In this document: positions 1 to 64,000 of the stretch, one piece after another
How the letters are laid out: every line of letters begins with the position of its first letter
Position numbering within the stretch: the stretch's first letter is position 1
The notes under the pieces: model-generated
The model's input: the letters and a program-made list of their open reading frames with translations, nothing else
What the model was told of the DNA's origin: nothing
Database searches by the model: none
Assembly (NCBI RefSeq): GCF_040838345.1
Contig: NZ_JBAKFF010000001.1
Location: 620,001 to 684,000, forward strand
Origin: Spiribacter sp. 1M189
Lineage (GTDB): Bacteria; Pseudomonadota; Gammaproteobacteria; Nitrococcales; Nitrococcaceae
Reading direction: 5' to 3'
Length of the DNA: 64,000 bases
Translations under genes and position numbers: made by a program

Positions 1-111
1 ATTCAGGGCACCAATCAGGACGATTGGTTTGTCTGGCTCTACACTGAGGTCGAGCGTGTGCCGTCCTCTATAGATACCGAAGTTGTGGAGTGTGAGTTCT
101 TCGAAGTACAT
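1..111 (-). CDS. dndD: DndD, N-terminal fragment (runs off left edge)
   Basis: The first 37 codons of a gene that continues beyond the window. The peptide begins MYFEELTLHNFGIYRGRH and goes on to a beta strand leading to IVLIGALN, the start of an SMC/RecN-type P-loop ATPase (FxNFxxYRG followed by the Walker A region). This is how DndD, the ATPase of the DNA phosphorothioation complex, starts. It begins 8 nt after the dndC stop on the same strand, so it is the third gene of a dndB-dndC-dndD operon. The Walker A itself lies outside the window, so identity rests on the N-terminal pattern and on position. Confidence 0.85.
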   Translation of the reverse strand, partial: MYFEELTLHNFGIYRGRHTLDLSVEPDKPIVLIGALN

Positions 112-119
112 AAAAGGCT

Positions 120-1667
120 CTAAGGCATCTCGTTAACAAGCTCAGAGAAATAATCGGGATGGCTCCCTGCAAGCTGTTCCCGAGCCGAGTCAAGCGCCTC
201 TTTGCGCCTCAACGCGAAGGCCTCAGCCTCCGCTTCTGTCGTAAATGCGCCGCGCTCCATCGCTTTATCCAGGGCTTTAAAAAGGCCAGAGCGCCGCGCC
301 ATAGTGCGATGGCGTTCTTCAATGTGTAGAAGCTCGCGGATTAGTTCGAAGCGAAGGCCCTCGGGGTCCTCGTGTTCTGTGCAAACTTCCTTGAGCAGTG
401 CCAAGGCCTCGGTGGAGAAGGCGGAACCCTCGCCGAGATTTCTGCCAGCGTAAGGTTCGCCTGTCGCTTCCTCGTAAAGGGAAGGTAGCCGGTCCTCAAT
501 CTCATGTTTCTCGACCACCCAGATCCTGCGGATTTCCTCGAGCTCAGCAAGCGAGATACTCTCAAAGTCTTTCACCATTTCAGGGGCTTCCCCGCGATGT
601 GCAGCCTCTCGCACTTCCTGTTGGGAGTGCAGCAGGGCCTTCAATAGAGTCTCCCGGTAGTACTGCTTATAAGGTCCGTGCACGAGTCGTCCGTTGTGGA
701 CCATGAGTGAACCGTTCATCTTGCGGAAGTCTCGATGTTGCCGGTCTTCCTTGGTGTCAAGATATTTGTTCCGGAACTCCATAAGAGGTGTCATCCACTC
801 CTTCTCGTGGTCGTTCTGGATCATCGCTTCCATTGATTTGTCCTGCTCGACAAGCGTGCAGACATAGCAACCGAAGCGGCTGTCTCCGCAGCTTGGCGTG
901 CTCGTGTCGACTACCAGGGGGCACTCGCCGTCTTCCGTCGCGCCTTGGTACATCCCAAGCAGGTCTTTGTTGCGGTATCCCCAAGGATTTTTCACCTGCA
1001 TCAGGTACTGCCATACGTCATCGTTCGTCCACTCGCCGATCGGGGTGAATACCCAGCTCCGATCGAGATCTCCGTGGCGGCTGAGCATCTCCCGGGTACT
1101 ACCTTTTTCATACTTCGCCATATTGGCGGCGCGAGCGGCGCTCTCTGCCTTCCTTGTGCCCAAGACAAGGATTGCTTCGCCGTTTGACTCAACGACTTCG
1201 TTGATGAAACGGTTCGACGGGTTAATCTTGAGACGGCTCGTGCACCAACGGAACTTCGGCCTCGGTGCCGGATAGCCGCGGCCAATCAAATTGACCCAGA
1301 AGCTATCACTCGGGTCCGGCGTTAGCCGATGCGCCTGGATCGGCATGCCCTGATCTTCGCTCGCTGTGCGGACTTTGCGCAGCGAGTTCTCCACCCACAT
1401 AGCTACAATCGGGTTTTCAACCAGAGTGTCTGTACTGATGACATGGATCGGTTTTTGGCGTTTTTCGCTGGGAAGCTCGGCGATGGCGTGCCATACCACT
1501 TGAAGGGTGGCCGTCGAGTCCTTGCCACCGCTATAACCGATCACCCATGGGATATCGTCGCTGAGGTAAAGCCCTCGGATCGCTTCGCTGAGCGCGTCGA
1601 TTGAGGTCTGCAATCCGGCTTCAAAGGCCGTCTTGCGGGGAAGTGCAGAGACAGGTTCAGTCGACAT
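120..1667 (-). CDS. dndC: DndC, phosphorothioation PAPS-reductase-like protein
   Basis: A 515-residue DndC, the iron-sulfur, ATP-pyrophosphatase-like subunit of the Dnd complex that puts sulfur into the DNA backbone. The N-terminal third has the PP-loop VIGYSGGKDST. Cysteines sit at FRWCTSR and in the cluster CGDSRFGCYVC, which fits the 4Fe-4S ligands of the family. An ATG 30 nt upstream is possible, but the ATG at 1667 follows GAGGTG at proper spacing and gives the usual start (MSTEPVSALPRK). It overlaps the end of dndB by 11 nt, so the two are translationally linked. GC content is visibly lower than in the genes beyond 4 kb, in keeping with a horizontally acquired island. Confidence 0.95.
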   Translation of the reverse strand: MSTEPVSALPRKTAFEAGLQTSIDALSEAIRGLYLSDDIPWVIGYSGGKDSTATLQVVWHAIAELPSEKRQKPIHVISTDTLVENPIVAMWVENSLRKVRTASEDQGMPIQAHRLTPDPSDSFWVNLIGRGYPAPRPKFRWCTSRLKINPSNRFINEVVESNGEAILVLGTRKAESAARAANMAKYEKGSTREMLSRHGDLDRSWVFTPIGEWTNDDVWQYLMQVKNPWGYRNKDLLGMYQGATEDGECPLVVDTSTPSCGDSRFGCYVCTLVEQDKSMEAMIQNDHEKEWMTPLMEFRNKYLDTKEDRQHRDFRKMNGSLMVHNGRLVHGPYKQYYRETLLKALLHSQQEVREAAHRGEAPEMVKDFESISLAELEEIRRIWVVEKHEIEDRLPSLYEEATGEPYAGRNLGEGSAFSTEALALLKEVCTEHEDPEGLRFELIRELLHIEERHRTMARRSGLFKALDKAMERGAFTTEAEAEAFALRRKEALDSAREQLAGSHPDYFSELVNEMP

Positions 1668-2754
1668 AATCACCTCGCTGGAAAGCGGCTTCGGCACGGG
1701 CTTCCTCCGGGGAAAGGTCGAGCCCGAAGCGGTTCTTAATCAAGTTGGTGGTCAGGGTTACGTTGTGAGACCCCTTCTGGACGCGTCCGCCGATCATGGC
1801 TCTGCCTTCCCAGAGATAGCCATTACTACGGGCCCAGTCGACGTCCTTGAGCGGCTTAAGGCGCTCTCGCCAACCATTGGGGTGCTCAGCCAGCAATTTG
1901 CGGCCCGCGGTCCCAAGTGCCTGTAGGACGATCGAGTGTGAGTGTATGAAGTCCCTTCGGACCTCTCCTGCAGACATCTTCGACTGCCGGACGTAGTGCC
2001 ACTCCGGAATGTACTTGGCGATTTCGTCCCAATAGGCCTGACATGCAGCGGCCGCCGATTCAACAGAGTCAACGTTCTCCGTGCCCTGAAGGGAGCTGCA
2101 GGCGGAATAGATAGCGCTCAGCGTGAAGAGCTTCCGTGACCGAGCCGACAAGGTCGTCTTTTCCATCTCGACGACGTCTTTGAAGGCATCTGATTCCATG
2201 GCAACGTGTTTGGCTACTTTGGCCATGTTGTTCCGATGGTCGTATAGCAGCCCGAGTGACCGGCTTGGCTTGACGGCATAGCGGTTGAGGTCAGCGAACA
2301 TCTGCTGGCACCGTTCGAGGTTGCGGTCCAGGAAAAACACCACCGCGATGGTCTCGTCCGCGAGTGTTGGATCCTGTTTTAGAGCCTCTTCGACCGCCTT
2401 CCGTCTATGCTGCCCATCATTGACGATAAATCGGCTCTGCATGTCGACATGGAGTGCCCCGAGACGGTTTGCTTCGCCCTCATCGCCGACGGCGTTAAAC
2501 CGCACATCACCATCGATGGAAGCCGTGAGCGCGGAGAACACGTAGTCTTCCCGATTCTCCAGCAGGTAACGTGTCATCTCGGGGATGCGAGAGTGGTTGA
2601 GCGTGCGCTGCGCCCGTAGCTCTGGCACAAGCTCCTCCTCGTCGAAGAGGAAGATTTTTGGGATGAGCCGCAATGGGCACATCGACACATAGTACTCACG
2701 CCCGGCCTGCACGCCACGTATGGAGGGGAAGACGTACTCGAAAGAAGCATCCAT
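1657..2754 (-). CDS. dndB: DndB, DGQHR-domain protein of the Dnd system
   Basis: A 365-residue DndB starting MDASFEYVFPSIRG. The family signature is plain: FIVNDGQHRRKAVEEAL in the middle (DGQHR motif), followed by the aspartate-rich MFADLNRYAVKPSRSL. DndB is not needed for the modification chemistry. It lowers modification frequency and in studied systems represses the dnd operon. A 95-codon extension is open upstream but would cover the divergent promoter and has no family resemblance, so I start at 2754. It is the first gene of the leftward operon, 110 nt from the divergent dndA. Confidence 0.93.
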   Translation of the reverse strand: MDASFEYVFPSIRGVQAGREYYVSMCPLRLIPKIFLFDEEELVPELRAQRTLNHSRIPEMTRYLLENREDYVFSALTASIDGDVRFNAVGDEGEANRLGALHVDMQSRFIVNDGQHRRKAVEEALKQDPTLADETIAVVFFLDRNLERCQQMFADLNRYAVKPSRSLGLLYDHRNNMAKVAKHVAMESDAFKDVVEMEKTTLSARSRKLFTLSAIYSACSSLQGTENVDSVESAAAACQAYWDEIAKYIPEWHYVRQSKMSAGEVRRDFIHSHSIVLQALGTAGRKLLAEHPNGWRERLKPLKDVDWARSNGYLWEGRAMIGGRVQKGSHNVTLTTNLIKNRFGLDLSPEEARAEAAFQRGDYVD

Positions 2755-2767
2755 GCGTTGGTCCCGT

Positions 2768-2791
2768 GTTTGTATGTATGTTTGTATGATA
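2768..2791. repeat. 12-bp direct repeat in the dndB/dndA divergent promoter
   Basis: The 110-bp gap between dndB (leftward) and dndA (rightward) holds two copies of GTTTGTATG with a 12-bp period (2768-2776 and 2780-2788). The rest of the gap is comparatively AT-rich and must contain both promoters. A head-to-tail repeat here is a natural binding site for a regulator. DndB is the obvious candidate, since it is known to act as a repressor in other Dnd systems. The binding itself is inference. Confidence 0.6.
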
Positions 2792-2864
2792 AAAGCTGAA
2801 TGTGTGGATGCAAGACCTGCAAACACCTTCAGCGACTCCGTTCGTCGGACAGGGAGGATTAGCC

Positions 2865-4001
2865 TTGACGGTTTACCTGGACTGCAATTCAACAACGCCG
2901 CTTGACCCAGTCGTGCGTGAAGCAATGTTGCGCTTCCTGGAAGATGAGTTCGGTAACGCGGGGAGCCGAACCCACGAGTTCGGAGCCCGAGCAAAACAGT
3001 CAGTCGAAGAAGCGCGGCGCTCCGTCGCCAGTCTGGCAAAGGCAGACGCTCAGGATGTCGTCTTCACGAGCGGGGCTACGGAGAGTAATAACCTCGCGAT
3101 CCGTGGGTTGGCGGAGTACGGGCGGCGTGAGGGCAAGACGCATTTGGTCACGACAGCAATCGAGCACAAGGCGGTTTTAGAGCCTTTTGAGCAGCTCGAG
3201 CGACAGGGATTTGAGGTCACGATAGTCCCAGTGGACGCATCGGGGGCCGTCTCTGTCGCCGCTGTGGAGGACGCTATCCGCAGTGACACGCTTGTCGTTT
3301 CTGTTATGCACGCGAACAACGAGACGGGTGTCGTCCAGCCTATTGAGGAGATTGCTGAACAGCTTGACCCGGAGGGACCGTATCTCCACGTGGATGCAGC
3401 CCAGACCTTCGGTAAGCTCGATGACCCACTACAGCATCCACGGGTCGACTTGATCAGTCTGAGCGCTCATAAGATCTTTGGTCCAAAGGGGGTGGGCGCG
3501 TTAATCGCACGACGTCGCGGTCGAGCCCGGCCCCCGCTGGAGCCGCTGATGCATGGCGGGGGACAGGAGCGAGGACTGCGTCCGGGTACCTTGCCCGTTC
3601 ATCTGATCGTTGGATTGGGTGAGGCTGCTCAGCAAGCGGCTCAAGATAAAGTGGAGCGAGCAGCCCGCTGCCAAGAGATTCGCCGAGGCATCGTTCATGC
3701 GCTCGCACCGCTTGGTGTTCAGTTCAATGGCGATCAATCGTTGGTAATGCCGCATGTCCTAAACTGTTCGGTGCCGGGCGTAGACTCTGAAGCGGGCATG
3801 TTGGCATGCAAGGGCAAGATTGCGATCTCCAATGGATCGGCCTGCACGTCAGTGTCGTACACGCCGAGCCATGTTCTCGAGGCCATGGGCTTCTCCGAAG
3901 ATCGGATTGAAGGGGCAATGCGGTTGTCCTGGTGCCACCTAACGCCAGATGCGGATTGGCAGGCGCTAATCAGGCAACCTTTGGCGCGGCTGGCAGGTTA
4001 G
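2865..4001 (+). CDS. dndA: DndA cysteine desulfurase
   Basis: PLP-dependent cysteine desulfurase that supplies sulfur for phosphorothioation. It shows the class V pattern: VYLDCNSTTPLDP at the N terminus, SGATESNN, HVDAAQTFGK, the PLP lysine in SLSAHKIFGPKG, and the active-site cysteine in the loop SNGSACTS. I choose a TTG start at 2865 because a strong AGGGAGG lies 7 nt upstream and the protein (378 residues) then begins as NifS/IscS-like enzymes do. An ATG at 2802 would add 21 unlikely residues. The divergent layout dndA | dndB-C-D is that of classical Dnd loci. NifS/IscS could be confused with it, but the neighbours settle the name. Confidence 0.93.
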   Translation: MTVYLDCNSTTPLDPVVREAMLRFLEDEFGNAGSRTHEFGARAKQSVEEARRSVASLAKADAQDVVFTSGATESNNLAIRGLAEYGRREGKTHLVTTAIEHKAVLEPFEQLERQGFEVTIVPVDASGAVSVAAVEDAIRSDTLVVSVMHANNETGVVQPIEEIAEQLDPEGPYLHVDAAQTFGKLDDPLQHPRVDLISLSAHKIFGPKGVGALIARRRGRARPPLEPLMHGGGQERGLRPGTLPVHLIVGLGEAAQQAAQDKVERAARCQEIRRGIVHALAPLGVQFNGDQSLVMPHVLNCSVPGVDSEAGMLACKGKIAISNGSACTSVSYTPSHVLEAMGFSEDRIEGAMRLSWCHLTPDADWQALIRQPLARLAG

Positions 4002-4007
4002 GGCTCC

Positions 4008-4706
4008 ATGCCTGAATCCATCGTCATTCTCACCGGTGCCGGGGTGTCCGCCGAGAGCGGCTTGGGAACCTTTCGCGATTCCGGAGGAATCTGGGACCAG
4101 TACGATCTCGAAGACGTCGCAGCGCCGGAGGGGTTCGCTCGCAATCCGGCGCTGGTCCACGACTTCTACAATGCCCGCCGGGAGAACGCCGCGCTTGCCC
4201 AACCCAATGCCGCCCATGAGGCGCTGGCCCGACTCGAGCGCCGTCTGCTCGGCCGGGTCACGCTGATCACCCAGAACATCGACGGTCTGCATGAGCGCGC
4301 GGGCAGCCGTCGGATCTACGCCATGCATGGCCGGGTTGACCGGGCCGTCTGTGCTGCCTGCGCGCACCGCTGGCCATCGCCGCCACAGCTATCAACCCAG
4401 ACGGCGTGCCCGGCATGCGGGCAGAGCACCTGTCGTCCCGATGTGGTCTGGTTTGGCGAGATGCCCTATCACCTCGACGAAATCGAGCAGGCACTGCGAC
4501 GCGCCACGCAGCTGGTGGTCATCGGGACCTCGGGGACGGTATATCCCGCCGCTGGGTTCGTGGAGGTGGCCAGCCAACTGGATGCGCACACGGTGGAAAT
4601 CAATTTGGCCCGCAGCGAAGCAAGCGATGCCTTCGACCGTGTCATCGAGGGTCCGGCCAGCGAGGTGGTGCCCGCCTGGGTGGACGAGGTCCTCGGGTCA
4701 TGGTGA
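4008..4706 (+). CDS. cobB: Sir2-family NAD-dependent protein deacylase
   Basis: A 232-residue sirtuin that removes acyl groups from lysines using NAD. Visible motifs: ILTGAGVSAESGLGTFR (NAD binding), TQNIDGLHERAG, the catalytic histidine in YAMHGRV, two zinc-binding CxxC pairs (CAAC, CPAC) and RPDVVWFGE. All key residues are present. It lies only 6 nt after dndA on the same strand, so it may share the dndA transcript. Its GC content already matches the chromosome rather than the dnd genes, so it may be resident sequence at the island edge. Sirtuin domains occur in some defence systems, but this is a plain CobB-type protein with no extra domain. Confidence 0.9.
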   Translation: MPESIVILTGAGVSAESGLGTFRDSGGIWDQYDLEDVAAPEGFARNPALVHDFYNARRENAALAQPNAAHEALARLERRLLGRVTLITQNIDGLHERAGSRRIYAMHGRVDRAVCAACAHRWPSPPQLSTQTACPACGQSTCRPDVVWFGEMPYHLDEIEQALRRATQLVVIGTSGTVYPAAGFVEVASQLDAHTVEINLARSEASDAFDRVIEGPASEVVPAWVDEVLGSW

Positions 4707-4775
4707 ACGCTTCTCATCTTTAGTTCTTCACGGACGATAAGGATCCGAAATGAGCATTGTCGGTAACGCCTCCCC

Positions 4776-5426
4776 ATGTGCGGCCGCTACGTCCTGAACG
4801 CCTCAGGCACTGAAATCGCCCAGGCCCTTGGTATCTCCCAGGCGCCGGAGGTCACGTCATCGTTTAACATCCCCCCGGGCACGCGGCAGTGGGTGGCGCA
4901 TGCCGCTGGTGAAGGCGGTGTGGTGCTGGAGCAGCTGGGGTGGGGGTATCGCCCGGTGTGGGCGGGCCAGGATGCGCCGCAGCCCATCAATGCCCGGGCC
5001 GAGAAGGTGGCGGCCTCGCCATTCTTTCGTGATGCCTTTGCCCGTTACCGCTGTGTGGTGCCCGCGACGGGCTGGTATGAGTGGCAGAAGCACGATGGTG
5101 CGAAGACGCCGTATTACGTCACCACGGCTCAGCCGCTGATGTTTTTCGCCGGGCTCTACGACCCGCCGCGAGAGGACAGTGCGGGCAGCTTTGCCATCAT
5201 CACGCAGCCCGCCGCGCAGGGCATCGCCCATATCCACCCGCGCATGCCGGTGGTGCTGGATCAGACCTGCCTGCAGGATTGGTTGGATCCGGCCAATCAA
5301 ACCCGGGACGAGGTAAAGGCCGTCACCCGCGCACTCGACCCGGCTCAGCTCAATGCTTGGCGAGTCGATACACGCGTCAACAAACCAGCCAATGATGATG
5401 CGGGGTTGATCGCTTCACAGGGCTAG
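4776..5426 (+). CDS. yedK: SRAP (SOS response-associated peptidase) protein
   Basis: A 216-residue SRAP/HMCES protein, which caps abasic sites in single-stranded DNA through its N-terminal cysteine. The sequence starts MCGRYV, giving the essential Cys2 after methionine removal. It also has NARAEKV, GWYEW with the conserved glutamate, and the histidine in IHPRMPVVL. No strong ribosome binding site is seen, but the start is fixed by the need for Cys2. It converges on the antitoxin gene at 5442-5699, and its last codons run through the place where the partner toxin gene is cut off. Confidence 0.92.
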   Translation: MCGRYVLNASGTEIAQALGISQAPEVTSSFNIPPGTRQWVAHAAGEGGVVLEQLGWGYRPVWAGQDAPQPINARAEKVAASPFFRDAFARYRCVVPATGWYEWQKHDGAKTPYYVTTAQPLMFFAGLYDPPREDSAGSFAIITQPAAQGIAHIHPRMPVVLDQTCLQDWLDPANQTRDEVKAVTRALDPAQLNAWRVDTRVNKPANDDAGLIASQG

Positions 5427-5445
5427 AGGTGTCAAAAGCCATCAT
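5422..5445 (-). pseudogene. Remnant of a PIN-domain (VapC-like) toxin start
   Basis: The antitoxin at 5442-5699 ends in an ATGA overlap, the usual junction with a toxin gene. Reading on from the overlapping ATG gives MMAFDTSS, which resembles the opening of VapC/PIN toxins (M-x-x-DTSAL-). After about eight codons the similarity stops and the sequence is the antisense of the 3' end of the SRAP gene. The toxin therefore appears to have been lost at this point. The match is short, so this is a reasoned reading rather than a proven one. Confidence 0.45.
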
Positions 5446-5699
5446 TCCGGCAGGCCGTCTTCGTCGTAGAGAAAGTCCTGACTTTGGCGGGCGCTGGTGC
5501 CGGGCAGGGCTTTCGCCGCCGCCCGAGCGCGGACAGCGGCGATTCGCACCGCTCTGCCTGCGCCCAAAGTGCGAGGGCGCATTGCAACCAGTCGGGCAAC
5601 GGCATGCCCGTGCCGGGTCAACACGATATCTTCACCAGCCTCGGCCCTGCGGACGAGATCAGTAAGTCGTGCTTTGGCATCCGTGATGTCGAGTTGCAT
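5442..5699 (-). CDS. Phd/YefM-type antitoxin (orphan)
   Basis: An 85-residue antitoxin of the Phd/YefM type, a DNA-binding, toxin-neutralising protein. The N terminus MQLDITDAKARLTDLVRRAEAGEDIVLTRHG is the classic Phd fold (beta strand, helix, short hairpin) followed by AVARLV. The C-terminal tail is rich in alanine and arginine. The ATG at 5699 has an excellent AGGAGGG 4 nt upstream, so the longer open frame to 5750 is rejected. Its stop overlaps an ATG (ATGA), as in toxin-antitoxin operons, but no intact toxin follows. It may now act only as a repressor of its own promoter or protect against a related toxin elsewhere. Confidence 0.85.
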   Translation of the reverse strand: MQLDITDAKARLTDLVRRAEAGEDIVLTRHGHAVARLVAMRPRTLGAGRAVRIAAVRARAAAKALPGTSARQSQDFLYDEDGLPE

Positions 5700-5856
5700 A
5701 AACCCTCCTGGTTGGGATCTGTTCTCGACCCTGCAGTGGTCTAAAATCAATGATCCGGTCGTTAAACGCCTCGCCCGGGACCCTTTGCGCGGTCTGCTAC
5801 GCAGAGGTGTGATAACGATACGGTACTAGGCACACCAGCCAAGGATGGTTTCACCG

Positions 5857-6054
5857 ATGGATCCCGTACAGGATGATGAATTGAACGCACTCACCGCCTT
5901 GGGGCAGGCGGTAGCTGACGCCCTGGAGCGTAAGCGTCGACTGGGACAGTATGCAGTGGTCTGGCGCGACGGCAGGGCGGTCAAGCTCTCCCCTGAGGAG
6001 ATTGGCAGCGCGGAAGCGGATACATCCCAGGCCGGCCCAGGGGCTGCACGATGA
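5857..6054 (+). CDS. Small hypothetical protein upstream of RhuM remnant
   Basis: A 65-residue protein starting MDPVQDDELNALTALGQAV. It has an N-terminal amphipathic helix with ALERKRRLGQ, a short strand pair (YAVVWRDGRAVKL) and a charged tail. No enzyme motif is seen and I do not recognise a named family. Its stop overlaps the start of the RhuM gene by 4 nt (ATGA), so the two were built as an operon and it may be an antitoxin-like or accessory partner of the RhuM-Fic protein. An in-frame ATG 12 nt upstream is an alternative start. Confidence 0.6.
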   Translation: MDPVQDDELNALTALGQAVADALERKRRLGQYAVVWRDGRAVKLSPEEIGSAEADTSQAGPGAAR

Positions 6055-6705
6055 GCGATCTGATCATCTTCGAAGACGATGCCCAGCAGGTGGAAGTGCG
6101 GCTGGAAGGGGAGACCGTTTGGCTCAGCCAGTCGCAGATGGCGGCTCTGTTCGACACCTCGACGGACAATATCGGGCTGCACTTGAAGAATATTTATAAA
6201 GTCGGGGAGTTGGATGAAGGGGCAACTACCGAGGATTTCTCGGTGGTTCGTCAGGAAGGCTCTCGGCAGGTCAAGCGCCGCCTCAAACACTACAACCTCG
6301 ACGCCATCATCTCGGTGGGCTATCGGGTTAGCTCCATGCGCGCCACTCGCTTCCGGCAGTGGGCCACCCGCGTCCTTCGCCAGCATCTCACGCAGGGCTA
6401 CAGCCTTAATGAGCATCGGCTGGCGCAACGCGGTCTGACCGAGCTGGAGCAGGCCGTCCATCTGCTGGGCGAAACGTTGGTGCGCCAGGAGCTGGTGGGC
6501 GACATCGGGCGCCTTCCTGTTTCTCCTGTACTTGCGCCAGGAAGGCATGCCGCTGACGTTCGATGAAAACGGCCTGACGGCACTGACCCTGCTGATTGCC
6601 GAGAGCGATCCGAAGGCGAAGGACCTGATGGTGCGGCTGGTCATGCACCTGCTTGCCCGGGACGACGCGGGGTTGATCGCGCAGTCTGCTACTCTTTCTG
6701 AATGA
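6051..6705 (+). pseudogene. RhuM-Fic fusion gene, internally deleted and frameshifted
   Basis: The first 150 codons encode an intact RhuM-family N domain (VWLSQSQMAALFDTS, NIGLHLKNIYKVGEL, KRRLKHYNLDAIISVGYRV). At about 6501-6512 the frame shifts: the RhuM frame ends at 6566 in unrelated residues, while the +1 frame continues as GAFLFLLYLRQEG and LTALTLLIAESDP up to a stop at 6703-6705. That second part looks like the end of a Fic/Doc domain, which in full-length proteins follows HPFxxGNKRxG. The Fic catalytic histidine motif and everything between is missing. So this is a remnant of a RhuM-Fic protein that lost its central part plus a base. Its original stop overlaps the next gene by 4 nt. 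Confidence 0.75.
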
Positions 6706-7658
6706 TTCCCGTCAAAGGCCTTCACCACATCACCGCCGTGGCCGCCGACCCGCAGCGGAATCTCGACTTCTACGCCGGCGTCCTCGGCCTGCGGCTGGTG
6801 AAAAAGACCGTTAATCAGGACGATCCGTTCACCTATCACCTCTACTACGGCGATGCCCTGGGCCGACCCGGAACGGCGATGACGTTTTTCCCATTCCGCG
6901 GTGTGCGGGCCGGGCAACCGGGCCGAGGACAGCCGTTGGAGACGCGGTTTACGGTGCCGGCGGAATCATTGCCGGACTGGCAGGCGCGCCTGACACAGGC
7001 CGGCATTCAGCCCCGGACGGGATCAGTGGCAGAGGGAGCGCCCTCCCTGCATTTCACCGACCCCGATGGCCTGCCACTGGCGCTGGTGGGGCAGGGCACG
7101 GCGGAAGGCGCTCCCGGCGCGCCAGACTCAGACATCTGGCAGGCGCCGGGTCTGGCCGCCGGCATGGCAATCCAGCGGTTTGCCGGGATGACGCTCTCCA
7201 GTCACCGGCCGGATTCCACCGCGCGGGTGCTGACTGAATTACTCGGGTATACCGAGGGCGCAGCCGATACCGACGGCCGCTGGTTTCACGCTCCGGAGGG
7301 TGGCACTGGAGATCAGCTGTATTTATTCAACGATGCGGCGCCCGGCCAGCCAGGCTATGGCACGGTGCACCACATCGCGTTCCGTGTGTCGGATCACTCG
7401 GCACTGCTAGAGATGCTCGAGCGCGTGCAGGCCACGCGTCTGCCGTCGTCCGGTGAGGTGGACCGGTTCTATTTCAAATCCGTCTATTTCCGCGAGCCCG
7501 GCGGCATGCTCTTTGAGATCGCCACCGATGACCCGGGCTTTGCCGTGGATGAGCCCGCCGAGTCCCTGGGCGAGGCGCTTAAGCTCACCGACGCGCATGA
7601 ACCGATGCGAGCGGCAATCGAGGCCCAGCTACCGGCGTTGCGATTAAAGAGGCACTGA
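6702..7658 (+). CDS. VOC-family ring-cleaving dioxygenase (MhqO-like)
   Basis: A 318-residue protein of two vicinal-oxygen-chelate (glyoxalase/extradiol dioxygenase) modules. The first starts VKGLHHITAVAADPQRNLDFYAGVLGLRLVKKTVNQDDP. The second is around residues 150-290, with TVHHIAFRV and the metal-ligand glutamate near GGMLFEIATDDPGF. The metal triad (His, His, Glu) can be placed on these motifs. Relatives such as MhqO and LinE act on hydroquinone-like aromatics and metal-dependent ring cleavage is expected, but the substrate here is unknown. The ATG at 6702 overlaps the stop of the RhuM-Fic remnant. Confidence 0.85.
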   Translation: MIPVKGLHHITAVAADPQRNLDFYAGVLGLRLVKKTVNQDDPFTYHLYYGDALGRPGTAMTFFPFRGVRAGQPGRGQPLETRFTVPAESLPDWQARLTQAGIQPRTGSVAEGAPSLHFTDPDGLPLALVGQGTAEGAPGAPDSDIWQAPGLAAGMAIQRFAGMTLSSHRPDSTARVLTELLGYTEGAADTDGRWFHAPEGGTGDQLYLFNDAAPGQPGYGTVHHIAFRVSDHSALLEMLERVQATRLPSSGEVDRFYFKSVYFREPGGMLFEIATDDPGFAVDEPAESLGEALKLTDAHEPMRAAIEAQLPALRLKRH

Positions 7659-7661
7659 AAA

Positions 7662-7871
7662 ATGAGTAAGCAAAAAGTAAGCGATGAAATTTTGCAGGGT
7701 ATTCGGGAGCTCCAGCATCACGACGCCTGTTCACCGGCGGAGCGTTTGCGGCTGTTTGAGGAGGCTACCGAACGGCAGCGGGCTCGAGAGAAATCCATGT
7801 CGATCAAGATAGATGACGAAGAATCCTCAGAGCGCGACTGGACGCGTGAACAGCTTTACGATGCTGAATAA
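7662..7871 (+). CDS. Small charged hypothetical protein
   Basis: A 69-residue, strongly charged, probably all-helical protein (central SPAERLRLFEEATERQRAREK, acidic end). It starts 3 nt after the dioxygenase stop and is followed 21 nt later by rlmL. It has the size and character of a small antitoxin or regulator, but there is no toxin beside it and I do not recognise a family. It carries no membrane segment and no signal peptide. Confidence 0.5.
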   Translation: MSKQKVSDEILQGIRELQHHDACSPAERLRLFEEATERQRAREKSMSIKIDDEESSERDWTREQLYDAE

Positions 7872-7892
7872 CTCACTGAGCCCACACCCCCA

Positions 7893-10013
7893 ATGACTGA
7901 CTTTTTCGCCACCGCTCCGCGCGGCTTCGAAGAGCTGCTGGCCGCGGAGTTGCGCGGCCTCGGCCTGGCCAGCGCGCGGGTGCGGCGTGGCGGGGTCAGC
8001 TTTAGCGAATCGCTGGCCGCCGCCTACCGCGCGTGTTTGTGGTCACGGCTCGCCAACCGCATCCTCCTGCCCATCGCACGCTTTGAGGCAGAGGACGAAC
8101 AGGCCTTGTATGACGGCGTGCAGGGCATCGACTGGTCGGCGCATCTGGGCGTGGACAACACCCTGGCGGTGGACTTTACCGGGGTGCGGGCGCGCATTGC
8201 CCATGGTCGCTTCGCCCAGCAGCGCGTCAAGGATGCCGTGGTCGATCAGCTGCGTGATGCCAGTGGTGCGCGGCCGTCAGTGGATACCGATCAACCCGAT
8301 GTGCGGGTGAACGTCCACATGATGGAAGCGGCGGTGACGGTGGCGATTGATCTGTCGGGCGAGAGCCTGCATCAGCGTGGCTATCGGCGCCAGGGCCGCA
8401 GCGCACCGTTAAAGGAGAACCTGGCGGCCGCCATGCTGCTGCGTGGCGACTGGCCCACACTGGCGGCCCAGGGCGGGGCGTTGATTGACCCCATGTGTGG
8501 CTCGGGCACGCTGTTGATCGAGGCGGTGTGGATGGCCACCGACACGGCGCCAGGGCTCTTGCGTACACGCTTTGGCTTTCATCACTGGCGGGGCCACGAC
8601 GACGCCCTGTGGAAACCCCTCATCGACGAGGCGCTGGAGCGTCAGGCGCGCGGTGCTGAAAAGCCACCGACGATCCTGGGGTTTGATCAGGATGAGGAGG
8701 CGGTCGCCGCCAGCCGCGATCACCTGCGTCGAGTGGGTCTGGCCGATTGCGTGCCGGTGGAGTGCGCCGGGTTGTCTCAACTGCAGCGACCGGCCGATCG
8801 GCCGCGCGGTCTGGTCATCACCAACCCACCCTATGGCCAGCGCCTGGCCGAGCAACATGAGCTGGTGCCGTTGTACCTGAGCCTGGGCCAGACCCTGAAG
8901 ACGCGGTTTGCGGGCTGGCGCGCGATGGTGCTGAACGGCTCGGGCTGTGCGCTGGGATTGAAACCCGAGCGCAGCTGGCAGGTCTTCAATGGGCCCATTG
9001 AGTGCCGCCTTGAGCGATTTGAGCTGCAGGCCGGTGGCGGGGAGGCAACCCCCGCCCAGGACCTGGTCAACCGCCTGCACAAAAACCAACGGCAGTTAAA
9101 GAAATGGCTGGCGCGTGAGGCCATACACGCCTATCGGGTGTACGACGCCGACATCCCGGAGTACGCGCTGGCCGTGGATGTGTACAACAGCCAGGATGCC
9201 CGGTGGCTGCACGTCCAGGAGTATGCCGCCCCCGCCACGGTCGATGCCGGCAAGGCGCAGGCCCGCTTGCGCGCCGCTTTGAGTGTGTTGCCCGGCGCAC
9301 TCGGCACGGACCCTTCAAAACTGGTGTACAAAGTCCGCCAGCGCCAGCGTGGCGAGCATCAGTATCAGCGCCTCGCGGAACAAGGCCAGTATCTGGAGGT
9401 GCAGGAAGGGCCCTGCCGCTTGCTGGTCAACCTCACCGATCATCTGGACACGGGCCTGTTTCTGGATCACCGGCCGGTGCGGCAGTGGATTGGTGAGAAC
9501 GCTCGGGGTAAGCATTTTCTGAACCTGTATGCCTACACCGGTGCCGCCACCGTGCATGCGGGCCTGGGGGGCGCGGCCAGCACCACCAGCGTGGATCTAT
9601 CAAAAACCTACCTCGGCTGGTTGCAGCGCAATCTGCATCGCAATCAGCTCAACAGCCCCGTGCATGCGCTGGTCCAGGAAGATGTGATGGCATGGCTGAA
9701 GGGCTGTGATCGGCGGTACGACCTGATCTTTCTGGACCCACCGAGTTTTTCCAGCTCAAAGCGCATGGCCGGCAGTCTGGACATCCAGCGCGATCATGTG
9801 GCGCTGATCCAGGCGGCGGCCGCGTGTCTGAGTGAGGACGGCCTGATGATCTTTTCCACCAACCGCAAAGGCTTCAAGCTCGACCCGGTGCTGCATGAGC
9901 AGTTCAGCATCGAAGACCGCACGGCGTGGTCCATCCCGAAAGACTTTCAGCGCCATGTCTGGGTGCATGGGTGCTGGTACATTCAGCTAAGTGAGCGGGA
10001 GAGGCATCAGTGA
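7893..10013 (+). CDS. rlmL: RlmKL, bifunctional 23S rRNA methyltransferase
   Basis: A 706-residue fusion enzyme that methylates 23S rRNA at G2445 (N2, RlmL half) and G2069 (N7, RlmK half). The N-terminal part has a THUMP domain (from FFATAPRGFEELLAAEL) and a methyltransferase with the target-base motif ITNPPYGQRL and SAM-binding DPMCGSGTLLIEA. The C-terminal half (from about residue 410) has FLNLYAYTGAATVHAG and DLIFLDPPSFSSSK. The length matches the E. coli enzyme (about 700 residues). Both active centres look intact. The next gene overlaps its stop by 4 nt with a GTG start. Confidence 0.96.
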   Translation: MTDFFATAPRGFEELLAAELRGLGLASARVRRGGVSFSESLAAAYRACLWSRLANRILLPIARFEAEDEQALYDGVQGIDWSAHLGVDNTLAVDFTGVRARIAHGRFAQQRVKDAVVDQLRDASGARPSVDTDQPDVRVNVHMMEAAVTVAIDLSGESLHQRGYRRQGRSAPLKENLAAAMLLRGDWPTLAAQGGALIDPMCGSGTLLIEAVWMATDTAPGLLRTRFGFHHWRGHDDALWKPLIDEALERQARGAEKPPTILGFDQDEEAVAASRDHLRRVGLADCVPVECAGLSQLQRPADRPRGLVITNPPYGQRLAEQHELVPLYLSLGQTLKTRFAGWRAMVLNGSGCALGLKPERSWQVFNGPIECRLERFELQAGGGEATPAQDLVNRLHKNQRQLKKWLAREAIHAYRVYDADIPEYALAVDVYNSQDARWLHVQEYAAPATVDAGKAQARLRAALSVLPGALGTDPSKLVYKVRQRQRGEHQYQRLAEQGQYLEVQEGPCRLLVNLTDHLDTGLFLDHRPVRQWIGENARGKHFLNLYAYTGAATVHAGLGGAASTTSVDLSKTYLGWLQRNLHRNQLNSPVHALVQEDVMAWLKGCDRRYDLIFLDPPSFSSSKRMAGSLDIQRDHVALIQAAAACLSEDGLMIFSTNRKGFKLDPVLHEQFSIEDRTAWSIPKDFQRHVWVHGCWYIQLSERERHQ

Positions 10014-10774
10014 ATCATCCGATCGGTGAACAGACGGTCCTGATTACCGGAGCGGGCCGAGGACTTGGCGCTGCCATTGCCACGGCGTTTGCGCGCGAAG
10101 GCGCCCGCGTGGCCATCAATTATCGCCATAGTCGTAATCATGCTGAGGCACTGGCTGCGTCGATTGGCCCTCAAGCCGCTGTCTACCAGGCGGATGTCAG
10201 CGATGCGCAGGCGGTCCAGGAACTGGTGGCCCGAGTTGCCGATGAGCTTGGACCACCCACCACGCTGGTGCACAACGCGCTGGCGAATTTCCGCTTTAAC
10301 GGCGAGGCCCGGAAGCACCTCGATACGCTGCAGTGGTCGGATGTCGCGGCGCAGGGGGAGGTGGCCGTGGGTGGCTTGATTAACGCGCTGCGTGCCCTTG
10401 ATGAGCATTTTACGACTCACCAGGGTGGTCGTGTCATTACCGTGGGCACCAATCTCTTTCACAACCCGGTGGTGCCGTATCATGACTACACGGCGGCCAA
10501 GGCCGCCTTAATGGCGATGACACGTACCGCCGCGCGCGAGCTCGGCCCCCGCGGCGTTACCGTGAATATGGTCGCCGGTGGGCTGTTGCGCACCACGGAT
10601 GCCAGCGCCGCCACCCCGGAGGCGGTCTTCGACCTGATCGCCAGCCAGACCCCATTGGGCCATGTGACCACACCGGAAGAACTGGCCGATGCGGTGCTGT
10701 TCTTCGCCTCACCCTGGGCTCGAGCGGTAACCGGGCAGACGTTGATTGTCGATGGCGGACTGGTCTGTGACTGA
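10010..10774 (+). CDS. SDR-family oxidoreductase (3-oxoacyl-ACP reductase-like)
   Basis: A 254-residue classical short-chain dehydrogenase. The Rossmann motif is TGAGRGLGAAIA near the N terminus. The active site YxxxK is YTAAK around residue 163, and the C terminus ends VTGQTLIVDGG. The basic residues after beta-strand 2 (NYRHSRN) suggest NADP(H). The substrate is not predictable, and FabG-like naming is only by similarity. The GTG start overlaps the rlmL stop (GTGA), so it is cotranslated with rlmL. Confidence 0.85.
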   Translation: MNHPIGEQTVLITGAGRGLGAAIATAFAREGARVAINYRHSRNHAEALAASIGPQAAVYQADVSDAQAVQELVARVADELGPPTTLVHNALANFRFNGEARKHLDTLQWSDVAAQGEVAVGGLINALRALDEHFTTHQGGRVITVGTNLFHNPVVPYHDYTAAKAALMAMTRTAARELGPRGVTVNMVAGGLLRTTDASAATPEAVFDLIASQTPLGHVTTPEELADAVLFFASPWARAVTGQTLIVDGGLVCD

Positions 10775-10823
10775 ATCCGCGGCACTTGAGCGCAAGCGAA
10801 CGTGAGCGGATGCTGAGGCCACT

Positions 10824-12047
10824 ATGACGGACTCCACGACGCATTCCGGCGCCGAGGCGCCTCTCGACATCGCCATCATCGGCAGCGGCGTGGCGGGCGC
10901 ATCGGCCGCGCGTCAGCTCGCACTCTCCTTGCCGGCTCGGTTGGGGCGTATCGCCATCCACGAAATCGGCCGCGGCCCGGGCGGTCGGGCGGCCACTCGC
11001 AAGTCCCGATCGCTGCTTGGCTTTCGGGTGAACCACGGCGCCCCCTATGCGGATATCACCACCGCTCAGGGTCAGGCGCTGATTGCTGCGCTGGACGGGG
11101 CAGCCGAAGCCTACACCGGTGAACGTGTGCGGATTGACGCGCAGACCGGCAGGATGCACCCGCTCGCAAAGCCAGAGGGGGTATCGCTTGTCACCGGCGC
11201 GGGTGGCGAGATGGCCCAGATCGCCGAGGGCTTGCTGCGGGATGACGCCGGTGGTGTGCTCGCCCCCATAGAGACCCGGTTCACCAGCATGGTGCGGGGG
11301 CTCACCCGTGAGCCGACAGACAAGGGCCCATGGCGGCTGAGCGATAAACACGGTGAGACCATTGACCGGGCCGATTGGCTGGTCGTCGCCGGCAGTGGCG
11401 TGGCGCATCCGCGATGGTCGCAGACCTTCGGTGGCGAGCCGCCCTTGGTGTCCGCGGCCCAGTCGGTGGACGATTCCACGCTGGACAAGGCATTGGCGGT
11501 GATCGCCGGGCAGGGCGTGGCCCCCGTTCTGACGGTGTTTTTCTACCTGACGGGGGAGGCGGCGGAGCCATGGCTCGCGATGGGCCTCAACGATGGGGTT
11601 GTGGAGGGAGACACCAGGATCGCCAGGCTGTCGGTTCAGCCGACGGGGGAGGGGAGTTGCTCGGTGGTCCTTTACTCCACCAGCGAATACGCCCGTGAAA
11701 ACGCCGGGGTCCATGGCGCCTCCTCGAGCGCGGCCAGGGTGGGCAATGCCGCATCCAGCGCCGATCGGGAAGCGGTGATCATTGAGGATCTGCTCTCGGC
11801 ACTTACAGGGATTCCGTCCATGCCGGCGGTCGAACCGAGCGCCTATGCTTTCGGCCCGCTGTTGCATCGCTGGGGCAATGCCTTCCCGCTCGGCGAACCA
11901 CTGCCGCGATCCCTGGCCGTCTGCCCGGACGCCCGCGTCGCCTTCTGCGGGGATTACGTCGCCACTGATGCGCGCATGGGCAGTTATGAGAGTGCCCTTT
12001 TATCCGGTGCCAATGCCGCAGAGGCCATTTGCGGCTCACTGCGCTAG
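10824..12047 (+). CDS. NAD(P)/FAD-dependent oxidoreductase (amine-oxidase/renalase-like)
   Basis: A 407-residue flavoprotein. The N terminus holds the dinucleotide fold IAIIGSGVAGASAARQL followed by the arginine pair GGRAATRKS, typical of renalase and bacterial monoamine-oxidase-like proteins. The end has CGDYVATDARMGSYESALLSGANAAEAI, the second FAD contact. It has no signal peptide. The substrate is unknown; members of this group oxidise dihydronicotinamide isomers or are uncharacterised. A GAGG lies 5 nt before the ATG. Confidence 0.75.
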   Translation: MTDSTTHSGAEAPLDIAIIGSGVAGASAARQLALSLPARLGRIAIHEIGRGPGGRAATRKSRSLLGFRVNHGAPYADITTAQGQALIAALDGAAEAYTGERVRIDAQTGRMHPLAKPEGVSLVTGAGGEMAQIAEGLLRDDAGGVLAPIETRFTSMVRGLTREPTDKGPWRLSDKHGETIDRADWLVVAGSGVAHPRWSQTFGGEPPLVSAAQSVDDSTLDKALAVIAGQGVAPVLTVFFYLTGEAAEPWLAMGLNDGVVEGDTRIARLSVQPTGEGSCSVVLYSTSEYARENAGVHGASSSAARVGNAASSADREAVIIEDLLSALTGIPSMPAVEPSAYAFGPLLHRWGNAFPLGEPLPRSLAVCPDARVAFCGDYVATDARMGSYESALLSGANAAEAICGSLR

Positions 12048-12091
12048 TCTGCATAGAATCAGCAAAATAACGACGAGAGAGGAGAGAGACG

Positions 12092-13282
12092 ATGACGGGA
12101 CAGCAGGATGTCGTGATTGTTGGTGGGGCACGGACCCCCATCGGCGAATTCGGTGGTGGTCTCAAGGATGTACCGCCGACGCAGCTCGCGGCCACGGTGT
12201 TGGGCGAGTCGGTCAAGCGTGCGGGTGTCGCGCCCGACCAGGTCAGTCAGGTGGTTTTCGGTAACGTCATCCACACCGAACCACGAGATATGTACCTGAG
12301 CCGCGTTGCCGCAATCGAGGGTGGGTTGCCTGACAGCGCCTGTGCGCTGACATTGAACCGGCTCTGCGGCAGTGGCCTGCAGGCCATTGTAACGGCCGCG
12401 TCCTACATTCGCCTGGGTGAGGCGGAGGCCGTAGTGGGCGGTGGTGCGGAGTGCATGTCGCGGGCGCCCTACTGGTTGCCGACCGCCCGTTGGGGGCAGC
12501 GCATGGGCGACGGCGGCATGGTGGATGCCATGGTGGGCGCGCTGACCGATCCGTTCGACCGGTGCCACATGGGGATCACCGCCGAGAATGTCGCCGAGAA
12601 GTGGGGCATTTCGCGCGAAGAACAGGATGCGCTGGCGCTGGCGTCGCACCAACGGGCGGTGGCGGCGATCGAGGCCGGTCGCTTTATTGAGCAGATCGTC
12701 CCGGTGTCGATCAAAACGCGCAAGGGAGAGGTCGTCTTCGATACCGATGAGGGGCCGCGCGCCGATGTCACCGCCGAGCGGCTGGGCGCGATGCGTCCGG
12801 TGTTCAAGCGTGAGGGCGGTACGGTCACCGCCGGCAATGCCTCGTCCATCAACGACGGTGCGGCGGCCGTCACGATGATGTCAGCGAGGGCTGCCGAGCA
12901 GTCCGGGATCACGCCGTTGGCGCGTCTGGTCGGTTCATCCCTCGCTGCGGTGGATCCCAAGTACATGGGCATTGGCCCGGTGCCGGCGATTTCCCAATTG
13001 CTCGAGCAGACCGGCGTCAATGCCGACGACATCGATGTCTGGGAGATCAACGAGGCGTTTGCGGCGCAGGCACTGGCCGTCGTGAAGGATCTCGAGCTCG
13101 ATCCGGTGCGTGTCAACCCGAACGGCAGCGGCGTCTCGCTCGGTCATCCGATCGGTGCGACCGGTGCCAACCTGACCGTCAAGGCCCTCGCCGAACTCCA
13201 GCGAACCGGAGGCCGGTACGGCGTCATCAGTATGTGTATTGGCGGCGGTCAGGGCATTGCGGCATTGATCGAGCGCGTCTGA
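12092..13282 (+). CDS. Acetyl-CoA C-acyltransferase (thiolase)
   Basis: A 396-residue thiolase II of the AtoB/PhaA type, which condenses or cleaves acyl-CoA units. The nucleophilic cysteine is C92 in LNRLCGSGLQA. The second active site, NGSGVSLGHPIGATGA, carries the histidine, and the third cysteine is in MCIGGGQGIA. The length is as expected. A purine-rich GAGAGGAGAGAG precedes the ATG at good spacing. Without a neighbouring phaB, phaC or fatty-acid oxidation gene, I cannot tell biosynthetic from degradative use. It converges on the broken tenA gene. Confidence 0.93.
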   Translation: MTGQQDVVIVGGARTPIGEFGGGLKDVPPTQLAATVLGESVKRAGVAPDQVSQVVFGNVIHTEPRDMYLSRVAAIEGGLPDSACALTLNRLCGSGLQAIVTAASYIRLGEAEAVVGGGAECMSRAPYWLPTARWGQRMGDGGMVDAMVGALTDPFDRCHMGITAENVAEKWGISREEQDALALASHQRAVAAIEAGRFIEQIVPVSIKTRKGEVVFDTDEGPRADVTAERLGAMRPVFKREGGTVTAGNASSINDGAAAVTMMSARAAEQSGITPLARLVGSSLAAVDPKYMGIGPVPAISQLLEQTGVNADDIDVWEINEAFAAQALAVVKDLELDPVRVNPNGSGVSLGHPIGATGANLTVKALAELQRTGGRYGVISMCIGGGQGIAALIERV

Positions 13283-13293
13283 TCGTAGGGTGA

Positions 13294-13974
13294 CTACGCC
13301 CGGCGTTCCAGGCCCATCGCCCAGAAGTCGATCTCGAGCCGGGTGGCGTCACGGAAGACCGTGACCAGTTCCTGGAAACGCGCGGGGGTGACCTCGCCCA
13401 GCCGGGCGTCGAGCCATTCCTGCTCGGCCCGCATGGCGTCCTGGAACTCGGTGCTCGCGTACATGGCGATCCAGGCCTCGTAGGGGTTGTCCGCGCCACG
13501 CACGGTGCTGGGACGCTGGTTGATCCAGTTGGCGACCTCGCCATAGCCGATGACGCAGGGGGCGAGGGCGACGTGTAGATCCAGCAGGTCGCCGCGATGG
13601 CCGGTGTCCAGCACATAGCGGGTGTAGGCCATGGTGGCGCGGGCCTCGGGCAGCGCTTCGAGCTCGGCCTCGTGGATGCCCCATTCCTGGCAGTACTCCA
13701 CGTGCAGTCCCAGCTCGAGATCGACGATGGCCTTCAGCCCCTCGTGGGCCTGGCGCAGGTCGGCGAGGGTGCGGCTTTTGTAAGCGGCAAGCGCGAAGGC
13801 ACGGGCGAAGTGAATCAGGAAGAGATAGTCCTGCTTGAGGTAGTGCTGAAAGGACTCGCGGGGCAGCGTGGCGTCGGCGAGCTGCGCGACGAAGTCATGC
13901 TGGATGTAGGCCTGCCAGTCCTAGGCGCAGGCGGCCTTGAGATCATCGAATCGGTAATGGGTCGTGTCCGTCAT
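13294..13974 (-). pseudogene. tenA: TenA-family thiaminase II with in-frame TAG at codon 18
   Basis: Reading from ATG 13974 (GAGGTGG just upstream) gives a full-length 226-codon TenA: FDDLKAACA, then TAG at 13921-13923, then DWQAYIQHDF, the DYLFLIHFARAFALA segment, and the catalytic region APCVIGYGEVAN with the active cysteine and glutamate. TenA enzymes salvage thiamine by hydrolysing aminopyrimidines. Except for the stop the frame is open and well conserved, so the change is recent or a sequencing error. Translation could restart downstream only at GTG 13701, losing the first 90 residues, which would not give a working enzyme. Confidence 0.8.
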
Positions 13975-14044
13975 ATCCACCTCAATAGGGGCCATAGGTC
14001 GCTTGTGCCTCGTCGGCGGCCTCCTGGCAGGCCATGCAGAGTCT

Positions 14045-14881
14045 CTAGCGCGATGCCACGGTCTCCAGGTCGCCACGATAGCCGGCGAGCCGCTCCCGCG
14101 CCTGGGCGCGCTGCGCCGGGGTGAGGGTGCTCAGAAGCCGGTGGGTGCAGCGTCGCCAGAGCGCGCGGCTGGTCTGCCGGTAGTCCTGCAGCACGGGTGA
14201 ACGTGCGGCATCTTCCAGCAGCCAGCCCTGGAGGAAGTCCTCCACCTCGGCCTGCGGTGCGTCGTTGCGAAGCAGGGTGATCAGATCCTCTTCTGTCTGC
14301 CGGCGCCAGGCCTGCCATTGATCGCTGACATCGGGCATTGCCGCCACGCACTCGGTCAATTCGGTCCTTTGGCTGGTATCCAGCGGCCCGACCCAGTCCT
14401 GCGTGCGCTCGATGGCGCGCTGCGCCTGGTCGACCAGCAGACACTCGGTATAGGTTTCCCGGCCCTCGGCCAGCGTCGTCTGGAGGGCCTCGATCTGCCC
14501 GGCGTCCAGTTCTCTCAGCAGCTCCGCGGCAAGCGGTATCACATCGGTGACGTTGGTCCGGACGAGCTGCTCGCCGTCGATGAAAAGTGCGTCCACGTCG
14601 GCCTTCTCTGGTTCCGGCGTGGCGAGCACGGTTTCCACCCGATCCAGGTAGGCATTGATATCAGGCAGGCGGTTCTGGCGGTGATACTGCTGATAGGCGG
14701 CGAGCCCATCGCGCAGCCGGCCACGCTGCTCGCCGGTGAGGTCGAGATAGTCACCGATCTGCCAGGCGCCGACCCAGTCCGCGTTTTCGTAGGCCAGTTC
14801 GACACGGCTGCAGGCCACCACGGTCAGGCTGACAATGATGACCGCGAGATAGCGTTGAATGGCGCGGTTAGGGCGAATCAT
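14045..14881 (-). CDS. DUF6279-like lipoprotein
   Basis: A 278-residue predicted lipoprotein. The signal peptide MIRPNRAIQRYLAVIIVSLTVVAC ends in a lipobox (TVVAC), with lipidation at Cys24. The mature part is helical and charged, starting SRVELAYENADW and ending in WRRCTHRLLSTLTPAQRAQARERLAGY, the pattern of the proteobacterial DUF6279 family of unknown function. The ATG at 14881 overlaps the stop of the YceI-like gene by 14 nt, so the two form an operon of lipoproteins. The longer open frame to 15034 lies inside the YceI gene and lacks a signal peptide. Confidence 0.8.
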   Translation of the reverse strand: MIRPNRAIQRYLAVIIVSLTVVACSRVELAYENADWVGAWQIGDYLDLTGEQRGRLRDGLAAYQQYHRQNRLPDINAYLDRVETVLATPEPEKADVDALFIDGEQLVRTNVTDVIPLAAELLRELDAGQIEALQTTLAEGRETYTECLLVDQAQRAIERTQDWVGPLDTSQRTELTECVAAMPDVSDQWQAWRRQTEEDLITLLRNDAPQAEVEDFLQGWLLEDAARSPVLQDYRQTSRALWRRCTHRLLSTLTPAQRAQARERLAGYRGDLETVASR

Positions 14882-15590
14882 CGGTGAATGCTTTGACCTG
14901 GAAGCGGATGCGCAGTTCATCCGCGACGCGCAGCCCGCCGCCCAGCGCAGAGTAGGGGACAAGGCCCAGCTCGCTGAAGCGCGTGCGCAGTGCGCCGGTG
15001 GCGGTGAGCTCGCTGTCATCCCGGTCCAGCGCAACGGGTACGGTGTGAACCGACGTCTCGCCGGCGATGGTCACGCGAAAGCGCACATCCGGCTGCCACT
15101 CGGGGCCGGTGATCTCGAGACTCGAGAGTCGGATGAGCGGATGCGAGGCGGCATCGAGCTGGGACTCGCCGAGCATGTTCTGCCGGGTGGCGCGGATGGC
15201 ACTCTCCGGAACATCCGGCTCGAGCCCCTCGGCGGCACGCCATGCCGCCCGGTCCACCGCCAGTTCGGCCACCGGCACTTCAAGGCGGAAGGCGGAGTCC
15301 TGCCAGCGGTCCGCGACCACCACCGTGCCACCGATCACCGGCCCGCCGATGACGTGGGGATGGCCGAGCGCGGCGAGTGGCCCTTCAGCGCCCAGGATGA
15401 TCCGCAGATGCGAGGCGGCGGGGTCAACGATATAGCGCCGGCCATCCGGGAGTGGCGGCAGGACCTGCTCGCTCGCCGCCGGGCTCGCTGAAACGGCGGG
15501 TGGCGTCGGCGAGGGGGCGGTGCTGCAGCCGGCCAGCAGCATTACAAGAGCCGTCAGCGAGAGTAGGCGGTTGAGACGCTGATGGGTCAT
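14868..15590 (-). CDS. YceI-family lipoprotein
   Basis: A 240-residue lipoprotein with signal MTHQRLNRLLSLTALVMLLAGC and lipobox LLAGC. A proline/serine-rich linker follows, then a YceI-type lipocalin barrel: RRYIVDPAASHLRIILGAEGPLAALGHPHVIGG near the start and ALRTRFSELGLVPYSALGGGLRVADELRIRF at the end. YceI proteins bind isoprenoid or amphiphilic molecules in the periplasm. Its start at 15590 is divergent to the DCC gene and slightly overlaps its upstream region. I reject the longer frame to 15806 because it is antisense to the DCC gene and would hide the signal peptide. Confidence 0.85.
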   Translation of the reverse strand: MTHQRLNRLLSLTALVMLLAGCSTAPSPTPPAVSASPAASEQVLPPLPDGRRYIVDPAASHLRIILGAEGPLAALGHPHVIGGPVIGGTVVVADRWQDSAFRLEVPVAELAVDRAAWRAAEGLEPDVPESAIRATRQNMLGESQLDAASHPLIRLSSLEITGPEWQPDVRFRVTIAGETSVHTVPVALDRDDSELTATGALRTRFSELGLVPYSALGGGLRVADELRIRFQVKAFTDDSP

Positions 15591-15632
15591 GCGGATACCT
15601 CTCGAGAGCCCGTCCATGTCACCATACCTTTG

Positions 15633-15983
15633 ATGGCGACGAAACGACTCTACTACGATGGCAGTTGCGGGATGTGCCGCCGCGAGATCGAGCACCTGCG
15701 CGGCCGCCTCGAGCCGGAACTCGAGCTGGTGGATATCAGCGCGCCGGCCTTCGAGCCGCCGGCGGGCTATACGTTCGCCGCGATGATGGAGCGCATCCAT
15801 CTGCATGATGGCGAGCGCATGCAGGTGGGCCTGCCCGCCTCGCTTGTCTACTGGCGCATGGCCGGTGGCGGGTTTCGGCTGCTGGCGGGGCTGCTGAGCC
15901 TGCCGGGCGTCTTTGCACTGGCCAACCGGGCCTATAACCGCTGGGCGGCCTGGCGCCTGCGCGGCCGGTCATGCAGCGCTTGA
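15633..15983 (+). CDS. DCC-family thiol-disulfide oxidoreductase-like protein
   Basis: A 116-residue DUF393 protein. The N terminus MATKRLYYDGSCGMCRREIEHL carries the D-x-x-C-x-x-C motif that names the DCC family (thioredoxin-like fold). The C-terminal half is hydrophobic (FRLLAGLLSLPGVFALANRAYNRWAAWR) and typical. No signal peptide is visible. I place the start at the ATG just before the strand leading to the motif; an ATG 51 nt upstream is open but overlaps the divergent lipoprotein. It overlaps the next gene by 13 nt. Confidence 0.8.
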   Translation: MATKRLYYDGSCGMCRREIEHLRGRLEPELELVDISAPAFEPPAGYTFAAMMERIHLHDGERMQVGLPASLVYWRMAGGGFRLLAGLLSLPGVFALANRAYNRWAAWRLRGRSCSA

Positions 15984-17113
15984 TTCGCCTCGGCATCGTT
16001 GCACTGGCCATGGCGTTGGCACTACCCGGCGCCGCCACTGCGCTCGACTGCCAGATCCCCGAAGAGCGACTTGAGGCGGTGGCCGCCTCCGGTGATCGAT
16101 TCGACACGCTGCGCACCTTGCATGTGGCTGTGGACGGCGAGCCGATGGTGGCGAGGGGGTTCCGTGGCGTGTCGCCGCAGGCCGCCACTAACGTCAAATC
16201 CGCCTCCAAGACGCTGATCGCCGCCGTCGTCGGGGCCGCCATCGAGCGCGATGTGATCCGCGATGTGGACGAGCGGGTGGTTGAGGCGCTGCCCGATGCG
16301 CTCCCGCCAGAGCCGGCCCCTGCGCTTGAGCAGGTCACGTTGGCCCATCTGCTGTCGATGCAGGCCGGCCTCGAGCGGACCTCCGGCGAGTACTACGGGG
16401 CCTGGGTGGCCAGCGAAAACTGGGTGGAGGCCGCGCTGGCACGGCCCATGGAAGGGAAGCCGGGTGGTGAGATGCGGTATTCCACCGGCAACAGCCATCT
16501 GCTCTCGGCCATTCTCCAGCGGCGGACCGGCGAGAGCACCTATACGCTGGCCAACCGCTGGCTCGGGCCCGCCGGTGTCGAGGTCGCTGACTGGATGACC
16601 GACCCGCAGGGCATCGCCTTTGGCGGCAATCAGGTGGCGATGCGGCCGGCCGCGTTGCTGGCGCTGGGCGAACTCTATCGGCGTGACGGTATGACGGCCG
16701 CTGGCGAGCGGTTGCTGCCCGAGGGCTGGGTGGCGCAGAGCTGGCGGATCCGCGGCCGTTCCCGCTGGACCAATGATGGCTATGGTTATGGCTGGTTCAT
16801 CCGGGAGTTTGCGGGCTACCCGGGCTACTACGGCTGGGGCTATGGCGGGCAGATGCTCTACGTCATCCCCGATCTGGCGATGACGGTGGTGATGACCTCC
16901 GATGCGGACCGGCCCTCCGGGCGTACGGGCTACCGTGATGCACTGCATGCGTTCACCGGGGAGATCGCAGAGCGGGTCGCTGACCTCCCGTCCGCCTGTC
17001 TGGCCCGTCAGGCCCGCTCAGGAGACGTCGGCATAATGCGCACCACGCGGGAGCTTCCCGACACCCGGGTTGAAGGTGTTGGTCGGATCAAGCCGGCGAT
17101 AGAAGTCCGCTAG
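15971..17113 (+). CDS. Serine hydrolase, class C beta-lactamase family
   Basis: A 380-residue exported serine hydrolase. The signal peptide is MQRLIRLGIVALAMALALPGAATA. The SxxK nucleophile motif is SASKTLI, Y-x-N is seen as YSTGN, and a glycine-rich stretch near GYYGWGYGGQM takes the place of the third motif. These enzymes include esterases, peptidases and lactamases; nothing here points to antibiotic resistance. The last 32 codons run antisense into the 3' end of dld (96-nt overlap). That tail has no family resemblance, so the stop has probably drifted. Confidence 0.82.
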   Translation: MQRLIRLGIVALAMALALPGAATALDCQIPEERLEAVAASGDRFDTLRTLHVAVDGEPMVARGFRGVSPQAATNVKSASKTLIAAVVGAAIERDVIRDVDERVVEALPDALPPEPAPALEQVTLAHLLSMQAGLERTSGEYYGAWVASENWVEAALARPMEGKPGGEMRYSTGNSHLLSAILQRRTGESTYTLANRWLGPAGVEVADWMTDPQGIAFGGNQVAMRPAALLALGELYRRDGMTAAGERLLPEGWVAQSWRIRGRSRWTNDGYGYGWFIREFAGYPGYYGWGYGGQMLYVIPDLAMTVVMTSDADRPSGRTGYRDALHAFTGEIAERVADLPSACLARQARSGDVGIMRTTRELPDTRVEGVGRIKPAIEVR

Positions 17114-18706
17114 CGGCTCTTTCGCGGGGTACAAGTGGCCGACGTTGTGCTCCGCCGGGTATTCCGCGCCGCGGGCGTCCAGGATCTCCAGCATTTTCGC
17201 CTTATGCGCCGCGACATCGGCACCCTTGCGGAAGACGTAGTCCTGGTGGAACACGTTGCAGAAGAAGTGCCCGTAGTACAGCCGATGGACCAGGTCATCG
17301 GTGATTGATTTCGGCAGCGTCTCGAACCAGTCGCGATCATTGCGCGCCAGGGCGATGTCCAGGGCGAGGATGTCCTCGACCTCGGCGTCGTGAATGATCT
17401 GGTAGCGGACACCCGCCCCGGCGGCGGCGAAGCGGTGCAGCATGGCCCGTTCGGCCTCGTCCGGCGTGCAGCGGAACCAGGCGTCCGGGAAGCAATCGTT
17501 CAGGAACGCCTCGGTCTCCTCGACCATGTCCCCGTTGACCCTCAGGATCAGGTGATGTTCGAAGCGATCGCGCCATTCCACGACCCGTGCCGGGAGCGGG
17601 TCCGGCGCCAGACGGGAGAGGCGCTGGAGGACGTGATCGGTGAACGGCGCCGGGACCAGCGGAAGCCGGCGGAAGAGGCCATCAACGCGGTTTTTCAGCG
17701 CGAATGCCTTCGGCAGCCGTGCCGTCCCCAGATACTTGATGATCAGGAAGCTGTCCTTGCCGTAGCGTCGGGCGACATCGAACAGCTCGCGATGCAGGTA
17801 CTCTGCGGTGATGGGCAGCTTCGTCGCCTCACGCAGGAAGCGGGCCCGGAATTCGGCCATCTGCCCGGTATCGTTGCTGCCGATGTAGTAGGTGCGCACG
17901 TCGGATTCCTGCTCGAAGGTATCCAGCCGCACGGCGAAGACCATGACCTTGCCGGCGCTGCCGGAGACGCCGTAGAGAAGGCGCGGATCGTTGTTGTACC
18001 GCGCGGCGCCGGGTTCATCGGCGCCGCGGATGATCTCCGGGTAGCCGTCATCGCTCGCCTTGCCGGCATGCCAGTCGATGTCCTCGGGCCGGTAGTCGCC
18101 GCGCTCGAGGCGCTCGAGGATTTCTTCGGGTGTGGCGCCCAGGTCGATGCCAAGTTCATTGATCAGCTCGAGCTCGCCCTGTTCGTTGACGCGGGCATAG
18201 ATGGCAAGTTCGGTATAGGCCGGGCCGCGTCGGCAGAGTGCGCCGCCGGAGTTGTTGCAGACCCCGCCCACCACGCTGGCACCGAGCGAGGTGGAGCCGA
18301 TCACCGAGTGCGGTTCGCGGCCGTACGGCGCCAGCGCCTGGGTCAGCTCGAAGAGGGTTGCACCGGGCAGGGCGATCGCCTGTCGGGCATCACCAATCAG
18401 CTGCAGGCCCTTGATGCGCATTGAATTGATCGCCACCGCCGGGCGGTCGTATTGACCTTTCGGTGTTGAGCCCTCGGTCAGCCCGGTGTTGGCCGCCTGC
18501 GGCACGATGACGGCGCCGGCCTCGACCGCGGCGCGCGTACACTGCCAGAGCTCGACCAGCGTTCCCGGATGGACCACCGCGACGACCTCGCCGCTGCCCG
18601 ATCGGTAGCCGGTGCAGTAGGGCCGGGTGGCTGCCTCATCGGTGAGTACATGATCGCCTCCGGCGATGCTGATCAACCGATCAACAAGGACATCCGTCTC
18701 GCTCAT
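17018..18706 (-). CDS. dld: Quinone-dependent D-lactate dehydrogenase
   Basis: A 562-residue membrane-associated FAD enzyme that oxidises D-lactate to pyruvate and feeds electrons to quinone. The FAD-binding domain covers PYCTGYRSGSGEVVAVVHPGTLVELWQC and VIGSTSLGASVVGGVCNNSGGAL. The C terminus has HNVGHLYPAKEPLADFYRRLDPTNTFNPGVGK, including the terminal helix of this family. The start at 18706 has AAGGAGGA at good spacing and gives the expected length. The frame is open for 338 further codons upstream, but those are antisense to the MBL gene. Divergent from the MBL gene by about 105 nt. Confidence 0.93.
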   Translation of the reverse strand: MSETDVLVDRLISIAGGDHVLTDEAATRPYCTGYRSGSGEVVAVVHPGTLVELWQCTRAAVEAGAVIVPQAANTGLTEGSTPKGQYDRPAVAINSMRIKGLQLIGDARQAIALPGATLFELTQALAPYGREPHSVIGSTSLGASVVGGVCNNSGGALCRRGPAYTELAIYARVNEQGELELINELGIDLGATPEEILERLERGDYRPEDIDWHAGKASDDGYPEIIRGADEPGAARYNNDPRLLYGVSGSAGKVMVFAVRLDTFEQESDVRTYYIGSNDTGQMAEFRARFLREATKLPITAEYLHRELFDVARRYGKDSFLIIKYLGTARLPKAFALKNRVDGLFRRLPLVPAPFTDHVLQRLSRLAPDPLPARVVEWRDRFEHHLILRVNGDMVEETEAFLNDCFPDAWFRCTPDEAERAMLHRFAAAGAGVRYQIIHDAEVEDILALDIALARNDRDWFETLPKSITDDLVHRLYYGHFFCNVFHQDYVFRKGADVAAHKAKMLEILDARGAEYPAEHNVGHLYPAKEPLADFYRRLDPTNTFNPGVGKLPRGAHYADVS

Positions 18707-18811
18707 CTCATCCTCCTTGGCCGAGCAGTCTGAATCGGCGCCTCCCCGCTTGGCGAGCCCCCGCCACTTTCTTACAGTGGCCGTTAACGTGCAACGAGGA
18801 GTCCATCCATT

Positions 18812-19693
18812 GTGAGACCGGAAGTACGTCATGTCTTCCATCCGCCCAGTCATACGTACTCGTATGTCGTCTGGGATCCGGCGACCCGCCGGGCCGCGAT
18901 CATCGACCCGGTGCTCGACTATGACCCCGCGTCGGGCCGCAGCGAGACGGACACTGCGCAGGCGCTGGTGGATATCGTCGAGGCCGAGGGGCTGACGGTG
19001 GACTGGTTGCTGGAGACCCACGCCCATGCCGATCACATGATGGCGATCCCCTTCCTCAAGGCCCGCTTCGGCGCGCCGGTGGCGATCGGCGAGGGGATCA
19101 CGCAGGTGCAGGCGCGCTTCGTCCGGCTCTTCAACCTTGGCTCGGATTTCCCGAGCGATGGCCGACAATTCGACCACCTGTTCGCCGACGGGGAGCCCTT
19201 CGCCATCGGCGAACTCCCCGCACAGGTCATCCACACCCCGGGGCATACCAGCGATCATGTCAGTTATGTGATCGGTGATGCGGTGTTCGTGGGCGACACG
19301 CTCTTCCTGCCCGACGCCGGTACCGCGCGCTGCGACTTCCCGGCCGGGTCGGCAACCGACCTTTATCGCTCGATCCATCGGCTGTTCGAGGCCCTGCCGG
19401 ACAGCCAGCGAGTGTTCGTTTTGCATGACTATGGCACCGAGGCGCGCGGGCCGGCCAACGAGACCACCATTGGCGCGGAGCGGGAAGGCAACATCCACGT
19501 CGGCGCCGGCACCAGCGAGGCGGACTTCGTAGCATTGCGGGAGGCCCGTGACGCCACCCTGCCCATGCCGACGCTGATCCTGTCCGCCGTGCAGGTCAAT
19601 ATCCGCGCCGGCGAGTTCCCGCCGGCGGAGGGCAATGGCATGTGCTATCTCAAGATTCCGCTGGATGAATTCCGGGCGCACTGGCGACCGTAG
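18812..19693 (+). CDS. MBL-fold hydrolase, persulfide dioxygenase-like
   Basis: A 293-residue metallo-beta-lactamase-fold protein. The metal motif is THAHADHMM (HxHxDH), followed by HTPGHTSDHV, GDTLFLPDAGTARCDFP and HDYG. The DAGTARCDFPAG segment and the end NIRAGEFPPAEGNGMCYLKIPL are features of the ETHE1/Blh group of persulfide dioxygenases, which oxidise glutathione persulfide to sulfite. The start is a GTG at 18812. Sulfide or persulfide handling would fit the rhodanese and YeeE/YedE genes elsewhere in the window, though they are not linked. Confidence 0.85.
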   Translation: MRPEVRHVFHPPSHTYSYVVWDPATRRAAIIDPVLDYDPASGRSETDTAQALVDIVEAEGLTVDWLLETHAHADHMMAIPFLKARFGAPVAIGEGITQVQARFVRLFNLGSDFPSDGRQFDHLFADGEPFAIGELPAQVIHTPGHTSDHVSYVIGDAVFVGDTLFLPDAGTARCDFPAGSATDLYRSIHRLFEALPDSQRVFVLHDYGTEARGPANETTIGAEREGNIHVGAGTSEADFVALREARDATLPMPTLILSAVQVNIRAGEFPPAEGNGMCYLKIPLDEFRAHWRP

Positions 19694-19738
19694 CGGAGGT
19701 GTGTCCGGCGCTACCGGCACCGGTTCGCCCGCGCGCGC

Positions 19739-20632
19739 TCAGGGCGGGCCAGGCGACCTGAACCGGCGATGCAACGCCGCGATATGCGCGGGGCCGATCT
19801 CGCAGCAGCCGCCCACGATCGTGGCGCCGGCATCGATCCAGTCCCGCACATGCCCGGCATAGACGGCGGGCGTCATGCTCTCGCGCGCGGTCAAGGCATC
19901 CACGGTGCCGCCGGCCTCGAGCTCGGCTGCCGCCTCGAAGCCATTGGCATAGCCGCCGAAGGGGACGCCTCGACCGGCCAGGATTGGCATAGCGGTGGTG
20001 ACGGCCTCCGGGGCAGAGCAGTTGATCAGTACGGCATCGGCGCCGGCCTCCACAACGGCCGATGCCGCATCGGCGAGTGGCTCCCCCGAGCGCAACCGCG
20101 TCCCGTCCTGATCATCCACGGTGAAGGCGATCCAGACTGGCCGGCCACTCTGCCTGCCCGCGTGGGCCGCGGCGACCGCCTCGCGGGTGAGGCTCATGGT
20201 CTCGGCGATGAAAAGATCCACGCCGCCGGCCTGTACCTCGACGAGGCGGGCGTAGTCTCGCTGGCAGGTGGCATCGTCCGGGACGAGCTCGGCGTGATAA
20301 CTCGCCACCAGCGGGGGCAGACAGCCGGCTATGCGGACCCGGCGATCGCTCTTATCGCGGGCCGAATGCGCGGCGTCGAGTGCTGCCTTCTGCAGTGAAT
20401 CGAACCATGCAGGATCCCCGTCGCGGGCCAGGCGCTGGGGAGTGGCGACGTAGGTATTGACGGTGATGACATCCGCCCCGGCCGCGATGTAGTCACGATG
20501 CACCGCGGCGACCAGATCCGGCTCATCGCGCATGACCTGCGCCGACCACAGTGGTGTCGCCGGTGCCTGCATGCGTTTGCGCAGCTCCTGGCCCATGCCG
20601 CCGTCGAGGAGGGTGATCGTGTGCTCGGTCAT
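19739..20632 (-). CDS. Homocysteine S-methyltransferase family protein
   Basis: A 297-residue (beta/alpha)8 barrel of the homocysteine S-methyltransferase/betaine-homocysteine methyltransferase family. It starts ITLLDGGMGQELRKR. The zinc-binding cysteines are in VLINCSAP and IVGGCCEIGPAHIAAL. It most likely transfers a methyl group from S-methylmethionine or a related donor to homocysteine. It is followed 10 nt upstream on the same strand by the histidine phosphatase gene, so the two are probably cotranscribed. Confidence 0.88.
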   Translation of the reverse strand: MTEHTITLLDGGMGQELRKRMQAPATPLWSAQVMRDEPDLVAAVHRDYIAAGADVITVNTYVATPQRLARDGDPAWFDSLQKAALDAAHSARDKSDRRVRIAGCLPPLVASYHAELVPDDATCQRDYARLVEVQAGGVDLFIAETMSLTREAVAAAHAGRQSGRPVWIAFTVDDQDGTRLRSGEPLADAASAVVEAGADAVLINCSAPEAVTTAMPILAGRGVPFGGYANGFEAAAELEAGGTVDALTARESMTPAVYAGHVRDWIDAGATIVGGCCEIGPAHIAALHRRFRSPGPP

Positions 20633-20642
20633 GGTTTGATCT

Positions 20643-21338
20643 TCAATCCGCCTCGCCGGCTGTTGTGTCCGTCAGCCCGGCGAGGTGTTGGGTGTCATTG
20701 AATCGCAGAATGCGGCAGCGGTAGGTGCTGAGGCCCTCGGAAGACGCCCGCGTTTCGGCATGGCCTTCGGGGGTGAGCTCGAACTCGAAAACGGCGGTGT
20801 TGTGCGGCCGCACCCCCCAGATGCGCCGGGTCCCGAGCACCGCCGAGAGCAGGTACTGCAGGAACCCCCCGTGCGTTACGCAGAGCACGGTCTCCCCAGC
20901 CCGGTGGTCTGCGAGCAGGCGCTCGACCACGGCGGAGGCCCGACGCTCGCGTGACTGCAGCGTCTCCGCCTCCGGGACGGCGTTCCAGTCGCGCTTCGCC
21001 GCGAACTGCCGGGCGACTTCCGGATGTTCCGCCTCCAGCTCGGCCCAGGTCCGCGCCGAGAACACGCCGACGTGGTACTCGCTCAGATCGGCAAGGGTTT
21101 TGATCGGTAGCGAAAATGCACTCGCCAACGCCGCCGAGGTGGCCTGGGCCCGGCCCAGCGGTGAGCTGTAGATCACACCGGGGGTGACACCTTCCGCTTC
21201 GAAGGCACTCAACAGCCCATCCGCCAGGCAGCGCGCCTGCCGCTGGCCCAGCGCACTCAACGGGTAATCACTATGCCCCTGCCATCGGCCCTCGTGATTG
21301 GCCGTGGTCTGTGCATGGCGGATGAGTAGAAGTCGCAT
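20643..21338 (-). CDS. Histidine phosphatase family protein
   Basis: A 231-residue branch-1 histidine phosphatase. The phosphohistidine motif is LLLIRHAQTTANHEGRWQG at the N terminus, with SPLGRAQATSAAL and the second catalytic histidine in VLCVTHGGFLQYLL. The substrate is not predictable from sequence; relatives are cobalamin phosphatases, sugar phosphatases and phosphoglycerate mutases. It starts a two-gene operon with the homocysteine methyltransferase. Confidence 0.88.
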   Translation of the reverse strand: MRLLLIRHAQTTANHEGRWQGHSDYPLSALGQRQARCLADGLLSAFEAEGVTPGVIYSSPLGRAQATSAALASAFSLPIKTLADLSEYHVGVFSARTWAELEAEHPEVARQFAAKRDWNAVPEAETLQSRERRASAVVERLLADHRAGETVLCVTHGGFLQYLLSAVLGTRRIWGVRPHNTAVFEFELTPEGHAETRASSEGLSTYRCRILRFNDTQHLAGLTDTTAGEAD

Positions 21339-21413
21339 GGTGCGCAGAGCCTAGCGACTGGCCGCGAAGCCCGCAATGCATGCGCTGATCCTGGGCTCTG
21401 TTAGGCTGCTGCC

Positions 21414-21878
21414 ATGGCTGATACTGCGACCCATAAAGCTCACCTCTGGGTGGATGCCGATGCCTGCCCGGTGCCGATTCGGGAGATTCTCTTCCGTGCC
21501 GCTCAGCGGGTGGGGGCGAGGCTGACGCTCATTGCCAACCAGCCCATCCGTACGCCGCCATCACCGCTGATCGACACCGTCCAGGTGGGTTCGGGATTTG
21601 ACGTGGCGGACGACGAGATCGTGCGTCGGGTCGCGTCAGGCGATCTCGTGATCACCAGTGACATTCCCCTGGCCGCCGAGGTCATTGATAGGGGTGCGCA
21701 TGTCTTATCGCCTCGCGGAGAAGAGCAGACCCGCGAGAATATCCGTGCCCGGCTGCAGATGCGCGATTTCATGGAAACCCTGCGCAGCAGCGGCATACAC
21801 ACCGGCGGCCCGCCCAGTCTGAGCGCCACTGACCGCAAACGCTTTGCCGACGCGCTGGATCGCTATCTGGCGCACTGA
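21414..21878 (+). CDS. yaiI: YaiI/YqxD (UPF0178) family protein
   Basis: A 154-residue PIN-like protein of the conserved UPF0178 family. It starts [23 protein letters not shown], with the acidic DADACP motif that marks the family, and has [24 protein letters not shown] in the centre. The fold suggests a nuclease but no activity is established. It is a single gene that converges on the DHA kinase gene with 8 nt between the stops. Confidence 0.9.
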
Positions 21879-21886
21879 GAGGGCGC

Positions 21887-23506
21887 TTACCCGGAGAGCG
21901 CCTCGAACAGTCTTGCCACCGCCTCAGCACCAGGATCATTGTGGCCCGACAGGCTATCCTCGGCGAGGTAGCTCGCCCGGCCCGCTTTGGCACGCGTGAT
22001 GGTGGCGGTTTTGTCTGCGCCATTACGCGCCGCGCTCGCGGCCGCCGGTAAGCCGCTTGCGAGCGCATCGAGCGCGGGCGCAAGTGCATCGATCATGGTG
22101 CGGTCGCCCGGTTGCGCCCCGCCGACCTGCTGGATCCGCTCAAGACCCGCCTTCAGCGCATCAACTGGCCCCATGCCCGACGCCGATGCATCGCCTGCCG
22201 CCGCAAAGAAGATTGCCAGCAGGACACCGGAGGAGCCGCCCATGGTCTGGCTGAGTTCCAGCCCAATGGCCCGGTAGAGCTGGGTCTGATCGGCCAGCGG
22301 AAGCTTGTCCATGGCCTTGATCAGCGCCCGCGCGGCGGTTGCCAGGGTGCTACCGGTATCGCCATCGCCCGATTTGGCATCAAGGGCATTCAAATCCTGC
22401 TCGGCGTCGATGAGAATGGTGCAGCAATGCTCAAGAAATACCCGCGTTTCGGTGTTCTCGGAAGGGATGGCCTGGATCGGCGTCAGCCCGTCAGGCAGTG
22501 GTTCCACTCGAATTTCTCCGACGCTCGAGCAGCCGGGCCAGGCCCACGGAGCAACCGGTGCGACAAGTGCTGCTTGATCCGCCTCGGTGAGTGGGAGTAA
22601 CGACACCGAGAAACCGCGCATGTCGAGCGAGGTCATCATGGGCGCCGGGCCGATCAGCATGCGGATCTGTTGGCCAATGCGCGACTGACATAACGCCTCG
22701 GCGAGGACAGACATCTCAAGCGGGGTGCTGCTGCCGAGATTATTGAGTAGCGCAACATGCGGGCCAGTCCCCATGGCCGGTTCCAGCCGCTCCACGACCA
22801 TCTGCATTGCCTCGCGCGCCGACGAGAAGGCGACCTGTTCGACGCCGGGCTCACCATGAATACCAAGGCCGAGCTCCGCCTTGCCCGCCGGGATGCGCTC
22901 CTCCTTCGGAGACCCGGGGATGGTGCAGGTATCCAGTGACATGCCGATGGAAACGGCACCCTTGATGATTCGCCTGGCCGCCTCGGCCACCCTCTCCAGT
23001 TCAACACCCTGCTCGGCAAGTGCACCGGCGATCTTGTGAACGAACAGGGTCCCCGCGACCCCGCGGGGCTGGGGCAGGTCGGGCAGGGCGATGTCATCGT
23101 CCACGATTACCATTTCGACCTTGAGGCCCTGCGCTCTTGCGCGCTCCGCCGCCAGGCCGAAATTGAGGCGGTCTCCGGTGTAATTCTTGACGATCAGAAG
23201 ACAGCCTGCCTTCCCTGTCACCGCCAGGATGCCAGCGAGCACGGCATCGACCGATGGCGAGGCGAAGACCTCGCCGCAGACGGCGGCGGTCAGCATTCCC
23301 CGGCCGACAAAGCCGGCGTGACTGGGCTCGTGGCCCGATCCCCCACCAGAGATCACTGCGACCTTCGAGCGGTCCCAGTCCGTGCGCACCACCACTTTGA
23401 TATGCGGGTAGCCATCGAGTCGCGCGAGCCGACCCCCCGCCGTGCGCAAGGTCCCGTCAATCGCCTCCGTGACCAGGGTTTCCTTCGCATTAATGAACTG
23501 CTTCAT
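21887..23506 (-). CDS. dhaK: ATP-dependent dihydroxyacetone kinase (DhaK-DhaL fusion)
   Basis: A 539-residue fused kinase that phosphorylates DHA with ATP to DHA phosphate. The DhaK half holds VISGGGSGHEPSHAGFVGRGMLTAAVCG and the histidine of LGIHGEPG that binds the substrate covalently as a hemiaminal. The DhaL half, from about residue 350, holds LNALDAKSGDGDTGSTL, the aspartates that bind Mg-ATP, and TMGGSSGVLLA. It is the last gene of the ABC transporter operon, starting 11 nt after the preceding stop. Its presence points to DHA, or glycerol after oxidation, as the transported carbon source. Confidence 0.93.
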   Translation of the reverse strand: MKQFINAKETLVTEAIDGTLRTAGGRLARLDGYPHIKVVVRTDWDRSKVAVISGGGSGHEPSHAGFVGRGMLTAAVCGEVFASPSVDAVLAGILAVTGKAGCLLIVKNYTGDRLNFGLAAERARAQGLKVEMVIVDDDIALPDLPQPRGVAGTLFVHKIAGALAEQGVELERVAEAARRIIKGAVSIGMSLDTCTIPGSPKEERIPAGKAELGLGIHGEPGVEQVAFSSAREAMQMVVERLEPAMGTGPHVALLNNLGSSTPLEMSVLAEALCQSRIGQQIRMLIGPAPMMTSLDMRGFSVSLLPLTEADQAALVAPVAPWAWPGCSSVGEIRVEPLPDGLTPIQAIPSENTETRVFLEHCCTILIDAEQDLNALDAKSGDGDTGSTLATAARALIKAMDKLPLADQTQLYRAIGLELSQTMGGSSGVLLAIFFAAAGDASASGMGPVDALKAGLERIQQVGGAQPGDRTMIDALAPALDALASGLPAAASAARNGADKTATITRAKAGRASYLAEDSLSGHNDPGAEAVARLFEALSG

Positions 23507-23517
23507 TGCGTTGTTCC

Positions 23518-24513
23518 TCAGACAACTCGATCGCCGGCGGCGTCGAAATACAGCGGATTAAGGGGCTGGATTGGCAGGTAGTCGCCAGCTTCCAGCTCGT
23601 TGTGGGAATCCGTGAGCGTGACGATGTCATGGCCTTCAAGGCGAAGATGCAGCCGCGTCTGATCACCCAGCGGCTCCACTCGCACCACCTCTGCCGGCTT
23701 GCCTTCGCCCTGCTGGATATGTTCCGGGCGCAGACCAATGGTCGCGGCGCGTGTCGGTGCGCCGCCGAACAGGCTCGCCGGAAGGGTATTGATGCGTGGT
23801 GAGCCCAGCCGACCTGCCACATAGAGGCTGACAGGGTTCTCGTAGATCTCCCGTGGTGGGCCGAACTGCACCAGTCTGCCTTCGTCGAGCACGCCCACCT
23901 GCGTGGCCATGGTCATGGCCTCGATCTGATCATGGGTCACGTAGAGCAGCGTTGCACCGAGGTTGGCGTGTATGCGCTTGAGTTCGATGCGCAGATCCGC
24001 CCGCAGCTTTGCATCCAACGAACTCAGCGGTTCGTCCATGAGGTATATCGCAGGATCACGGACAAGGGCGCGGCCGATTGAGACACGCTGCATTTCGCCA
24101 CCGGAGAGGGCAGTCGCCTTGTTGTCGAGCTTGTGCGCGATAGCGAGTACCTCCGCGACTTCCTGAACCCGGCGCGAGATCTCCGGCTCGGGCGTTTTCA
24201 GGATTGGCGAGCGCAGCGGGAATGCCAGGTTGTCCCGGACGGTCATGTGGGGGTAAAGGGAGTACTGCTGGAAGACCATGGCGACGTCACGCTGCGCGGG
24301 CGTCATGCCCAAGACGGACTGCCCATTGATGAGAACATCGCCGGCATCCGGTCTCTCCAACCCGGCGATCAGGCGTAGGATCGTGGTCTTGCCGGCGCCG
24401 GTCGGGCCGAGCAGCACGACGAATGCGCCGTTCGCGATCTCAAGGTTGACGTCCTGCACGGCGCGCGTCGTGCCGAATTGCTTGCAAATGCCGGTAACCG
24501 ATACGTCAGCCAT
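23518..24513 (-). CDS. ABC transporter ATPase, second (glycerol/DHA-type)
   Basis: A 331-residue CUT1-type ATPase. Walker A is LLGPTGAGKTT, the signature ALSGGEMQRVSIGRA, Walker B YLMDEPLSSLDA and the switch histidine TH. A C-terminal MalK-like OB domain follows (about residue 235 on). Its start overlaps the other ATPase gene by 8 nt. A transporter with two different ATPase genes is characteristic of the GlpSTPQV glycerol transporter of rhizobia, and this protein corresponds to the second of that pair. Confidence 0.9.
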   Translation of the reverse strand: MADVSVTGICKQFGTTRAVQDVNLEIANGAFVVLLGPTGAGKTTILRLIAGLERPDAGDVLINGQSVLGMTPAQRDVAMVFQQYSLYPHMTVRDNLAFPLRSPILKTPEPEISRRVQEVAEVLAIAHKLDNKATALSGGEMQRVSIGRALVRDPAIYLMDEPLSSLDAKLRADLRIELKRIHANLGATLLYVTHDQIEAMTMATQVGVLDEGRLVQFGPPREIYENPVSLYVAGRLGSPRINTLPASLFGGAPTRAATIGLRPEHIQQGEGKPAEVVRVEPLGDQTRLHLRLEGHDIVTLTDSHNELEAGDYLPIQPLNPLYFDAAGDRVV

Positions 24514-25603
24514 GCGACAGCACTCCTTCGTTCAGCGCTGACCGGAGTGCCCGGCCGGACTGCTCGTCGAACAGACTGACTGTGGCACCGTTGAAATCGA
24601 GACCGACGGGCTCACCCGGTTGCACGCGCTGTGTCGAGGGGACCCGAGCCTTGAGCTCACCGTCCGGGGTATGCAGCGTGACGATCTGGGTGGTGCCGAG
24701 GTATTCAACGGCCAGGACCTCCCCGCGATACCGGGACGTATCGGAAAAACGGACGTGCTCGGGTCGCACGCCGTACACCATCTGGCCCTCGAAAGCCTCG
24801 CGCTGGACCGGTACCGGAAGCGATTCATGATGCATCCTGACCGTCTCCGCACCCGCCTCGAGGGCACCTTCGAAGCGCAGAAAGTTCATCGGCGGAGAGC
24901 CAATGAACTCGGCCACAAACAGGGTGGCCGGCTTGTCATAGATGTCCTGTGGCCGCCCGAACTGTTCGATCACGCCGTGGTTCATGACCACGATCTTGTC
25001 GCCCATTTGCATGGCCTCCAGCTGGTCATGGGTCACATAAACCGTTGTAGCACCCATGCGGTTGTGCAGCGCTCGGAGTTCTTCTGCCATGTATTCGCGG
25101 AACTCGGCATCCAGCGCACCAAGGGGCTCATCCATGAGGAAGCACTTCGGATCACGAACGATGGCTCGTCCCAGGGCGACCCGCTGACGATCTCCGCCGG
25201 AGAGTCCGCCGACCCGTTTGTCGAGGAGTTCGGTGATGCCGAGGATGCGGGCGACTTCCTCGACTTTCTCATTCGCTTCGCTGCGAGGGACACTCTGGCT
25301 GATCAGCGGGTAGCTGATGTTCTTGCGCACGTTCATATGCGGATAGAGCGCGAACATCTGGAAAACGAAGGCGATGTCCCGCTGGCTTGCCCGCTTCTGG
25401 CTCACTTCCTCGCCATCGATGTAAATCGACCCGGAGGTCGGCAGCTCAAGCCCGGCGATCATGCGTAACGTCGTGGTCTTGCCGCAGCCGGACGGGCCGA
25501 GAAGCATGAAGAACTCGCCATCCTGAATACGAAAGCTCGAGGACTCCACGGCGGTGAAAGAGCCGAACTCTTTGCGCAGATTCTTGATGAGAATTTCCGC
25601 CAT
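24506..25603 (-). CDS. ABC transporter ATPase, first (glycerol/DHA-type)
   Basis: A 365-residue ATPase with Walker A LLGPSGCGKTT, signature GGLSGGDRQRVALGRA (D in place of the usual second Q/E), Walker B FLMDEPLGALDA and the H-loop TH. The C-terminal regulatory domain contains VYGVRPEHVRF. It starts 3 nt after the small membrane protein and is the partner of the ATPase at 23518-24513, with which it should form a heterodimer. The Q-loop reads FQMFALYPHM, as in sugar and polyol importers. Confidence 0.9.
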   Translation of the reverse strand: MAEILIKNLRKEFGSFTAVESSSFRIQDGEFFMLLGPSGCGKTTTLRMIAGLELPTSGSIYIDGEEVSQKRASQRDIAFVFQMFALYPHMNVRKNISYPLISQSVPRSEANEKVEEVARILGITELLDKRVGGLSGGDRQRVALGRAIVRDPKCFLMDEPLGALDAEFREYMAEELRALHNRMGATTVYVTHDQLEAMQMGDKIVVMNHGVIEQFGRPQDIYDKPATLFVAEFIGSPPMNFLRFEGALEAGAETVRMHHESLPVPVQREAFEGQMVYGVRPEHVRFSDTSRYRGEVLAVEYLGTTQIVTLHTPDGELKARVPSTQRVQPGEPVGLDFNGATVSLFDEQSGRALRSALNEGVLSHG

Positions 25604-25606
25604 CGG

Positions 25607-25795
25607 TCACTCCGGAAAGTGGCTGACGATAATGAACATCACGGTGCCCACCAGCGTGACGATAAAAGAGTAGGTGAATGCCGTGATGATGTACGGCTGC
25701 ATCAGCATGAAAACGCCCAACGCAATCAGAATGGAAGCGAGCATCTCCCAGGGGCCTCTTCGCAGCTGCAGGAGTCCATGGATGAAGCGGTTCAT
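25607..25795 (-). CDS. Small two-helix membrane protein within ABC operon
   Basis: A 62-residue protein with two predicted membrane helices: about residues 17-33 (EMLASILIALGVFMLM) and 39-58 (FTYSFIVTLVGTVMFIIVSH). It overlaps the permease gene by 4 nt (ATGA) and is followed 3 nt later by the ATPase gene, so it is firmly part of the operon. Its position is that of glpU, the small membrane protein in rhizobial glycerol transport operons, though the sequence does not look the same. It may be an accessory subunit. I do not recognise a family. Confidence 0.75.
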   Translation of the reverse strand: MNRFIHGLLQLRRGPWEMLASILIALGVFMLMQPYIITAFTYSFIVTLVGTVMFIIVSHFPE

Positions 25796-26730
25796 TTGCG
25801 CACTGCTCCAAAGGTGATGCCGCGCAGCAGATGCCTGCGCAGAAGAATGGTGAACACCATCACGGGCAGCAGGAAAATCGTTACGCCGGCGGCAACCGCG
25901 GGCCAGTCCCGGCCACCGACGCCGATGATGGTGGGCAGGAAGGGCGGAGCGGTCTGGGCCGTACCCGAGGTGAGTAGCACGGCAAAGGCGTACTCATTCC
26001 AGGCGAATATCAGGCAGAAGATCGCGGTGGACGCGATGCCCGCAGCCGCCTGGGGCAGTACGACCTTTCGGAAGGCCTGAAATCGGGTGTACCCATCAAT
26101 GAGTGCCGCCTCTTCGTACTCGCGCGGTATCTCGTCGATGAAACCCTTCAGCAACCAGACCGACAGTGACAGATTGACGGCGGTGTAGAGCAGTATCATT
26201 CCGGCGTGGGTGTCGCTCAGGCCCGCCGCCCTGAACATCAGAAAGATGGGTATCGCGATCGCAATCGGCGGCATCATCCGCGTCGAGAGGATGAAGAAGA
26301 GCAGATCGTCCTTCAGCGGGACGCGGAAGCGTGAAAACGCGTAGGCCGCAAGCGTGCCGAGGAAAACCGACAGGAAAGTCGACCCGAAGCCGATGATCAC
26401 CGAGTTCATGAACCGTTCGCCGAAACGCGACGCACCGGCGATGACCATCCCCTTGTCGTGAACGATCTCCTCGTACCAGTTCTCGGGTGGATTGGCCTCC
26501 AGGTACTCAGGGCTCTGCCGTGTCTGCGTGGTGAAAAGGTTGACGTAGCCCTCCAGCGATGGCTCGAAAACCACTTTCGGTGGATAGGCGATGGCGTCGG
26601 AGGATGACTTGAAGCCGGTACCTATGATCCAGAGCAGGGGCAGAAGGGTGATCAATGCGTAGGTGACGACCAGTACGCCGGCGATGGTTTTCTGCCGCCC
26701 GGATGGCTCAGTGATGGAAAAGCCGCTCAT
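25792..26730 (-). CDS. Carbohydrate ABC transporter permease (MalG-like)
   Basis: A 312-residue inner-membrane permease with six helices. The EAA loop that docks the ATPase is EYEEAALIDGYTRFQAFRKVVLPQAAAG. The start MSGFSITEPSG at 26730 overlaps the other permease gene by 4 nt; the longer frame to 27012 is only antisense/out-of-frame sequence of that gene. A large periplasmic loop after the first helix (residues about 50-110) resembles that of the GlpQ group. It pairs with the permease at 26727-27674. Confidence 0.9.
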   Translation of the reverse strand: MSGFSITEPSGRQKTIAGVLVVTYALITLLPLLWIIGTGFKSSSDAIAYPPKVVFEPSLEGYVNLFTTQTRQSPEYLEANPPENWYEEIVHDKGMVIAGASRFGERFMNSVIIGFGSTFLSVFLGTLAAYAFSRFRVPLKDDLLFFILSTRMMPPIAIAIPIFLMFRAAGLSDTHAGMILLYTAVNLSLSVWLLKGFIDEIPREYEEAALIDGYTRFQAFRKVVLPQAAAGIASTAIFCLIFAWNEYAFAVLLTSGTAQTAPPFLPTIIGVGGRDWPAVAAGVTIFLLPVMVFTILLRRHLLRGITFGAVRK

Positions 26731-27674
26731 CGCTCCTTCACCTTGTTCAGGGCCTTCACATAGATCGAGGCGAGGCCAAATACCGTCACGAAAAGGATCA
26801 CGGCGTAGGCCGAGGAGAAGCCGGTTCGCCACTTCTCGAACGCCTCGCGCTTGAGATCGATCGAGGTGAGGGTGGTGACATTGCCCGGGCCGCCGCCGGT
26901 GAGCTGCACGACGAGGTCGAACATCTTGAAGTTCTCGATACCCCGGAAGAGTACGGCCAGCATCAGGAATGGCAGCGTCATGGGGATCGTGATCGTCCAG
27001 AACTGACGCCACTGGGAAGCTCGATCACATTCTGCCGCCTCGTAGATCGAATCAGGAATCGATCTCAGCCCCGCGAGGCAGATCAGCATGATGAAGGGCG
27101 TCCACATCCAGGTGTCGACGATGACGATGGCCCAGGGGGCGAGATTGACATCGCCGATCATGGAGAACTGCTGCGGGTCGGCGCCGGTGAAAAACGCCAT
27201 GACGTGATTGAAGACACCGATCTGCGGCTGATAGAGCAGCGTCCAGAAATTCCCGACGACGGCGGGAGAGAGCATCATCGGGAGCACGATGACGGTAGTC
27301 CAGAGGTCATTGCCCTTGAACTTACGATTGATCAGCCACGCCAGTGCAAAACCGATCAGCACCTGCAGGAACAGTGTCCAAAACAGGAAATGGGCGGTTG
27401 CCTGCATTGTCAGCCAGACGTCGCTGTCGGTGAGGATCCGCTCGTAGTTACGCAGCCCCACCCAGCTGACCTCGGCATTGGGCCGGTTGGCGCGGTAGTT
27501 GGTGAAGCTGAGCCGGATCGTCCAGATCAGCGGGAATATGTTGACGGCGAGTAGCAGTACGATCGTTGGCGCGACAAAGATCCAGGCGATGGCTCTATCG
27601 GATAACCCTCGGATTCGTCGCGCCACACGGACTGGCGCTGCTTTCGCGTCACGATCTACGACAGTCCCGGACAT
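26727..27674 (-). CDS. Carbohydrate ABC transporter permease (MalF-like)
   Basis: A 315-residue permease with about six membrane helices. It begins MSGTVVDRDAKAAPVR, followed by the first helix IAWIFVAPTIVLLLAVNIFPLIW. The EAA loop is SIYEAAECDRASQWRQFWTITIPMTLPF. I start at 27674, because the preceding 34 codons of open frame cover the tandem hairpins in the gap after the binding-protein gene. It is the second gene of the seven-gene operon. Confidence 0.9.
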   Translation of the reverse strand: MSGTVVDRDAKAAPVRVARRIRGLSDRAIAWIFVAPTIVLLLAVNIFPLIWTIRLSFTNYRANRPNAEVSWVGLRNYERILTDSDVWLTMQATAHFLFWTLFLQVLIGFALAWLINRKFKGNDLWTTVIVLPMMLSPAVVGNFWTLLYQPQIGVFNHVMAFFTGADPQQFSMIGDVNLAPWAIVIVDTWMWTPFIMLICLAGLRSIPDSIYEAAECDRASQWRQFWTITIPMTLPFLMLAVLFRGIENFKMFDLVVQLTGGGPGNVTTLTSIDLKREAFEKWRTGFSSAYAVILFVTVFGLASIYVKALNKVKER

Positions 27675-27706
27675 GAGACAGCTTCCCGGCGGTTTGTTGG
27701 GGGGTT

Positions 27707-27772
27707 GCGGGACTGCGGCCATGCCAGCAGTCCCGCCGGTTGTTGCCAGTGCCGCCCGTGCAACGGGCGGCA
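27707..27772 (-). other. Two tandem perfect hairpins between binding-protein and permease genes
   Basis: Two inverted repeats lie in the 111-nt gap. One has 10-bp arms at 27707-27716 and 27727-27736 (GCGGGACTGC and its complement); the other has 10-bp arms at 27750-27759 and 27763-27772 (TGCCGCCCGT and complement, 3-nt loop). Neither is followed by a T-run, so they are not simple terminators. Hairpins in this position commonly protect the upstream message from 3' exonucleases, so that the binding protein is made in excess over the membrane parts. Confidence 0.7.
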
Positions 27773-27785
27773 GCATGGCGTTGCC

Positions 27786-29108
27786 TTAGAGCTTGCCCTC
27801 GTCCTCGAAGACCTCGGTCCAGTCTTCCACGAGGCCGTCAAGCGCCTCTTGAGCGGTACCCTGATCCGCCACCACGTAGTTGTGGATGCGCTCCTGCATG
27901 GGGATCAGCAGGGACGCGTAGGCGGGTTCAGCCCAGAAGTCCTTCACGATCGCCATGGAGTCGAGGAAGGTCTTGGCATAAGGCTGGCTCGATTCGAAAT
28001 CCGGATCTTCCACCACGGCCTTCAGTGCCGAGTAGCCACCCAGCTCCCACCAGCGTGTCTGCACCTCAGGCTGGGCGAACCACTTGATGTACTCCAGCGC
28101 CGCGTCCTGACTGTCGGAGTAGGACACTACGGAGATCCCCTGGCCGCCGAGCTGGGCATACTGGCCTGCCGGACCCGCCGGGTTCGGGAAGTAGCCGGCC
28201 TTTTCAGCCCCGACATTCGGATCGGCGTGCACGCCGGGCCAGATGAAGGCAAAGTTCATCTGTAGCGCGACCTGCCCCGACTTGAATGCGTCGATCGTCT
28301 CGGACATGTACCAGTTTGAGGATCCCGGCGGTGTGCAGCAGTCGTAGAGTTCTTTGTAGAACTCCAGGCCCTCGACGGCACCCTCCGAGTTCACATATCC
28401 ATCGAGAATATAGGGGTTATCCGGGCTGCCGTACTCGAAGCCGTAGTTGTAGAGCGCATTGGTCGCGCCCATGGTGATCCCTTCGGAGCCGCGTTCAGTA
28501 TAGATCGCCGCGCCGTAGACCGTGTTGCCGTCGATTTCGCGGCCCTGGAAGAACTCCGCAATGTCCTTCAGCTCCTCGAGTGTCGCGGGGACGTCGAGCT
28601 CACGGCCATAGGTCTCCTGGAATTCCGCCTGAAGTTCGGGACGCTCGAACCAGTCCTTGCGGTAGGTCCAGCCAACCACGTCACCGAATGCCGGCAACGC
28701 CCAGTAATTCGGGGTGCCCTTCGGCCACTCCGAGTAACCGGCCACGGTCGCCGGAATGAAGTCATCCATCGAGATGCCTTCAGCGTTGAAGAATTCATTC
28801 AGCTTCACGTAGTGGCCGGCCTCCGCACCGAGTCCAATCCACTGACTATCGCCGATCATCAGGTCGCAGAGCTCACCGCCGGAGTTGAGCTCGTTGAGCA
28901 TGCGGTCGGCGAAATTCGGCCACGGCACGAACTCGAAGCTCATGTTGTGCCCGGACTGTTCCTCAAAATCCTTGGAGAGCTCTATGAGTGCATTGGCTGG
29001 ATCCCAGGCGGCCCAGCAGAGAGTCAGGTCGTCGGCATGCGCGTTGGTCACGGTGAGGCCCGAGGCCGCGGTGAAGGCTGCCGCCGCCAATAGCTTGGCG
29101 CTTTTCAT
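27786..29108 (-). CDS. ABC transporter substrate-binding protein (glycerol/DHA-type)
   Basis: A 440-residue periplasmic binding protein with signal peptide MKSAKLLAAAAFTAASGLTVTNAHA. The mature part starts DDLTLCWAAWDPANALIELSKDFEEQSGHNM and follows the extracellular binding protein family 1 pattern. It is rich in tryptophan and tyrosine. The two cysteines in ELYDCCTPPGSSNWYMSE are of note. GGAGGAG lies 7 nt before the ATG. As first gene of the operon it is directly behind the palindrome-containing promoter. GlpV-like; ligand glycerol or DHA is inferred from the kinase at the operon end. Confidence 0.88.
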   Translation of the reverse strand: MKSAKLLAAAAFTAASGLTVTNAHADDLTLCWAAWDPANALIELSKDFEEQSGHNMSFEFVPWPNFADRMLNELNSGGELCDLMIGDSQWIGLGAEAGHYVKLNEFFNAEGISMDDFIPATVAGYSEWPKGTPNYWALPAFGDVVGWTYRKDWFERPELQAEFQETYGRELDVPATLEELKDIAEFFQGREIDGNTVYGAAIYTERGSEGITMGATNALYNYGFEYGSPDNPYILDGYVNSEGAVEGLEFYKELYDCCTPPGSSNWYMSETIDAFKSGQVALQMNFAFIWPGVHADPNVGAEKAGYFPNPAGPAGQYAQLGGQGISVVSYSDSQDAALEYIKWFAQPEVQTRWWELGGYSALKAVVEDPDFESSQPYAKTFLDSMAIVKDFWAEPAYASLLIPMQERIHNYVVADQGTAQEALDGLVEDWTEVFEDEGKL

Positions 29109-29184
29109 CGGTGATCTCCTCCGGTCGAATGACGGTTTTATTCTGTTCTCGCACCTGAACCGAATCCCTCAAGTGCTGGCTTGA

Positions 29185-29213
29185 ACATATATGAGGTACG
29201 TACCTCTTTTCAA
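29185..29213 (-). promoter_or_regulatory. Operon promoter with LacI-type operator in the spacer
   Basis: On the minus strand TTGAAA (29213-29208) is followed after 16 nt by TATATG (29191-29186), a plausible -35/-10 pair about 80 nt before the binding-protein start codon. The spacer is occupied by the perfect 14-bp palindrome GAGGTACGTACCTC (29193-29206). Its centre is CG, as in most LacI-family operators. Binding there would block RNA polymerase. The LacI-family gene at 29256-30281 is the obvious repressor; the pairing is inference. Confidence 0.65.
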
Positions 29214-29255
29214 CACCAATGTGTTCATCGGATGCCGGTCCGGCCGGATTGCTGA

Positions 29256-30281
29256 TCAGGGAAGGTTTTCGCGCAGGAAGATCTCGATGCGTGCCTGCTC
29301 CTGGGCTTCATAGATCAGCAGGTCGTCGCAGAGTGCGCGCAAGACACGCAGGGCGCCGCGAATCAGATGGCCAACGTTGTGCGCGATAACCGCGGCAATC
29401 TCATCGTTCGACAGCGCCCGGTAGGTGGCGGGCGTGAGCTCGTGGGCAATCACGTGGAGGTCGCTCTGTCGTTCATGCCGGCGCAGGTGATCAAGCAGGG
29501 CGGAGTTGCCCGAGCCAACGGAGTAGATGCCGGCAAGCTGTTCCCGGCTGTTAAAAACCTGCTCAAGGATGCGGCCCATTCGGACGGGATCGTCATAGGC
29601 CTCCACCGACGGCAGCACGGTGAGATGCGGGAATTCCGCTGCAATGACTTCGTCGAAGCCGACCCGCCGCTCGAGGCTGTCCCTGGAGTGAATCGAATTT
29701 GTCACCACCAGGATTTCACCGGGTTTTTGTGCGAACCGGCCCATGAGTTGTGCCGCCGTCCGCCCTGCGGCAACACTATTGACGCCGAGGAAGTAGTCGC
29801 GGCGGGAATTCGGAAGGTCCGAGACCAGCGCGACAATGGCAAGGCCGGCGTCCTTGAGACGGGCAACAGCATCACGGACCTGGGGCGTCTCCGGCACCAT
29901 TAACGCGATGCCATCGAGTTTTTCTGTCCCGAGGCCCTGCAATGTCCTCACAATGGCGTGTGGATCACGTTGGGGAACGCGGAGGGTCTCGACCACAGTG
30001 CGCTCGGCAACGTGGTAAGAGGAGGCCTCGTTGAGAGTGGATTCGAGCGCCTCGACGAACTGGCTCGGCCCGTCTGGCAGGATGAATGCGAATCGGTACT
30101 GTCTTTGTTTCGCAAGGTTGGCGGCTGAGGTGTCTCGCACATAGCCGAGCCGATCTGCCGCCGCGAATACCTTGTCCATGGTCTTCCGGCGCACGCCAGG
30201 GCGCTCGTTCAGTACGCGATCGACGGTCGCCAGGCTGACACCTGCTTCCTCTGCGATGTCATGAACTGTGGGTCGGCTCAA
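29256..30281 (-). CDS. LacI-family transcriptional regulator
   Basis: A 341-residue regulator. The N-terminal helix-turn-helix is PTVHDIAEEAGVSLATVDRVLNERPGVR (with D where S is common in VSRVLN), followed by the hinge helix region TSAANLAKQR. The rest is a periplasmic-binding-protein-like sugar sensor domain. It lies directly upstream of the transporter operon on the same strand, with 147 nt between, and is the likely sensor for DHA, glycerol or a related metabolite. No effector can be read from the sequence. Confidence 0.92.
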   Translation of the reverse strand: MSRPTVHDIAEEAGVSLATVDRVLNERPGVRRKTMDKVFAAADRLGYVRDTSAANLAKQRQYRFAFILPDGPSQFVEALESTLNEASSYHVAERTVVETLRVPQRDPHAIVRTLQGLGTEKLDGIALMVPETPQVRDAVARLKDAGLAIVALVSDLPNSRRDYFLGVNSVAAGRTAAQLMGRFAQKPGEILVVTNSIHSRDSLERRVGFDEVIAAEFPHLTVLPSVEAYDDPVRMGRILEQVFNSREQLAGIYSVGSGNSALLDHLRRHERQSDLHVIAHELTPATYRALSNDEIAAVIAHNVGHLIRGALRVLRALCDDLLIYEAQEQARIEIFLRENLP

Positions 30282-30357
30282 AGCGTTTCTCCCTTGTCGG
30301 CGAAAAGCTAGCCGGCTATTACTGATGCGTCAATTTCTGTGATTGTGAGGATGCGAC

Positions 30358-31038
30358 ATGCCCAGTCCCGCCCCGATCCTCGTCTTCGATGTCAACGAGA
30401 CACTGCTCGACCTGACGGCCCTGGAGCCGGTATTCGAGGACCTGTTTGGCGAGCGCCGCGCCATGCGCGACTGGTTTGCCGAGCTTATTCTCTACTCCCA
30501 GACGCTGACGCTTGCTGGCCAATACCGGCCATTCAACGAGCTGGCGGCCGCCGTGCTGCGCATGCGTGGCGAGATCGTCGGCGTCGGGATCAGCGACGCG
30601 GATATACAGACACTGGCCACGGCAATCGGCGCCATGCCGGCGGTGGGCGATGTGGCCCCCGCACTGGAGCGCTTTCGTGACGGCGGTTTTCGCCTGGTGA
30701 CACTGACCAATTCCCCACCCGCGGGCTCACCCACGTCGTTGGAGCGGGCAGGTATCGCCGGCTTTTTCGAGGATCATTTCAGTGTGGACGCCGTTTCGCG
30801 TTTCAAACCGGCGCCGGAATGCTACCGCCAGGTCGCTGATGCGCTGGGCGCGCCAATCACCGATCTCTGTCTGGTGGCCTGTCATGTCTGGGATACGATT
30901 GGTGCGCAGGCGGTGGGTTGTCAGGGCGCCTTTGTCCAGCGCCCGGGGAACGCGGTGATGACCGTGCCGCGGCTGCCGGCGCCGGATTTCGTCGCGGATG
31001 ATCTGGGCGCGCTGGCTACCCGGATGGGCTGTCGGTAG
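30358..31038 (+). CDS. Haloacid dehalogenase type II (HAD family)
   Basis: A 226-residue HAD hydrolase. The nucleophile is Asp11 in ILVFDVNETLLDL. Motif II is VTLTNSPP, motif III the lysine in FKPAPECYR, and motif IV is in CLVACHVWDTIGAQAVGCQGAFV. The pattern DVNETLLD and VACHVWDTIGA is that of L-2-haloacid dehalogenases. Physiological substrates may be phosphoesters instead. It overlaps the end of the convergent yihY gene by 23 nt. Confidence 0.87.
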   Translation: MPSPAPILVFDVNETLLDLTALEPVFEDLFGERRAMRDWFAELILYSQTLTLAGQYRPFNELAAAVLRMRGEIVGVGISDADIQTLATAIGAMPAVGDVAPALERFRDGGFRLVTLTNSPPAGSPTSLERAGIAGFFEDHFSVDAVSRFKPAPECYRQVADALGAPITDLCLVACHVWDTIGAQAVGCQGAFVQRPGNAVMTVPRLPAPDFVADDLGALATRMGCR

Positions 31039-31942
31039 CGCCGCGATCATGCAGCGCCCGGCTCAGTGCCGCGCCCAGCAGCACGATGAGCGCCGAACCG
31101 TACACCCAGAGCATCAGCACCACCAGCGAGCCGGCGGCGCCATAGGCCGATGTCGGCGCCTTGAGGGTGAGGTAGGTGGCCATGAGGTAGCGGCCCGGCA
31201 TGAAAAGCATGGCGGCAAGCAGTGCCCCCGGAACGGTGTGGCGCCAGCGGATCGGGCGCTCGGTATCCGGCAGGATGCGGAAGATCACGGTCAGAAACAG
31301 GGCGATGAGGGTCACGCTGACCAACGGTTCGAGCTGCGCGAGGCGGGCGACGTTGAACGGCAGCCAGACGCTGGCAAACTCGGTGGCCGCCCGGAGCGCG
31401 ACCGTGGCGGTGAGCGAGATGATGATCATCAGGCCGAATAGGGCCACCACCAGCAGCGAGATGAGCCGGTTGTAAATCACCGTAAGCAGTGCGGCGCGCT
31501 TCTTGCCGATGACCACGTCCCAGAGCTGGTTCAGCGAGCGCTGCAGCTGGACGAAGACCGCGGTGGCACCGATCAGGATGGCGCCGATGCTCGAGAGGGT
31601 CGGTAGCCAGCCCGCCTCGCGGATATGCGTGTTGGCGATCATCTGCCGCGCGGCCTCGGCGGCCTCGGCGCCGATCAACCCCTGCAGCCTCGTGACGATG
31701 CGACTCTCCGCCGCTTCCGGGCCGAGCACCAGGCCGGCCACCGCGATCACCAGGATCATGATCGGCGCGAGCGAGAACAGCGTGTAGAAGGCGAGTGCCG
31801 CGGCATTGCCGAAGGGGTTGTGCGCAAACCAGAGTTGAAAGGTGTCGGCGGCGACCTTCACGGCCTGTCCTGCACGGTGGCGAACGGGCTGGTCGCTTGA
31901 GGATCCCTTGGAGACGCGTTGAGCCGACATGGCGAAGATCAT
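31016..31942 (-). CDS. YihY/BrkB family inner-membrane protein
   Basis: A 308-residue polytopic membrane protein of the YihY (UPF0761) family. It has about six hydrophobic helices, the family motif NPFGNAAALAFYTLFSLAPIMILVIAVAG near residue 45, and YGAAGSLVVLMLWVYGSALIVLLGAALSRAL near the end. It was once called ribonuclease BN by mistake; its function is not established. A second in-frame ATG at 31930 (MSAQRVSKG) is an equally good start. Confidence 0.88.
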   Translation of the reverse strand: MIFAMSAQRVSKGSSSDQPVRHRAGQAVKVAADTFQLWFAHNPFGNAAALAFYTLFSLAPIMILVIAVAGLVLGPEAAESRIVTRLQGLIGAEAAEAARQMIANTHIREAGWLPTLSSIGAILIGATAVFVQLQRSLNQLWDVVIGKKRAALLTVIYNRLISLLVVALFGLMIIISLTATVALRAATEFASVWLPFNVARLAQLEPLVSVTLIALFLTVIFRILPDTERPIRWRHTVPGALLAAMLFMPGRYLMATYLTLKAPTSAYGAAGSLVVLMLWVYGSALIVLLGAALSRALHDRGATDSPSG

Positions 31943-32027
31943 ACCGCGTGATCGCTCGGTGCAGGTGGCCTGCGATATGATCTGTGCTTTGGTCTGTGAT
32001 CGAATCCACTAACGGGGAAGCCTGCCC

Positions 32028-32417
32028 ATGCCCGTCTTCGTCCTCCTCGCCGGTGTGCTCGGCCTGCTCTCAGTGGGATTTGGTGCATTTTCCGAGCATG
32101 CCATCCGGCCGAACGTCGATGCGGAGTATTTCCGCTACCTGATGACTGCCGTGCGCTATAACCAGGTGCACGCCGTCGCCCTGCTCGCCCTCGGGCTGGG
32201 GCTTGCCGCCCCGCTGGCAAGCGAGACGGTGGGGCGCCTGCGCATTGCGGGCTGGCTGATGTTCGTCGGCACGGTGCTATTCAGTGTCAGTATCTATGTC
32301 GCGGTCTTGCTGGATGTGATGGCCATCACCTACATCACGCCGGTAGGCGGGACAGTCCTCATGTTTGCCTGGGCGGCTTTGATCTGGGCGGGCTGGCGAG
32401 CGAACCAGGCCGCTTGA
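32028..32417 (+). CDS. DUF423 inner-membrane protein (YgdD-like)
   Basis: A 129-residue membrane protein with four predicted helices. The N terminus VFVLLAGVLGLLSVGFGAFSEHAIRP and the internal RYNQVHAVALLALGL are the conserved marks of DUF423. The function is unknown. It is a lone gene, divergent from yihY and convergent with the YeeE/YedE gene. Confidence 0.9.
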   Translation: MPVFVLLAGVLGLLSVGFGAFSEHAIRPNVDAEYFRYLMTAVRYNQVHAVALLALGLGLAAPLASETVGRLRIAGWLMFVGTVLFSVSIYVAVLLDVMAITYITPVGGTVLMFAWAALIWAGWRANQAA

Positions 32418-32431
32418 CCGGGCGCTCCCGT

Positions 32432-33640
32432 TTAACGCCGGTTTTTCAGCAACCAGGTAAGCCACAGTCCCAGCATGCAGAAGAAGGCAAACACCCAGCC
32501 GGACACGGCCGCCGCCATGATGCCGGAGAGCAGTGTCCCCACGGTACAGCCGAGTGCCGTCATGGCCCCCCAGCCCATGAGGATGCCACCGGCCAGCTTG
32601 CCGGTGGTACTGGCCAGCGTCACCGGCTGCGGGCGGAAATCCCCGGCCGCCAGTGCCGAGGCGAACGAGCCCAGCACAAGGGCGATGATAAAGGCGCCGT
32701 TCTCGGAGAGCAGGGTGTCCTTGACCGCCGTGGCGCAGCCGGAGAAGCCGTCCAGGCCCTGCAGCCGCTCCGGTAGCAGGCTGAATCCCGCCCCGGTGGT
32801 GCGGGCGATACTGCCGATCTCGGCGGTCACGCCCAGCGGTGCCACGCGAAGGTAGGCCATGATGGCGAGGGCGCCGATCAACAGTCCGCCGACGTAGGTG
32901 GGCCATCGCTGCCCGAACAGGCAGGCGCGCAGGCCTGGCGGTGCCGCCGGTGCGGCCGGGGCGGCCGGGGCGGCGGGGCGATGCCACCGCATGAGCAGGA
33001 GGGCAAGACCACCGAGGATGCCCAGCTGGATCAGGACCGAACCGCCATAACCGGTCATCGCCGGCAGCCAGAGCACCGGTGCACGGTCGATGGCGGCGAG
33101 GTAGAGTGTGTTCCACGTGGCGAAACCCAACGCGAAGCCGACCAGAACGCCGGCGAGTGCGGCGATGGATTCGGTGGCCCCTTCGCCAAGCCGATAGAGA
33201 TGGGCACTGATGCACGAGCCCGACAACGACATCCCGACTCCGAAGGCAAACGCTGCAACAGCCAGTACCCAGCTGACCGGGCCGATGTGGGCATCGGGTG
33301 GAAGCCGACCAGCCGCGGCGTCGGGCACAAAGAGCCCGAAGATCAGGTGATACCCCAGCGTGCCCATGGCAAGCGCGGCGATGATGCCGAGCAGGCCGCG
33401 GGCGTCGCGGCCCTCCAGGAAGTCACGGGTCACGCAGAAAAAACAGAATCGGGATCGCTGTAGCAGTACGCCGAACGCGGCGCCAAGCAGCACACTCAGT
33501 GCCAGCGGCTCACCTACGCCGCCACTCAGTCGCCAGGCCCAGATGAGAACGCCGATGGCGACAATCGCCGCTAATGCGTTGGAGAAAAAATCGCTCCGGC
33601 CCTGGGCCGGAGCGATTGTCGTTGCGGTGTTATTTGGCAT
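32432..33640 (-). CDS. YeeE/YedE-family thiosulfate-type transporter
   Basis: A 402-residue membrane protein with about ten helices and two YeeE/YedE (DUF395) repeats. The marker cysteines are GVGMSLSGSCISAHLYRLGEG in the first and MGWGAMTALGCTVGTLLSGI in the second, plus LDGFSGCATAVKD. Such proteins (TsuA) take up thiosulfate or related sulfur species. The gene follows a periplasmic rhodanese, which fits sulfur uptake. An alanine/proline repeat (PAAPAAPAAPAAP) links the halves. A perfect intrinsic terminator lies within its first 20 codons. Confidence 0.88.
   Translation of the reverse strand: MPNNTATTIAPAQGRSDFFSNALAAIVAIGVLIWAWRLSGGVGEPLALSVLLGAAFGVLLQRSRFCFFCVTRDFLEGRDARGLLGIIAALAMGTLGYHLIFGLFVPDAAAGRLPPDAHIGPVSWVLAVAAFAFGVGMSLSGSCISAHLYRLGEGATESIAALAGVLVGFALGFATWNTLYLAAIDRAPVLWLPAMTGYGGSVLIQLGILGGLALLLMRWHRPAAPAAPAAPAAPPGLRACLFGQRWPTYVGGLLIGALAIMAYLRVAPLGVTAEIGSIARTTGAGFSLLPERLQGLDGFSGCATAVKDTLLSENGAFIIALVLGSFASALAAGDFRPQPVTLASTTGKLAGGILMGWGAMTALGCTVGTLLSGIMAAAVSGWVFAFFCMLGLWLTWLLKNRR
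33585..33617 (-). terminator. Intrinsic terminator inside the start of the YeeE/YedE gene
   Basis: Read on the minus strand: a perfect 13-bp stem (AATCGCTCCGGCC and complement, arms 33605-33617 and 33589-33601) with a 3-nt loop, running into TTTTTT (33590-33585). It lies 24-56 nt after the ATG and encodes TIAPAQGRSDFF. The structure is as good as any terminator in the window, so rhodanese transcripts should often stop here. Either the transporter is attenuated, or its message is made under conditions where translation of these codons opens the hairpin. Confidence 0.7.
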
Positions 33641-33671
33641 CGTGAGTGTGAGGGCAATGCCCGAGTCTCGG

Positions 33672-34601
33672 TTACTGCCCGCCCCAGACAGTGCCTGCCA
33701 GGTTGGTGACCGGGACACCCACCGAGTTGCCATACTCAGTCCAGGAGCCGTCGTAGTTCTTCACGTCATAGCCAAGAATCTTCGAGAGCGCGAACCAGGT
33801 ATGACTGGAGCGCTCACCGATGCGGCAGTAGGTGATCACCGGCTCGCTGCCATCGACACCGGCCTCTGCGTACAGGGCACCAAGCTCATCGGCCGACTTG
33901 AACGTTCCGTCCTCATTGACCGCGTTGCCCCAGCCCACGTTGACGGCGCCCGGGATATGGCCCGCCCGTACCGACAGCTCGTTCACCCCATCGGGCGCGA
34001 TGATACGGCCTTCATATTCAGCGGCCGACCGGATGTCCACCAGCTGAGCGGCTGGCTCGTCACTACTCGCCACCTCGACCACTTCGGGGAGGAAGGCGCG
34101 GATGGAGTAATCCGCGGCGTCCACTGTGACATCGCCTTGTGCGTAACTGGCCGGCCGGATACCGAGCTCGCGGCCCTCGGCTTCCCACTTCTCGCGGCCG
34201 CCATCAAGCAGTCGGACGTTATCCACACCGTAGATATCGAAGATCCAGGCGCCCCACGCCGCAAACCAGTTGTTGGTGTCACCGTAGAGAATGACCTCGG
34301 TGTCATCGGAGATGCCGGCATCGCGCAGCAGAGCCTGGAAGTCGTCACGGGCGATGATGTCCCGGCTTACCGTGTCGACGAGGTCCGTGTGCCAGCGGAG
34401 GTTAACGGCGCCGGGGATATGGCCCCGTTCGAACTGGCCCGGGTTGACGCTGACTTCGATCACGCGGACGTCTTCCCGGTCGAGGTTATTGGCCAGCCAG
34501 TCCGTGCTGACGAGGGCATCTGTGCTGGCCTGGGTCAGCCCGGTGAAGAGGGCGAGGGCGGCGAGCGCCACAGCCCCGCGGATGGCATTGGCTACAATCA
34601 T
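33672..34601 (-). CDS. Periplasmic thiosulfate sulfurtransferase (tandem rhodanese)
   Basis: A 309-residue exported protein with signal peptide MIVANAIRGAVALAALALFTGLTQA and two rhodanese domains. The first, about residues 30-135, lacks a cysteine (VILYGDTNNWFA). The second is catalytic, with the persulfide cysteine in VITYCRIGERSSHTW. It transfers sulfane sulfur from thiosulfate to a thiol acceptor. AGGAGG lies 7 nt before the ATG. Its neighbour 32 nt downstream is a YeeE/YedE transporter, so the two probably serve one sulfur-uptake or sulfur-relay task. Confidence 0.92.
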   Translation of the reverse strand: MIVANAIRGAVALAALALFTGLTQASTDALVSTDWLANNLDREDVRVIEVSVNPGQFERGHIPGAVNLRWHTDLVDTVSRDIIARDDFQALLRDAGISDDTEVILYGDTNNWFAAWGAWIFDIYGVDNVRLLDGGREKWEAEGRELGIRPASYAQGDVTVDAADYSIRAFLPEVVEVASSDEPAAQLVDIRSAAEYEGRIIAPDGVNELSVRAGHIPGAVNVGWGNAVNEDGTFKSADELGALYAEAGVDGSEPVITYCRIGERSSHTWFALSKILGYDVKNYDGSWTEYGNSVGVPVTNLAGTVWGGQ

Positions 34602-34728
34602 GATTGGCCTCCTGGTTGCTGATGATCGGTTAGCAGCAGTCTAGGGAGGCATAAGTAGAATAGGAAAGAATTTAAAGTGATTTGATAAGTGCGAAAAAGA
34701 ATAAAAAAGGCGCTTCCTGCTGGCCCGC

Positions 34729-35817
34729 TCACCGGCCAGCCGGCACCAGCCTCAGCAGTTCGCCGTTCACATGGTCCGTGAGCAGATAGAGCGCCCCGCC
34801 CGGTCCCTGTTCAATGGCACGGATGCGCCGGCCACGATCGGTGAGCAGGCGTTCCTCCTCCACGACACGGCGGCCGTCCAGTTCGAGATGCGCGAGGTGC
34901 ACCTGGGCGAGGGCGCCGACAAAGAGATCGCCCTGCCAGTCCGGAAAGACGGAACCGGTGTAGAACGCCATGCCGGATGGGGCGATGGAGGGTGTCCAGT
35001 GATGAATGGGCGGAATCGTCCCGGGTAGAACGTCGGGCCCGATCTCGGGACCCCAGTATTCACGGCCATAGGTGGTCTCGGGCCAACCGAAATTGCCGCC
35101 GGGCTCGGGCAGGTTGATCTCGTCACCACCGCGCGGGCCATGTTCATGGATCCATAGCGCGCCGGTTTCGGGATGGATCGCGGCGCCCTGCGGGTTGCGA
35201 TGGCCAAAACTGTAAATGGCCGGCTGCGCGTCCGCTCGATTCGTGAAGGGATTGTCCGCTGGTACGCTGCCATCGTCATTGAGACGCAGGACCGATCCGT
35301 TGTGATCCCCCAGGTCCTGGGCATGGTCGCGCTCACCGCGGTCACCGGTGGTCATGAAAAGATACCCCTCGCGGTCGAAGACGATGCGCGAGCCAAAGTG
35401 CTTGGTGCTGCGCACACAGGGTTCGGCCACGAATAGCGTCTCAAAGTCTGCCAGTCGCTCACCATTGAGGCGCCCGCGGCCCAGATGCGTGGCATTGCCA
35501 CCGTTACATTCTCCGGCCCACGTCAGATAGAGCAGGCGGTTCTCGGCATAGTCCGGGTGCAGTTCGATGTCCAGCAGACCGCCCTGGCCGCGGGCGTCAA
35601 CCGGGGGCGTTCCGCGAATCGCCGTGCGCTCGCCCGTCTGCGGGTCAACCCGTAGCAGGCGTCCTGGACGCTCGGTGACAAGCGCCTCACCGCCGGGCAG
35701 AAACGCGAGGGCCCAGGGGTGCTCAAGGCCTTCCACGGCGGTCTCGACCGTTGGCTGGGCGAACGCGGTGGCCATCCCGAAAACCAGCGCGAGTGCCAGA
35801 AGCGATGCAGGCCGCAT
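34729..35817 (-). CDS. PQQ-dependent sugar dehydrogenase (soluble Asd/YliI-like)
   Basis: A 362-residue exported six-bladed propeller enzyme. The signal peptide is MRPASLLALALVFGMATAFA. Family signatures are GLEHPWALAFLPGGEALVTERPGRLLRV, LTTGDRGERDHAQDLGDHNGSVLRLNDDGSVPADNPF (slightly varied) and SFGHRNPQG. It oxidises aldose sugars in the periplasm with PQQ. A 7-bp hairpin (34719-34740) overlaps the stop and a T-rich stretch follows about 10 nt further on, perhaps a weak terminator. Confidence 0.9.
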   Translation of the reverse strand: MRPASLLALALVFGMATAFAQPTVETAVEGLEHPWALAFLPGGEALVTERPGRLLRVDPQTGERTAIRGTPPVDARGQGGLLDIELHPDYAENRLLYLTWAGECNGGNATHLGRGRLNGERLADFETLFVAEPCVRSTKHFGSRIVFDREGYLFMTTGDRGERDHAQDLGDHNGSVLRLNDDGSVPADNPFTNRADAQPAIYSFGHRNPQGAAIHPETGALWIHEHGPRGGDEINLPEPGGNFGWPETTYGREYWGPEIGPDVLPGTIPPIHHWTPSIAPSGMAFYTGSVFPDWQGDLFVGALAQVHLAHLELDGRRVVEEERLLTDRGRRIRAIEQGPGGALYLLTDHVNGELLRLVPAGR

Positions 35818-35885
35818 GGGCGTATCCCCTGAGTGAGCGTGTCATGCTGTGATCGATAAAAGCCGTTCAACGTTCCCGGTCATCC

Positions 35886-36184
35886 GGCGCCGATGGCCTA
35901 TTGCTATGTACCAACACGATGCACAAGGTCGCCCAGCCGATCGAGCAGGCCGCATCGGTGCCTTTCATCCACATCGGCGATGTGACGCGTGAGGCCATTG
36001 AGGCGGCCGGCTTCGGGCGGGCTATCAGCGCATCATCGAGCGGCTCGTCGACGCCGGGGCCGAGGCGGTGGTGCTGGGTTGTACCGAGATCGGACTGTTG
36101 ATTGATGAGTCGGCACTGCCCGTGCCGGTCTTTGATACGACTCGGCTTCATGCGGATGCCGCAATTTCCTTTGCCCTTGGCTGA
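35886..36184 (+). pseudogene. Aspartate/glutamate racemase remnant
   Basis: Two pieces of a RacX/YgeA-type racemase. The first frame reads GADGLLLCTNTMHKVAQPIEQAASVPFIHI, carrying the first catalytic cysteine region, to about 36005. The second, in another frame from about 36020, reads GYQRIIERLVDAGAEAVVLGCTEIGLLIDES and on to a proper stop, carrying the second catalytic cysteine (GCTE). The first third of the gene and a central block are missing, and no start codon is in reach. The gene is dead. Confidence 0.8.
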
Positions 36185-36227
36185 GAAGGCATGACATGGC
36201 GCGTTGGAGCGCGTAGCGTCGAGGAGT

Positions 36228-37133
36228 ATGACCGCCGACTTACCTTCTTTGGAAACCGTGATCGATGAGCTTGCCGAGTTACTCTCGCGCGAGCCCGATG
36301 CGGAAATCACGCAAGCCGGTGACTGCCTGCAGATCACCCGGCAGCAAACCGTCACCGATGTCATGCCATGCCGCGTCCAGGGGGTCGGCGTCGATGCCGG
36401 GGTGCGGTACCCGGCAGTCACCATCAAAACCGTGCCACGGGGCAATGTGGCGTTTCCGGGTTCGGCCCGAATGCGCGCGGCCCGACTCAACCCCCGCAGT
36501 GCGGTCGGCGCGGTCCAGCCCCCCTCGACAGGCAGCCGAGCGGGGCTGACCATCGGCAGCCGGGTCTGCGTGGATGCTGAAGTCCCCTGGCATGCCACCG
36601 GCCGGCATATGGTCCGGCTGGCGGTGATGGAATCCGGCGGAACCCTCTTCGATGCGCCGCAGCCCGAGAACCGGCATCTCGATCGGGCAGGGCTCGGGGT
36701 GTGGCGTAATTGCCTGCAGAGCATTGCCGGCGTTGAGCCGGATGCATGGCGTGTCGTCAAGCGAGCTCCGGACGGCCTGATGGCGCAGCCCCTGGGCTGG
36801 CCGCCGGTGCGCGGGGCAAGCATCTCGCTGGCGGTCCGCGGTAACACGCCGCTGGTGGGCCGCGGCTTCCAGTATCGGCTGCAGATGCCGAGGCAGTATT
36901 CTGACAGCGACGAGCTGGCCTGGCTCTGCGATGAGCTCAACCGCCAGGAGTGGGAAAACGCCACCGGGGCGCCGCATATCGGTGCCTGGTCGGCCTCCGA
37001 GGATGGTTATTGCTGCTATCAGGTCAGCGTCCCGGCCCGACTCGGGCGACGAATGCCGGATCTGCCCAGACAGCTCCTTGAGACCTCAGGTGCGCGGGCT
37101 AACTCTGCGGTTGCGCTGCAGTCCCTCGCCTGA
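36228..37133 (+). CDS. Conserved-looking hypothetical protein
   Basis: A 301-residue soluble protein that I do not recognise. It has no signal peptide or membrane segment. The N terminus is an acidic helix (LPSLETVIDELAELLSREPDAEIT), the middle is rich in beta strands with repeated GxRxxVD/RL patterns, and tryptophans are spread through the second half. Codon use matches neighbouring genes, so it is likely real. The ATG at 36228 follows GAGGAG very closely; an ATG 24 nt upstream is the alternative. Its end overlaps the convergent transporter gene by 48 nt. Confidence 0.55.
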   Translation: MTADLPSLETVIDELAELLSREPDAEITQAGDCLQITRQQTVTDVMPCRVQGVGVDAGVRYPAVTIKTVPRGNVAFPGSARMRAARLNPRSAVGAVQPPSTGSRAGLTIGSRVCVDAEVPWHATGRHMVRLAVMESGGTLFDAPQPENRHLDRAGLGVWRNCLQSIAGVEPDAWRVVKRAPDGLMAQPLGWPPVRGASISLAVRGNTPLVGRGFQYRLQMPRQYSDSDELAWLCDELNRQEWENATGAPHIGAWSASEDGYCCYQVSVPARLGRRMPDLPRQLLETSGARANSAVALQSLA

Positions 37134-38090
37134 TCCGCCGCGGGTGTCCTGCTGCAGTCGGTCAGACTGGGGGCGCGGGCGCCTGCTGGCCAGCAACAGG
37201 CCGGCAAGGATGAATACTCCTCCCACCGCGTGAAACGCCGCGAGTTGTTCGCCCAGGAAGATCGTGCCGAGGATCGCCGCGAAAACCGGGATGAGATAGA
37301 GGAAGAGGGCGGCCCGGGAGGCGCCAATGGTGCGAACGCCGTTATTCCAGAAGGTATAGGCCAGCAGCCCGGGGCCAACGGCAACGGTCAGAAACACCCA
37401 GAAGTTCGACAGGTTGGGCAGCTGCAGACCGACCTGACTGATCTCGGCCAGGTAGAACGGCGCCACCACGGGAATCCCGAGGGCGATCTGCACGGTCAGG
37501 AAGGCGGCGGCGCTCAGCGGCACGGCCTGGCGGCGCAGTACCACCGAGAAAGTGCTCCAGGATGCGACCGCGCCGAGCATCACCAGGTCGCCGGGCACGA
37601 ATTGCAGGCGCAGCAGCCGCATCGGGTCGGCCTCGGTGATGATGGTGAGGATGCCAAAGAAGCCCAGTGCGATGCCGAGTCCTCGGATCGGATCAAGGCG
37701 TTCGCCCAGTGTGAAATGCGCGGCCAGTCCGAGCGCGATGGGGAGGCTCGCGTTCATCAGCGCGATATTGAGGGCGGTGGTGGTCTGCGCGGCCACATAC
37801 AGCAGGGTGTTGAACAGGCCCACGCTGAGCGCGGCCAGAACGACCATCGCGCGCCAGTGGCGCTTGACGATGGGCCATTGCCGGATCACCGCCGGGATGC
37901 CGATGGGGGCGAGAATGATCAGCGCCGTGACCCAGCGCCAGAACGCCAGCGAAATGGGCGGAATCTCCCCTACCGTGGCACGCCCCAGCACGGCATTGGT
38001 CGCCCAGAAGAACGCCGTCCCGGTAAGCCCGGCACAGGCAAGCAGGATGCGGTTTCTGGAAGGGCTGGCGTCGTTCATGGTGGCGGGCAT
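37086..38090 (-). CDS. DMT-superfamily (EamA) transporter
   Basis: A 334-residue membrane protein with ten predicted helices in two EamA repeats (first from LACAGLTGTAFFWATNAVLGRA, second from LVMLGAVASWSTFSVVLRRQAV). Such proteins export amino acids, nucleobases or other metabolites; the substrate cannot be read. An ATG 12 nt downstream (MNDASPS) is an alternative start. The gene ends antisense to the last codons of the hypothetical gene. Confidence 0.88.
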   Translation of the reverse strand: MPATMNDASPSRNRILLACAGLTGTAFFWATNAVLGRATVGEIPPISLAFWRWVTALIILAPIGIPAVIRQWPIVKRHWRAMVVLAALSVGLFNTLLYVAAQTTTALNIALMNASLPIALGLAAHFTLGERLDPIRGLGIALGFFGILTIITEADPMRLLRLQFVPGDLVMLGAVASWSTFSVVLRRQAVPLSAAAFLTVQIALGIPVVAPFYLAEISQVGLQLPNLSNFWVFLTVAVGPGLLAYTFWNNGVRTIGASRAALFLYLIPVFAAILGTIFLGEQLAAFHAVGGVFILAGLLLASRRPRPQSDRLQQDTRGGSGEGLQRNRRVSPRT

Positions 38091-38132
38091 GTTATGCCGG
38101 CCACCCGTTGGGTGAAAGGATTTTCGCTTCGC

Positions 38133-38603
38133 TCAGGCCGCCGCGGTATGCGCGTCAAGCGAGATGATGTCCTCGTCGCTCAAATGCAGCCAGAAGGCCG
38201 TGACGATGGCATTGCGTCGTGCCCGGGCGGAGACGCGCTGATCCGGCAGGGGCCAGTCCAGGGGGTGGCCCGGATGGATGGCGACGCGGTCGAACAAAGC
38301 GCCGGTCAGACTGGGTGTTATCGTGACCGCCTGGAACAGCGTGACGTGCATGGGCCACTCGTAATGCGCCGGCGCCTCGGTCTGCGCGGCGACGCTCACC
38401 ATCCCGTTGCCCGATTGCCGGAAGCGCCGCCATGCGCGGAGGACCTCCGGCGCGCGAAGCAGGCGTTTGCGGGCATGCTGTTGCACCCGATCCAGCGCCA
38501 TGAGCAGATCGGACTTGTCGGGGTTGATCATGAGCTGGCGGCGCTGCGTGAGCTCGGCATAAAGCGAGTCCGGGATCTCCGGGCGGATGTAGTCTCGAGC
38601 CAT
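38133..38603 (-). CDS. Hypothetical protein, 156 residues
   Basis: A soluble protein starting MARDYIRPEIPDSLYAELTQRRQLMINPDKSDLL, with a basic central helix (QHARKRLLRAPEVLRAWRRFRQ) and a more hydrophobic second half. No family is recognised. The start at 38603 has GGAGG at good distance; the longer open frame to 38726 would enter the regulatory region. It is divergent from the amide operon and could share control elements with it, but nothing in the sequence shows a functional link. Confidence 0.6.
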   Translation of the reverse strand: MARDYIRPEIPDSLYAELTQRRQLMINPDKSDLLMALDRVQQHARKRLLRAPEVLRAWRRFRQSGNGMVSVAAQTEAPAHYEWPMHVTLFQAVTITPSLTGALFDRVAIHPGHPLDWPLPDQRVSARARRNAIVTAFWLHLSDEDIISLDAHTAAA

Positions 38604-38825
38604 CGGAATGCCTCCGTTGCGGTGGATGATGACGCAAGACTGGCAATAGCCGCCGGCGCCTTGCTGTGAACCCTGCCGCATCATCAACCTGCCCAACCGC
38701 GGTGCATTCATGTTGTTGCCATGCACTATAACGTCGCGTTTTTTCGTATTTCACTGTGTAGTTTGCCCCTGCGAGAATCCCACAAGCGACGGAATATACA
38801 AAAAATTTTAGGCAAAAGGACTGGT
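38604..38825. other. Non-coding region upstream of the amide operon promoter
   Basis: No gene is seen. Part of the region (about 38715-38820) is markedly AT-rich for this genome. An inverted repeat GTGCAT...ATGCAC (38702-38707 and 38721-38726) lies about 100 bp upstream of the sigma-54-like promoter, the distance typical for an activator site. It is only loosely like an NtrC site. The promoter of the leftward 156-residue gene must also be here. Confidence 0.4.
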
Positions 38826-38842
38826 CTGGCACGAGACGTGCA
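38826..38842 (+). promoter_or_regulatory. Sigma-54 (-24/-12) promoter candidate
   Basis: CTGGCACGAGACGTGCA matches the sigma-54 consensus YTGGCACG-N4-TTGCW at 12 of 13 defined positions, with exact spacing between the GG (38828-38829) and GC (38840-38841). Transcription would start near 38853, giving a leader of about 300 nt before the first gene. Nitrogen-scavenging genes such as amide and urea uptake are classical sigma-54/NtrC targets. A TTGACA at 38969 without a good -10 is a weaker sigma-70 alternative. Confidence 0.6.
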
Positions 38843-39011
38843 TCTTCTTGTGCGGCACCGCATGGAACGCCGGATCAAAGGAGCAATGTGGCTCTGGATG
38901 ATCCAGTCGCCAGCCTGGACTCGGGCGAAACACGTCGCTCGATTGTTGCGGTGCACGGCACAAATGTGTTGACAGGCCGGCACAGGTATGTAGGACTGAA
39001 TGAACGTCGCG

Positions 39012-39061
39012 CATCAGTGTTGATGATGCGGCTGGTATAAAACATTGGGGCAGAGCGGCCC
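39012..39061 (+). promoter_or_regulatory. ANTAR (AmiR) target: two A1/G4 hexaloop hairpins
   Basis: Hairpin 1: stem CATC/GATG (39012-39015, 39022-39025) around loop AGTGTT. Hairpin 2: stem GGGC/GCCC (39048-39051, 39058-39061) around loop AGAGCG. Both six-base loops have A at position 1 and G at position 4, the known ANTAR recognition pattern, and are 22 nt apart. The 3' arm of hairpin 2 uses bases that also form the 5' arm of the terminator, so the two structures exclude each other. AmiR is encoded in the same operon. Confidence 0.8.
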
Positions 39062-39109
39062 ATCATCGAGGCGCCTTCCGGCGTGCTTGGTGATGGGCCG
39101 TTTTTTTTT
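39056..39109 (+). terminator. Leader attenuator terminator of the amide operon
   Basis: A perfect 10-bp stem (CGGCCCATCA at 39056-39065, TGATGGGCCG at 39091-39100) with an inner CGCC/GGCG helix, followed by nine T residues (39101-39109). It is an intrinsic terminator 47 nt before the first start codon. With the overlapping ANTAR hairpin it forms an attenuator: transcription stops here unless AmiR holds hairpin 2. Confidence 0.9.
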
Positions 39110-39155
39110 GCTTGGCGCGGGCTGACAGCGCCACAAAACCTGAAGGAGGCGTCTC

Positions 39156-40400
39156 ATGGATCGCCGCAAATTTCTGAAAGGTATGGGTTTAGGGGGTGCG
39201 GCCGGCGTTGCGGCCGTTAACGGATTCCCGCATGTGTGGGTCAAGGGCGGTACCGCGATGGCGGCATCGGGAGAGATCCCGGTGGGAGTGCTTTTCTCGC
39301 AGACGGGTGCGGTCGCCGTTGTCGAGAGTACGTTGCACGACGCCTGCATGATGGCTATTGAGGAGATCAATGCGAGCGGTGGCGTCAATGGCCGCATGCT
39401 CAAACCATTCGTCGAGGATCCGGCGTCGGACCCGGCGACCTTTGCCGATCGCGCCAACCGTCTGGTGCGCCGCGACAAAGTGGTATCGGTCTTCGGCTCC
39501 TACACATCAGCAAGCCGTCAGGCCGTGCTGCCGGTGGTTGAGGGTCAGAACAATCTTTACTGGTATCCAACGCTGTACGAGGGGCGCGAGTGCTCGCGCA
39601 ACGTGATGTACGGCGGCGCGGTACCCAACCAGCAGCAGCAGGAGTTTGTGCCCTGGCTCATGGAGAATTTCGGCGGGCGCTTCTACCTCCTCGGTAACGA
39701 CTACGTGTATCCGCGCGAGGAAAACAACGTTTGCCGGATGATCCTGGATGATTTCGGTGGCGAGGTCGTCAACGAGGAATACGTGCCGCTGGGCCATGAC
39801 AGCTTCAGCTCGATCATCAGCCGCATCCGGCGTGAGCAGCCCGACGTCATCTTCTGCACCCTCGTGGGAGACTCCGACGTGGCTTTCCAGCGTGAGTACC
39901 GTGCTGCCGGCCTGGACGCCGAGAAGATGCCGGTAGCGAGCCTTACCCGCTCCGAGGTGGAGGTCCGTGCCATCGGTGGGGATGCAGCAGCGGGCCATTT
40001 CTCGTCGGCACCCTATTTCATGGGGCATGACTCGCCTGAGAATGAGCAGTTCGTCGAAGCCTATCTCTCGAAGTACGGCGGAGATCAGGTGACTCATTTC
40101 GTTAATGAGGCGGCCTATTTCCAGGTCTATCAGTTCAAGGCCGCGGTCGAGGCCCTCGGGGACGTGGACCTCACGCCAGCCGCCATTCGCGATGCGGCCA
40201 TTGGGCAGTCACTGCGTGCGCCGCAGGGTGACATTCTCATCGACGGCAATCTCCACACGCATCTCTGGCCGAAGATTGCCCAGTGGCAGCCGGATGGCCA
40301 GGCCCGGGTGGTCGTAGAGTCAAGCGAGCGCGTCGCGCCCGAGCCTTACTGGGCCTACGACTTCCAGACCTGCACGATCGCGGGGCTGGAGGAGGGCTGA
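39156..40400 (+). CDS. urtA: Urea/short-chain amide ABC transporter substrate-binding protein
   Basis: A 414-residue periplasmic receptor. The N terminus MDRRKFLKGMGLGGAAG is a twin-arginine (Tat) signal. The mature protein (from GEIPVGVLFSQTGAVAVVESTLHDACMMAIEEINASGG) follows the UrtA/FmdD/AmiC family, with VEDPASDPATFA, SYTSASRQAVLPVVE and YPTLYEGRECSRNVMYGGAVPNQQ. Ligand is urea, formamide or acetamide; the amidase in the operon favours an aliphatic amide. It is clearly homologous to the cytoplasmic sensor AmiC at the other end of the operon. AAGGAGG precedes the ATG. Confidence 0.9.
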   Translation: MDRRKFLKGMGLGGAAGVAAVNGFPHVWVKGGTAMAASGEIPVGVLFSQTGAVAVVESTLHDACMMAIEEINASGGVNGRMLKPFVEDPASDPATFADRANRLVRRDKVVSVFGSYTSASRQAVLPVVEGQNNLYWYPTLYEGRECSRNVMYGGAVPNQQQQEFVPWLMENFGGRFYLLGNDYVYPREENNVCRMILDDFGGEVVNEEYVPLGHDSFSSIISRIRREQPDVIFCTLVGDSDVAFQREYRAAGLDAEKMPVASLTRSEVEVRAIGGDAAAGHFSSAPYFMGHDSPENEQFVEAYLSKYGGDQVTHFVNEAAYFQVYQFKAAVEALGDVDLTPAAIRDAAIGQSLRAPQGDILIDGNLHTHLWPKIAQWQPDGQARVVVESSERVAPEPYWAYDFQTCTIAGLEEG

Positions 40401-40423
40401 TCCCCGGCTTTATCTGACGGCAC

Positions 40424-40457
40424 GCCGGGCGTTTCGGGGATCTCCGAGGCGCCCGGC
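40424..40457 (+). other. Stable hairpin between receptor and permease genes
   Basis: GCCGGGCG (40424-40431) and CGCCCGGC (40450-40457) pair, continued inward by two T-G wobbles and TCGG/CCGA, closing a six-base loop: about 14 bp in all. No T-run follows. As in the other ABC operon of this window, it sits right after the binding-protein gene and probably protects that part of the message. Confidence 0.65.
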
Positions 40458-40489
40458 TCTATCCCGATAGTCTATCTGGAGTGGGGACG

Positions 40490-41359
40490 ATGGGCGTCTT
40501 TCTCAACGAATTGTTTATAGGGCTGAGCCTGGCCTCGATTCTGCTGATGGTCGCGCTGGGGCTGGCGATCATTTACGGATCGATGGGTGTCATCAATCTC
40601 GCCCACGGTCAGTTCGTGATGCTGGGCGCCTATGGCGCCTGGTTGCTGCAGGATGCCCTGGGCTTGAGCCTCTTGCTCGCGATCCCGATCGTGTTTCTGG
40701 CCGTTGGTCTGATCGGAATCGTTATAGAGCGAGCCGTGGTTCATCGGCTCTACCACCGGCCGCTGGACACCATCCTCGCCACGTGGGGGATCGGTATTGT
40801 GATTGAGCAGGTGGTGCGTCTTCTGCTGAGCTCGGATGCGCGTTATGTGGCGCGTCCAGGGTTTCTCGATTCCGGCTTTGATCTCGCTGGCGCTTACATC
40901 GCCTCCTACCGACTTTTCGTCGTGGTCTTCGCGCTCGGCATGTTTGCCGCGACCTGGTACGTCATGTTCCGCACCGAATTTGGCATGCGTCTGCGCGCCA
41001 TGGTGCAGAACGTCGAGATTTCCCGGTGCTACGGCATTAGTGCCCGGCGCATCTATGCGTTGACGTTTGCCTATGGGGCCGGCCTGGCTGGCATTGCCGG
41101 GGCCCTCGTCAGTCCTCTCGTCAGCGTGACGCCGACGATGGGCAATAGCTTTGTCGTCGATGCTTTCCTGGTGGTGATCGTTGGGGGCGTCGGCAGCCTC
41201 CTCGGCGCTGGGACTTCCGCGCTCATGCTCGGCGAGGCCACCGCGTGGCTGTCCTTCCTGTTCAACGAGACCACCGGCCGGATCCTCATCCTGCTGGCTG
41301 TCGTCGTGTTCATCCGCTTCCGCCCGGAAGGGATGTTCCCCGCGAAAGTGCGTGGCTAG
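40490..41359 (+). CDS. urtB: Branched-chain/urea-type ABC permease (UrtB-like)
   Basis: A 289-residue LivH-type permease with about eight membrane helices. It starts MGVFLNELFIGLSLASILLMVALGLAIIYGSMGVINLAHGQFVMLGAYGAW, the classic N terminus of this family. The ATPase-contact region is CYGISARRIYALTFAYGAGLAG, and GGVGSLLGAG follows. An upstream GTG (40481) is possible. It lacks the long periplasmic N-terminal domain of some cyanobacterial UrtB proteins. Confidence 0.88.
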   Translation: MGVFLNELFIGLSLASILLMVALGLAIIYGSMGVINLAHGQFVMLGAYGAWLLQDALGLSLLLAIPIVFLAVGLIGIVIERAVVHRLYHRPLDTILATWGIGIVIEQVVRLLLSSDARYVARPGFLDSGFDLAGAYIASYRLFVVVFALGMFAATWYVMFRTEFGMRLRAMVQNVEISRCYGISARRIYALTFAYGAGLAGIAGALVSPLVSVTPTMGNSFVVDAFLVVIVGGVGSLLGAGTSALMLGEATAWLSFLFNETTGRILILLAVVVFIRFRPEGMFPAKVRG

Positions 41360-41371
41360 GAGATTGCTGCA

Positions 41372-42487
41372 ATGAACCGTATGTTCAAATTCGACTGTGT
41401 CGGCTATCTGATCTTCGCGCTGATCGTCCTGGTGCTGATGCCCGCCATGGTCGGCTTCGGGGGCTACGAGCTGAACACCTATTCCCGCTATCTGGCACTG
41501 GGCATGGTGGCCGCCGCGGTTGCGCTGTCGTGGGGGCAGGCCGGCATCCTGAATCTCGGCCAGGCGCTTACGTTTGGCATCGGCGCCTATTTCACGGCGA
41601 TGCACCTCAAGCTCAAAGCCAGTGCCTCGCTGGCGGGTGGGTTGCCGGACTTCATGGGCTGGACCAATGTTGAGGCGTTGCCCTGGTTCTGGGTGCCGTT
41701 TCACTCGTTGGCGTTCACCCTGGCGGCGATCATTCTGGTTCCCGCCGCGCTGGCTGGACTGCTTGGGGCCTTCATGTTCCGCGGCCGGATTACCGGTGTC
41801 TTCGTTGCCATCATCACGCTCTCGCTGATGCTGGCCGTGCAGCTCTGGATCATCAGCGAGCAGGGCTGGACCGGCGGTGAGAACGGGCTCACGGGACTGG
41901 CACCGCTCAGCATCTTCGGCTTCTCGCTGGATCCCTACACAGTCGCGTTCTACTACCTGACCGCCGGCTTGCTGTTATTTGTCCTCGGACTTGCGCTGGT
42001 CATCGTCAAGAGCAAGGCCGGCCTGGTGCTTCGCGCTATCCGTGAGAACCCCGAACGGGTGCGCTTCTTCGGCTACGACGTATCGCGCTACGAAACGATC
42101 GTCTTCGCGGTCTCGGCGTCGATGTCCGGCCTTGCCGGCATGATCTACTGCCTGGTGCTCGAGTTCGCGTCGCCGACCTACATGGGGCTCTCGCTCAGCC
42201 TGGCCATGGTGATCTGGGCCGCCGTCGGTGGCCGTGAGTCGGTCATCGCGGCGGCGCTCGGCGGCATCGCGGTCAATATGGCGGAGGGAAAGCTCTCCGA
42301 TCTGTTCTTCGATCAGTGGACGCTGATGCTTGGCGTGATCTTCATCGCGGTGGTGCTCTTCTTGCCGCGCGGCATTTTCGGGCTGATCGATCAGCTGCGC
42401 CTGCGTTTTCACGAGCGTGGCAGCCGTGAGCAGCGTGTCGATGCCGAGCCGCTGAGCCCCCCCAAAACCACAGAGCAGGAGGGCTGA
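41372..42487 (+). CDS. urtC: Branched-chain/urea-type ABC permease (UrtC-like)
   Basis: A 371-residue LivM-type permease with about ten helices. ALSWGQAGILNLGQALTFGIGAYFTAMHLKLKA and AIRENPERVRFFGYDVSRYETIVFAVSASMSGLAG are the family landmarks. An insertion near residues 88-105 (ASLAGGLPDFMGWTNVEALPWFW) is typical for the urea and amide group and not for amino-acid permeases. It is followed by the two ATPase genes. Confidence 0.9.
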   Translation: MNRMFKFDCVGYLIFALIVLVLMPAMVGFGGYELNTYSRYLALGMVAAAVALSWGQAGILNLGQALTFGIGAYFTAMHLKLKASASLAGGLPDFMGWTNVEALPWFWVPFHSLAFTLAAIILVPAALAGLLGAFMFRGRITGVFVAIITLSLMLAVQLWIISEQGWTGGENGLTGLAPLSIFGFSLDPYTVAFYYLTAGLLLFVLGLALVIVKSKAGLVLRAIRENPERVRFFGYDVSRYETIVFAVSASMSGLAGMIYCLVLEFASPTYMGLSLSLAMVIWAAVGGRESVIAAALGGIAVNMAEGKLSDLFFDQWTLMLGVIFIAVVLFLPRGIFGLIDQLRLRFHERGSREQRVDAEPLSPPKTTEQEG

Positions 42488-42491
42488 GGCG

Positions 42492-43241
42492 ATGGCGTCC
42501 GTCACACTCGAGTCACTCACCGTCCGCTTCGGCGGGCTGGTGGCAGTCAACGAACTCGATCTGCAGGTCCGTGATGGCGAACTGCGGTGCTTACTCGGGC
42601 CGAATGGAGCGGGTAAATCCACCACGCTCGATCTTATCTGCGGGAAGACCCGGCCCACCTCCGGGCGGATTCTGCTGGGTGGCACGGATATCACGACCCT
42701 GCATGAGTTCGAGCGAGCGCGCCACGGCGTCGGGCGCAAGTTCCAGACTCCAAGTGTTTTCAAGGACCTGACAGTGCTTGAAAACCTGGAGGTCGCGCGG
42801 TCGGCGAACCCATCCTTTCTGCATTCGCTACGCGTTTTCCGAACATCGGTCCAGGGCCGGATCCAGGAGGTTCTCGATCTGGTCGGGCTGAGCGCGGAGG
42901 TCGCCACGCGGGCCGGCAATCTCTCTCATGGCCAGACCCAATGGCTCGAGATTGCCATGCTCCTCATCCAGGACTGTCAGGTCCTGCTCATGGATGAACC
43001 CACGGCTGGCATGACGATTCAGGAAACCGAACAGACGGCCAGGCTCTTCAGCCAGTTGCGTGGTGAGCACACGATGATCGTGGTCGAGCATGACATGAGT
43101 TTCGTCCGTGATATCGCCGAGACCGTCACCGTCATGGACATGGGGAAGCTGCTGGCCCAGGGCACGATCCAGGAGATAGAGGCCGATCCAAAGGTTCGGG
43201 AAGCCTATCTGGCGGATACGGGGGATGAGGCTCATGCTTGA
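42492..43241 (+). CDS. urtD: Urea/amide ABC transporter ATPase UrtD-like
   Basis: A 249-residue ATPase of the LivG type. Walker A is LLGPNGAGKST. The segment VGRKFQTPSVFKDLTVLENLEVA (RKFQTPSVF) is distinctive for UrtD. The signature is degenerate (NLSHGQTQWLEIAMLL), also as in UrtD, and Walker B is VLLMDEPTAGMT. It energises the permease pair together with the UrtE-like ATPase. Confidence 0.92.
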   Translation: MASVTLESLTVRFGGLVAVNELDLQVRDGELRCLLGPNGAGKSTTLDLICGKTRPTSGRILLGGTDITTLHEFERARHGVGRKFQTPSVFKDLTVLENLEVARSANPSFLHSLRVFRTSVQGRIQEVLDLVGLSAEVATRAGNLSHGQTQWLEIAMLLIQDCQVLLMDEPTAGMTIQETEQTARLFSQLRGEHTMIVVEHDMSFVRDIAETVTVMDMGKLLAQGTIQEIEADPKVREAYLADTGDEAHA

Positions 43242-43929
43242 GGTAAAGGATCTCTATTCCTATTACGGCAAGAGCCCGGTCATCCAGGGGATCGACTTCC
43301 AGGTGGCCGAGGGCGGGTTTTTCGGCGTCGTCGGGCGAAATGGCGTTGGCAAGACGACGCTCCTGCGAACCCTCATGGGACTGACCGACAGGGCGACCGG
43401 GACAATCCGCTTCAACGGCCAGGATCTGCTCCAGAAGACCACGCCCGAGCGCGCCGGGGCGGGGATTGCCTACATTCCCCAGGGGCGTGAGGTGATTCCG
43501 CGCTTTACCGTGCGCGAAAACCTGATCATGGGCACTTTCCCGCGCGAGGACGGCAGTCGCGACATCCCCGAGCACATCTTCGAGATGTTCCCGATTCTCG
43601 ATGAGTTCATCGAGCGCCGGGCCGGCGACCTGTCCGGAGGGCAGCAACAGCAGCTTGCCATCGGTCGCGCCCTGGCAATGAAGCCGCGGATCATGCTTCT
43701 GGACGAGCCCACCGAGGGGATTCAGCCGAATATCGTCCAGCAGATTGAGCAGGTGCTGAAGCAGCTCAACCGGGAGATGGGCCTGACGATCATCCTCGTC
43801 GAGCAGAACACCCGTTTCGTGCGGGAGGTTGCCGACGAGTTTTTGCTTATCGAAAAGGGCCGCGTCTCGCTGCGGGGGCCTGGCGAGGCGCTCACCGGCG
43901 AGGTCGTTGAGAAGTATTTGTCGATTTAG
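43234..43929 (+). CDS. urtE: Urea/amide ABC transporter ATPase UrtE-like
   Basis: A 231-residue LivF-type ATPase. Walker A is [11 protein letters not shown], then [25 protein letters not shown] (the GREVIPR segment is close to UrtE), signature [16 protein letters not shown] and Walker [15 protein letters not shown]. The ATG at 43234 overlaps urtD by 8 nt; an ATG 9 nt upstream is also possible. It is the last gene of the transporter set and is followed after 64 nt by amiE. Confidence 0.92.
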
Positions 43930-43993
43930 CGGTTCCTGCGATTCCACCAGGAATTGTCTGGGACTTTTTCATGGCGATATAGGAGAGAGCGCA

Positions 43994-45040
43994 ATGCGTC
44001 ACGGTGATATTTCGAGTAGTAACGACACGGTCGGCGTCGCCGTTGTCAACTACAAGATGCCCCGGCTGCATACCAAGGCCGAGGTGCTGGACAATGCCCA
44101 GAACATTGCCGACATGGTCGTCGGCATGAAGAAGGGTTTGCCGGGCATGGATCTGGTCATTTTCCCGGAGTACAGCACCCACGGGATTATGTACGACCCT
44201 GATGAGATGATGGAGACCGCCTCGACTATCCCGGGCGACGAAACTGAGATCTTCGCCAAGGCCTGCCGTCAGGCGAACACCTGGGGGGTTTTCTCTCTGA
44301 CGGGTGAACGCCACGAGGAGCATCCCAAGAAGAGCCCCTACAACACGCTTGTTCTGATGAATAATAAAGGCGAGATCGTCCAGCGCTACCGCAAGGTGAT
44401 CCCCTGGTGTCCCATTGAGGGCTGGTATCCGGGTGGCCATACCTATGTGAGTGAAGGGCCGAAGGGGCTCAAGGTCAGCCTGATCATCTGCGATGACGGC
44501 AACTACCCGGAGATCTGGCGCGACTGTGCCATGAAGGGTGCCGAACTGATCGTCCGCTGCCAGGGCTATATGTATCCGGCGAAGGAGCAGCAGATCAACA
44601 TGGCCAAGTGCATGGCCTGGGCCAACAACTCCTATGTGGCCGTTGCCAATGCCACCGGGTTTGACGGGGTCTACAGCTACTTCGGGCACTCCGCGCTGGT
44701 CGGTTTCGACGGTCGCACGCTGGGTGAGTGCGGTGAGGAAGAGATGGGGATCCAGTACGCGCAGATGTCCGTTTCGCAGATTCGTGACGCCCGTGCCAAT
44801 GATCAGTCGCAGAACCATCTCTTCAAGATCCTGCATCGGGGCTACACCGGCATGCATGACTCGGGCGACGGGGACAAGGGCGTAGCCGAGTGCCCGTTCG
44901 AGTTCTACAAGACCTGGGTCAACGACGCCGAGAAGGCGCGTGAAGATGTCGAGGCCATGACCCGCGAGACGGTCGGTACGGCCGAATGCCCCGTGGGCAA
45001 CCTGCCGTATGCAGCGAAGGAGAAGTCAGCGGGTAAATAA
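43994..45040 (+). CDS. amiE: Aliphatic amidase AmiE
   Basis: A 348-residue nitrilase-fold amidase that hydrolyses short aliphatic amides to carboxylic acid and ammonia. The catalytic triad falls exactly at family positions: Glu59 (FPEYSTHG), Lys134 (YRKVIPWCP) and Cys166 ([11 protein letters not shown]). The length equals that of the Pseudomonas aeruginosa enzyme. AGGAGAG lies 6 nt before the ATG, and the longer frame to 43829 is out of frame with urtE and unlikely. Its ammonia product is the likely purpose of the operon. Confidence 0.95.
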
Positions 45041-45059
45041 GCTGACGGGCTGCCGTTGT

Positions 45060-45081
45060 GCCCGGCACCCTGGTGCCGGGC
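45060..45081 (+). other. Perfect hairpin between amiE and amiB
   Basis: GCCCGGCACC (45060-45069) is followed after two bases by its exact complement (45072-45081), so at least nine pairs with a four-base loop form. No T-run follows. Placed right after amiE, it should stabilise the upstream message or reduce read-through into the accessory genes amiB, amiC and amiR. Confidence 0.65.
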
Positions 45082-45120
45082 CGCGGCATGCAGACGATCC
45101 TTTCAGGGAGAGGCCATTGG

Positions 45121-46260
45121 ATGCCGTTTCTGACCGACAGACTGGCCGATGCCGAGCGCAACCGAGCCGACCGTGAAGCCCTGGCCGCCGAGAGTGTGGG
45201 CAATGGCTTGCAGAATGCCGCCGAAGAGACTGCGAACCTGCAATCGCGCTACAAGTTTGATGTTGCCGGCGTCATGGCAGTGGTTCGGCACGAGGTGCGG
45301 GGGCAGTCTCAGGCGCTCGACGCCATTGAGCGCATGCTCAAGGTTGTCCGGGCGGACATCGCGGACCCTCGTCGACCCCCTTTTACGGCATTGTTTCTGG
45401 GCCCGACCGGTGTCGGTAAGACCGAGACCGTCCGCGCGTTGGCCCGTGGGCTGTATGACGATGCTGATGCCTTCTGCCGGGTCGATATGAATACGCTCTC
45501 GCAGGAGCACTATGCCGCCGCGATTACCGGGGCGCCGCCAGGGTACGTCGGCGCCAAGGAGGGTAAGACCATCCTTGATCAGGAGCTTATCGAGGGGCAG
45601 CGGGGCAGGCCGGGAATCGTCCTATTTGATGAGATCGAAAAAGCCAGTCCAGAGGCGACCCAGGCGCTGCTGAATGTCTTCGACAATGGCCAGATGACGG
45701 TCGCTTCGGGGGAGCGCACCTACAGTTTTCGCAACACCATCGTGCTCATGACCAGCAATCTTGGTGCTCGCGATATCTACCAGCACGAGGCGCTTGGCCG
45801 CGGTCGCCTTGGTCATTGGCGGCGCCTGCGTCGGTGGCTCGCCGGGCATAAACTCGACGAACTGCTGCGCAATCGGCTGAATGACCATTTCTCACCGGAA
45901 TTCGTCAATCGCATAGATAACATTACGGTCTATAACTGGATCGAGCGCGAGATGGTCGAGGAGCTGGCGGGAATCGAGATCGAAAGGCTTAACCGGCGGC
46001 TGCAAAAGCACAATTGCAGGCTGGCGCTCGATCATGCGGCCCGCCGGGCATTGGCGGCCCGGGGGTTCGATCGTCAGTACGGCGCCCGGGCCCTGCGGCG
46101 GGTCATTCGCAGCGAGGTGGAGGTGCCGTTTGCCGAGTATTTGCTGAGCGGTGCGCATGACCCCGCCGCCCATCACGGGGCACCGGCGACCTACGAGGTG
46201 CGCATCAATAAAAGCGACGATATGGAATTTCATCGTATGACCGAGCGGGAAAATCAATGA
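45121..46260 (+). CDS. amiB: AmiB, AAA+ ATPase of the amidase operon
   Basis: A 379-residue ClpA/B-type AAA+ protein. Walker A is LGPTGVGKTE, Walker B IVLFDEIEKASPEA, with TSNLGARD (sensor 1) and FSPEFVNRIDNITVYN (arginine finger region). The end has RQYGARALRRVI (sensor 2). It carries a single ATPase module without a Clp N domain or a zinc finger. AmiB is present in the P. aeruginosa amidase operon with uncertain role, perhaps as chaperone. I start at ATG 45121; an earlier in-frame ATG would cover the hairpin. Confidence 0.85.
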   Translation: MPFLTDRLADAERNRADREALAAESVGNGLQNAAEETANLQSRYKFDVAGVMAVVRHEVRGQSQALDAIERMLKVVRADIADPRRPPFTALFLGPTGVGKTETVRALARGLYDDADAFCRVDMNTLSQEHYAAAITGAPPGYVGAKEGKTILDQELIEGQRGRPGIVLFDEIEKASPEATQALLNVFDNGQMTVASGERTYSFRNTIVLMTSNLGARDIYQHEALGRGRLGHWRRLRRWLAGHKLDELLRNRLNDHFSPEFVNRIDNITVYNWIEREMVEELAGIEIERLNRRLQKHNCRLALDHAARRALAARGFDRQYGARALRRVIRSEVEVPFAEYLLSGAHDPAAHHGAPATYEVRINKSDDMEFHRMTERENQ

Positions 46261-47414
46261 CAGGGAATCGAAACGAGGAAAGCTGGCCGGTTGGCATCCT
46301 GTTCTCGCAGACAGGCGTTACCGCGATCATCGAGCAGTCGCAGCTCAACGGCGCGCTGCTCGCCATCGACGAAATCAACGAAGCAGGCGGTGCGGCGGGC
46401 CGGCCGATTTCGCCGATCATTCTTGATCCAGCCTCCGATCCCGTCCGCTATCGGACCATGGCGGAAGAGCTGCTCGGCAGTCTCCAGACCAATGTCATCT
46501 TCGGCTGCTATATGTCCTCTTCCAGAAAGGAAGTGCTGCCGGTGGTCGAGCGCTATAACGGGCTGCTCTTCTACCCGACCCTGTACGAAGGTTTCGAGTA
46601 TTCGCCGAACGTCATCTACGGGGGGGCCGCGCCCAATCAGAACAGTCTGCCCCTTGCCATGTACCTGATGGACAATTTCGGTTCTCGATTTTATTTCGTC
46701 GGGTCGGATTATATCTACCCGCGCGAGTCCAACCGGGTGATGCGCAATATCGTCCGCCAGGGGGGCGGAGAGGTGGTCGCCGAGAAATACGTTGATCTGA
46801 GCGCCGGTCCCGAGGACTTTGCGCCGATCATCCAGCACATCGCCGAGGTTCAGCCCGATGTGGTGTTCTCAACCGTGGTCGGTACCGGCACGGTGAATTT
46901 CTACCGCGCTTACCATGAGGCCGGTGGCGATGGCCTGCAGCGGCCGATCGCGAGCCTGACCACCAATGAAGCAGAGGTGGCGGCCATGGGTAACGCATCG
47001 GCGCAGGGGCATATCACCGCCGCGCCGTACTTCCGCAACATCGTCACCCGCCGCAATATGGACTTCCTGGCCCGTTACCAGGCGAAGTTCGGTGAGGTGG
47101 AGACGGTCACGAGCGCTTGTGAGGCCGCTTATTTTCAGGTTCACTTGTATGCCAACGCGCTGAGACTCGCGGGTGCGGGAAACACGGATCAGTTGCGCTC
47201 GGTATTGCGCGGGGCGGAATTTGAAGCACCGCAGGGACGCATCAAGGTTGATCCGGACAACAATCATGCGTATCTGCTATCCCGAATTGCGCGAGTGGAC
47301 GATCAAGGCGAGTTCATCCTCGAGCGCGAGGCCTCTCGCCCGATCAAGCCGGACCCCTACCTGGCCGTGCCGGCCTTGAACGACTGGGCCAACACGCCGG
47401 TCTGGATTCGATGA
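46257..47414 (+). CDS. amiC: AmiC, cytoplasmic amide sensor and negative regulator
   Basis: A 385-residue binding-protein fold without any signal peptide, so it acts in the cytoplasm. It starts ESWPVGILFSQTGVTAIIEQSQLNGALLAIDEINEAGG and has YPTLYEGFEYSPNVIYGGAAPNQN. AmiC binds AmiR and keeps it inactive until an amide occupies the cleft. It overlaps amiB (4 nt) and amiR (4 nt), the arrangement expected of a stoichiometric regulator pair. Confidence 0.92.
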   Translation: MTGNRNEESWPVGILFSQTGVTAIIEQSQLNGALLAIDEINEAGGAAGRPISPIILDPASDPVRYRTMAEELLGSLQTNVIFGCYMSSSRKEVLPVVERYNGLLFYPTLYEGFEYSPNVIYGGAAPNQNSLPLAMYLMDNFGSRFYFVGSDYIYPRESNRVMRNIVRQGGGEVVAEKYVDLSAGPEDFAPIIQHIAEVQPDVVFSTVVGTGTVNFYRAYHEAGGDGLQRPIASLTTNEAEVAAMGNASAQGHITAAPYFRNIVTRRNMDFLARYQAKFGEVETVTSACEAAYFQVHLYANALRLAGAGNTDQLRSVLRGAEFEAPQGRIKVDPDNNHAYLLSRIARVDDQGEFILEREASRPIKPDPYLAVPALNDWANTPVWIR

Positions 47415-48049
47415 CGGGCGACGAGGGCATTATTGAACGCCTCCGCGGGCTGAATGCTCTCGTGCTGCATCCCAGAGACGGTGATGCCGAAGAGCTACTG
47501 CTGCAGCTCAACCGGATCGGATGCCGAGCGCAGGCGGTCTGGCCACCGCCCAAGGTGGATGCGGATCCGGTGGATATCGCCTTTATCCTTGTCCAGGAAA
47601 AGCCGCTTGAGAGTATTCTTGAGTATCTCGAGCGCCAGTCAACGCGTCCTTCCCTCATTGGCCTTGCCGGCTACGAGAGCCCGTCGGTACTTAATCACCT
47701 GATTTCGCTGCAGGTCGATAGTGTGCTGACCAAGCCGATCCGCCCCTCGGGGGTCCTGACCAGTATGGTCACCGCGCGGCGGATCTGGCAGGAGTGCCGG
47801 CACAAGGACCGGTTGATCTCAAAACTTCGAAGCAAGGTCGAGAACAGCCAGAAACTCAATGATGCCAAACTGATCCTGATGCGCCTGCACGAGATCGGCG
47901 AGCAGGATGCCTATCGGGCGATGCGCCAGCAGGCCATGGAGTCACGGCAGACCGTGACCGAGGTCGCCGAGGCCATCATTCAGTCACACTCCCTGCTGAC
48001 GAGCCTTGTCAGTCACAGAGATTTTGACGCTGATCCCGGCCCTGACTGA
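47411..48049 (+). CDS. amiR: AmiR, ANTAR antitermination protein
   Basis: A 212-residue regulator. The N-terminal part is a pseudo-receiver domain (ALVLHPRDGDAEELLLQLNRIGC) without the phosphoacceptor set. A coiled coil follows (KDRLISKLRSKVENSQKLNDAKLILM), and then the three-helix ANTAR RNA-binding domain with GEQDAYRAMRQQAMESRQTVTEVAEAII. It should bind the twin hairpins at 39012-39061 and prevent termination at 39056-39109. It is the last gene of the operon. Confidence 0.94.
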   Translation: MTGDEGIIERLRGLNALVLHPRDGDAEELLLQLNRIGCRAQAVWPPPKVDADPVDIAFILVQEKPLESILEYLERQSTRPSLIGLAGYESPSVLNHLISLQVDSVLTKPIRPSGVLTSMVTARRIWQECRHKDRLISKLRSKVENSQKLNDAKLILMRLHEIGEQDAYRAMRQQAMESRQTVTEVAEAIIQSHSLLTSLVSHRDFDADPGPD

Positions 48050-48148
48050 ATCCGAGCCCGCCATCCTGATTCCACCGCGTCATGATTGCAGCTGACATGA
48101 CGTTCCTGTTAAGTGTGCAGTGCAACATACGCAGGAACAGGAGTCAGT

Positions 48149-48937
48149 ATGAGCACCAGTACGCTACCCGGTGACTTTTCCCTGGAAGGCCGGGTGGGGA
48201 TCGTTACCGGTCTCGCCAATGAGAACAGCATTGCCTATGGCTGCGCTCGGGCGCTCTCGGCGCTGGGCGCGGAGTTCATGGTGACCTATGCCAGCCCCAG
48301 GGCGGAGCGGTTCGTGACCCCGCTTGCCGAGGCAATGGGCAATCCGGAGTACCAGCTTTGCGATGTGCAGGATCCGGACTCGCTCGCCGGTCTGTTCCGC
48401 CGGGCGGAAGAGCGCTGGGGCCGGCTCGACTTCGTCATTCACTCCATTGCCTTCGCCCCGCTGGAGGATCTGCACGGGCGGTTGACGGATTCGTCATCAG
48501 CGGGCTTCACCCAGGCCATGGATGTCTCCTGTCATTCCTTCATTCGCATGGCCCATCACGCCGAGCCGCTCATGAGCGAGGGCGGTAGCCTGATCTGCAT
48601 GACCTATCACGGTGCCGATCAGGCAGTAGCCAACTATGGCCTGATGGGACCCGTGAAGGCGGCACTGGAGTCGTCGACCCGTTACCTGGCCACTGAGCTG
48701 GGGCCTGCGGGCATTCGCGTCAACGCCATCTCGCCCGGGCCGATCCGGACCCGGGCGGCTTCCGGGTTGAAGGACTTCGAGGAGCTCGCCACCGACGGCG
48801 AGACACGATCGCCGCTGGGACGGCTGGCTACCGTTGAGGACATCGGCAACACGGCGGCCTGGCTGATCTCGGATGCCGGCTCCGCGGTTACCGGCGGGAT
48901 CCATTACGTGGATGCCGGTCATCACATTCAGTTCTGA
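48149..48937 (+). CDS. fabI: Enoyl-ACP reductase FabI-like
   Basis: A 262-residue SDR of the FabI type, the last step of the fatty acid elongation cycle. The N terminus has GIVTGLANENSIAYGCARAL, as in FabI rather than ordinary SDRs. The active site tyrosines and lysine are in TYHGADQAVANYGLMGPVKAAL (Y-x6-K), and the end reads GGIHYVDAGHHI. I start at 48149, with AGGAG 5 nt upstream; 12 more upstream codons are open. It is followed by a MaoC/phosphotransacetylase fusion, an operon seen in proteobacteria with PHA or acyl-phosphate metabolism, so it may not be the only FabI. Confidence 0.88.
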   Translation: MSTSTLPGDFSLEGRVGIVTGLANENSIAYGCARALSALGAEFMVTYASPRAERFVTPLAEAMGNPEYQLCDVQDPDSLAGLFRRAEERWGRLDFVIHSIAFAPLEDLHGRLTDSSSAGFTQAMDVSCHSFIRMAHHAEPLMSEGGSLICMTYHGADQAVANYGLMGPVKAALESSTRYLATELGPAGIRVNAISPGPIRTRAASGLKDFEELATDGETRSPLGRLATVEDIGNTAAWLISDAGSAVTGGIHYVDAGHHIQF

Positions 48938-48951
48938 TCAAGGAGAGCGCA

Positions 48952-50382
48952 ATGGGGGCCCTAGGCCAGACCACCACGATCGAGAACCGGACCTATGAAG
49001 AGATGGTGGTGGGCGACTCGGCAACTTTCGAGAAACGCCTCACCATGGACGACATCAAGCTCTTTGCCGTGATGTCGGGGGACGTGAACCCGGCTCACGT
49101 TGACGAAGAGTTTGCCCGTAGCAGTCGCTTTCACGAGCTCATCGCCCATGGCATGTGGGGTGGCGCGCTGATATCAACGGTGCTGGGTACCCAATTGCCC
49201 GGGCCGGGGACGATCTACCTGGGACAGACGCTGCGATTCCGCGGGCCGGTGACACTCGGGGATCAAGTGCGTGTCACGGTTACCGTCCGCGAGAAGCTCG
49301 ATGAAAAGCGCCATATCGTTTTTGGCTGCGAGTGCCACAACCAGGATGAGGCGCTGGTTTTGGACGGCGAGGCGCGGGTGCTTGCGCCCTCGGAGAAGAT
49401 CAATCGACCGCGGGCGGTGATGCCCTCGGTACGGCTTGCCGAGCGCGGCCGTCTCTCCGAGATGCTGGCCGGGGCGGAGTACGACGAGCCGGTGACAGCT
49501 GCGGTTGTCCATCCGGTGGATATCGAGAGTATGCGTGCGCTATCCGCGGCGGCGGGTGAGGGCGTCATCCGCCCGGTGCTGGTTGGCCCGGCGGCCCGGA
49601 TCGATGCCGCCGCAGAGGATGCCGGCGTGGACATCGGTGCCTTCGAACGGGTCAACACCCGGCATAGCCATGCGGCGGCTGAGGCGGCGGCGGGCCTGGC
49701 AGCAGCCGGTGATGTGGCGACCATTATCAAGGGCGGGCTGCCGATGGATGAGCTCCTCAGCGCCCTGATCAGGCGGGATAACGGCCTTGCGACGGAGCGC
49801 ACCCCCAGCCAGGTCATGGCGTTTGACGTCCCGACCTATCCGCGGCCGCTGCTGATCTCCGATCCGCAGGTGAATATCCATCCGGCACTCTTCGAGAAGC
49901 GGGATATGGTTCGCAATGCGGTCGCCCTGGCCCATGCCCTTGGAATCGACGAACCGCGTGTCGCCATGCTCTCGTCGTCGGAGGCGATTGAGCCAAACCT
50001 CTCCTCAACCCTGGATGCAGCGGCCATCTGCAAGATGGCGGATCGGGGGCAGGTATCAGGGGCGGTCGTCGATGGCCCGATGGCTTTCGACACGGCCATT
50101 TCCGAGGCAACCGCGAGCGCGCGGGGCGTGGATTCTCCGGTGGCGGGTCGCGCGGACATACTGGTTGCCCCCGACCTGGAAGCGGCGAGTATGCTGGTAA
50201 AGCAGCTCAGCCACCTGGCCGATGCACGGGGTGCCGGGCTTCTGCTCGGGCTGAGAGTTCCGGTGGTGATGAGCAATCGCGACGACGATGTCGCAAGCCG
50301 ACTGACGGGTATCGGCCTGGCAAGGCAGTACCTCGCGCATGTCGTGGATGCCCGCCGCGGCGCACTGGGTGCGGTCGTCTAG
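48952..50382 (+). CDS. MaoC-like enoyl-CoA hydratase fused to phosphate acyltransferase
   Basis: A 476-residue bifunctional protein. Residues about 10-150 form a MaoC hot-dog domain (FAVMSGDVNPAHVDEEFARSSRFHELIAHGMWGGAL, with the catalytic D and H of R-specific hydratases). From about 165 to the end is a phosphate acetyl/butyryltransferase domain (VLVGPAARID, ADIGAF-like region, VDGPMAFDTAIS). Such fusions are annotated as bifunctional enoyl-CoA hydratase/phosphate acetyltransferase. It lies 14 nt after fabI in one operon. The real substrate chain length is unknown. Confidence 0.88.
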   Translation: MGALGQTTTIENRTYEEMVVGDSATFEKRLTMDDIKLFAVMSGDVNPAHVDEEFARSSRFHELIAHGMWGGALISTVLGTQLPGPGTIYLGQTLRFRGPVTLGDQVRVTVTVREKLDEKRHIVFGCECHNQDEALVLDGEARVLAPSEKINRPRAVMPSVRLAERGRLSEMLAGAEYDEPVTAAVVHPVDIESMRALSAAAGEGVIRPVLVGPAARIDAAAEDAGVDIGAFERVNTRHSHAAAEAAAGLAAAGDVATIIKGGLPMDELLSALIRRDNGLATERTPSQVMAFDVPTYPRPLLISDPQVNIHPALFEKRDMVRNAVALAHALGIDEPRVAMLSSSEAIEPNLSSTLDAAAICKMADRGQVSGAVVDGPMAFDTAISEATASARGVDSPVAGRADILVAPDLEAASMLVKQLSHLADARGAGLLLGLRVPVVMSNRDDDVASRLTGIGLARQYLAHVVDARRGALGAVV

Positions 50383-50388
50383 ACCGGA

Positions 50389-50748
50389 TCAGCGGTCGAG
50401 GGTCTTCTGCCGATTGGCATCGTCGACGAATACCAGCGAGGGCCGCCAGTTATCGGCGGTGTCGGCATCAACCGAGGCGTAGGCGGCGATGATCACCTTA
50501 TCGCCACGGCTGGCCAGATGGGCGGCCGCCCCGTTGATGGTGATGTCGCCGCGATCGCGCTCGCCTTCGATGATGTAGGTCTCGAATCGATGACCATTAG
50601 TGATGTTGTAGACGTGGACCTGCTGGAATGGCACCAGGCCTGATGCATCCAGCAGTGCCCGGTCAATGGTGATGCTGCCTTCGTAATCCAGGTTCGCGTC
50701 CGTGACGGTGGCGCGGTGGATCTTGGCTTGCAACATGGAAATTTTCAT
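50389..50748 (-). CDS. panD: Aspartate 1-decarboxylase PanD
   Basis: A 119-residue pyruvoyl enzyme that makes beta-alanine for pantothenate and coenzyme A. Self-cleavage falls between Gly24 and Ser25 in LDYEGSITID, giving the pyruvoyl group on Ser25. The KIHRATVT and YVIIA-like core (KVIIAAYASVD) are present. The ATG at 50748 gives the canonical MKISMLQAKIHRA start. It is transcribed alone from a promoter at 50808-50834. Confidence 0.95.
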   Translation of the reverse strand: MKISMLQAKIHRATVTDANLDYEGSITIDRALLDASGLVPFQQVHVYNITNGHRFETYIIEGERDRGDITINGAAAHLASRGDKVIIAAYASVDADTADNWRPSLVFVDDANRQKTLDR

Positions 50749-50807
50749 CGCTTCAATTCGTGACCTTATCGCCGTTTCGTGGCCCAATAATGGGCTCAAG
50801 CCCGCAC

Positions 50808-50834
50808 ATTGTAATCACGGGAGACGCTTGTCAA
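50808..50834 (-). promoter_or_regulatory. Sigma-70 promoter for panD
   Basis: On the minus strand TTGACA (50834-50829) and TACAAT (50813-50808) are separated by 15 nt. The -35 is perfect and the -10 has five of six consensus bases, though the spacing is short. It lies about 60 nt before the panD ATG. A GGGCT/AGCCC hairpin is found just downstream in the leader. Confidence 0.6.
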
Positions 50835-50907
50835 TGACATTTCGTAACGAGTACCACCACGGCGGGATCAGGCCGCCGGCTGGCCTGAAGCAACGCGGAG
50901 ATGCCCT

Positions 50908-51372
50908 GTGAGCGAAGATATCTACGCCGGTCTCTCGCAGCTCGGCAGCCAGACGGCTATCCCGACATCGCCCGAGGACGCCGTCCTGGAACGGGTGCCC
51001 AACCCCCAATCCGACGTGCGCTACGTGGCGCGTTTCACCGCGCCGGAGTTTACCTCGCTCTGTCCCATGACCGGGCAGCCGGATTTCGCGCATCTGGTCA
51101 TTGACTACATCCCGGGCCAGTGGCTCGTGGAGAGCAAGTCGCTCAAGATGTTCCTGTTCTCATTCCGCAACCACGGCGCCTTTCATGAGGACTGCACCGT
51201 GACCATTGCCCGGCGCCTCGCCGACCTGCTCGAGCCGGTCTGGCTGCGCATCGGCGGGTACTGGTATCCGCGCGGCGGCATTCCCATTGACGTGTTCTAC
51301 CAGACCGGCGAGCCGCCGGCGGACGTCTGGATCCCGGACCAGGGCGTGGCCTCCTATCGGGGACGGGGCTAG
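50908..51372 (+). CDS. queF: QueF, NADPH-dependent preQ0 reductase
   Basis: A 154-residue unimodular QueF that reduces 7-cyano-7-deazaguanine (preQ0) to preQ1 for queuosine in tRNA. The active cysteine is Cys52 in [13 protein letters not shown], with the acid Asp59 in the same motif. [24 protein letters not shown] is the QueF NADPH and substrate motif. The start is GTG at 50908. No preQ1 riboswitch is evident upstream. Confidence 0.95.
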
Positions 51373-51412
51373 AGCATGTCCTTTGCATAGCGCATCATCC
51401 CGGAGCGTCGCA

Positions 51413-53161
51413 GTGCAGAAATTTGGCGGTCTGCTGCGCCTGGCAAGCTATCTGAGGCCGTACTGGCGACAGGCCCTGATCGCCGGCGCTGCACTTATCG
51501 TGGCGGCTGGCAGTGTGCTCGGCATTGGCCAGGGCCTGCGGCTCGTGATCGATCGGGGTTTTGCCGAAGGTACGCAGGCCGCCCTGGATCAGGCCCTGCT
51601 GATCACCGGCGCGGTCGTGCTGGTGCTGGCGGCGGCCTCGGCGCTGCGCTTCTACTGGGTGATGTGGATCGGAGAGCGAGTGGCGGCCGATCTGCGGCGC
51701 GATGTGTTCAATCATCTGCTGGCGCTGGAGCCGGGTTTCTACCTGCGCAACGGGGTGGGTGAGATTCAGTCGCGTATGACCACCGATACGGCGCTGTTAC
51801 AGAGCGTGCTGGGGTCGACGTTCTCCATGGCGCTGCGCAATGCGCTGTTGCTGCTTGGCACGCTGGCCATGCTGGTAGTGACCAGTCCAGGGCTGAGCGG
51901 GCTGGTGATCATTGGCATTCCGGTGGTCGTTGCGCCGATGCTGATCTATGGCCGCCGCGTTCGCCGACTCTCCCGGCTGAGCCAGGATCGCATCGCCGAT
52001 GTTGGCAGCTATGCCGGAGAAACACTGGGTGGTATCGAGACCGTGCAGGCCTTTGTGCACGAGCCGGTGGACCGCGGTGTTTTCAGTGACCGGGTGGAGG
52101 AGGCATTTGCCACCGCGGTACGGCGTATCCGCCAGCGTGCCGGGCTGAATGCGGTGGCATTGCTTCTCGCGTTCAGCGGCGTGGCGTTCGTGCTCTGGCG
52201 CGGTGGGCACGCAGTCCTCTCGGGCGCCATGACGGCGGGGGAGCTCTCGGCCTTCATTTTCTATGCCGTGTTGGCCGCAGGCGCCGTGGGCGTGCTCTCG
52301 GAGGTTGCCGGTGAGCTATTCCGGGCATCCGGCGCCGCCGAGCGGCTCTTCGAGCTGCTGGACGCGCAGGCGGAGATCCGCGCACCGCAACGGCCGGTGC
52401 CTCTGCCGGCACCCGCGCAGGGCGAGGTCATGCTGGAGCAGGTGATGTTCCGCTATCCGACGCGTCCCGAACCCGCGGCACTTGCCGGTGTTGATCTGCG
52501 GATCAATGCCGGCGAGACCCTGGCGCTGGTCGGGCCCTCGGGTGCCGGCAAGAGTACGCTGATCAGTCTTCTGCTCCGCTTTCATGATCCCGACTCGGGC
52601 CGGATTCAGTTCGACGGCGTGGACTTGCCTGAGGCCGATCCGGCTGCGCTGCGTAGATCGATGGCATTGGTCGCCCAGACGCCGATCCTGTTCACGGGAA
52701 CGGTCCGGGATAACATCCGATTCGGTGATCCGCAGGCAACCGACGCGCAGATCATCCAGGCCGCCGATGCAGCCAATTGCACGGATTTCATCGAAGCACT
52801 GCCACAGGGGATCGATACGCACATCGGACCGGGTGGGGTGCAGCTCTCCGGCGGACAGCGCCAGCGCGTGGCGATCGCCCGCGCCATTCTCCGCGATCCG
52901 GCCCTATTGCTGCTCGACGAGGCGACCAGCAGCCTCGACGCGGAAAGCGAACAGCAGGTGCAGATTGCACTGGCTCGTCTGATGGCGGATCGGACCAGTG
53001 TGGTGATCGCTCACCGCCTGGCGACGGTCCGTAACGCCGACCGGATCGCCGTCCTGGAAGCCGGGCGGATTCGGGCGGTGGGATCACACGACGAACTGAT
53101 GGAGGCTGACAGCCTGTATGCGCATCTCGCCGCCTTGCAATTCCGTGCGTCCTACGCCTGA
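51413..53161 (+). CDS. ABC exporter, fused permease-ATPase (MsbA-like)
   Basis: A 582-residue half-transporter. The N-terminal 300 residues hold six membrane helices (first LIAGAALIVAAGSVLGIG), with DLRRDVFNHLLALEPGFYLRNGVGEIQSRMTTDT. The ATPase has Walker A LVGPSGAGKST, signature VQLSGGQRQRVAIARAI, Walker B LLLLDEATSSLD and IAHRL. The frame is open upstream through queF, but the GTG at 51413 with GGAG 7 nt before it gives the normal N terminus. Substrate may be a lipid or lipophilic compound; a link to carotenoids is only positional. It overlaps crtY by 10 nt tail to tail. Confidence 0.88.
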   Translation: MQKFGGLLRLASYLRPYWRQALIAGAALIVAAGSVLGIGQGLRLVIDRGFAEGTQAALDQALLITGAVVLVLAAASALRFYWVMWIGERVAADLRRDVFNHLLALEPGFYLRNGVGEIQSRMTTDTALLQSVLGSTFSMALRNALLLLGTLAMLVVTSPGLSGLVIIGIPVVVAPMLIYGRRVRRLSRLSQDRIADVGSYAGETLGGIETVQAFVHEPVDRGVFSDRVEEAFATAVRRIRQRAGLNAVALLLAFSGVAFVLWRGGHAVLSGAMTAGELSAFIFYAVLAAGAVGVLSEVAGELFRASGAAERLFELLDAQAEIRAPQRPVPLPAPAQGEVMLEQVMFRYPTRPEPAALAGVDLRINAGETLALVGPSGAGKSTLISLLLRFHDPDSGRIQFDGVDLPEADPAALRRSMALVAQTPILFTGTVRDNIRFGDPQATDAQIIQAADAANCTDFIEALPQGIDTHIGPGGVQLSGGQRQRVAIARAILRDPALLLLDEATSSLDAESEQQVQIALARLMADRTSVVIAHRLATVRNADRIAVLEAGRIRAVGSHDELMEADSLYAHLAALQFRASYA

Positions 53162-54306
53162 GTCGGGCAGGCCAACTGGCGCCGCTTGAGGCTGTAGCGC
53201 CCGGCAGCGGCGATCATTGGGGGTGCCGGCAGGGCGCGCAGAACGCCCCACAGATCCAGGGCGCGGGGTTGGCTCATTAAAAAGCGCACCAGTGATTCCG
53301 GCGGCGTATTTCGGAATAACGTCATGAAGCGCTCCGGTGCCTGGCCGAGTTCGGCGTCCGCCCAGAGCGATTCGAGGAATACGCCGTCGAGCCAGTCCAT
53401 GATCCGCTGGCGGCCGGGCGGGGCCGGCTCGTGACCGGCGATCAGCGCATCGGCACACTGGTCGGCCCATTGCTGGATGCCGTGGAAAGCGTAGCCGGTG
53501 GCCGGTCGCATGCTGCCGCCGGCGGTGCCAGTGCGCATCCAGCCATCGCGATCGTACGGCGCAATGGGCGCCATCGGGAGATTGCCGTATTCTTCTCGCT
53601 TGACGGTGTATCCACCGCAACGACGCTGTTCGAGTAATCGGTCGAGCGCGCTGGCCAATTCCGCCCGATCCGGCCGATTCGGCGTGAAGCGAGTCAGCTC
53701 GACAAGGCGCCGGCTGTCGCTGATCGGCAACTCGTAGACGAAGGTAAGCAACGGTTCATCGTCTTCGAGGAAATGCATCAGACCAACGGGCCCGCTGCCG
53801 TCGAGATCAGGGCCGCTGATTTCCCGACCGATAAAGCTCTGCCAGACCCAGGGCCTTGGCAGTTGCAGCGTCGGCGCACGGGAATCCATAACCCGCTTTG
53901 CGCTTATCTCGCGTCCGTCGCTGAGGGTAAGCCGCCAGCTATCGGCCTCGAGCGCCGAATCCACCAAGGAGACGCCGCCGAGGTAAGACCAGTCGTCCCT
54001 GATTTCAACCGCGCCGAGGGCTCGTTGCTGAACCGCTGACGAGCGCAGCATTTCGTAGGGGAGGCGTTGGCTGCTGCGGACCAGGTCCTCGTCGGCGTAG
54101 CGGACGGACCAGCTGGTCCAGCTGCGTTCGACTTGCTCGATAAAGGGGTGGTCATGGACCCGCCAGCCGCACCAGGTCTGGTCATCGAGCGGCAGGGGGC
54201 GAGGTTCAACGACCGCGATACGGCCCGGGTAATGCGCACTCAGGCGCACGGCAAGACTCATCGCGGCGGCACCAAAGCCGACGAGCGCCAGGTCGAAGTC
54301 ACTCAT
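53152..54306 (-). CDS. crtY: Lycopene beta-cyclase CrtY
   Basis: A 384-residue flavoprotein that turns lycopene into beta-carotene. It starts MSDFDLALVGFGAAAMSLAVRL (FAD fold), and has PLDDQTWCGWRVHDHPF, the active-site region FLEDDEPLLTFVYELPIS and GTAGGSMRPATGYAFHGIQ, all typical of bacterial CrtY. It is the last gene of the crtE-I-B-Y operon and overlaps crtB by 4 nt. Confidence 0.93.
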   Translation of the reverse strand: MSDFDLALVGFGAAAMSLAVRLSAHYPGRIAVVEPRPLPLDDQTWCGWRVHDHPFIEQVERSWTSWSVRYADEDLVRSSQRLPYEMLRSSAVQQRALGAVEIRDDWSYLGGVSLVDSALEADSWRLTLSDGREISAKRVMDSRAPTLQLPRPWVWQSFIGREISGPDLDGSGPVGLMHFLEDDEPLLTFVYELPISDSRRLVELTRFTPNRPDRAELASALDRLLEQRRCGGYTVKREEYGNLPMAPIAPYDRDGWMRTGTAGGSMRPATGYAFHGIQQWADQCADALIAGHEPAPPGRQRIMDWLDGVFLESLWADAELGQAPERFMTLFRNTPPESLVRFLMSQPRALDLWGVLRALPAPPMIAAAGRYSLKRRQLACPTQA

Positions 54307-55142
54307 GCCGGCCGATCGCTGGCTCCGGTATCGAGCCGTGGCCGCGCTACCGTGTGCATCGCGAGCCGGCGCCGCTCGCGATGGCTGAGTGAGACCCGAC
54401 CCTCCCAGTAGCGGCATCCACCGTCTCGGACGCGCAGACCAATGGCGCGGTAGAGTCGGGCGGCGACACGGATCGCCATGCGATTGCGCAGCGGAATCAG
54501 CCCCATGCCGGTCTCGGCCCGGGCATAGTGCGTTTCGGCAAGATCAACGACACGTCGGATTGCACTGCGCACCGGCTCGCGATGGACCGGCCTGGCGGTC
54601 GCAATCGCATCGGCGGAGAGCTGCCCGATCCACTGCCCGGGCAGATAACGTCGGCCGCGGCGGGCATCCTCGAGCACATCACGAGAGATGTTCGTGAGCT
54701 GCATGGCGATTCCGAGTGATACCGCCGCATCCCGCCCGCGAATCGGATCCGCCCCGAGTAGTGGGCACATCAGTTCACCCACCGTGCCGGCCACGCCGTA
54801 GCAGTAATCCAGCAGCTCCTGCTCGTCATTGATAAGACAGCCCTCATCGGCTTCCTTCGCCGCGGTACGGGCGAGTGTCACCAACGGCGCCGTGGCCAGT
54901 GCCCGTCGCCGGACCATCTCGCCAAAGCCATCCACCGGGATGCGTTCCGGTTCGTGGGCTTCCAGGGCATCGATGAAGTCCTCGATGCGCCCCGCACCAT
55001 CCGTGGATTCGTCGGCGATGTCGTCAATAAGACGGCAGACGGCATAGAGGACGGCCACGTCATCGACATCTCCGGGGCGCAGCAGTCGGCTCGCCATGTG
55101 GAAGCTGCTGGCATGCCGCGCCAGGACGTCACGCGGGTTCAT
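54303..55142 (-). CDS. crtB: Phytoene synthase CrtB
   Basis: A 279-residue prenyltransferase that joins two geranylgeranyl diphosphates head to head. The two aspartate-rich motifs are LIDDIADESTD near residue 40 and NISRDVLEDARRGRRYLP near 155. The sequence in between, including YCYGVAGTVGELM, is canonical. It overlaps crtI and crtY by 4 nt each, so the four proteins are translationally coupled. Confidence 0.95.
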   Translation of the reverse strand: MNPRDVLARHASSFHMASRLLRPGDVDDVAVLYAVCRLIDDIADESTDGAGRIEDFIDALEAHEPERIPVDGFGEMVRRRALATAPLVTLARTAAKEADEGCLINDEQELLDYCYGVAGTVGELMCPLLGADPIRGRDAAVSLGIAMQLTNISRDVLEDARRGRRYLPGQWIGQLSADAIATARPVHREPVRSAIRRVVDLAETHYARAETGMGLIPLRNRMAIRVAARLYRAIGLRVRDGGCRYWEGRVSLSHRERRRLAMHTVARPRLDTGASDRPA

Positions 55143-56611
55143 GCGGCCTCCGCATCATCCGGGAACAGGCGCTCAAGGACCTTGGCGCTGGAGAGCACGC
55201 CCGGCATGCCTGCGCCGGGATGCGTGCCGGCACCGACCAGGTACAGGTTTCGCAGCCCCTCGGCACGGTTGTGGAAGCGGAACCATGCCGACTGACGAAA
55301 CAGCGGAGCGACGCTGAAGCCGCTGCCGTGGACGCTTTGGTAGTTATGGCGGAAATCGTCCGGTGTCATGTGAAAATCCGCCCGAATATGCGCACTGAGC
55401 TCCGGGAGGATCGTGCGCTCCAGCGCGTCGATGATCCGCGACTTCAGCTTCGGCCCTTCCACCGACCAGTCAATATCGCCGAGCAGGTTCGGTACCGGCG
55501 CCAGCACGTAGAAGCTGTCATGACCGGCCGGCGCAAAGCTGGGATCGGTCGCGGTCGGGCGATGCAGGTAGAGCGAGAAGTCCTCGGATAGCACCTTGCG
55601 GTCGAAGATATCGTGCAGTAGCTCGCGATAGCGCTCGCCAAGCCAAATCGTGTGGTGCGCCACCTCCGGATATTGCCGGTCGGTGCCGAAGTAGAGGACA
55701 AACAGACCCATCGACGTGCTGGCGAGGCGGCGCTTGATACGCGCTGTGGTCGGAACGCTGTCCATCAGCTCGCCGTAGAGGTGCATCGGGTCGAGGTTGG
55801 AGACAAAATTGTCGGCGCGAAGCTGCCGGCCATCATCAAGACTCACGGATTCGACGCGATTGCCGGTGCGATGCACGCCGGTGATACTCCGGCCGTTCTC
55901 GACCCGCACGCCCTGGCGCTCCAGCAGGCCGGCGAGGGCGTCGACCAGTGCGCCGGTCCCGCCCATGGCGAAATGAACCCCCCACTCGCGCTCGAGGTAG
56001 TGGATGAGTCCATAGATGCAGGTGGTGTCAAACGGGTTGCCACCGACGAGCAGCGGTTGCAGGGATAGGGCGCGGCGCAGGTACGGGTGCTGGATATGGC
56101 GGGAGACCATGGTCCAGACACTGCGGTCGAAGCGAAGGCGCAACAGCCTGGGGATCTGCCGCGCCATGAATGACGCGCGATGGAAGGGCTGGTCGCCGAG
56201 CTCGCGGAACCCGATATCGAACAGCTCGCGGGACTCCGCCAGCAGGCCATGGTAGCCGGATACGTCCTCCGGGTTGAACCGGGCGATCTCGGCCTCCATC
56301 CGCTCGATTCCCGGGCCGTAGTCGAAAAAGGTGTCGTCCGGGAAGCGGAAGCGATACCAGGGATCAAGGGGGCGCAGTTCCAGATGGTCGTGCAGTGACT
56401 CGCCGAACAGCTCGAAGAGCTCGGCGAACAGAAACGGCGCGGTGATCACCGTCGGCCCGGCGTCGTGCCGGTAGCCTTGGCGCTCGAACACCTGTGCCCG
56501 TCCGCCCAGCCTCGGGCAGCGATCGACGAGCGTTACGTCATGGCCTCGTGCCCTCAGGCGCAATGCAGCGGCGATGCCCCCGAAACCGCCGCCCATAATC
56601 AGGGAGTGCAT
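55139..56611 (-). CDS. crtI: Phytoene desaturase CrtI
   Basis: A 490-residue FAD enzyme that converts phytoene to lycopene in four steps. The N-terminal dinucleotide fold is LIMGGGFGGIAAALRLRARGHDVTLVDRCPRLGGRA. The C-terminal bacterial phytoene-desaturase signature is NLYLVGAGTHPGAGMPGVLSSAKV. The length is normal and no residue looks damaged. It lies 6 nt after crtE. Confidence 0.95.
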   Translation of the reverse strand: MHSLIMGGGFGGIAAALRLRARGHDVTLVDRCPRLGGRAQVFERQGYRHDAGPTVITAPFLFAELFELFGESLHDHLELRPLDPWYRFRFPDDTFFDYGPGIERMEAEIARFNPEDVSGYHGLLAESRELFDIGFRELGDQPFHRASFMARQIPRLLRLRFDRSVWTMVSRHIQHPYLRRALSLQPLLVGGNPFDTTCIYGLIHYLEREWGVHFAMGGTGALVDALAGLLERQGVRVENGRSITGVHRTGNRVESVSLDDGRQLRADNFVSNLDPMHLYGELMDSVPTTARIKRRLASTSMGLFVLYFGTDRQYPEVAHHTIWLGERYRELLHDIFDRKVLSEDFSLYLHRPTATDPSFAPAGHDSFYVLAPVPNLLGDIDWSVEGPKLKSRIIDALERTILPELSAHIRADFHMTPDDFRHNYQSVHGSGFSVAPLFRQSAWFRFHNRAEGLRNLYLVGAGTHPGAGMPGVLSSAKVLERLFPDDAEAA

Positions 56612-56617
56612 AAGCTC

Positions 56618-57598
56618 CTATCCTTTTTGTCGTGTCGGGGTCGTCCGGGCTACTTGCTGGGCTTTGTCCGCGAGCCGTTCGATCAGGCTCATGACGTCAT
56701 GACTGAGCGGGGCGGGCAGCTGTGCAGACAGGCGACGCGCCCGGCCCAGCGCCGCATTGACATGACGCAGACAGCGCTGCCGGATGCGGCCGCCATCCTC
56801 GGCCCGGCCGGGTGGTTGATGATGCCGCCAGGCATGCAGGGGATGGAGACGCCCGGTATCCGCGAGGCATGTCATCTCCTGGAGATCATCCATGTCGTCG
56901 AGGATCTGATAGGCGAGTCCGATTGCCTCGGCCACTCCGCGACTGAGCGCCGGGGTGTATCGGGCAGGGGCGGGTGTGGTGATGCCGACGTTCAATGCGA
57001 GTTCGATAAGCGGTGCGGTTTTATCACGCGTAGCCCGCAGATAGTCCGCTACACGCCGGGGTGCATCGGAGGCGTTGTCGGCCAACTCGACGCTCTGGCC
57101 GCCGATGACCCTACCGGCGTGCTCGGCCATGAAGTCGGAGAGGTGGCGAGCCGTCGTTGCGTCCTTGACCCGTGTCGCCGCGCGAAACGCGCTGGTGAGC
57201 AGCAGGTCGCCGGCGCAGAGGGCGATGTTGTCGCCATGGATGGCGCGGACGGTGGGTTTATCCCGTCGGTAGTCGTCGCCGTCGCTGATGTCGTCGTGGA
57301 CCAGCGATGCGTTGTGCAGCAGCTCGCAGGCCGCGGCTGCCGCGATATTGTCCTGGGCGCTCAGCCGGTTGGCGCCACTGGCCAGTGCCAGTTTCGCCCG
57401 CATCCGGTGTCCGCCGGTTTCAAGGTGATAGAGCGCGGCCTCACGGGCGGGTGTCGCCGGCATGCCGCATACAAGGGCGATCATGAACTGATCTACCCGC
57501 TCAAGCAGGGAGGGTTCAGCGAATGCCTTCAGCGCGTCCTGCCCGGTGGCAGTGACTGTGTCGGGTGTCCTTGATTGAGTGACGTCGACTGCGGCCAC
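56618..57598 (-). CDS. crtE: Geranylgeranyl diphosphate synthase CrtE
   Basis: A trans-prenyltransferase of about 326 residues. The first aspartate-rich motif is LVHDDISDGDDYRRDKPT and the second YQILDDMDDLQE. GGHRMRAKLALASG binds the isoprenoid diphosphate. I start at GTG 57598, with AGGGGGT 8 nt upstream; a start at 57742 would overlap the rhodopsin gene and add residues with no family character. It begins the crtE-I-B-Y order and lies about 100 nt downstream of the rhodopsin gene on the same strand. Confidence 0.88.
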   Translation of the reverse strand: MAAVDVTQSRTPDTVTATGQDALKAFAEPSLLERVDQFMIALVCGMPATPAREAALYHLETGGHRMRAKLALASGANRLSAQDNIAAAAACELLHNASLVHDDISDGDDYRRDKPTVRAIHGDNIALCAGDLLLTSAFRAATRVKDATTARHLSDFMAEHAGRVIGGQSVELADNASDAPRRVADYLRATRDKTAPLIELALNVGITTPAPARYTPALSRGVAEAIGLAYQILDDMDDLQEMTCLADTGRLHPLHAWRHHQPPGRAEDGGRIRQRCLRHVNAALGRARRLSAQLPAPLSHDVMSLIERLADKAQQVARTTPTRQKG

Positions 57599-57632
57599 TT
57601 GGATTACCCCCTCGCGCTCGGTCCGCTGAAGC

Positions 57633-57657
57633 GGCTGCCGGACAAGGTCCGACAGCC
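57633..57657 (-). other. Hairpin between rhodopsin gene and crtE
   Basis: Arms 57633-57643 and 57647-57657 pair over 11 positions (one G-T wobble) with a 3-nt loop. There is no T-run after it on the minus strand, so complete termination is unlikely. It separates the highly expressed rhodopsin message from the carotenoid genes and may set their ratio. Confidence 0.6.
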
Positions 57658-57698
57658 ACTGGTTTGGCGCTGGCTGTGCCAGCTGATCGGTCTCCCGA

Positions 57699-58460
57699 TC
57701 AGGCCTGGGCGTTGGCCTCGTGCTCGGACTTGCGCATGGCAATCACGAGAATGAGGATGCCGAAGACCGCCTTCGCCACGATGTCGGCGATGGTGTAACC
57801 CACCTCGACGGCCGTGATGGCAGCACCACCGGTCAGCCCGATCAGCGGGAAGAGGAAGACGATCGGGTAGAACAACCAGGAGATGACCACCAGGGTCGCC
57901 GCGCCGTTGATCAGGCCACGGACGTTCTCGGGCTGCTTGCCGATCGAGCCCTTCAGGCCGACCACGAGCTGGTAGACGATGTAGACGAACGGAATCATCG
58001 ACAGCACCCAGAACGTGAAACGCGTGCCGGCGGATTCGGCCACTTCGCCGGGATAGCCCAGGATGATCATCAGGGCAGCCGCACCACCGAGCCAGACGCT
58101 CTTGGATACGGTCTCGCTGCGCGAAAGCCGCATAACGAGGATCAGCTCGATAAGCAGCAGCGGCACAGTGAGCAGCCAGTCAACGTAACGGTAGGCCTGG
58201 TTGAACGGATAGCCCGTTACTTCCAGATTGCCGTTCATTACAGAGAATGCCGCATCCCATGAGAGCATGATCTGCAGATAGTGGTAAGCCGCAATCGCGG
58301 TGACCAGCCCGGAGATGGTAACCGCCATCTTGTAGGCCGGGGCGACCTGGCTGCGGGAGAACCACAGGAACAGCGTTGCGGCGGCCATGACCGCAAGGCC
58401 GAACGAGAAGGCATTGGCAATGAATGTGTACTGGCCAAGACTGAGAGTCGAAAGGTCCAT
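57699..58460 (-). CDS. Light-driven proton-pump rhodopsin (proteorhodopsin/xanthorhodopsin type)
   Basis: A 253-residue seven-helix retinal protein. Helix C reads YRYVDWLLTVPLLLIEL, giving Asp94 (acceptor), Thr98 and Glu105 (donor), the DTE set of proton pumps. Leu102 at the spectral tuning site predicts green absorption. His60 matches the histidine that pairs with the counterion. Helix G has Asp226 and the retinal lysine Lys230 (IADIVAK). Trp151 stands where xanthorhodopsin has the glycine that admits a carotenoid antenna. AAAGGAGGAAT precedes the ATG. It is followed by crtE. Confidence 0.93.
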   Translation of the reverse strand: MDLSTLSLGQYTFIANAFSFGLAVMAAATLFLWFSRSQVAPAYKMAVTISGLVTAIAAYHYLQIMLSWDAAFSVMNGNLEVTGYPFNQAYRYVDWLLTVPLLLIELILVMRLSRSETVSKSVWLGGAAALMIILGYPGEVAESAGTRFTFWVLSMIPFVYIVYQLVVGLKGSIGKQPENVRGLINGAATLVVISWLFYPIVFLFPLIGLTGGAAITAVEVGYTIADIVAKAVFGILILVIAMRKSEHEANAQA

Positions 58461-58756
58461 CGGTTTATTCCTCCTTTTGGAATCGTTCCAGACGGTACGC
58501 CCCGTTATGGAGCAGGTCAATCGCCTGAAACGCACGGCTGCGGTGCATTCGATTGACTGAGGAAATCGACCGGAAACATGGACTGATCCGGACCTCGCTC
58601 ATGGACAAATAACGGGTCCGAGTCGTTCGATGTTTTTTTCCGGCCCCTACGTGGTGCAAAGTGCACAGTGGGTATTATGCATGAAAGCGACGCAAGCTTA
58701 CATGACATTTGTCAAATTCCATTCTCCAGTCACGACAACGCTCAAGGAGATGACCG
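58461..58756. promoter_or_regulatory. Rhodopsin upstream region
   Basis: About 300 bp without a gene between the rhodopsin start and the divergent small lipoprotein. It contains the 13-bp palindrome GTGCAAAGTGCAC (58654-58666) and, on the minus strand, a -10-like CATAAT nearby without a clear -35. A TTGACA (minus strand) lies about 50 bp further out, near 58710. The rhodopsin leader would be long, about 200 nt. Light or redox control at the palindrome is possible but unproven. Confidence 0.4.
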
Positions 58757-58837
58757 ATGCGGTTCATCGTCACGCTCACATTCTCGATGCTGTTGATCAC
58801 AGGCTGCAGTGGTGTGCCGCTGGTGCCAGGGATCTGA
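58757..58837 (+). CDS. Tiny lipoprotein, 26 residues
   Basis: An open frame of 27 codons: MRFIVTLTFSMLLITGC, then SGVPLVPGI and TGA. The hydrophobic signal ends in the lipobox ITGC, with lipidation at Cys17, leaving a ten-residue mature peptide including the lipidated cysteine. AAGGAGA lies 7 nt before the ATG. Very short lipoproteins ending in a VPLVPGI-like tail occur in proteobacteria (entericidin-like in build); their role is unclear. It ends 5 nt before the convergent tonB stop. Confidence 0.65.
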   Translation: MRFIVTLTFSMLLITGCSGVPLVPGI

Positions 58838-58842
58838 GATCA

Positions 58843-59652
58843 CTAACGGAGGGAGAAATCCACCGGAACGTTGACGACTTGACCCGCGACGTCCAGGTCG
58901 TCCGGTGGCGGGGGCAAGGGTCGTGCGCGCGCCAGCATTTCGCGCACGGCCTCATCGAGCCGCTGATGACCGCTGCTACGGCTGATGCGCGAGGACTTTA
59001 TCTGTCCGTCGGCGGTCAGCTCGATCTCGAGAACGGCCGTCCCCTCGAGACGTCTCATTTTCGCTCTTCGCGGGTAACGGCGGTGTTCCGCCAGCCATTG
59101 CCGTAGCTCCCCAAAGTACGATGCGATTTGTTGCGCCGCGGAGTGCGCCGTCTGGTCTGCACCGACGGGCCCAATCGGTGTATTGATTTTTTTTTCAGAG
59201 GCCTGCGAAGCATTCTTTGAATTCAGTTGATCTTTATTGGGCTTTGCCGTGTCATCGACGCTGGGACTGGGCTCGTTTGCAGCATGCTCCGGCGGCATGC
59301 TGCGTTCCGCTCTCTGCCCCGGTTCAGCGGCCGGCTCGGTCGCCGTTTCTGGCGCGGCTTTTACTTTGTTATGAGCATGTCTAACAGCGGGCTCAGCCGA
59401 CGGCGTGGACTTGTCGAGTGGAGGTGACGCCGGCTCTGACTCTGGTTCCGACTCTGGCTCTGACTCTGACCTTGACTCTGGCTGACGCGGGGTCGCAGGC
59501 GTAGCCGAACCGAGGTCGATGGTGACCGTGCGCTCACCATCACGATCCCCGGTGACGGTGTCCGGTTGCGTGGCCCCTACGAGCAGGAGCAGGTGAATGC
59601 CACCGGCGACCGCCAGAGCCAGGATCCAATGCGTGGGGTGCAGCCGCTTCAT
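58843..59652 (-). CDS. tonB: TonB energy-transducing protein
   Basis: A 269-residue TonB. The N-terminal anchor is HWILALAVAGGIHLLLLVGA with the functionally important histidine (IHLLLL). A long periplasm-spanning stretch rich in Ser, Glu, Pro and Ala follows (residues 50-160), with a repeated SEPE unit. The C-terminal domain, about 175-269, has YPRRAKMRRLEGTAVLEIELTADGQI, which contacts outer-membrane receptors. It is the last gene of the exbB-exbD-exbD-tonB operon and overlaps exbD by 4 nt. Confidence 0.92.
   Translation of the reverse strand: MKRLHPTHWILALAVAGGIHLLLLVGATQPDTVTGDRDGERTVTIDLGSATPATPRQPESRSESEPESEPESEPASPPLDKSTPSAEPAVRHAHNKVKAAPETATEPAAEPGQRAERSMPPEHAANEPSPSVDDTAKPNKDQLNSKNASQASEKKINTPIGPVGADQTAHSAAQQIASYFGELRQWLAEHRRYPRRAKMRRLEGTAVLEIELTADGQIKSSRISRSSGHQRLDEAVREMLARARPLPPPPDDLDVAGQVVNVPVDFSLR
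59438..59485 (-). repeat. Four 12-bp tandem repeats in tonB
   Basis: The heptamer GACTCTG recurs at 59438, 59450, 59462 and 59474, exactly 12 bp apart, with similar spacers. It encodes the repeated Ser/Glu/Pro part of the TonB spacer. Slippage here would change the length of the periplasmic arm in steps of four residues without a frameshift. Confidence 0.75.
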
Positions 59653-60056
59653 GGTTGCCGTGTCGTCAGTTCGGTGGTCCTCACCCCCGCCGCCTTCATC
59701 TGCTTCAGCAGTGTGATGACGGTGTTCGCCTCTACCTCGCCATCCGCAACAATGCGTATACGCGGGCCGGCGTCGCTGCCGATCATTTCGACCAGTCGCT
59801 GCTCGAGACGATCGCGACTCACGCGGCGCGAGTCGATGGCGAGGGCGCCGTCGCGCGCCATGTGGACAGTGACCTCCGCTGGCGTGTCGACTGGATCACC
59901 GGCGACCATGGGTGGGTTCACCTCGAAAGGGGGAAGGCGTGTCAACTGGCCGGCGATGATGAAAAACGCGAGCAGCAGGAAGACGATATTAATGAGTGGC
60001 AGCACGGCCGCTTCACTATCATCCCGCCTGCGTCGGGTCTCGAGGCCAAGTCCCAT
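59649..60056 (-). CDS. exbD: ExbD biopolymer transport protein (second copy)
   Basis: A 135-residue ExbD with a single membrane helix LPLINIVFLLLAFFIIAGQL. In place of the usual Asp-x-x-hydrophobic motif it has LINIVF at the helix start, so the proton-carrying Asp25 of ExbD appears replaced by Asn. The periplasmic domain is normal. It overlaps tonB and follows the first exbD by 2 nt. Paired with the intact ExbD, it may form a mixed stator. Confidence 0.85.
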   Translation of the reverse strand: MGLGLETRRRRDDSEAAVLPLINIVFLLLAFFIIAGQLTRLPPFEVNPPMVAGDPVDTPAEVTVHMARDGALAIDSRRVSRDRLEQRLVEMIGSDAGPRIRIVADGEVEANTVITLLKQMKAAGVRTTELTTRQP

Positions 60057-60058
60057 CG

Positions 60059-60478
60059 TTACGGCGCCTCCGACGGGATCAGGGTAATGTCATCGATGCC
60101 GGCCCCGCGCAGATCGGCGGTTGTCTGCAGCAGGCGTTCGAGCGTGACCCCCTCTTGGGCCCGGATCGCCACGACCTCACTGGACGTCTGTCGCAGGCGC
60201 TGACGGACGGCGTCGCCGACATCGCCGGAGAAAAGCGGTTCGCCGTCGATTCGCATGCCGACCGGCGAGAGCTCGATATGGACCTGGTCACTGGCGCTTT
60301 CGCTGCCCGCGCCACCGTCGGCGACGCCCAGTGGCACGCGTCCCTGGTCTTCGAGCGTGCTTGCCAACATAAAGAAGATCAGCAGGATGAAAATGACATC
60401 AATGAGCGGTGTCAGTCGGATAAGGCGTGCCGAGCGGGATACGGGCGCGCGGATGGTCGGCATCGAAAGGGACATCAC
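60059..60478 (-). CDS. exbD: ExbD biopolymer transport protein (first copy)
   Basis: A 139-residue ExbD. Its helix starts RLTPLIDVIFILLIFFMLAS, with the essential aspartate of the proton path (LIDVIF). The periplasmic part contains GDVGDAVRQRLRQTSSEVVAIRAQEGV. It overlaps exbB by 4 nt. With ExbB it uses the proton gradient to energise TonB. Confidence 0.92.
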   Translation of the reverse strand: MMSLSMPTIRAPVSRSARLIRLTPLIDVIFILLIFFMLASTLEDQGRVPLGVADGGAGSESASDQVHIELSPVGMRIDGEPLFSGDVGDAVRQRLRQTSSEVVAIRAQEGVTLERLLQTTADLRGAGIDDITLIPSEAP

Positions 60479-61125
60479 CGGCCTTTTGTCGAACGGCTCG
60501 CCGGTGCCTGGGTGAAAAGCCGGGTGACGAGGCTGTCCATCTCCTGCCCGAGGCGCTCCACTCGAGACTCGAGCCAGCTCAGCGAGGCAACGGCAGGGAT
60601 CGCAACACCCAGTCCGACCGCGGTGGTCGTCAGCGCCTGCCAGATGCCGCCGGAGAGTACGGCCGGGCTGACACCGGACCCCTCGCGCTCCATTGCCTGG
60701 AAGGCCTCGATCATCCCCAGCACGGTTCCGAGTAAGCCGAGCAGCGGGGCAAGGCTCGCGATCAGCTCCAGCGGGCGCAGGCCACCACGCAGCGCACGTA
60801 ACTCGTCGTTGCCGACTCGGGTCAGCTCCTCGCGCAGCCGGCGGTCATCGAGCGGGGCGGCAGTCAATCCATGAATGGCGAGCGCCGTCAGCCGGGCGGC
60901 CGGCGCGCGTGTCCGACTCACCATCGCCCGGGCGGCCTCGCGATCCCCGCTGAGGAACAGATCAACCGCTGCGCGCGCCTCTTTGAACCGATGAATGCGG
61001 TTGATGGCGAACTGCATACTCTTCGCCAGAATGATGGCCAGACCGACAACCGACATAAGCAGGAGCACGGCGATGACCGGGCCACCGGTCTGGTAGAGCT
61101 GACGGATCGTCTCGGCAATAGTCAT
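60475..61125 (-). CDS. exbB: ExbB/TolQ-type proton channel protein
   Basis: A 216-residue MotA/TolQ/ExbB protein with three membrane helices: VIAVLLLMSVVGLAIILAKS near the N terminus, and the pair LELIASLAPLLGLLGTVLGMIEAF and ALTTTAVGLGVAIPAVASLSWL. The threonines of the last helices line the proton path. It is the first gene of the tonB operon. Confidence 0.92.
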   Translation of the reverse strand: MTIAETIRQLYQTGGPVIAVLLLMSVVGLAIILAKSMQFAINRIHRFKEARAAVDLFLSGDREAARAMVSRTRAPAARLTALAIHGLTAAPLDDRRLREELTRVGNDELRALRGGLRPLELIASLAPLLGLLGTVLGMIEAFQAMEREGSGVSPAVLSGGIWQALTTTAVGLGVAIPAVASLSWLESRVERLGQEMDSLVTRLFTQAPASRSTKGR

Positions 61126-61202
61126 GCGCAGAGCATACTGCAGCGCATGTCCGTCATGAAATTGGCTCTGTTAAGCTGGCGCATTGCACTGCGGGAGTCC
61201 CC

Positions 61203-63119
61203 ATGAGTCTGATCCATCTCACTGATATCGAGTTCTCGGTGGGTGGGCCGCCACTGCTGGACGGCGCGTCGCTCTCTGTCGAGCCCCGGGAGCGTATCTG
61301 CCTGGTCGGCCGCAACGGGGTGGGCAAATCGACGCTGCTACGCATCATCGACGGATCGATCGAGCCGGAGGCTGGCCGCGTGCAGGCCGGGGAAGCGGTG
61401 GCGGTTGCTCGGCTTGAGCAGGCGGTCCCCGATGATCTTGAGGGTAGCGTGTTTGACGTGGTCACTGAGGGCCTGGGTGAGCTGGGGCAATTGCTTGCGA
61501 GGCATCACGATCTGACCCAGGCGCTGGGAGCGGGGGAGGGTGATCCGGAAGCGCTCGCGGATCTGCACTCGCGCATCGACGCCGCCGGCGGATGGCAGAT
61601 CGAGCAGCGCGTCGAATCGGTCCTGACGCGATTCGGGCTGCCGGCGGACAGTCCATTCCAGGGGCTCTCCGGCGGTCTCAAGCGCCGGGTTCTGCTGGCC
61701 CGCGCCGTGGTGTCGGCGCCGGATGTGCTCCTGCTCGACGAGCCCACCAATCACCTGGATATTGACGCCATCAGCTGGCTCGAATCGTTCATGCGCGAGT
61801 TCAGCGGCAGCATCGTGTTCGTCACGCATGACCGGGCGTTTCTCCAGGCGGTTGCAACGCGCATTGTTGAAATCGACAGGGGACAGCTCACGAGCTGGCC
61901 CGGCGACTATGCCAATTACCTGCGCCGGCGCGCCGAGCGTGATCACGCCGAGGCGGAAGAGCAGGCGCGTTTCGATAAGAAACTCCGGCAGGAGGAGGCG
62001 TGGATCCGGCAGGGCATCAAGGCCCGGCGAACCCGCAACGAGGGGCGGGTGAGAGCCCTGCAGGCCATGCGCAGGGAGCGGGCGGAGCGGCGCGAGCGTC
62101 CCGGGGATGCACGGCTGACGATGGCTGCCGGCGAGCGCTCGGGCAAGCGGGTGATCGAAGCGGAGCATGTGGACTACGCCATTGCGGGGCGACAGCTGGT
62201 GCGCGATTTCAGCACCCGGATCCAGCGTGGTGACCGGGTCGGGATCCTCGGCCCTAATGGTGTCGGTAAGACGACATTGCTGAGATTGCTGGTGGGTGAC
62301 CTCGTGCCAGACAACGGGCGAGTCATCCAGGGGACGGGGCTGCAGATCGCGTATTTCGACCAGCATCGGGCATCCCTCGACGACAGCCGCAGCGCTCGGG
62401 AGAACGTTGCCGGCGGCGAGGAATTCATCGATCTCGGTGCCGACGGGCGGCGTCATGTGATGGGCTACCTGCAGGATTTTCTATTCTCGCCGGAGCGTGC
62501 CAATGCGCCGATCAGTCGATTATCAGGTGGCGAGCGTAACCGTCTTCTATTGGCCCAGCTGTTCGCCCGGCCCTCGAATCTGCTCGTCCTCGATGAGCCC
62601 ACCAACGATCTGGATGTGGAGACACTGGAGTTGCTGGAGGAACGCCTGGTGGGCTACTCCGGCACCTTGCTGCTGGTCTCTCATGACCGCGCGTTTCTCG
62701 ACAATGTCGTGACCAGCGTTCTGGTACCCGAGGGGGATGGTGTGATTGGCGAGTATGTCGGCGGCTATGCGGACTGGCTCCGTCAGCGCACGCCTGCGCC
62801 GGCAAAGGCGACGCGGAGCCACCAGCCCACTACCGAGCGTCAGGAGGCTGCGGCGGGTTCGAGCGGAGGGGATCGCCGTTCCAGAAAACCGAAACGCCTC
62901 ACCTACGGCGAGGCGCTGGAGCTGGAAGGCCTGCCCGCCCGTATCGAGTCGCTCGAGTCCGCCGTTGACGCCGAACGCCAGAAGGTAGGCGACCCTGCGC
63001 TCTACCAGGCGGACGCGACCACCATCCAGACCGCCATGGCCGACCTGGAGTCAGCCGAAGCCGAGCTCGCGCAGGCCTATGAGCGCTGGGAGTGGCTGGA
63101 GGCCCGGCGTGACGCGTGA
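61203..63119 (+). CDS. uup: ABC-F family ATPase Uup
   Basis: A 638-residue protein with two ABC modules and no membrane part. Walker A motifs are [10 protein letters not shown] and LGPNGVGKTT; signatures LSGGLKRRVLLARA and LSGGERNRLLLAQL; Walker B motifs LLLDEPTNHLDID and LVLDEPTNDLDVE. A charged linker with KARRTRNEGRVRAL lies between. The C-terminal coiled coil from about residue 560 (LTYGEALELEGLPARIESLE) is the DNA-binding part that separates Uup from EttA. It acts on ribosomes and in genome stability. Confidence 0.93.
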   Translation: MSLIHLTDIEFSVGGPPLLDGASLSVEPRERICLVGRNGVGKSTLLRIIDGSIEPEAGRVQAGEAVAVARLEQAVPDDLEGSVFDVVTEGLGELGQLLARHHDLTQALGAGEGDPEALADLHSRIDAAGGWQIEQRVESVLTRFGLPADSPFQGLSGGLKRRVLLARAVVSAPDVLLLDEPTNHLDIDAISWLESFMREFSGSIVFVTHDRAFLQAVATRIVEIDRGQLTSWPGDYANYLRRRAERDHAEAEEQARFDKKLRQEEAWIRQGIKARRTRNEGRVRALQAMRRERAERRERPGDARLTMAAGERSGKRVIEAEHVDYAIAGRQLVRDFSTRIQRGDRVGILGPNGVGKTTLLRLLVGDLVPDNGRVIQGTGLQIAYFDQHRASLDDSRSARENVAGGEEFIDLGADGRRHVMGYLQDFLFSPERANAPISRLSGGERNRLLLAQLFARPSNLLVLDEPTNDLDVETLELLEERLVGYSGTLLLVSHDRAFLDNVVTSVLVPEGDGVIGEYVGGYADWLRQRTPAPAKATRSHQPTTERQEAAAGSSGGDRRSRKPKRLTYGEALELEGLPARIESLESAVDAERQKVGDPALYQADATTIQTAMADLESAEAELAQAYERWEWLEARRDA

Positions 63120-63124
63120 GGCGG

Positions 63125-64000
63125 TCAGCGCATGGTTGGCATCACGAACTGATTGTCGTCGCGGACCCCGCGGGGCCAGCGCGCGGTGATGGTCTTCATG
63201 CGGGTATAGAAGCGCACCCCATCCGGCCCATGGGCATGCAGTACCCCGAAACGCGAGCGCTTCCAGCCACCAAAACTATAGAAAGCCATGGGCACTGGAA
63301 TCGGTACGTTGATGCCAACCATGCCTGCCTCGATGGCGACGGCATAGGTGCGCGCGGCGTCGCCGTCGCGCGTGAAGATGGCCGTCCCGTTACCGAACTC
63401 GTGGCGATTGACGATAGCCACCGCTTCATCGAAATCGCTCGCCCGGACCACGGATAGCACCGGGCCGAAGATCTCCTCGTTGTAGATACGCATGTCGGTG
63501 CTGACATGATCGAACAGGCAGGCGCCCATGTAGAAGCCGTCGGGATGGCCGGGGACGTCAACCTCACGGCCGTCATGGACCAGTTCGGCCCCCTCACGAA
63601 GCCCGATCTCGACATACTCCGCCACCTTGTCCCGGTGGTCCCGGGTAACCAGTGGGCCCATCTCCGGCTCATCGGCGTCGAGGCCGTTACCGATCCGAAG
63701 ATTCGCCAGACGCGCCTTGAGCGCCGCCACCAGGCGCTCGGCGGTCTCCTCGCCAACCGGGACGGCCACGGAGATCGCCATGCAGCGCTCGCCCGCTGAA
63801 CCGTAGGCCGCGCCCATGAGTGCGTCGGCGGCGCCCTCGATATCGGCATCGGGCATGATGACCATGTGATTCTTTGCACCGCCAAGCGCCTGAACGCGCT
63901 TGCCATGGGCAGCGCCGGTCGCGTAGATCGATTCCGCAATGGGCGTCGAGCCAACGAAACTGATGGCCCCGACCCGCTCATCAGTCAACAGCGTTTCCAC
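63125..64000 (-). CDS. mmsA: Methylmalonate-semialdehyde dehydrogenase, C-terminal part (runs off right edge)
   Basis: The last 291 residues of a CoA-acylating aldehyde dehydrogenase used in valine and inositol breakdown. The catalytic cysteine is in AGERCMAISVAVPVG, the pattern of MmsA. ALGGAKNHMVIMPDAD, EIFGPVLSVVRA and the end AFYSFGGWKRSRFGVLHAHGPDGVRFYTRMKTIT are also characteristic. The first 200 or so residues lie outside the window. It is convergent with uup, 5 nt apart. Confidence 0.92.
   Translation of the reverse strand: METLLTDERVGAISFVGSTPIAESIYATGAAHGKRVQALGGAKNHMVIMPDADIEGAADALMGAAYGSAGERCMAISVAVPVGEETAERLVAALKARLANLRIGNGLDADEPEMGPLVTRDHRDKVAEYVEIGLREGAELVHDGREVDVPGHPDGFYMGACLFDHVSTDMRIYNEEIFGPVLSVVRASDFDEAVAIVNRHEFGNGTAIFTRDGDAARTYAVAIEAGMVGINVPIPVPMAFYSFGGWKRSRFGVLHAHGPDGVRFYTRMKTITARWPRGVRDDNQFVMPTMR

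Follow-up and report, generated by a model that had tools for sequence, protein, structure and literature searches.

The closest described systems are leader RNAs read by ANTAR proteins. Ramesh 2012 (PMC3369931) states that the amiE leader of Pseudomonas aeruginosa carries two hairpins with A1/G4 loops, i.e., with A at loop position 1 and G at position 4, and that amide frees AmiR from AmiC in this species; the same paper lists urea transporters among ANTAR RNA targets and describes NasR as sensing nitrate itself via a NIT domain. SELEX with NasR favoured A1/G4 together with a C:G closing pair (PMC7496416). In the EutV-RNA crystal structure, G4 stacks on Tyr164 and A1 is without specific contact (Walshe 2022, PMC8934654), and in actinobacteria both loop letters are conserved in more than 50% (PMC8164766). 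The linker between the two hairpins (P1 and P2) measures 5-12 nt in the eut leaders, where 14 nt cuts induction drastically (Ramesh 2012, PMC3369931), and the actinobacterial ANTAR work accepted linkers of 2-25 nt (PMC8164766). An amiE operon with amiC, amiR and ABC transporter genes is reported from a Klebsiella plasmid (PMC13209695).

In the 64,000-nucleotide stretch of Spiribacter sp. 1M189 that we analyzed (the window), we identified a leader that is very probably an ANTAR transcription attenuator for an amide operon. This reading is well supported by the anatomy of the leader, by mutually exclusive folds, by conservation with linked changes, and by cognate proteins that hold most of the RNA-gripping residues. 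The features of the leader are as follows:

38969-38974, plus strand: TTGACA, a -35-like hexamer and possible promoter (sequence read)
39006-39032, plus strand: P1 hairpin, 10 bp with bulged A39026, hexaloop AGUGUU at 39016-39021 (A1, G4), C-G closing pair (sequence read and fold)
39033-39047, plus strand: P1-P2 linker, 15 nt (sequence read and fold)
39048-39061, plus strand: P2 hairpin GGGC-AGAGCG-GCCC, hexaloop at 39052-39057 (A1, G4), C-G closing pair (sequence read and fold)
39056-39100, plus strand: intrinsic terminator stem-loop, whose 5' arm includes the P2 3' arm (folding)
39101-39109, plus strand: terminator T run, nine T (sequence read)
39143-39149, plus strand: AAGGAGG, likely ribosome-binding site for the first gene (sequence read)

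Sequence reading and folding confirmed the two A1/G4 hexaloops, AGTGTT and AGAGCG, that a preliminary description of this DNA had pointed out, as well as its claim that the second hairpin has bases 39056-39061 in common with the terminator. The P1 loop lies between CATC and GATG, which form four apical pairs, and the P2 arms are GGGC (39048-39051) and GCCC (39058-39061). The distance of 22 nt given earlier between the hairpins holds if P1 is taken as these four apical pairs only, whereas the full P1 stem leaves 15 nt, i.e., a linker beyond the eut range of 5-12 nt and within the actinobacterial range of 2-25 nt. Nine T residues do follow the terminator, but to call its stem perfect was too strong, since G-U pairs and a bulge lie inside the outer ten Watson-Crick pairs. 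With both A1/G4 hexaloops, stems of at least 3 bp, C-G closing pairs and a terminator overlapping P2, the pattern is what the two-hairpin ANTAR model demands, as had been proposed. The TTGACA hexamer also stands just 5' of P1 in two Aquisalimonas relatives (L022 and L023), and in Marinobacter sp. ELB17 (L024) it is not exact; a promoter scan found nothing on the plus strand, and there is no clear -10 element.

Because the 5' arm of the terminator contains the 3' arm of P2 (shared bases 39056-39061), the P2 and terminator folds are mutually exclusive. P1 folded alone gave a dG of -13.9 (z -2.6; 3 of 200 shuffles equally good), and its minimum-energy fold adds an A1-U6 pair, which leaves a tetraloop unless this A-U pair opens. 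The energies of P2 alone (-7.4 kcal/mol) and of P1 and P2 jointly are unremarkable, given z-scores of -1.35 (28 of 200 shuffles equally good) and -1.54 (16 of 200), respectively. The P2 loop plus terminator reached -42.3 kcal/mol (z -7.1), which none of 200 shuffles equalled. A strong terminator alone would thus account for the fold energy, P2 alone being matched by the shuffles just counted, and the element might then be an ordinary terminator that ends an upstream or a leaderless short transcript, with the hairpins incidental. We regard this as highly improbable: the nearest upstream open reading frame with homologues (38133-38726) lies on the strand opposite to the operon, so its transcript needs no end here, the T run stops 46 nt short of the start codon of the first gene, and the closest relatives retain both P1 and P2 in loop and stem, with linked changes appearing across the larger group of leaders (see below).

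Searches with motif models bear on the same point. A descriptor consisting of two A1/G4 hexaloop hairpins, a terminator overlapping P2 and a T run had a single match in the window, searched on each strand (2 x 64 kb), and that match is this leader; none of 3000 dinucleotide shuffles of 38900-39155 matched. Over 73 AmiR loci gathered by a scan of genomes (2.66 Mb, both strands) it matched 12 sites, 10 of which precede a binding-protein, AmiC or AmiE gene; of the two others, one lies in L024 on the opposite strand, and the second reaches into the start of AmiC in L075. A pattern search of the whole genome, which is blind to the leader of a second AmiC-AmiR operon described below, gave 10 matches, and by eye the terminator pairs back to the P2 arm in this leader only; the match at 905368, for example, has a terminator-like hairpin without pairing to its P2 arm. 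The covariance-model search suggested earlier was carried out with a model built from L022, L023 and L024, excluding the window leader, and it found the leader weakly: within the window the leader scored 16.1 bits (E 0.011) and one other site 15.3 bits (E 0.018), and across the whole genome the leader ranked 5 of 15 (E 0.33). The covariation score of these three sequences was reached by 92 of 500 shuffles, three being too few sequences to decide; sliding the pair partners in their alignment lowered pairing from 93% to at most 49%.

At gathering thresholds, Rfam gave no match in the window, and no ANTAR model matched at these or at relaxed thresholds. In a relaxed search of 38900-39200 (up to E 10) the sole match was to ctRNA_p42d, at 21.5 bits (E 0.021 over the 301 bases searched). 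That the element is instead a small RNA or antisense-like element, as this sub-threshold likeness might be taken to indicate, is scarcely credible, with a score far under the cutoff of 50, a matched part that consists of a terminator-type stem and U run, and a location in a leader with conserved ANTAR features.

The genes that follow support the assignment as an ANTAR leader. We identified nine, from transporter through AmiR, which would lie on one transcript:

39156-40400, plus strand: substrate-binding protein of the transporter (Peripla_BP_5, 445 bits; UrtA model, 397 bits, below its cutoff of 493)
40481-41359, plus strand: UrtB-like permease (TIGR03409, 319 bits, above its cutoff of 250)
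41372-42487, plus strand: UrtC-like permease (TIGR03408, 337 bits, above its cutoff of 296)
42492-43241, plus strand: UrtD-like ATPase (TIGR03411, 323 bits, above its cutoff of 304)
43225-43929, plus strand: UrtE-like ATPase (TIGR03410, 306 bits, above its cutoff of 286)
43994-45040, plus strand: AmiE aliphatic amidase (NF009802, 716 bits, cutoff 427; start set at the beginning of the family match)
45058-46260, plus strand: AAA ATPase, ClpB D2-like (AAA_2, ClpB_D2-small; start uncertain)
46257-47414, plus strand: AmiC, amide sensor and inhibitor of AmiR (Peripla_BP_5; best solved relative AmiC 1pea, E 1.1e-114)
47411-48049, plus strand: AmiR, ANTAR antiterminator (AmiR_N and ANTAR domains; AmiR 1qo0_D, E 8.2e-31; EutV 6wsh, E 8e-5)

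Thus AmiE, AmiC and AmiR are encoded together in this operon. By its position we take the AAA ATPase to be the AmiB known from P. aeruginosa. The binding protein starts with a Tat-like signal, RRKFLK (by reading). UrtB, UrtC, UrtD and UrtE all score above their curated cutoffs, and since the binding protein stays under that of UrtA (397 against 493), the transporter more likely takes up an amide than urea, as judged from these family scores. AmiR was expected to be the last gene of the operon; it is encoded there, but its last place is unproven, as a FabI-like open reading frame on the same strand (48113-48937) starts 63 nt (GTG) or about 100 nt (ATG) past AmiR. The expectation that the leader governs the transporter along with the amidase agrees with the gene content, yet such an arrangement is not unusual.

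We then compared AmiR with EutV by alignment, taking the EutV numbers as positions in the 6wsh chain. EutV Tyr164, Arg168, Met172, Arg175, Lys149 and Glu160 correspond to Y168, R172, M176, R179, K153 and E164 of AmiR, and in 74 AmiRs these columns hold Y in 61 (H in 8, F in 4, L in 1), R in 74, M in 72, R in 74, K in 69 and E in 72, respectively. AmiR differs from EutV at four RNA-contact residues (Arg142, Lys143, Lys147 and Asn173). The AmiR of this operon is most likely the protein predicted to bind the hexaloops of the leader.

The genome contains two ANTAR genes. The second AmiR-like gene (L095:8353-9009) belongs to a region outside the window (L095:7161-14754) with a second AmiC-AmiR pair and a terminator leader, whose P2 is GGGCATCGGAGCCC with a run of eight T. 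In this second leader the P1 loop is noncanonical (5 nt in the fold) and the P2 stem is GGGC/GCCC like that of the window leader; behind AmiR lie UrtABCDE-like genes and a gene for an FmdA-like acetamidase/formamidase (names from reading the translations). A true ANTAR target in the window could therefore be read mainly by this second AmiR-like protein, or by both, given two ANTAR genes in one genome and a second one that also sits behind a terminator leader with the same P2 stem. We consider this unlikely, in that the second leader differs in its P1, and the second AmiR-like gene stands behind an AmiC-like gene and ahead of transporter genes of its own; co-location favours each AmiC-AmiR pair as serving its own operon.

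AmiR_N was matched in none of 13 genus-mate genomes examined, some of them only 74-87% complete. In two of three genus-mate regions (L133 and L135, not L134), a distance of 1.8 kb separates the homologues of the genes that flank the operon, namely 38133-38726 on its left and the FabI-like gene; the operon was therefore either gained in this genome or lost in its genus-mates. In L133, an adenine-deaminase-like gene (named by reading) occupies the gap where the window carries the ami operon.

Among the 73 AmiR loci, 28 have a binding protein, UrtB-E and AmiE beside AmiR; in others, contig or flank ends cut the cluster, or AmiE occurs without a transporter. The order seen in the window (transporter, AmiE, AAA, AmiC, AmiR) recurs in four loci: L022 and L023 (Aquisalimonas), L024 (Marinobacter sp. 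ELB17) and L033 (Xinfangfangia). On a tree of AmiR, the first three group with the window at 100% SH-aLRT (a quick method, which gave a long-branch warning). The ANTAR reading had been said to fail if A1/G4 or stem pairing were lost where a close relative still has the operon; all three of these relatives keep both loops and stems, with P1 stems that have changed around the two conserved A1/G4 loops. More distant loci depart from this form. For example, L033, with the same gene order, has a P1 loop without G4 (AGCAGC) and P2 AATGCA, and L034, which has AmiE-AAA-AmiC-AmiR with no transporter in front, has AACAGC and AAGAGG, with G4 absent in both. A further relative (L110/L136), in which the transporter comes first and the AAA gene is separated from AmiC by about 2.3 kb, has loops AACGGC and AAAGAT and one C.C mismatch in P2.

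Several loci carry additional leaders. Eight (L025, L027, L028, L029, L030, L031, L081 and L092) contain two terminator leaders, the first preceding amiC-amiR and the other preceding the transporter or amidase, where the window has one for all genes. In Marinobacter sp. ELB17, another two-hairpin terminator leader (L024:13652-13739, minus strand; P1 AACGAA, P2 AAAGAA) was matched by both the descriptor and the covariance model; it precedes a permease-like and then an alpha/beta-hydrolase-like gene (names by reading), and is possibly a second AmiR target. The annotation of a Roseibium locus (L154) likewise places a cytosine permease and an alpha/beta hydrolase ahead of AmiC.

The compensating changes that had been called for in related leaders are seen in a wider set of 24 leaders, hand-selected from 15 loci plus the window; both here and in the larger tables below, many entries are closely related to one another. 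Since linker lengths vary (loop-to-loop distance of 21-41 nt in the 19 leaders measured), the hairpins fell out of register when mixed leaders were aligned with MAFFT, and pairs were therefore counted on loop-anchored strings. In these selected leaders, the closing pair is C-G in all 19 defined P1 and all 24 P2 hairpins, and the outer pairs of P1 show up to five standard pair types; complete P1 pairing is conditioned on a hairpin having been found, and 5 of the 24 are without a hexaloop P1 entry. Of the 24 P2 loops, 22 carry A1 and 23 carry G4, and 5 of the 96 pair cells of P2 are unpaired. The third pair of P2 and its terminator partner read GCG in 15 leaders, ATA in 7 and ATG in 2, and since the shared base and its partners change together (GCG to ATA or ATG), P2 and the terminator both stay paired at this position. 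A P1 of at least 4 bp with an A1/G4 hexaloop occurs within 50 nt before P2 in 15 of the 24, against 0.76 expected and a maximum of 4 in 500 shuffle rounds; no other pair of loop letters exceeded 3 in the same test. A search with no letters preset covered 138 upstream regions from 72 loci, and 77 of these regions contain a T run; hexaloops on 4-bp stems overlapping a terminator were A1/G4 in 18 regions and had other letters in 4.

We also asked how strictly A1 and G4 hold together. A stricter first descriptor matched 8 of 135 upstream regions and an energy version 10 of 138, and the misses of both are not evidence of absence, because both are blind to a P1 mismatch below the closing pair or to a non-A position 1. 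In an unfiltered count with 3-bp Watson-Crick stems, in which one region may count under several letter pairs, the P2 letters at positions 1/4 were A/G in 28, T/G in 15, G/G in 14 and others in 9 entries; 61 of 138 regions had any match, and a further 16 had a T run with no hexaloop match. All 15 members of the T class, which come from Bradyrhizobium, Rhodopseudomonas and their relatives, carry A at position 6. A 56-row P2 table (55 distinct rows) was filtered for G4 in P2 and so says nothing on G4 itself; in its distinct rows, with a mismatch allowed below the closing pair, P1 was A1/G4 in 32 (1.2 expected) and G1/G4 in 14 (2.0 expected), and 9 of the 55 had no P1 with G4. In Bradyrhizobium, Rhodopseudomonas, Ancylobacter and Methylopila, P2 often has T1 (with A at 6) or G1 with G4 kept, and P1 often has a one-base mismatch below its C-G closing pair. 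On a quick tree of 49 AmiRs, P2 position 1 changed at least 6 times.

Eight fresh plasmid loci were chosen from 25 of 269 matching records, and of the 17 regions viewed, 7 had no match. G4 was present in 9 of 15 raw P2 matches and, after one was picked per region by eye, in 9 of 10, with position 1 being A in 4, T in 3, G in 2 and C in 1. This replication is only supportive since the by-eye cut was not blind, the pick in L153 among five candidates, for example, being guided by the expected form. In a Raoultella plasmid (L150), the P2 candidate AATAGA is without G4, an exception to the G4 rule.

Related leaders nearly always keep G4 in P2 but frequently show T or G at position 1, which makes the A1/G4 rule look too narrow. 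On balance we lean towards the view that AmiR operons fix G4 and let P2 position 1 drift among A, T and G (T always with A6 in the Bradyrhizobium/Rhodopseudomonas class), that AmiR reads G4 alone, that many proteobacterial amide/urea-type transporter operons are under ANTAR control and are missed by searches demanding A1, and that the window leader is the canonical end of this range. Such drift with G4 kept fits the EutV structure, in which G4 is contacted and A1 is not (PMC8934654), and the actinobacterial conservation of more than 50% (PMC8164766) offers a precedent for departures from A1/G4. Among the papers listed by searches of the open-licence literature, none deals with this leader or with P2 loops that start with T or G; such leaders could be listed in the supplementary tables of Ramesh 2012. 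The comparative set offers a series of naturally occurring variants of the ANTAR loop, which could help to extend the prediction of ANTAR targets.

For the window, AmiR binding, amide as the signal and read-through at the leader are what we infer from these data. With no amide, AmiC, as a cytoplasmic amide sensor, would keep AmiR inactive; RNA polymerase would make P1, the terminator stem would capture the 3' arm of P2, and transcription would stop at the T run. With amide present, AmiC would release AmiR, and dimeric AmiR would grip the P1 and P2 hexaloops via G4, so that P2 would be held as a hairpin and the terminator blocked. Read-through would then allow the transporter, amidase, AAA protein, AmiC and AmiR genes to be transcribed. 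Since the genes for AmiC and AmiR are themselves downstream of the switch that these proteins would operate, the circuit would feed back on itself. The locus is a clean testable case of a single RNA switch that would govern uptake and breakdown jointly with its own regulators.

Set beside known systems, this leader is a clean further example of a known switch type and not a surprise, the biology being already known. With the amidase operon of P. aeruginosa, whose leader is taken as described in Ramesh 2012, this operon shares AmiE, AmiC, AmiR and a two-hairpin A1/G4 leader, but here a five-gene UrtABCDE-like ABC transporter precedes amiE, and a FabI-like reductase follows amiR in place of amiS, its neighbour in P. 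aeruginosa. As in the eut leaders and EutV of Enterococcus faecalis, there are two A1/G4 hexaloops, an overlap of P2 with the terminator, and an ANTAR Tyr, Arg and Met at the RNA face; the window differs in having AmiC instead of a histidine kinase, and a linker of 15 nt instead of 5-12. The two hairpins, and the C:G closing pair and A1/G4 that NasR preferred in SELEX, are shared with nasF/NasR of Klebsiella oxytoca, in which NasR does its own nitrate sensing via NIT, whereas AmiC is the likely sensor here. AmiC/AmiR next to such transporters is common, as seen in the annotation of the eight plasmid records, with AmiC/ANTAR pairs beside ABC transporter genes. The amiC-amiR-urtABCDE-like-amiE clusters of alphaproteobacteria and plasmids have the same or similar gene content as the window, but in most of them amiC-amiR head the cluster, and in several a second leader precedes amiC, whereas the Spiribacter operon carries its regulators last, behind one leader.
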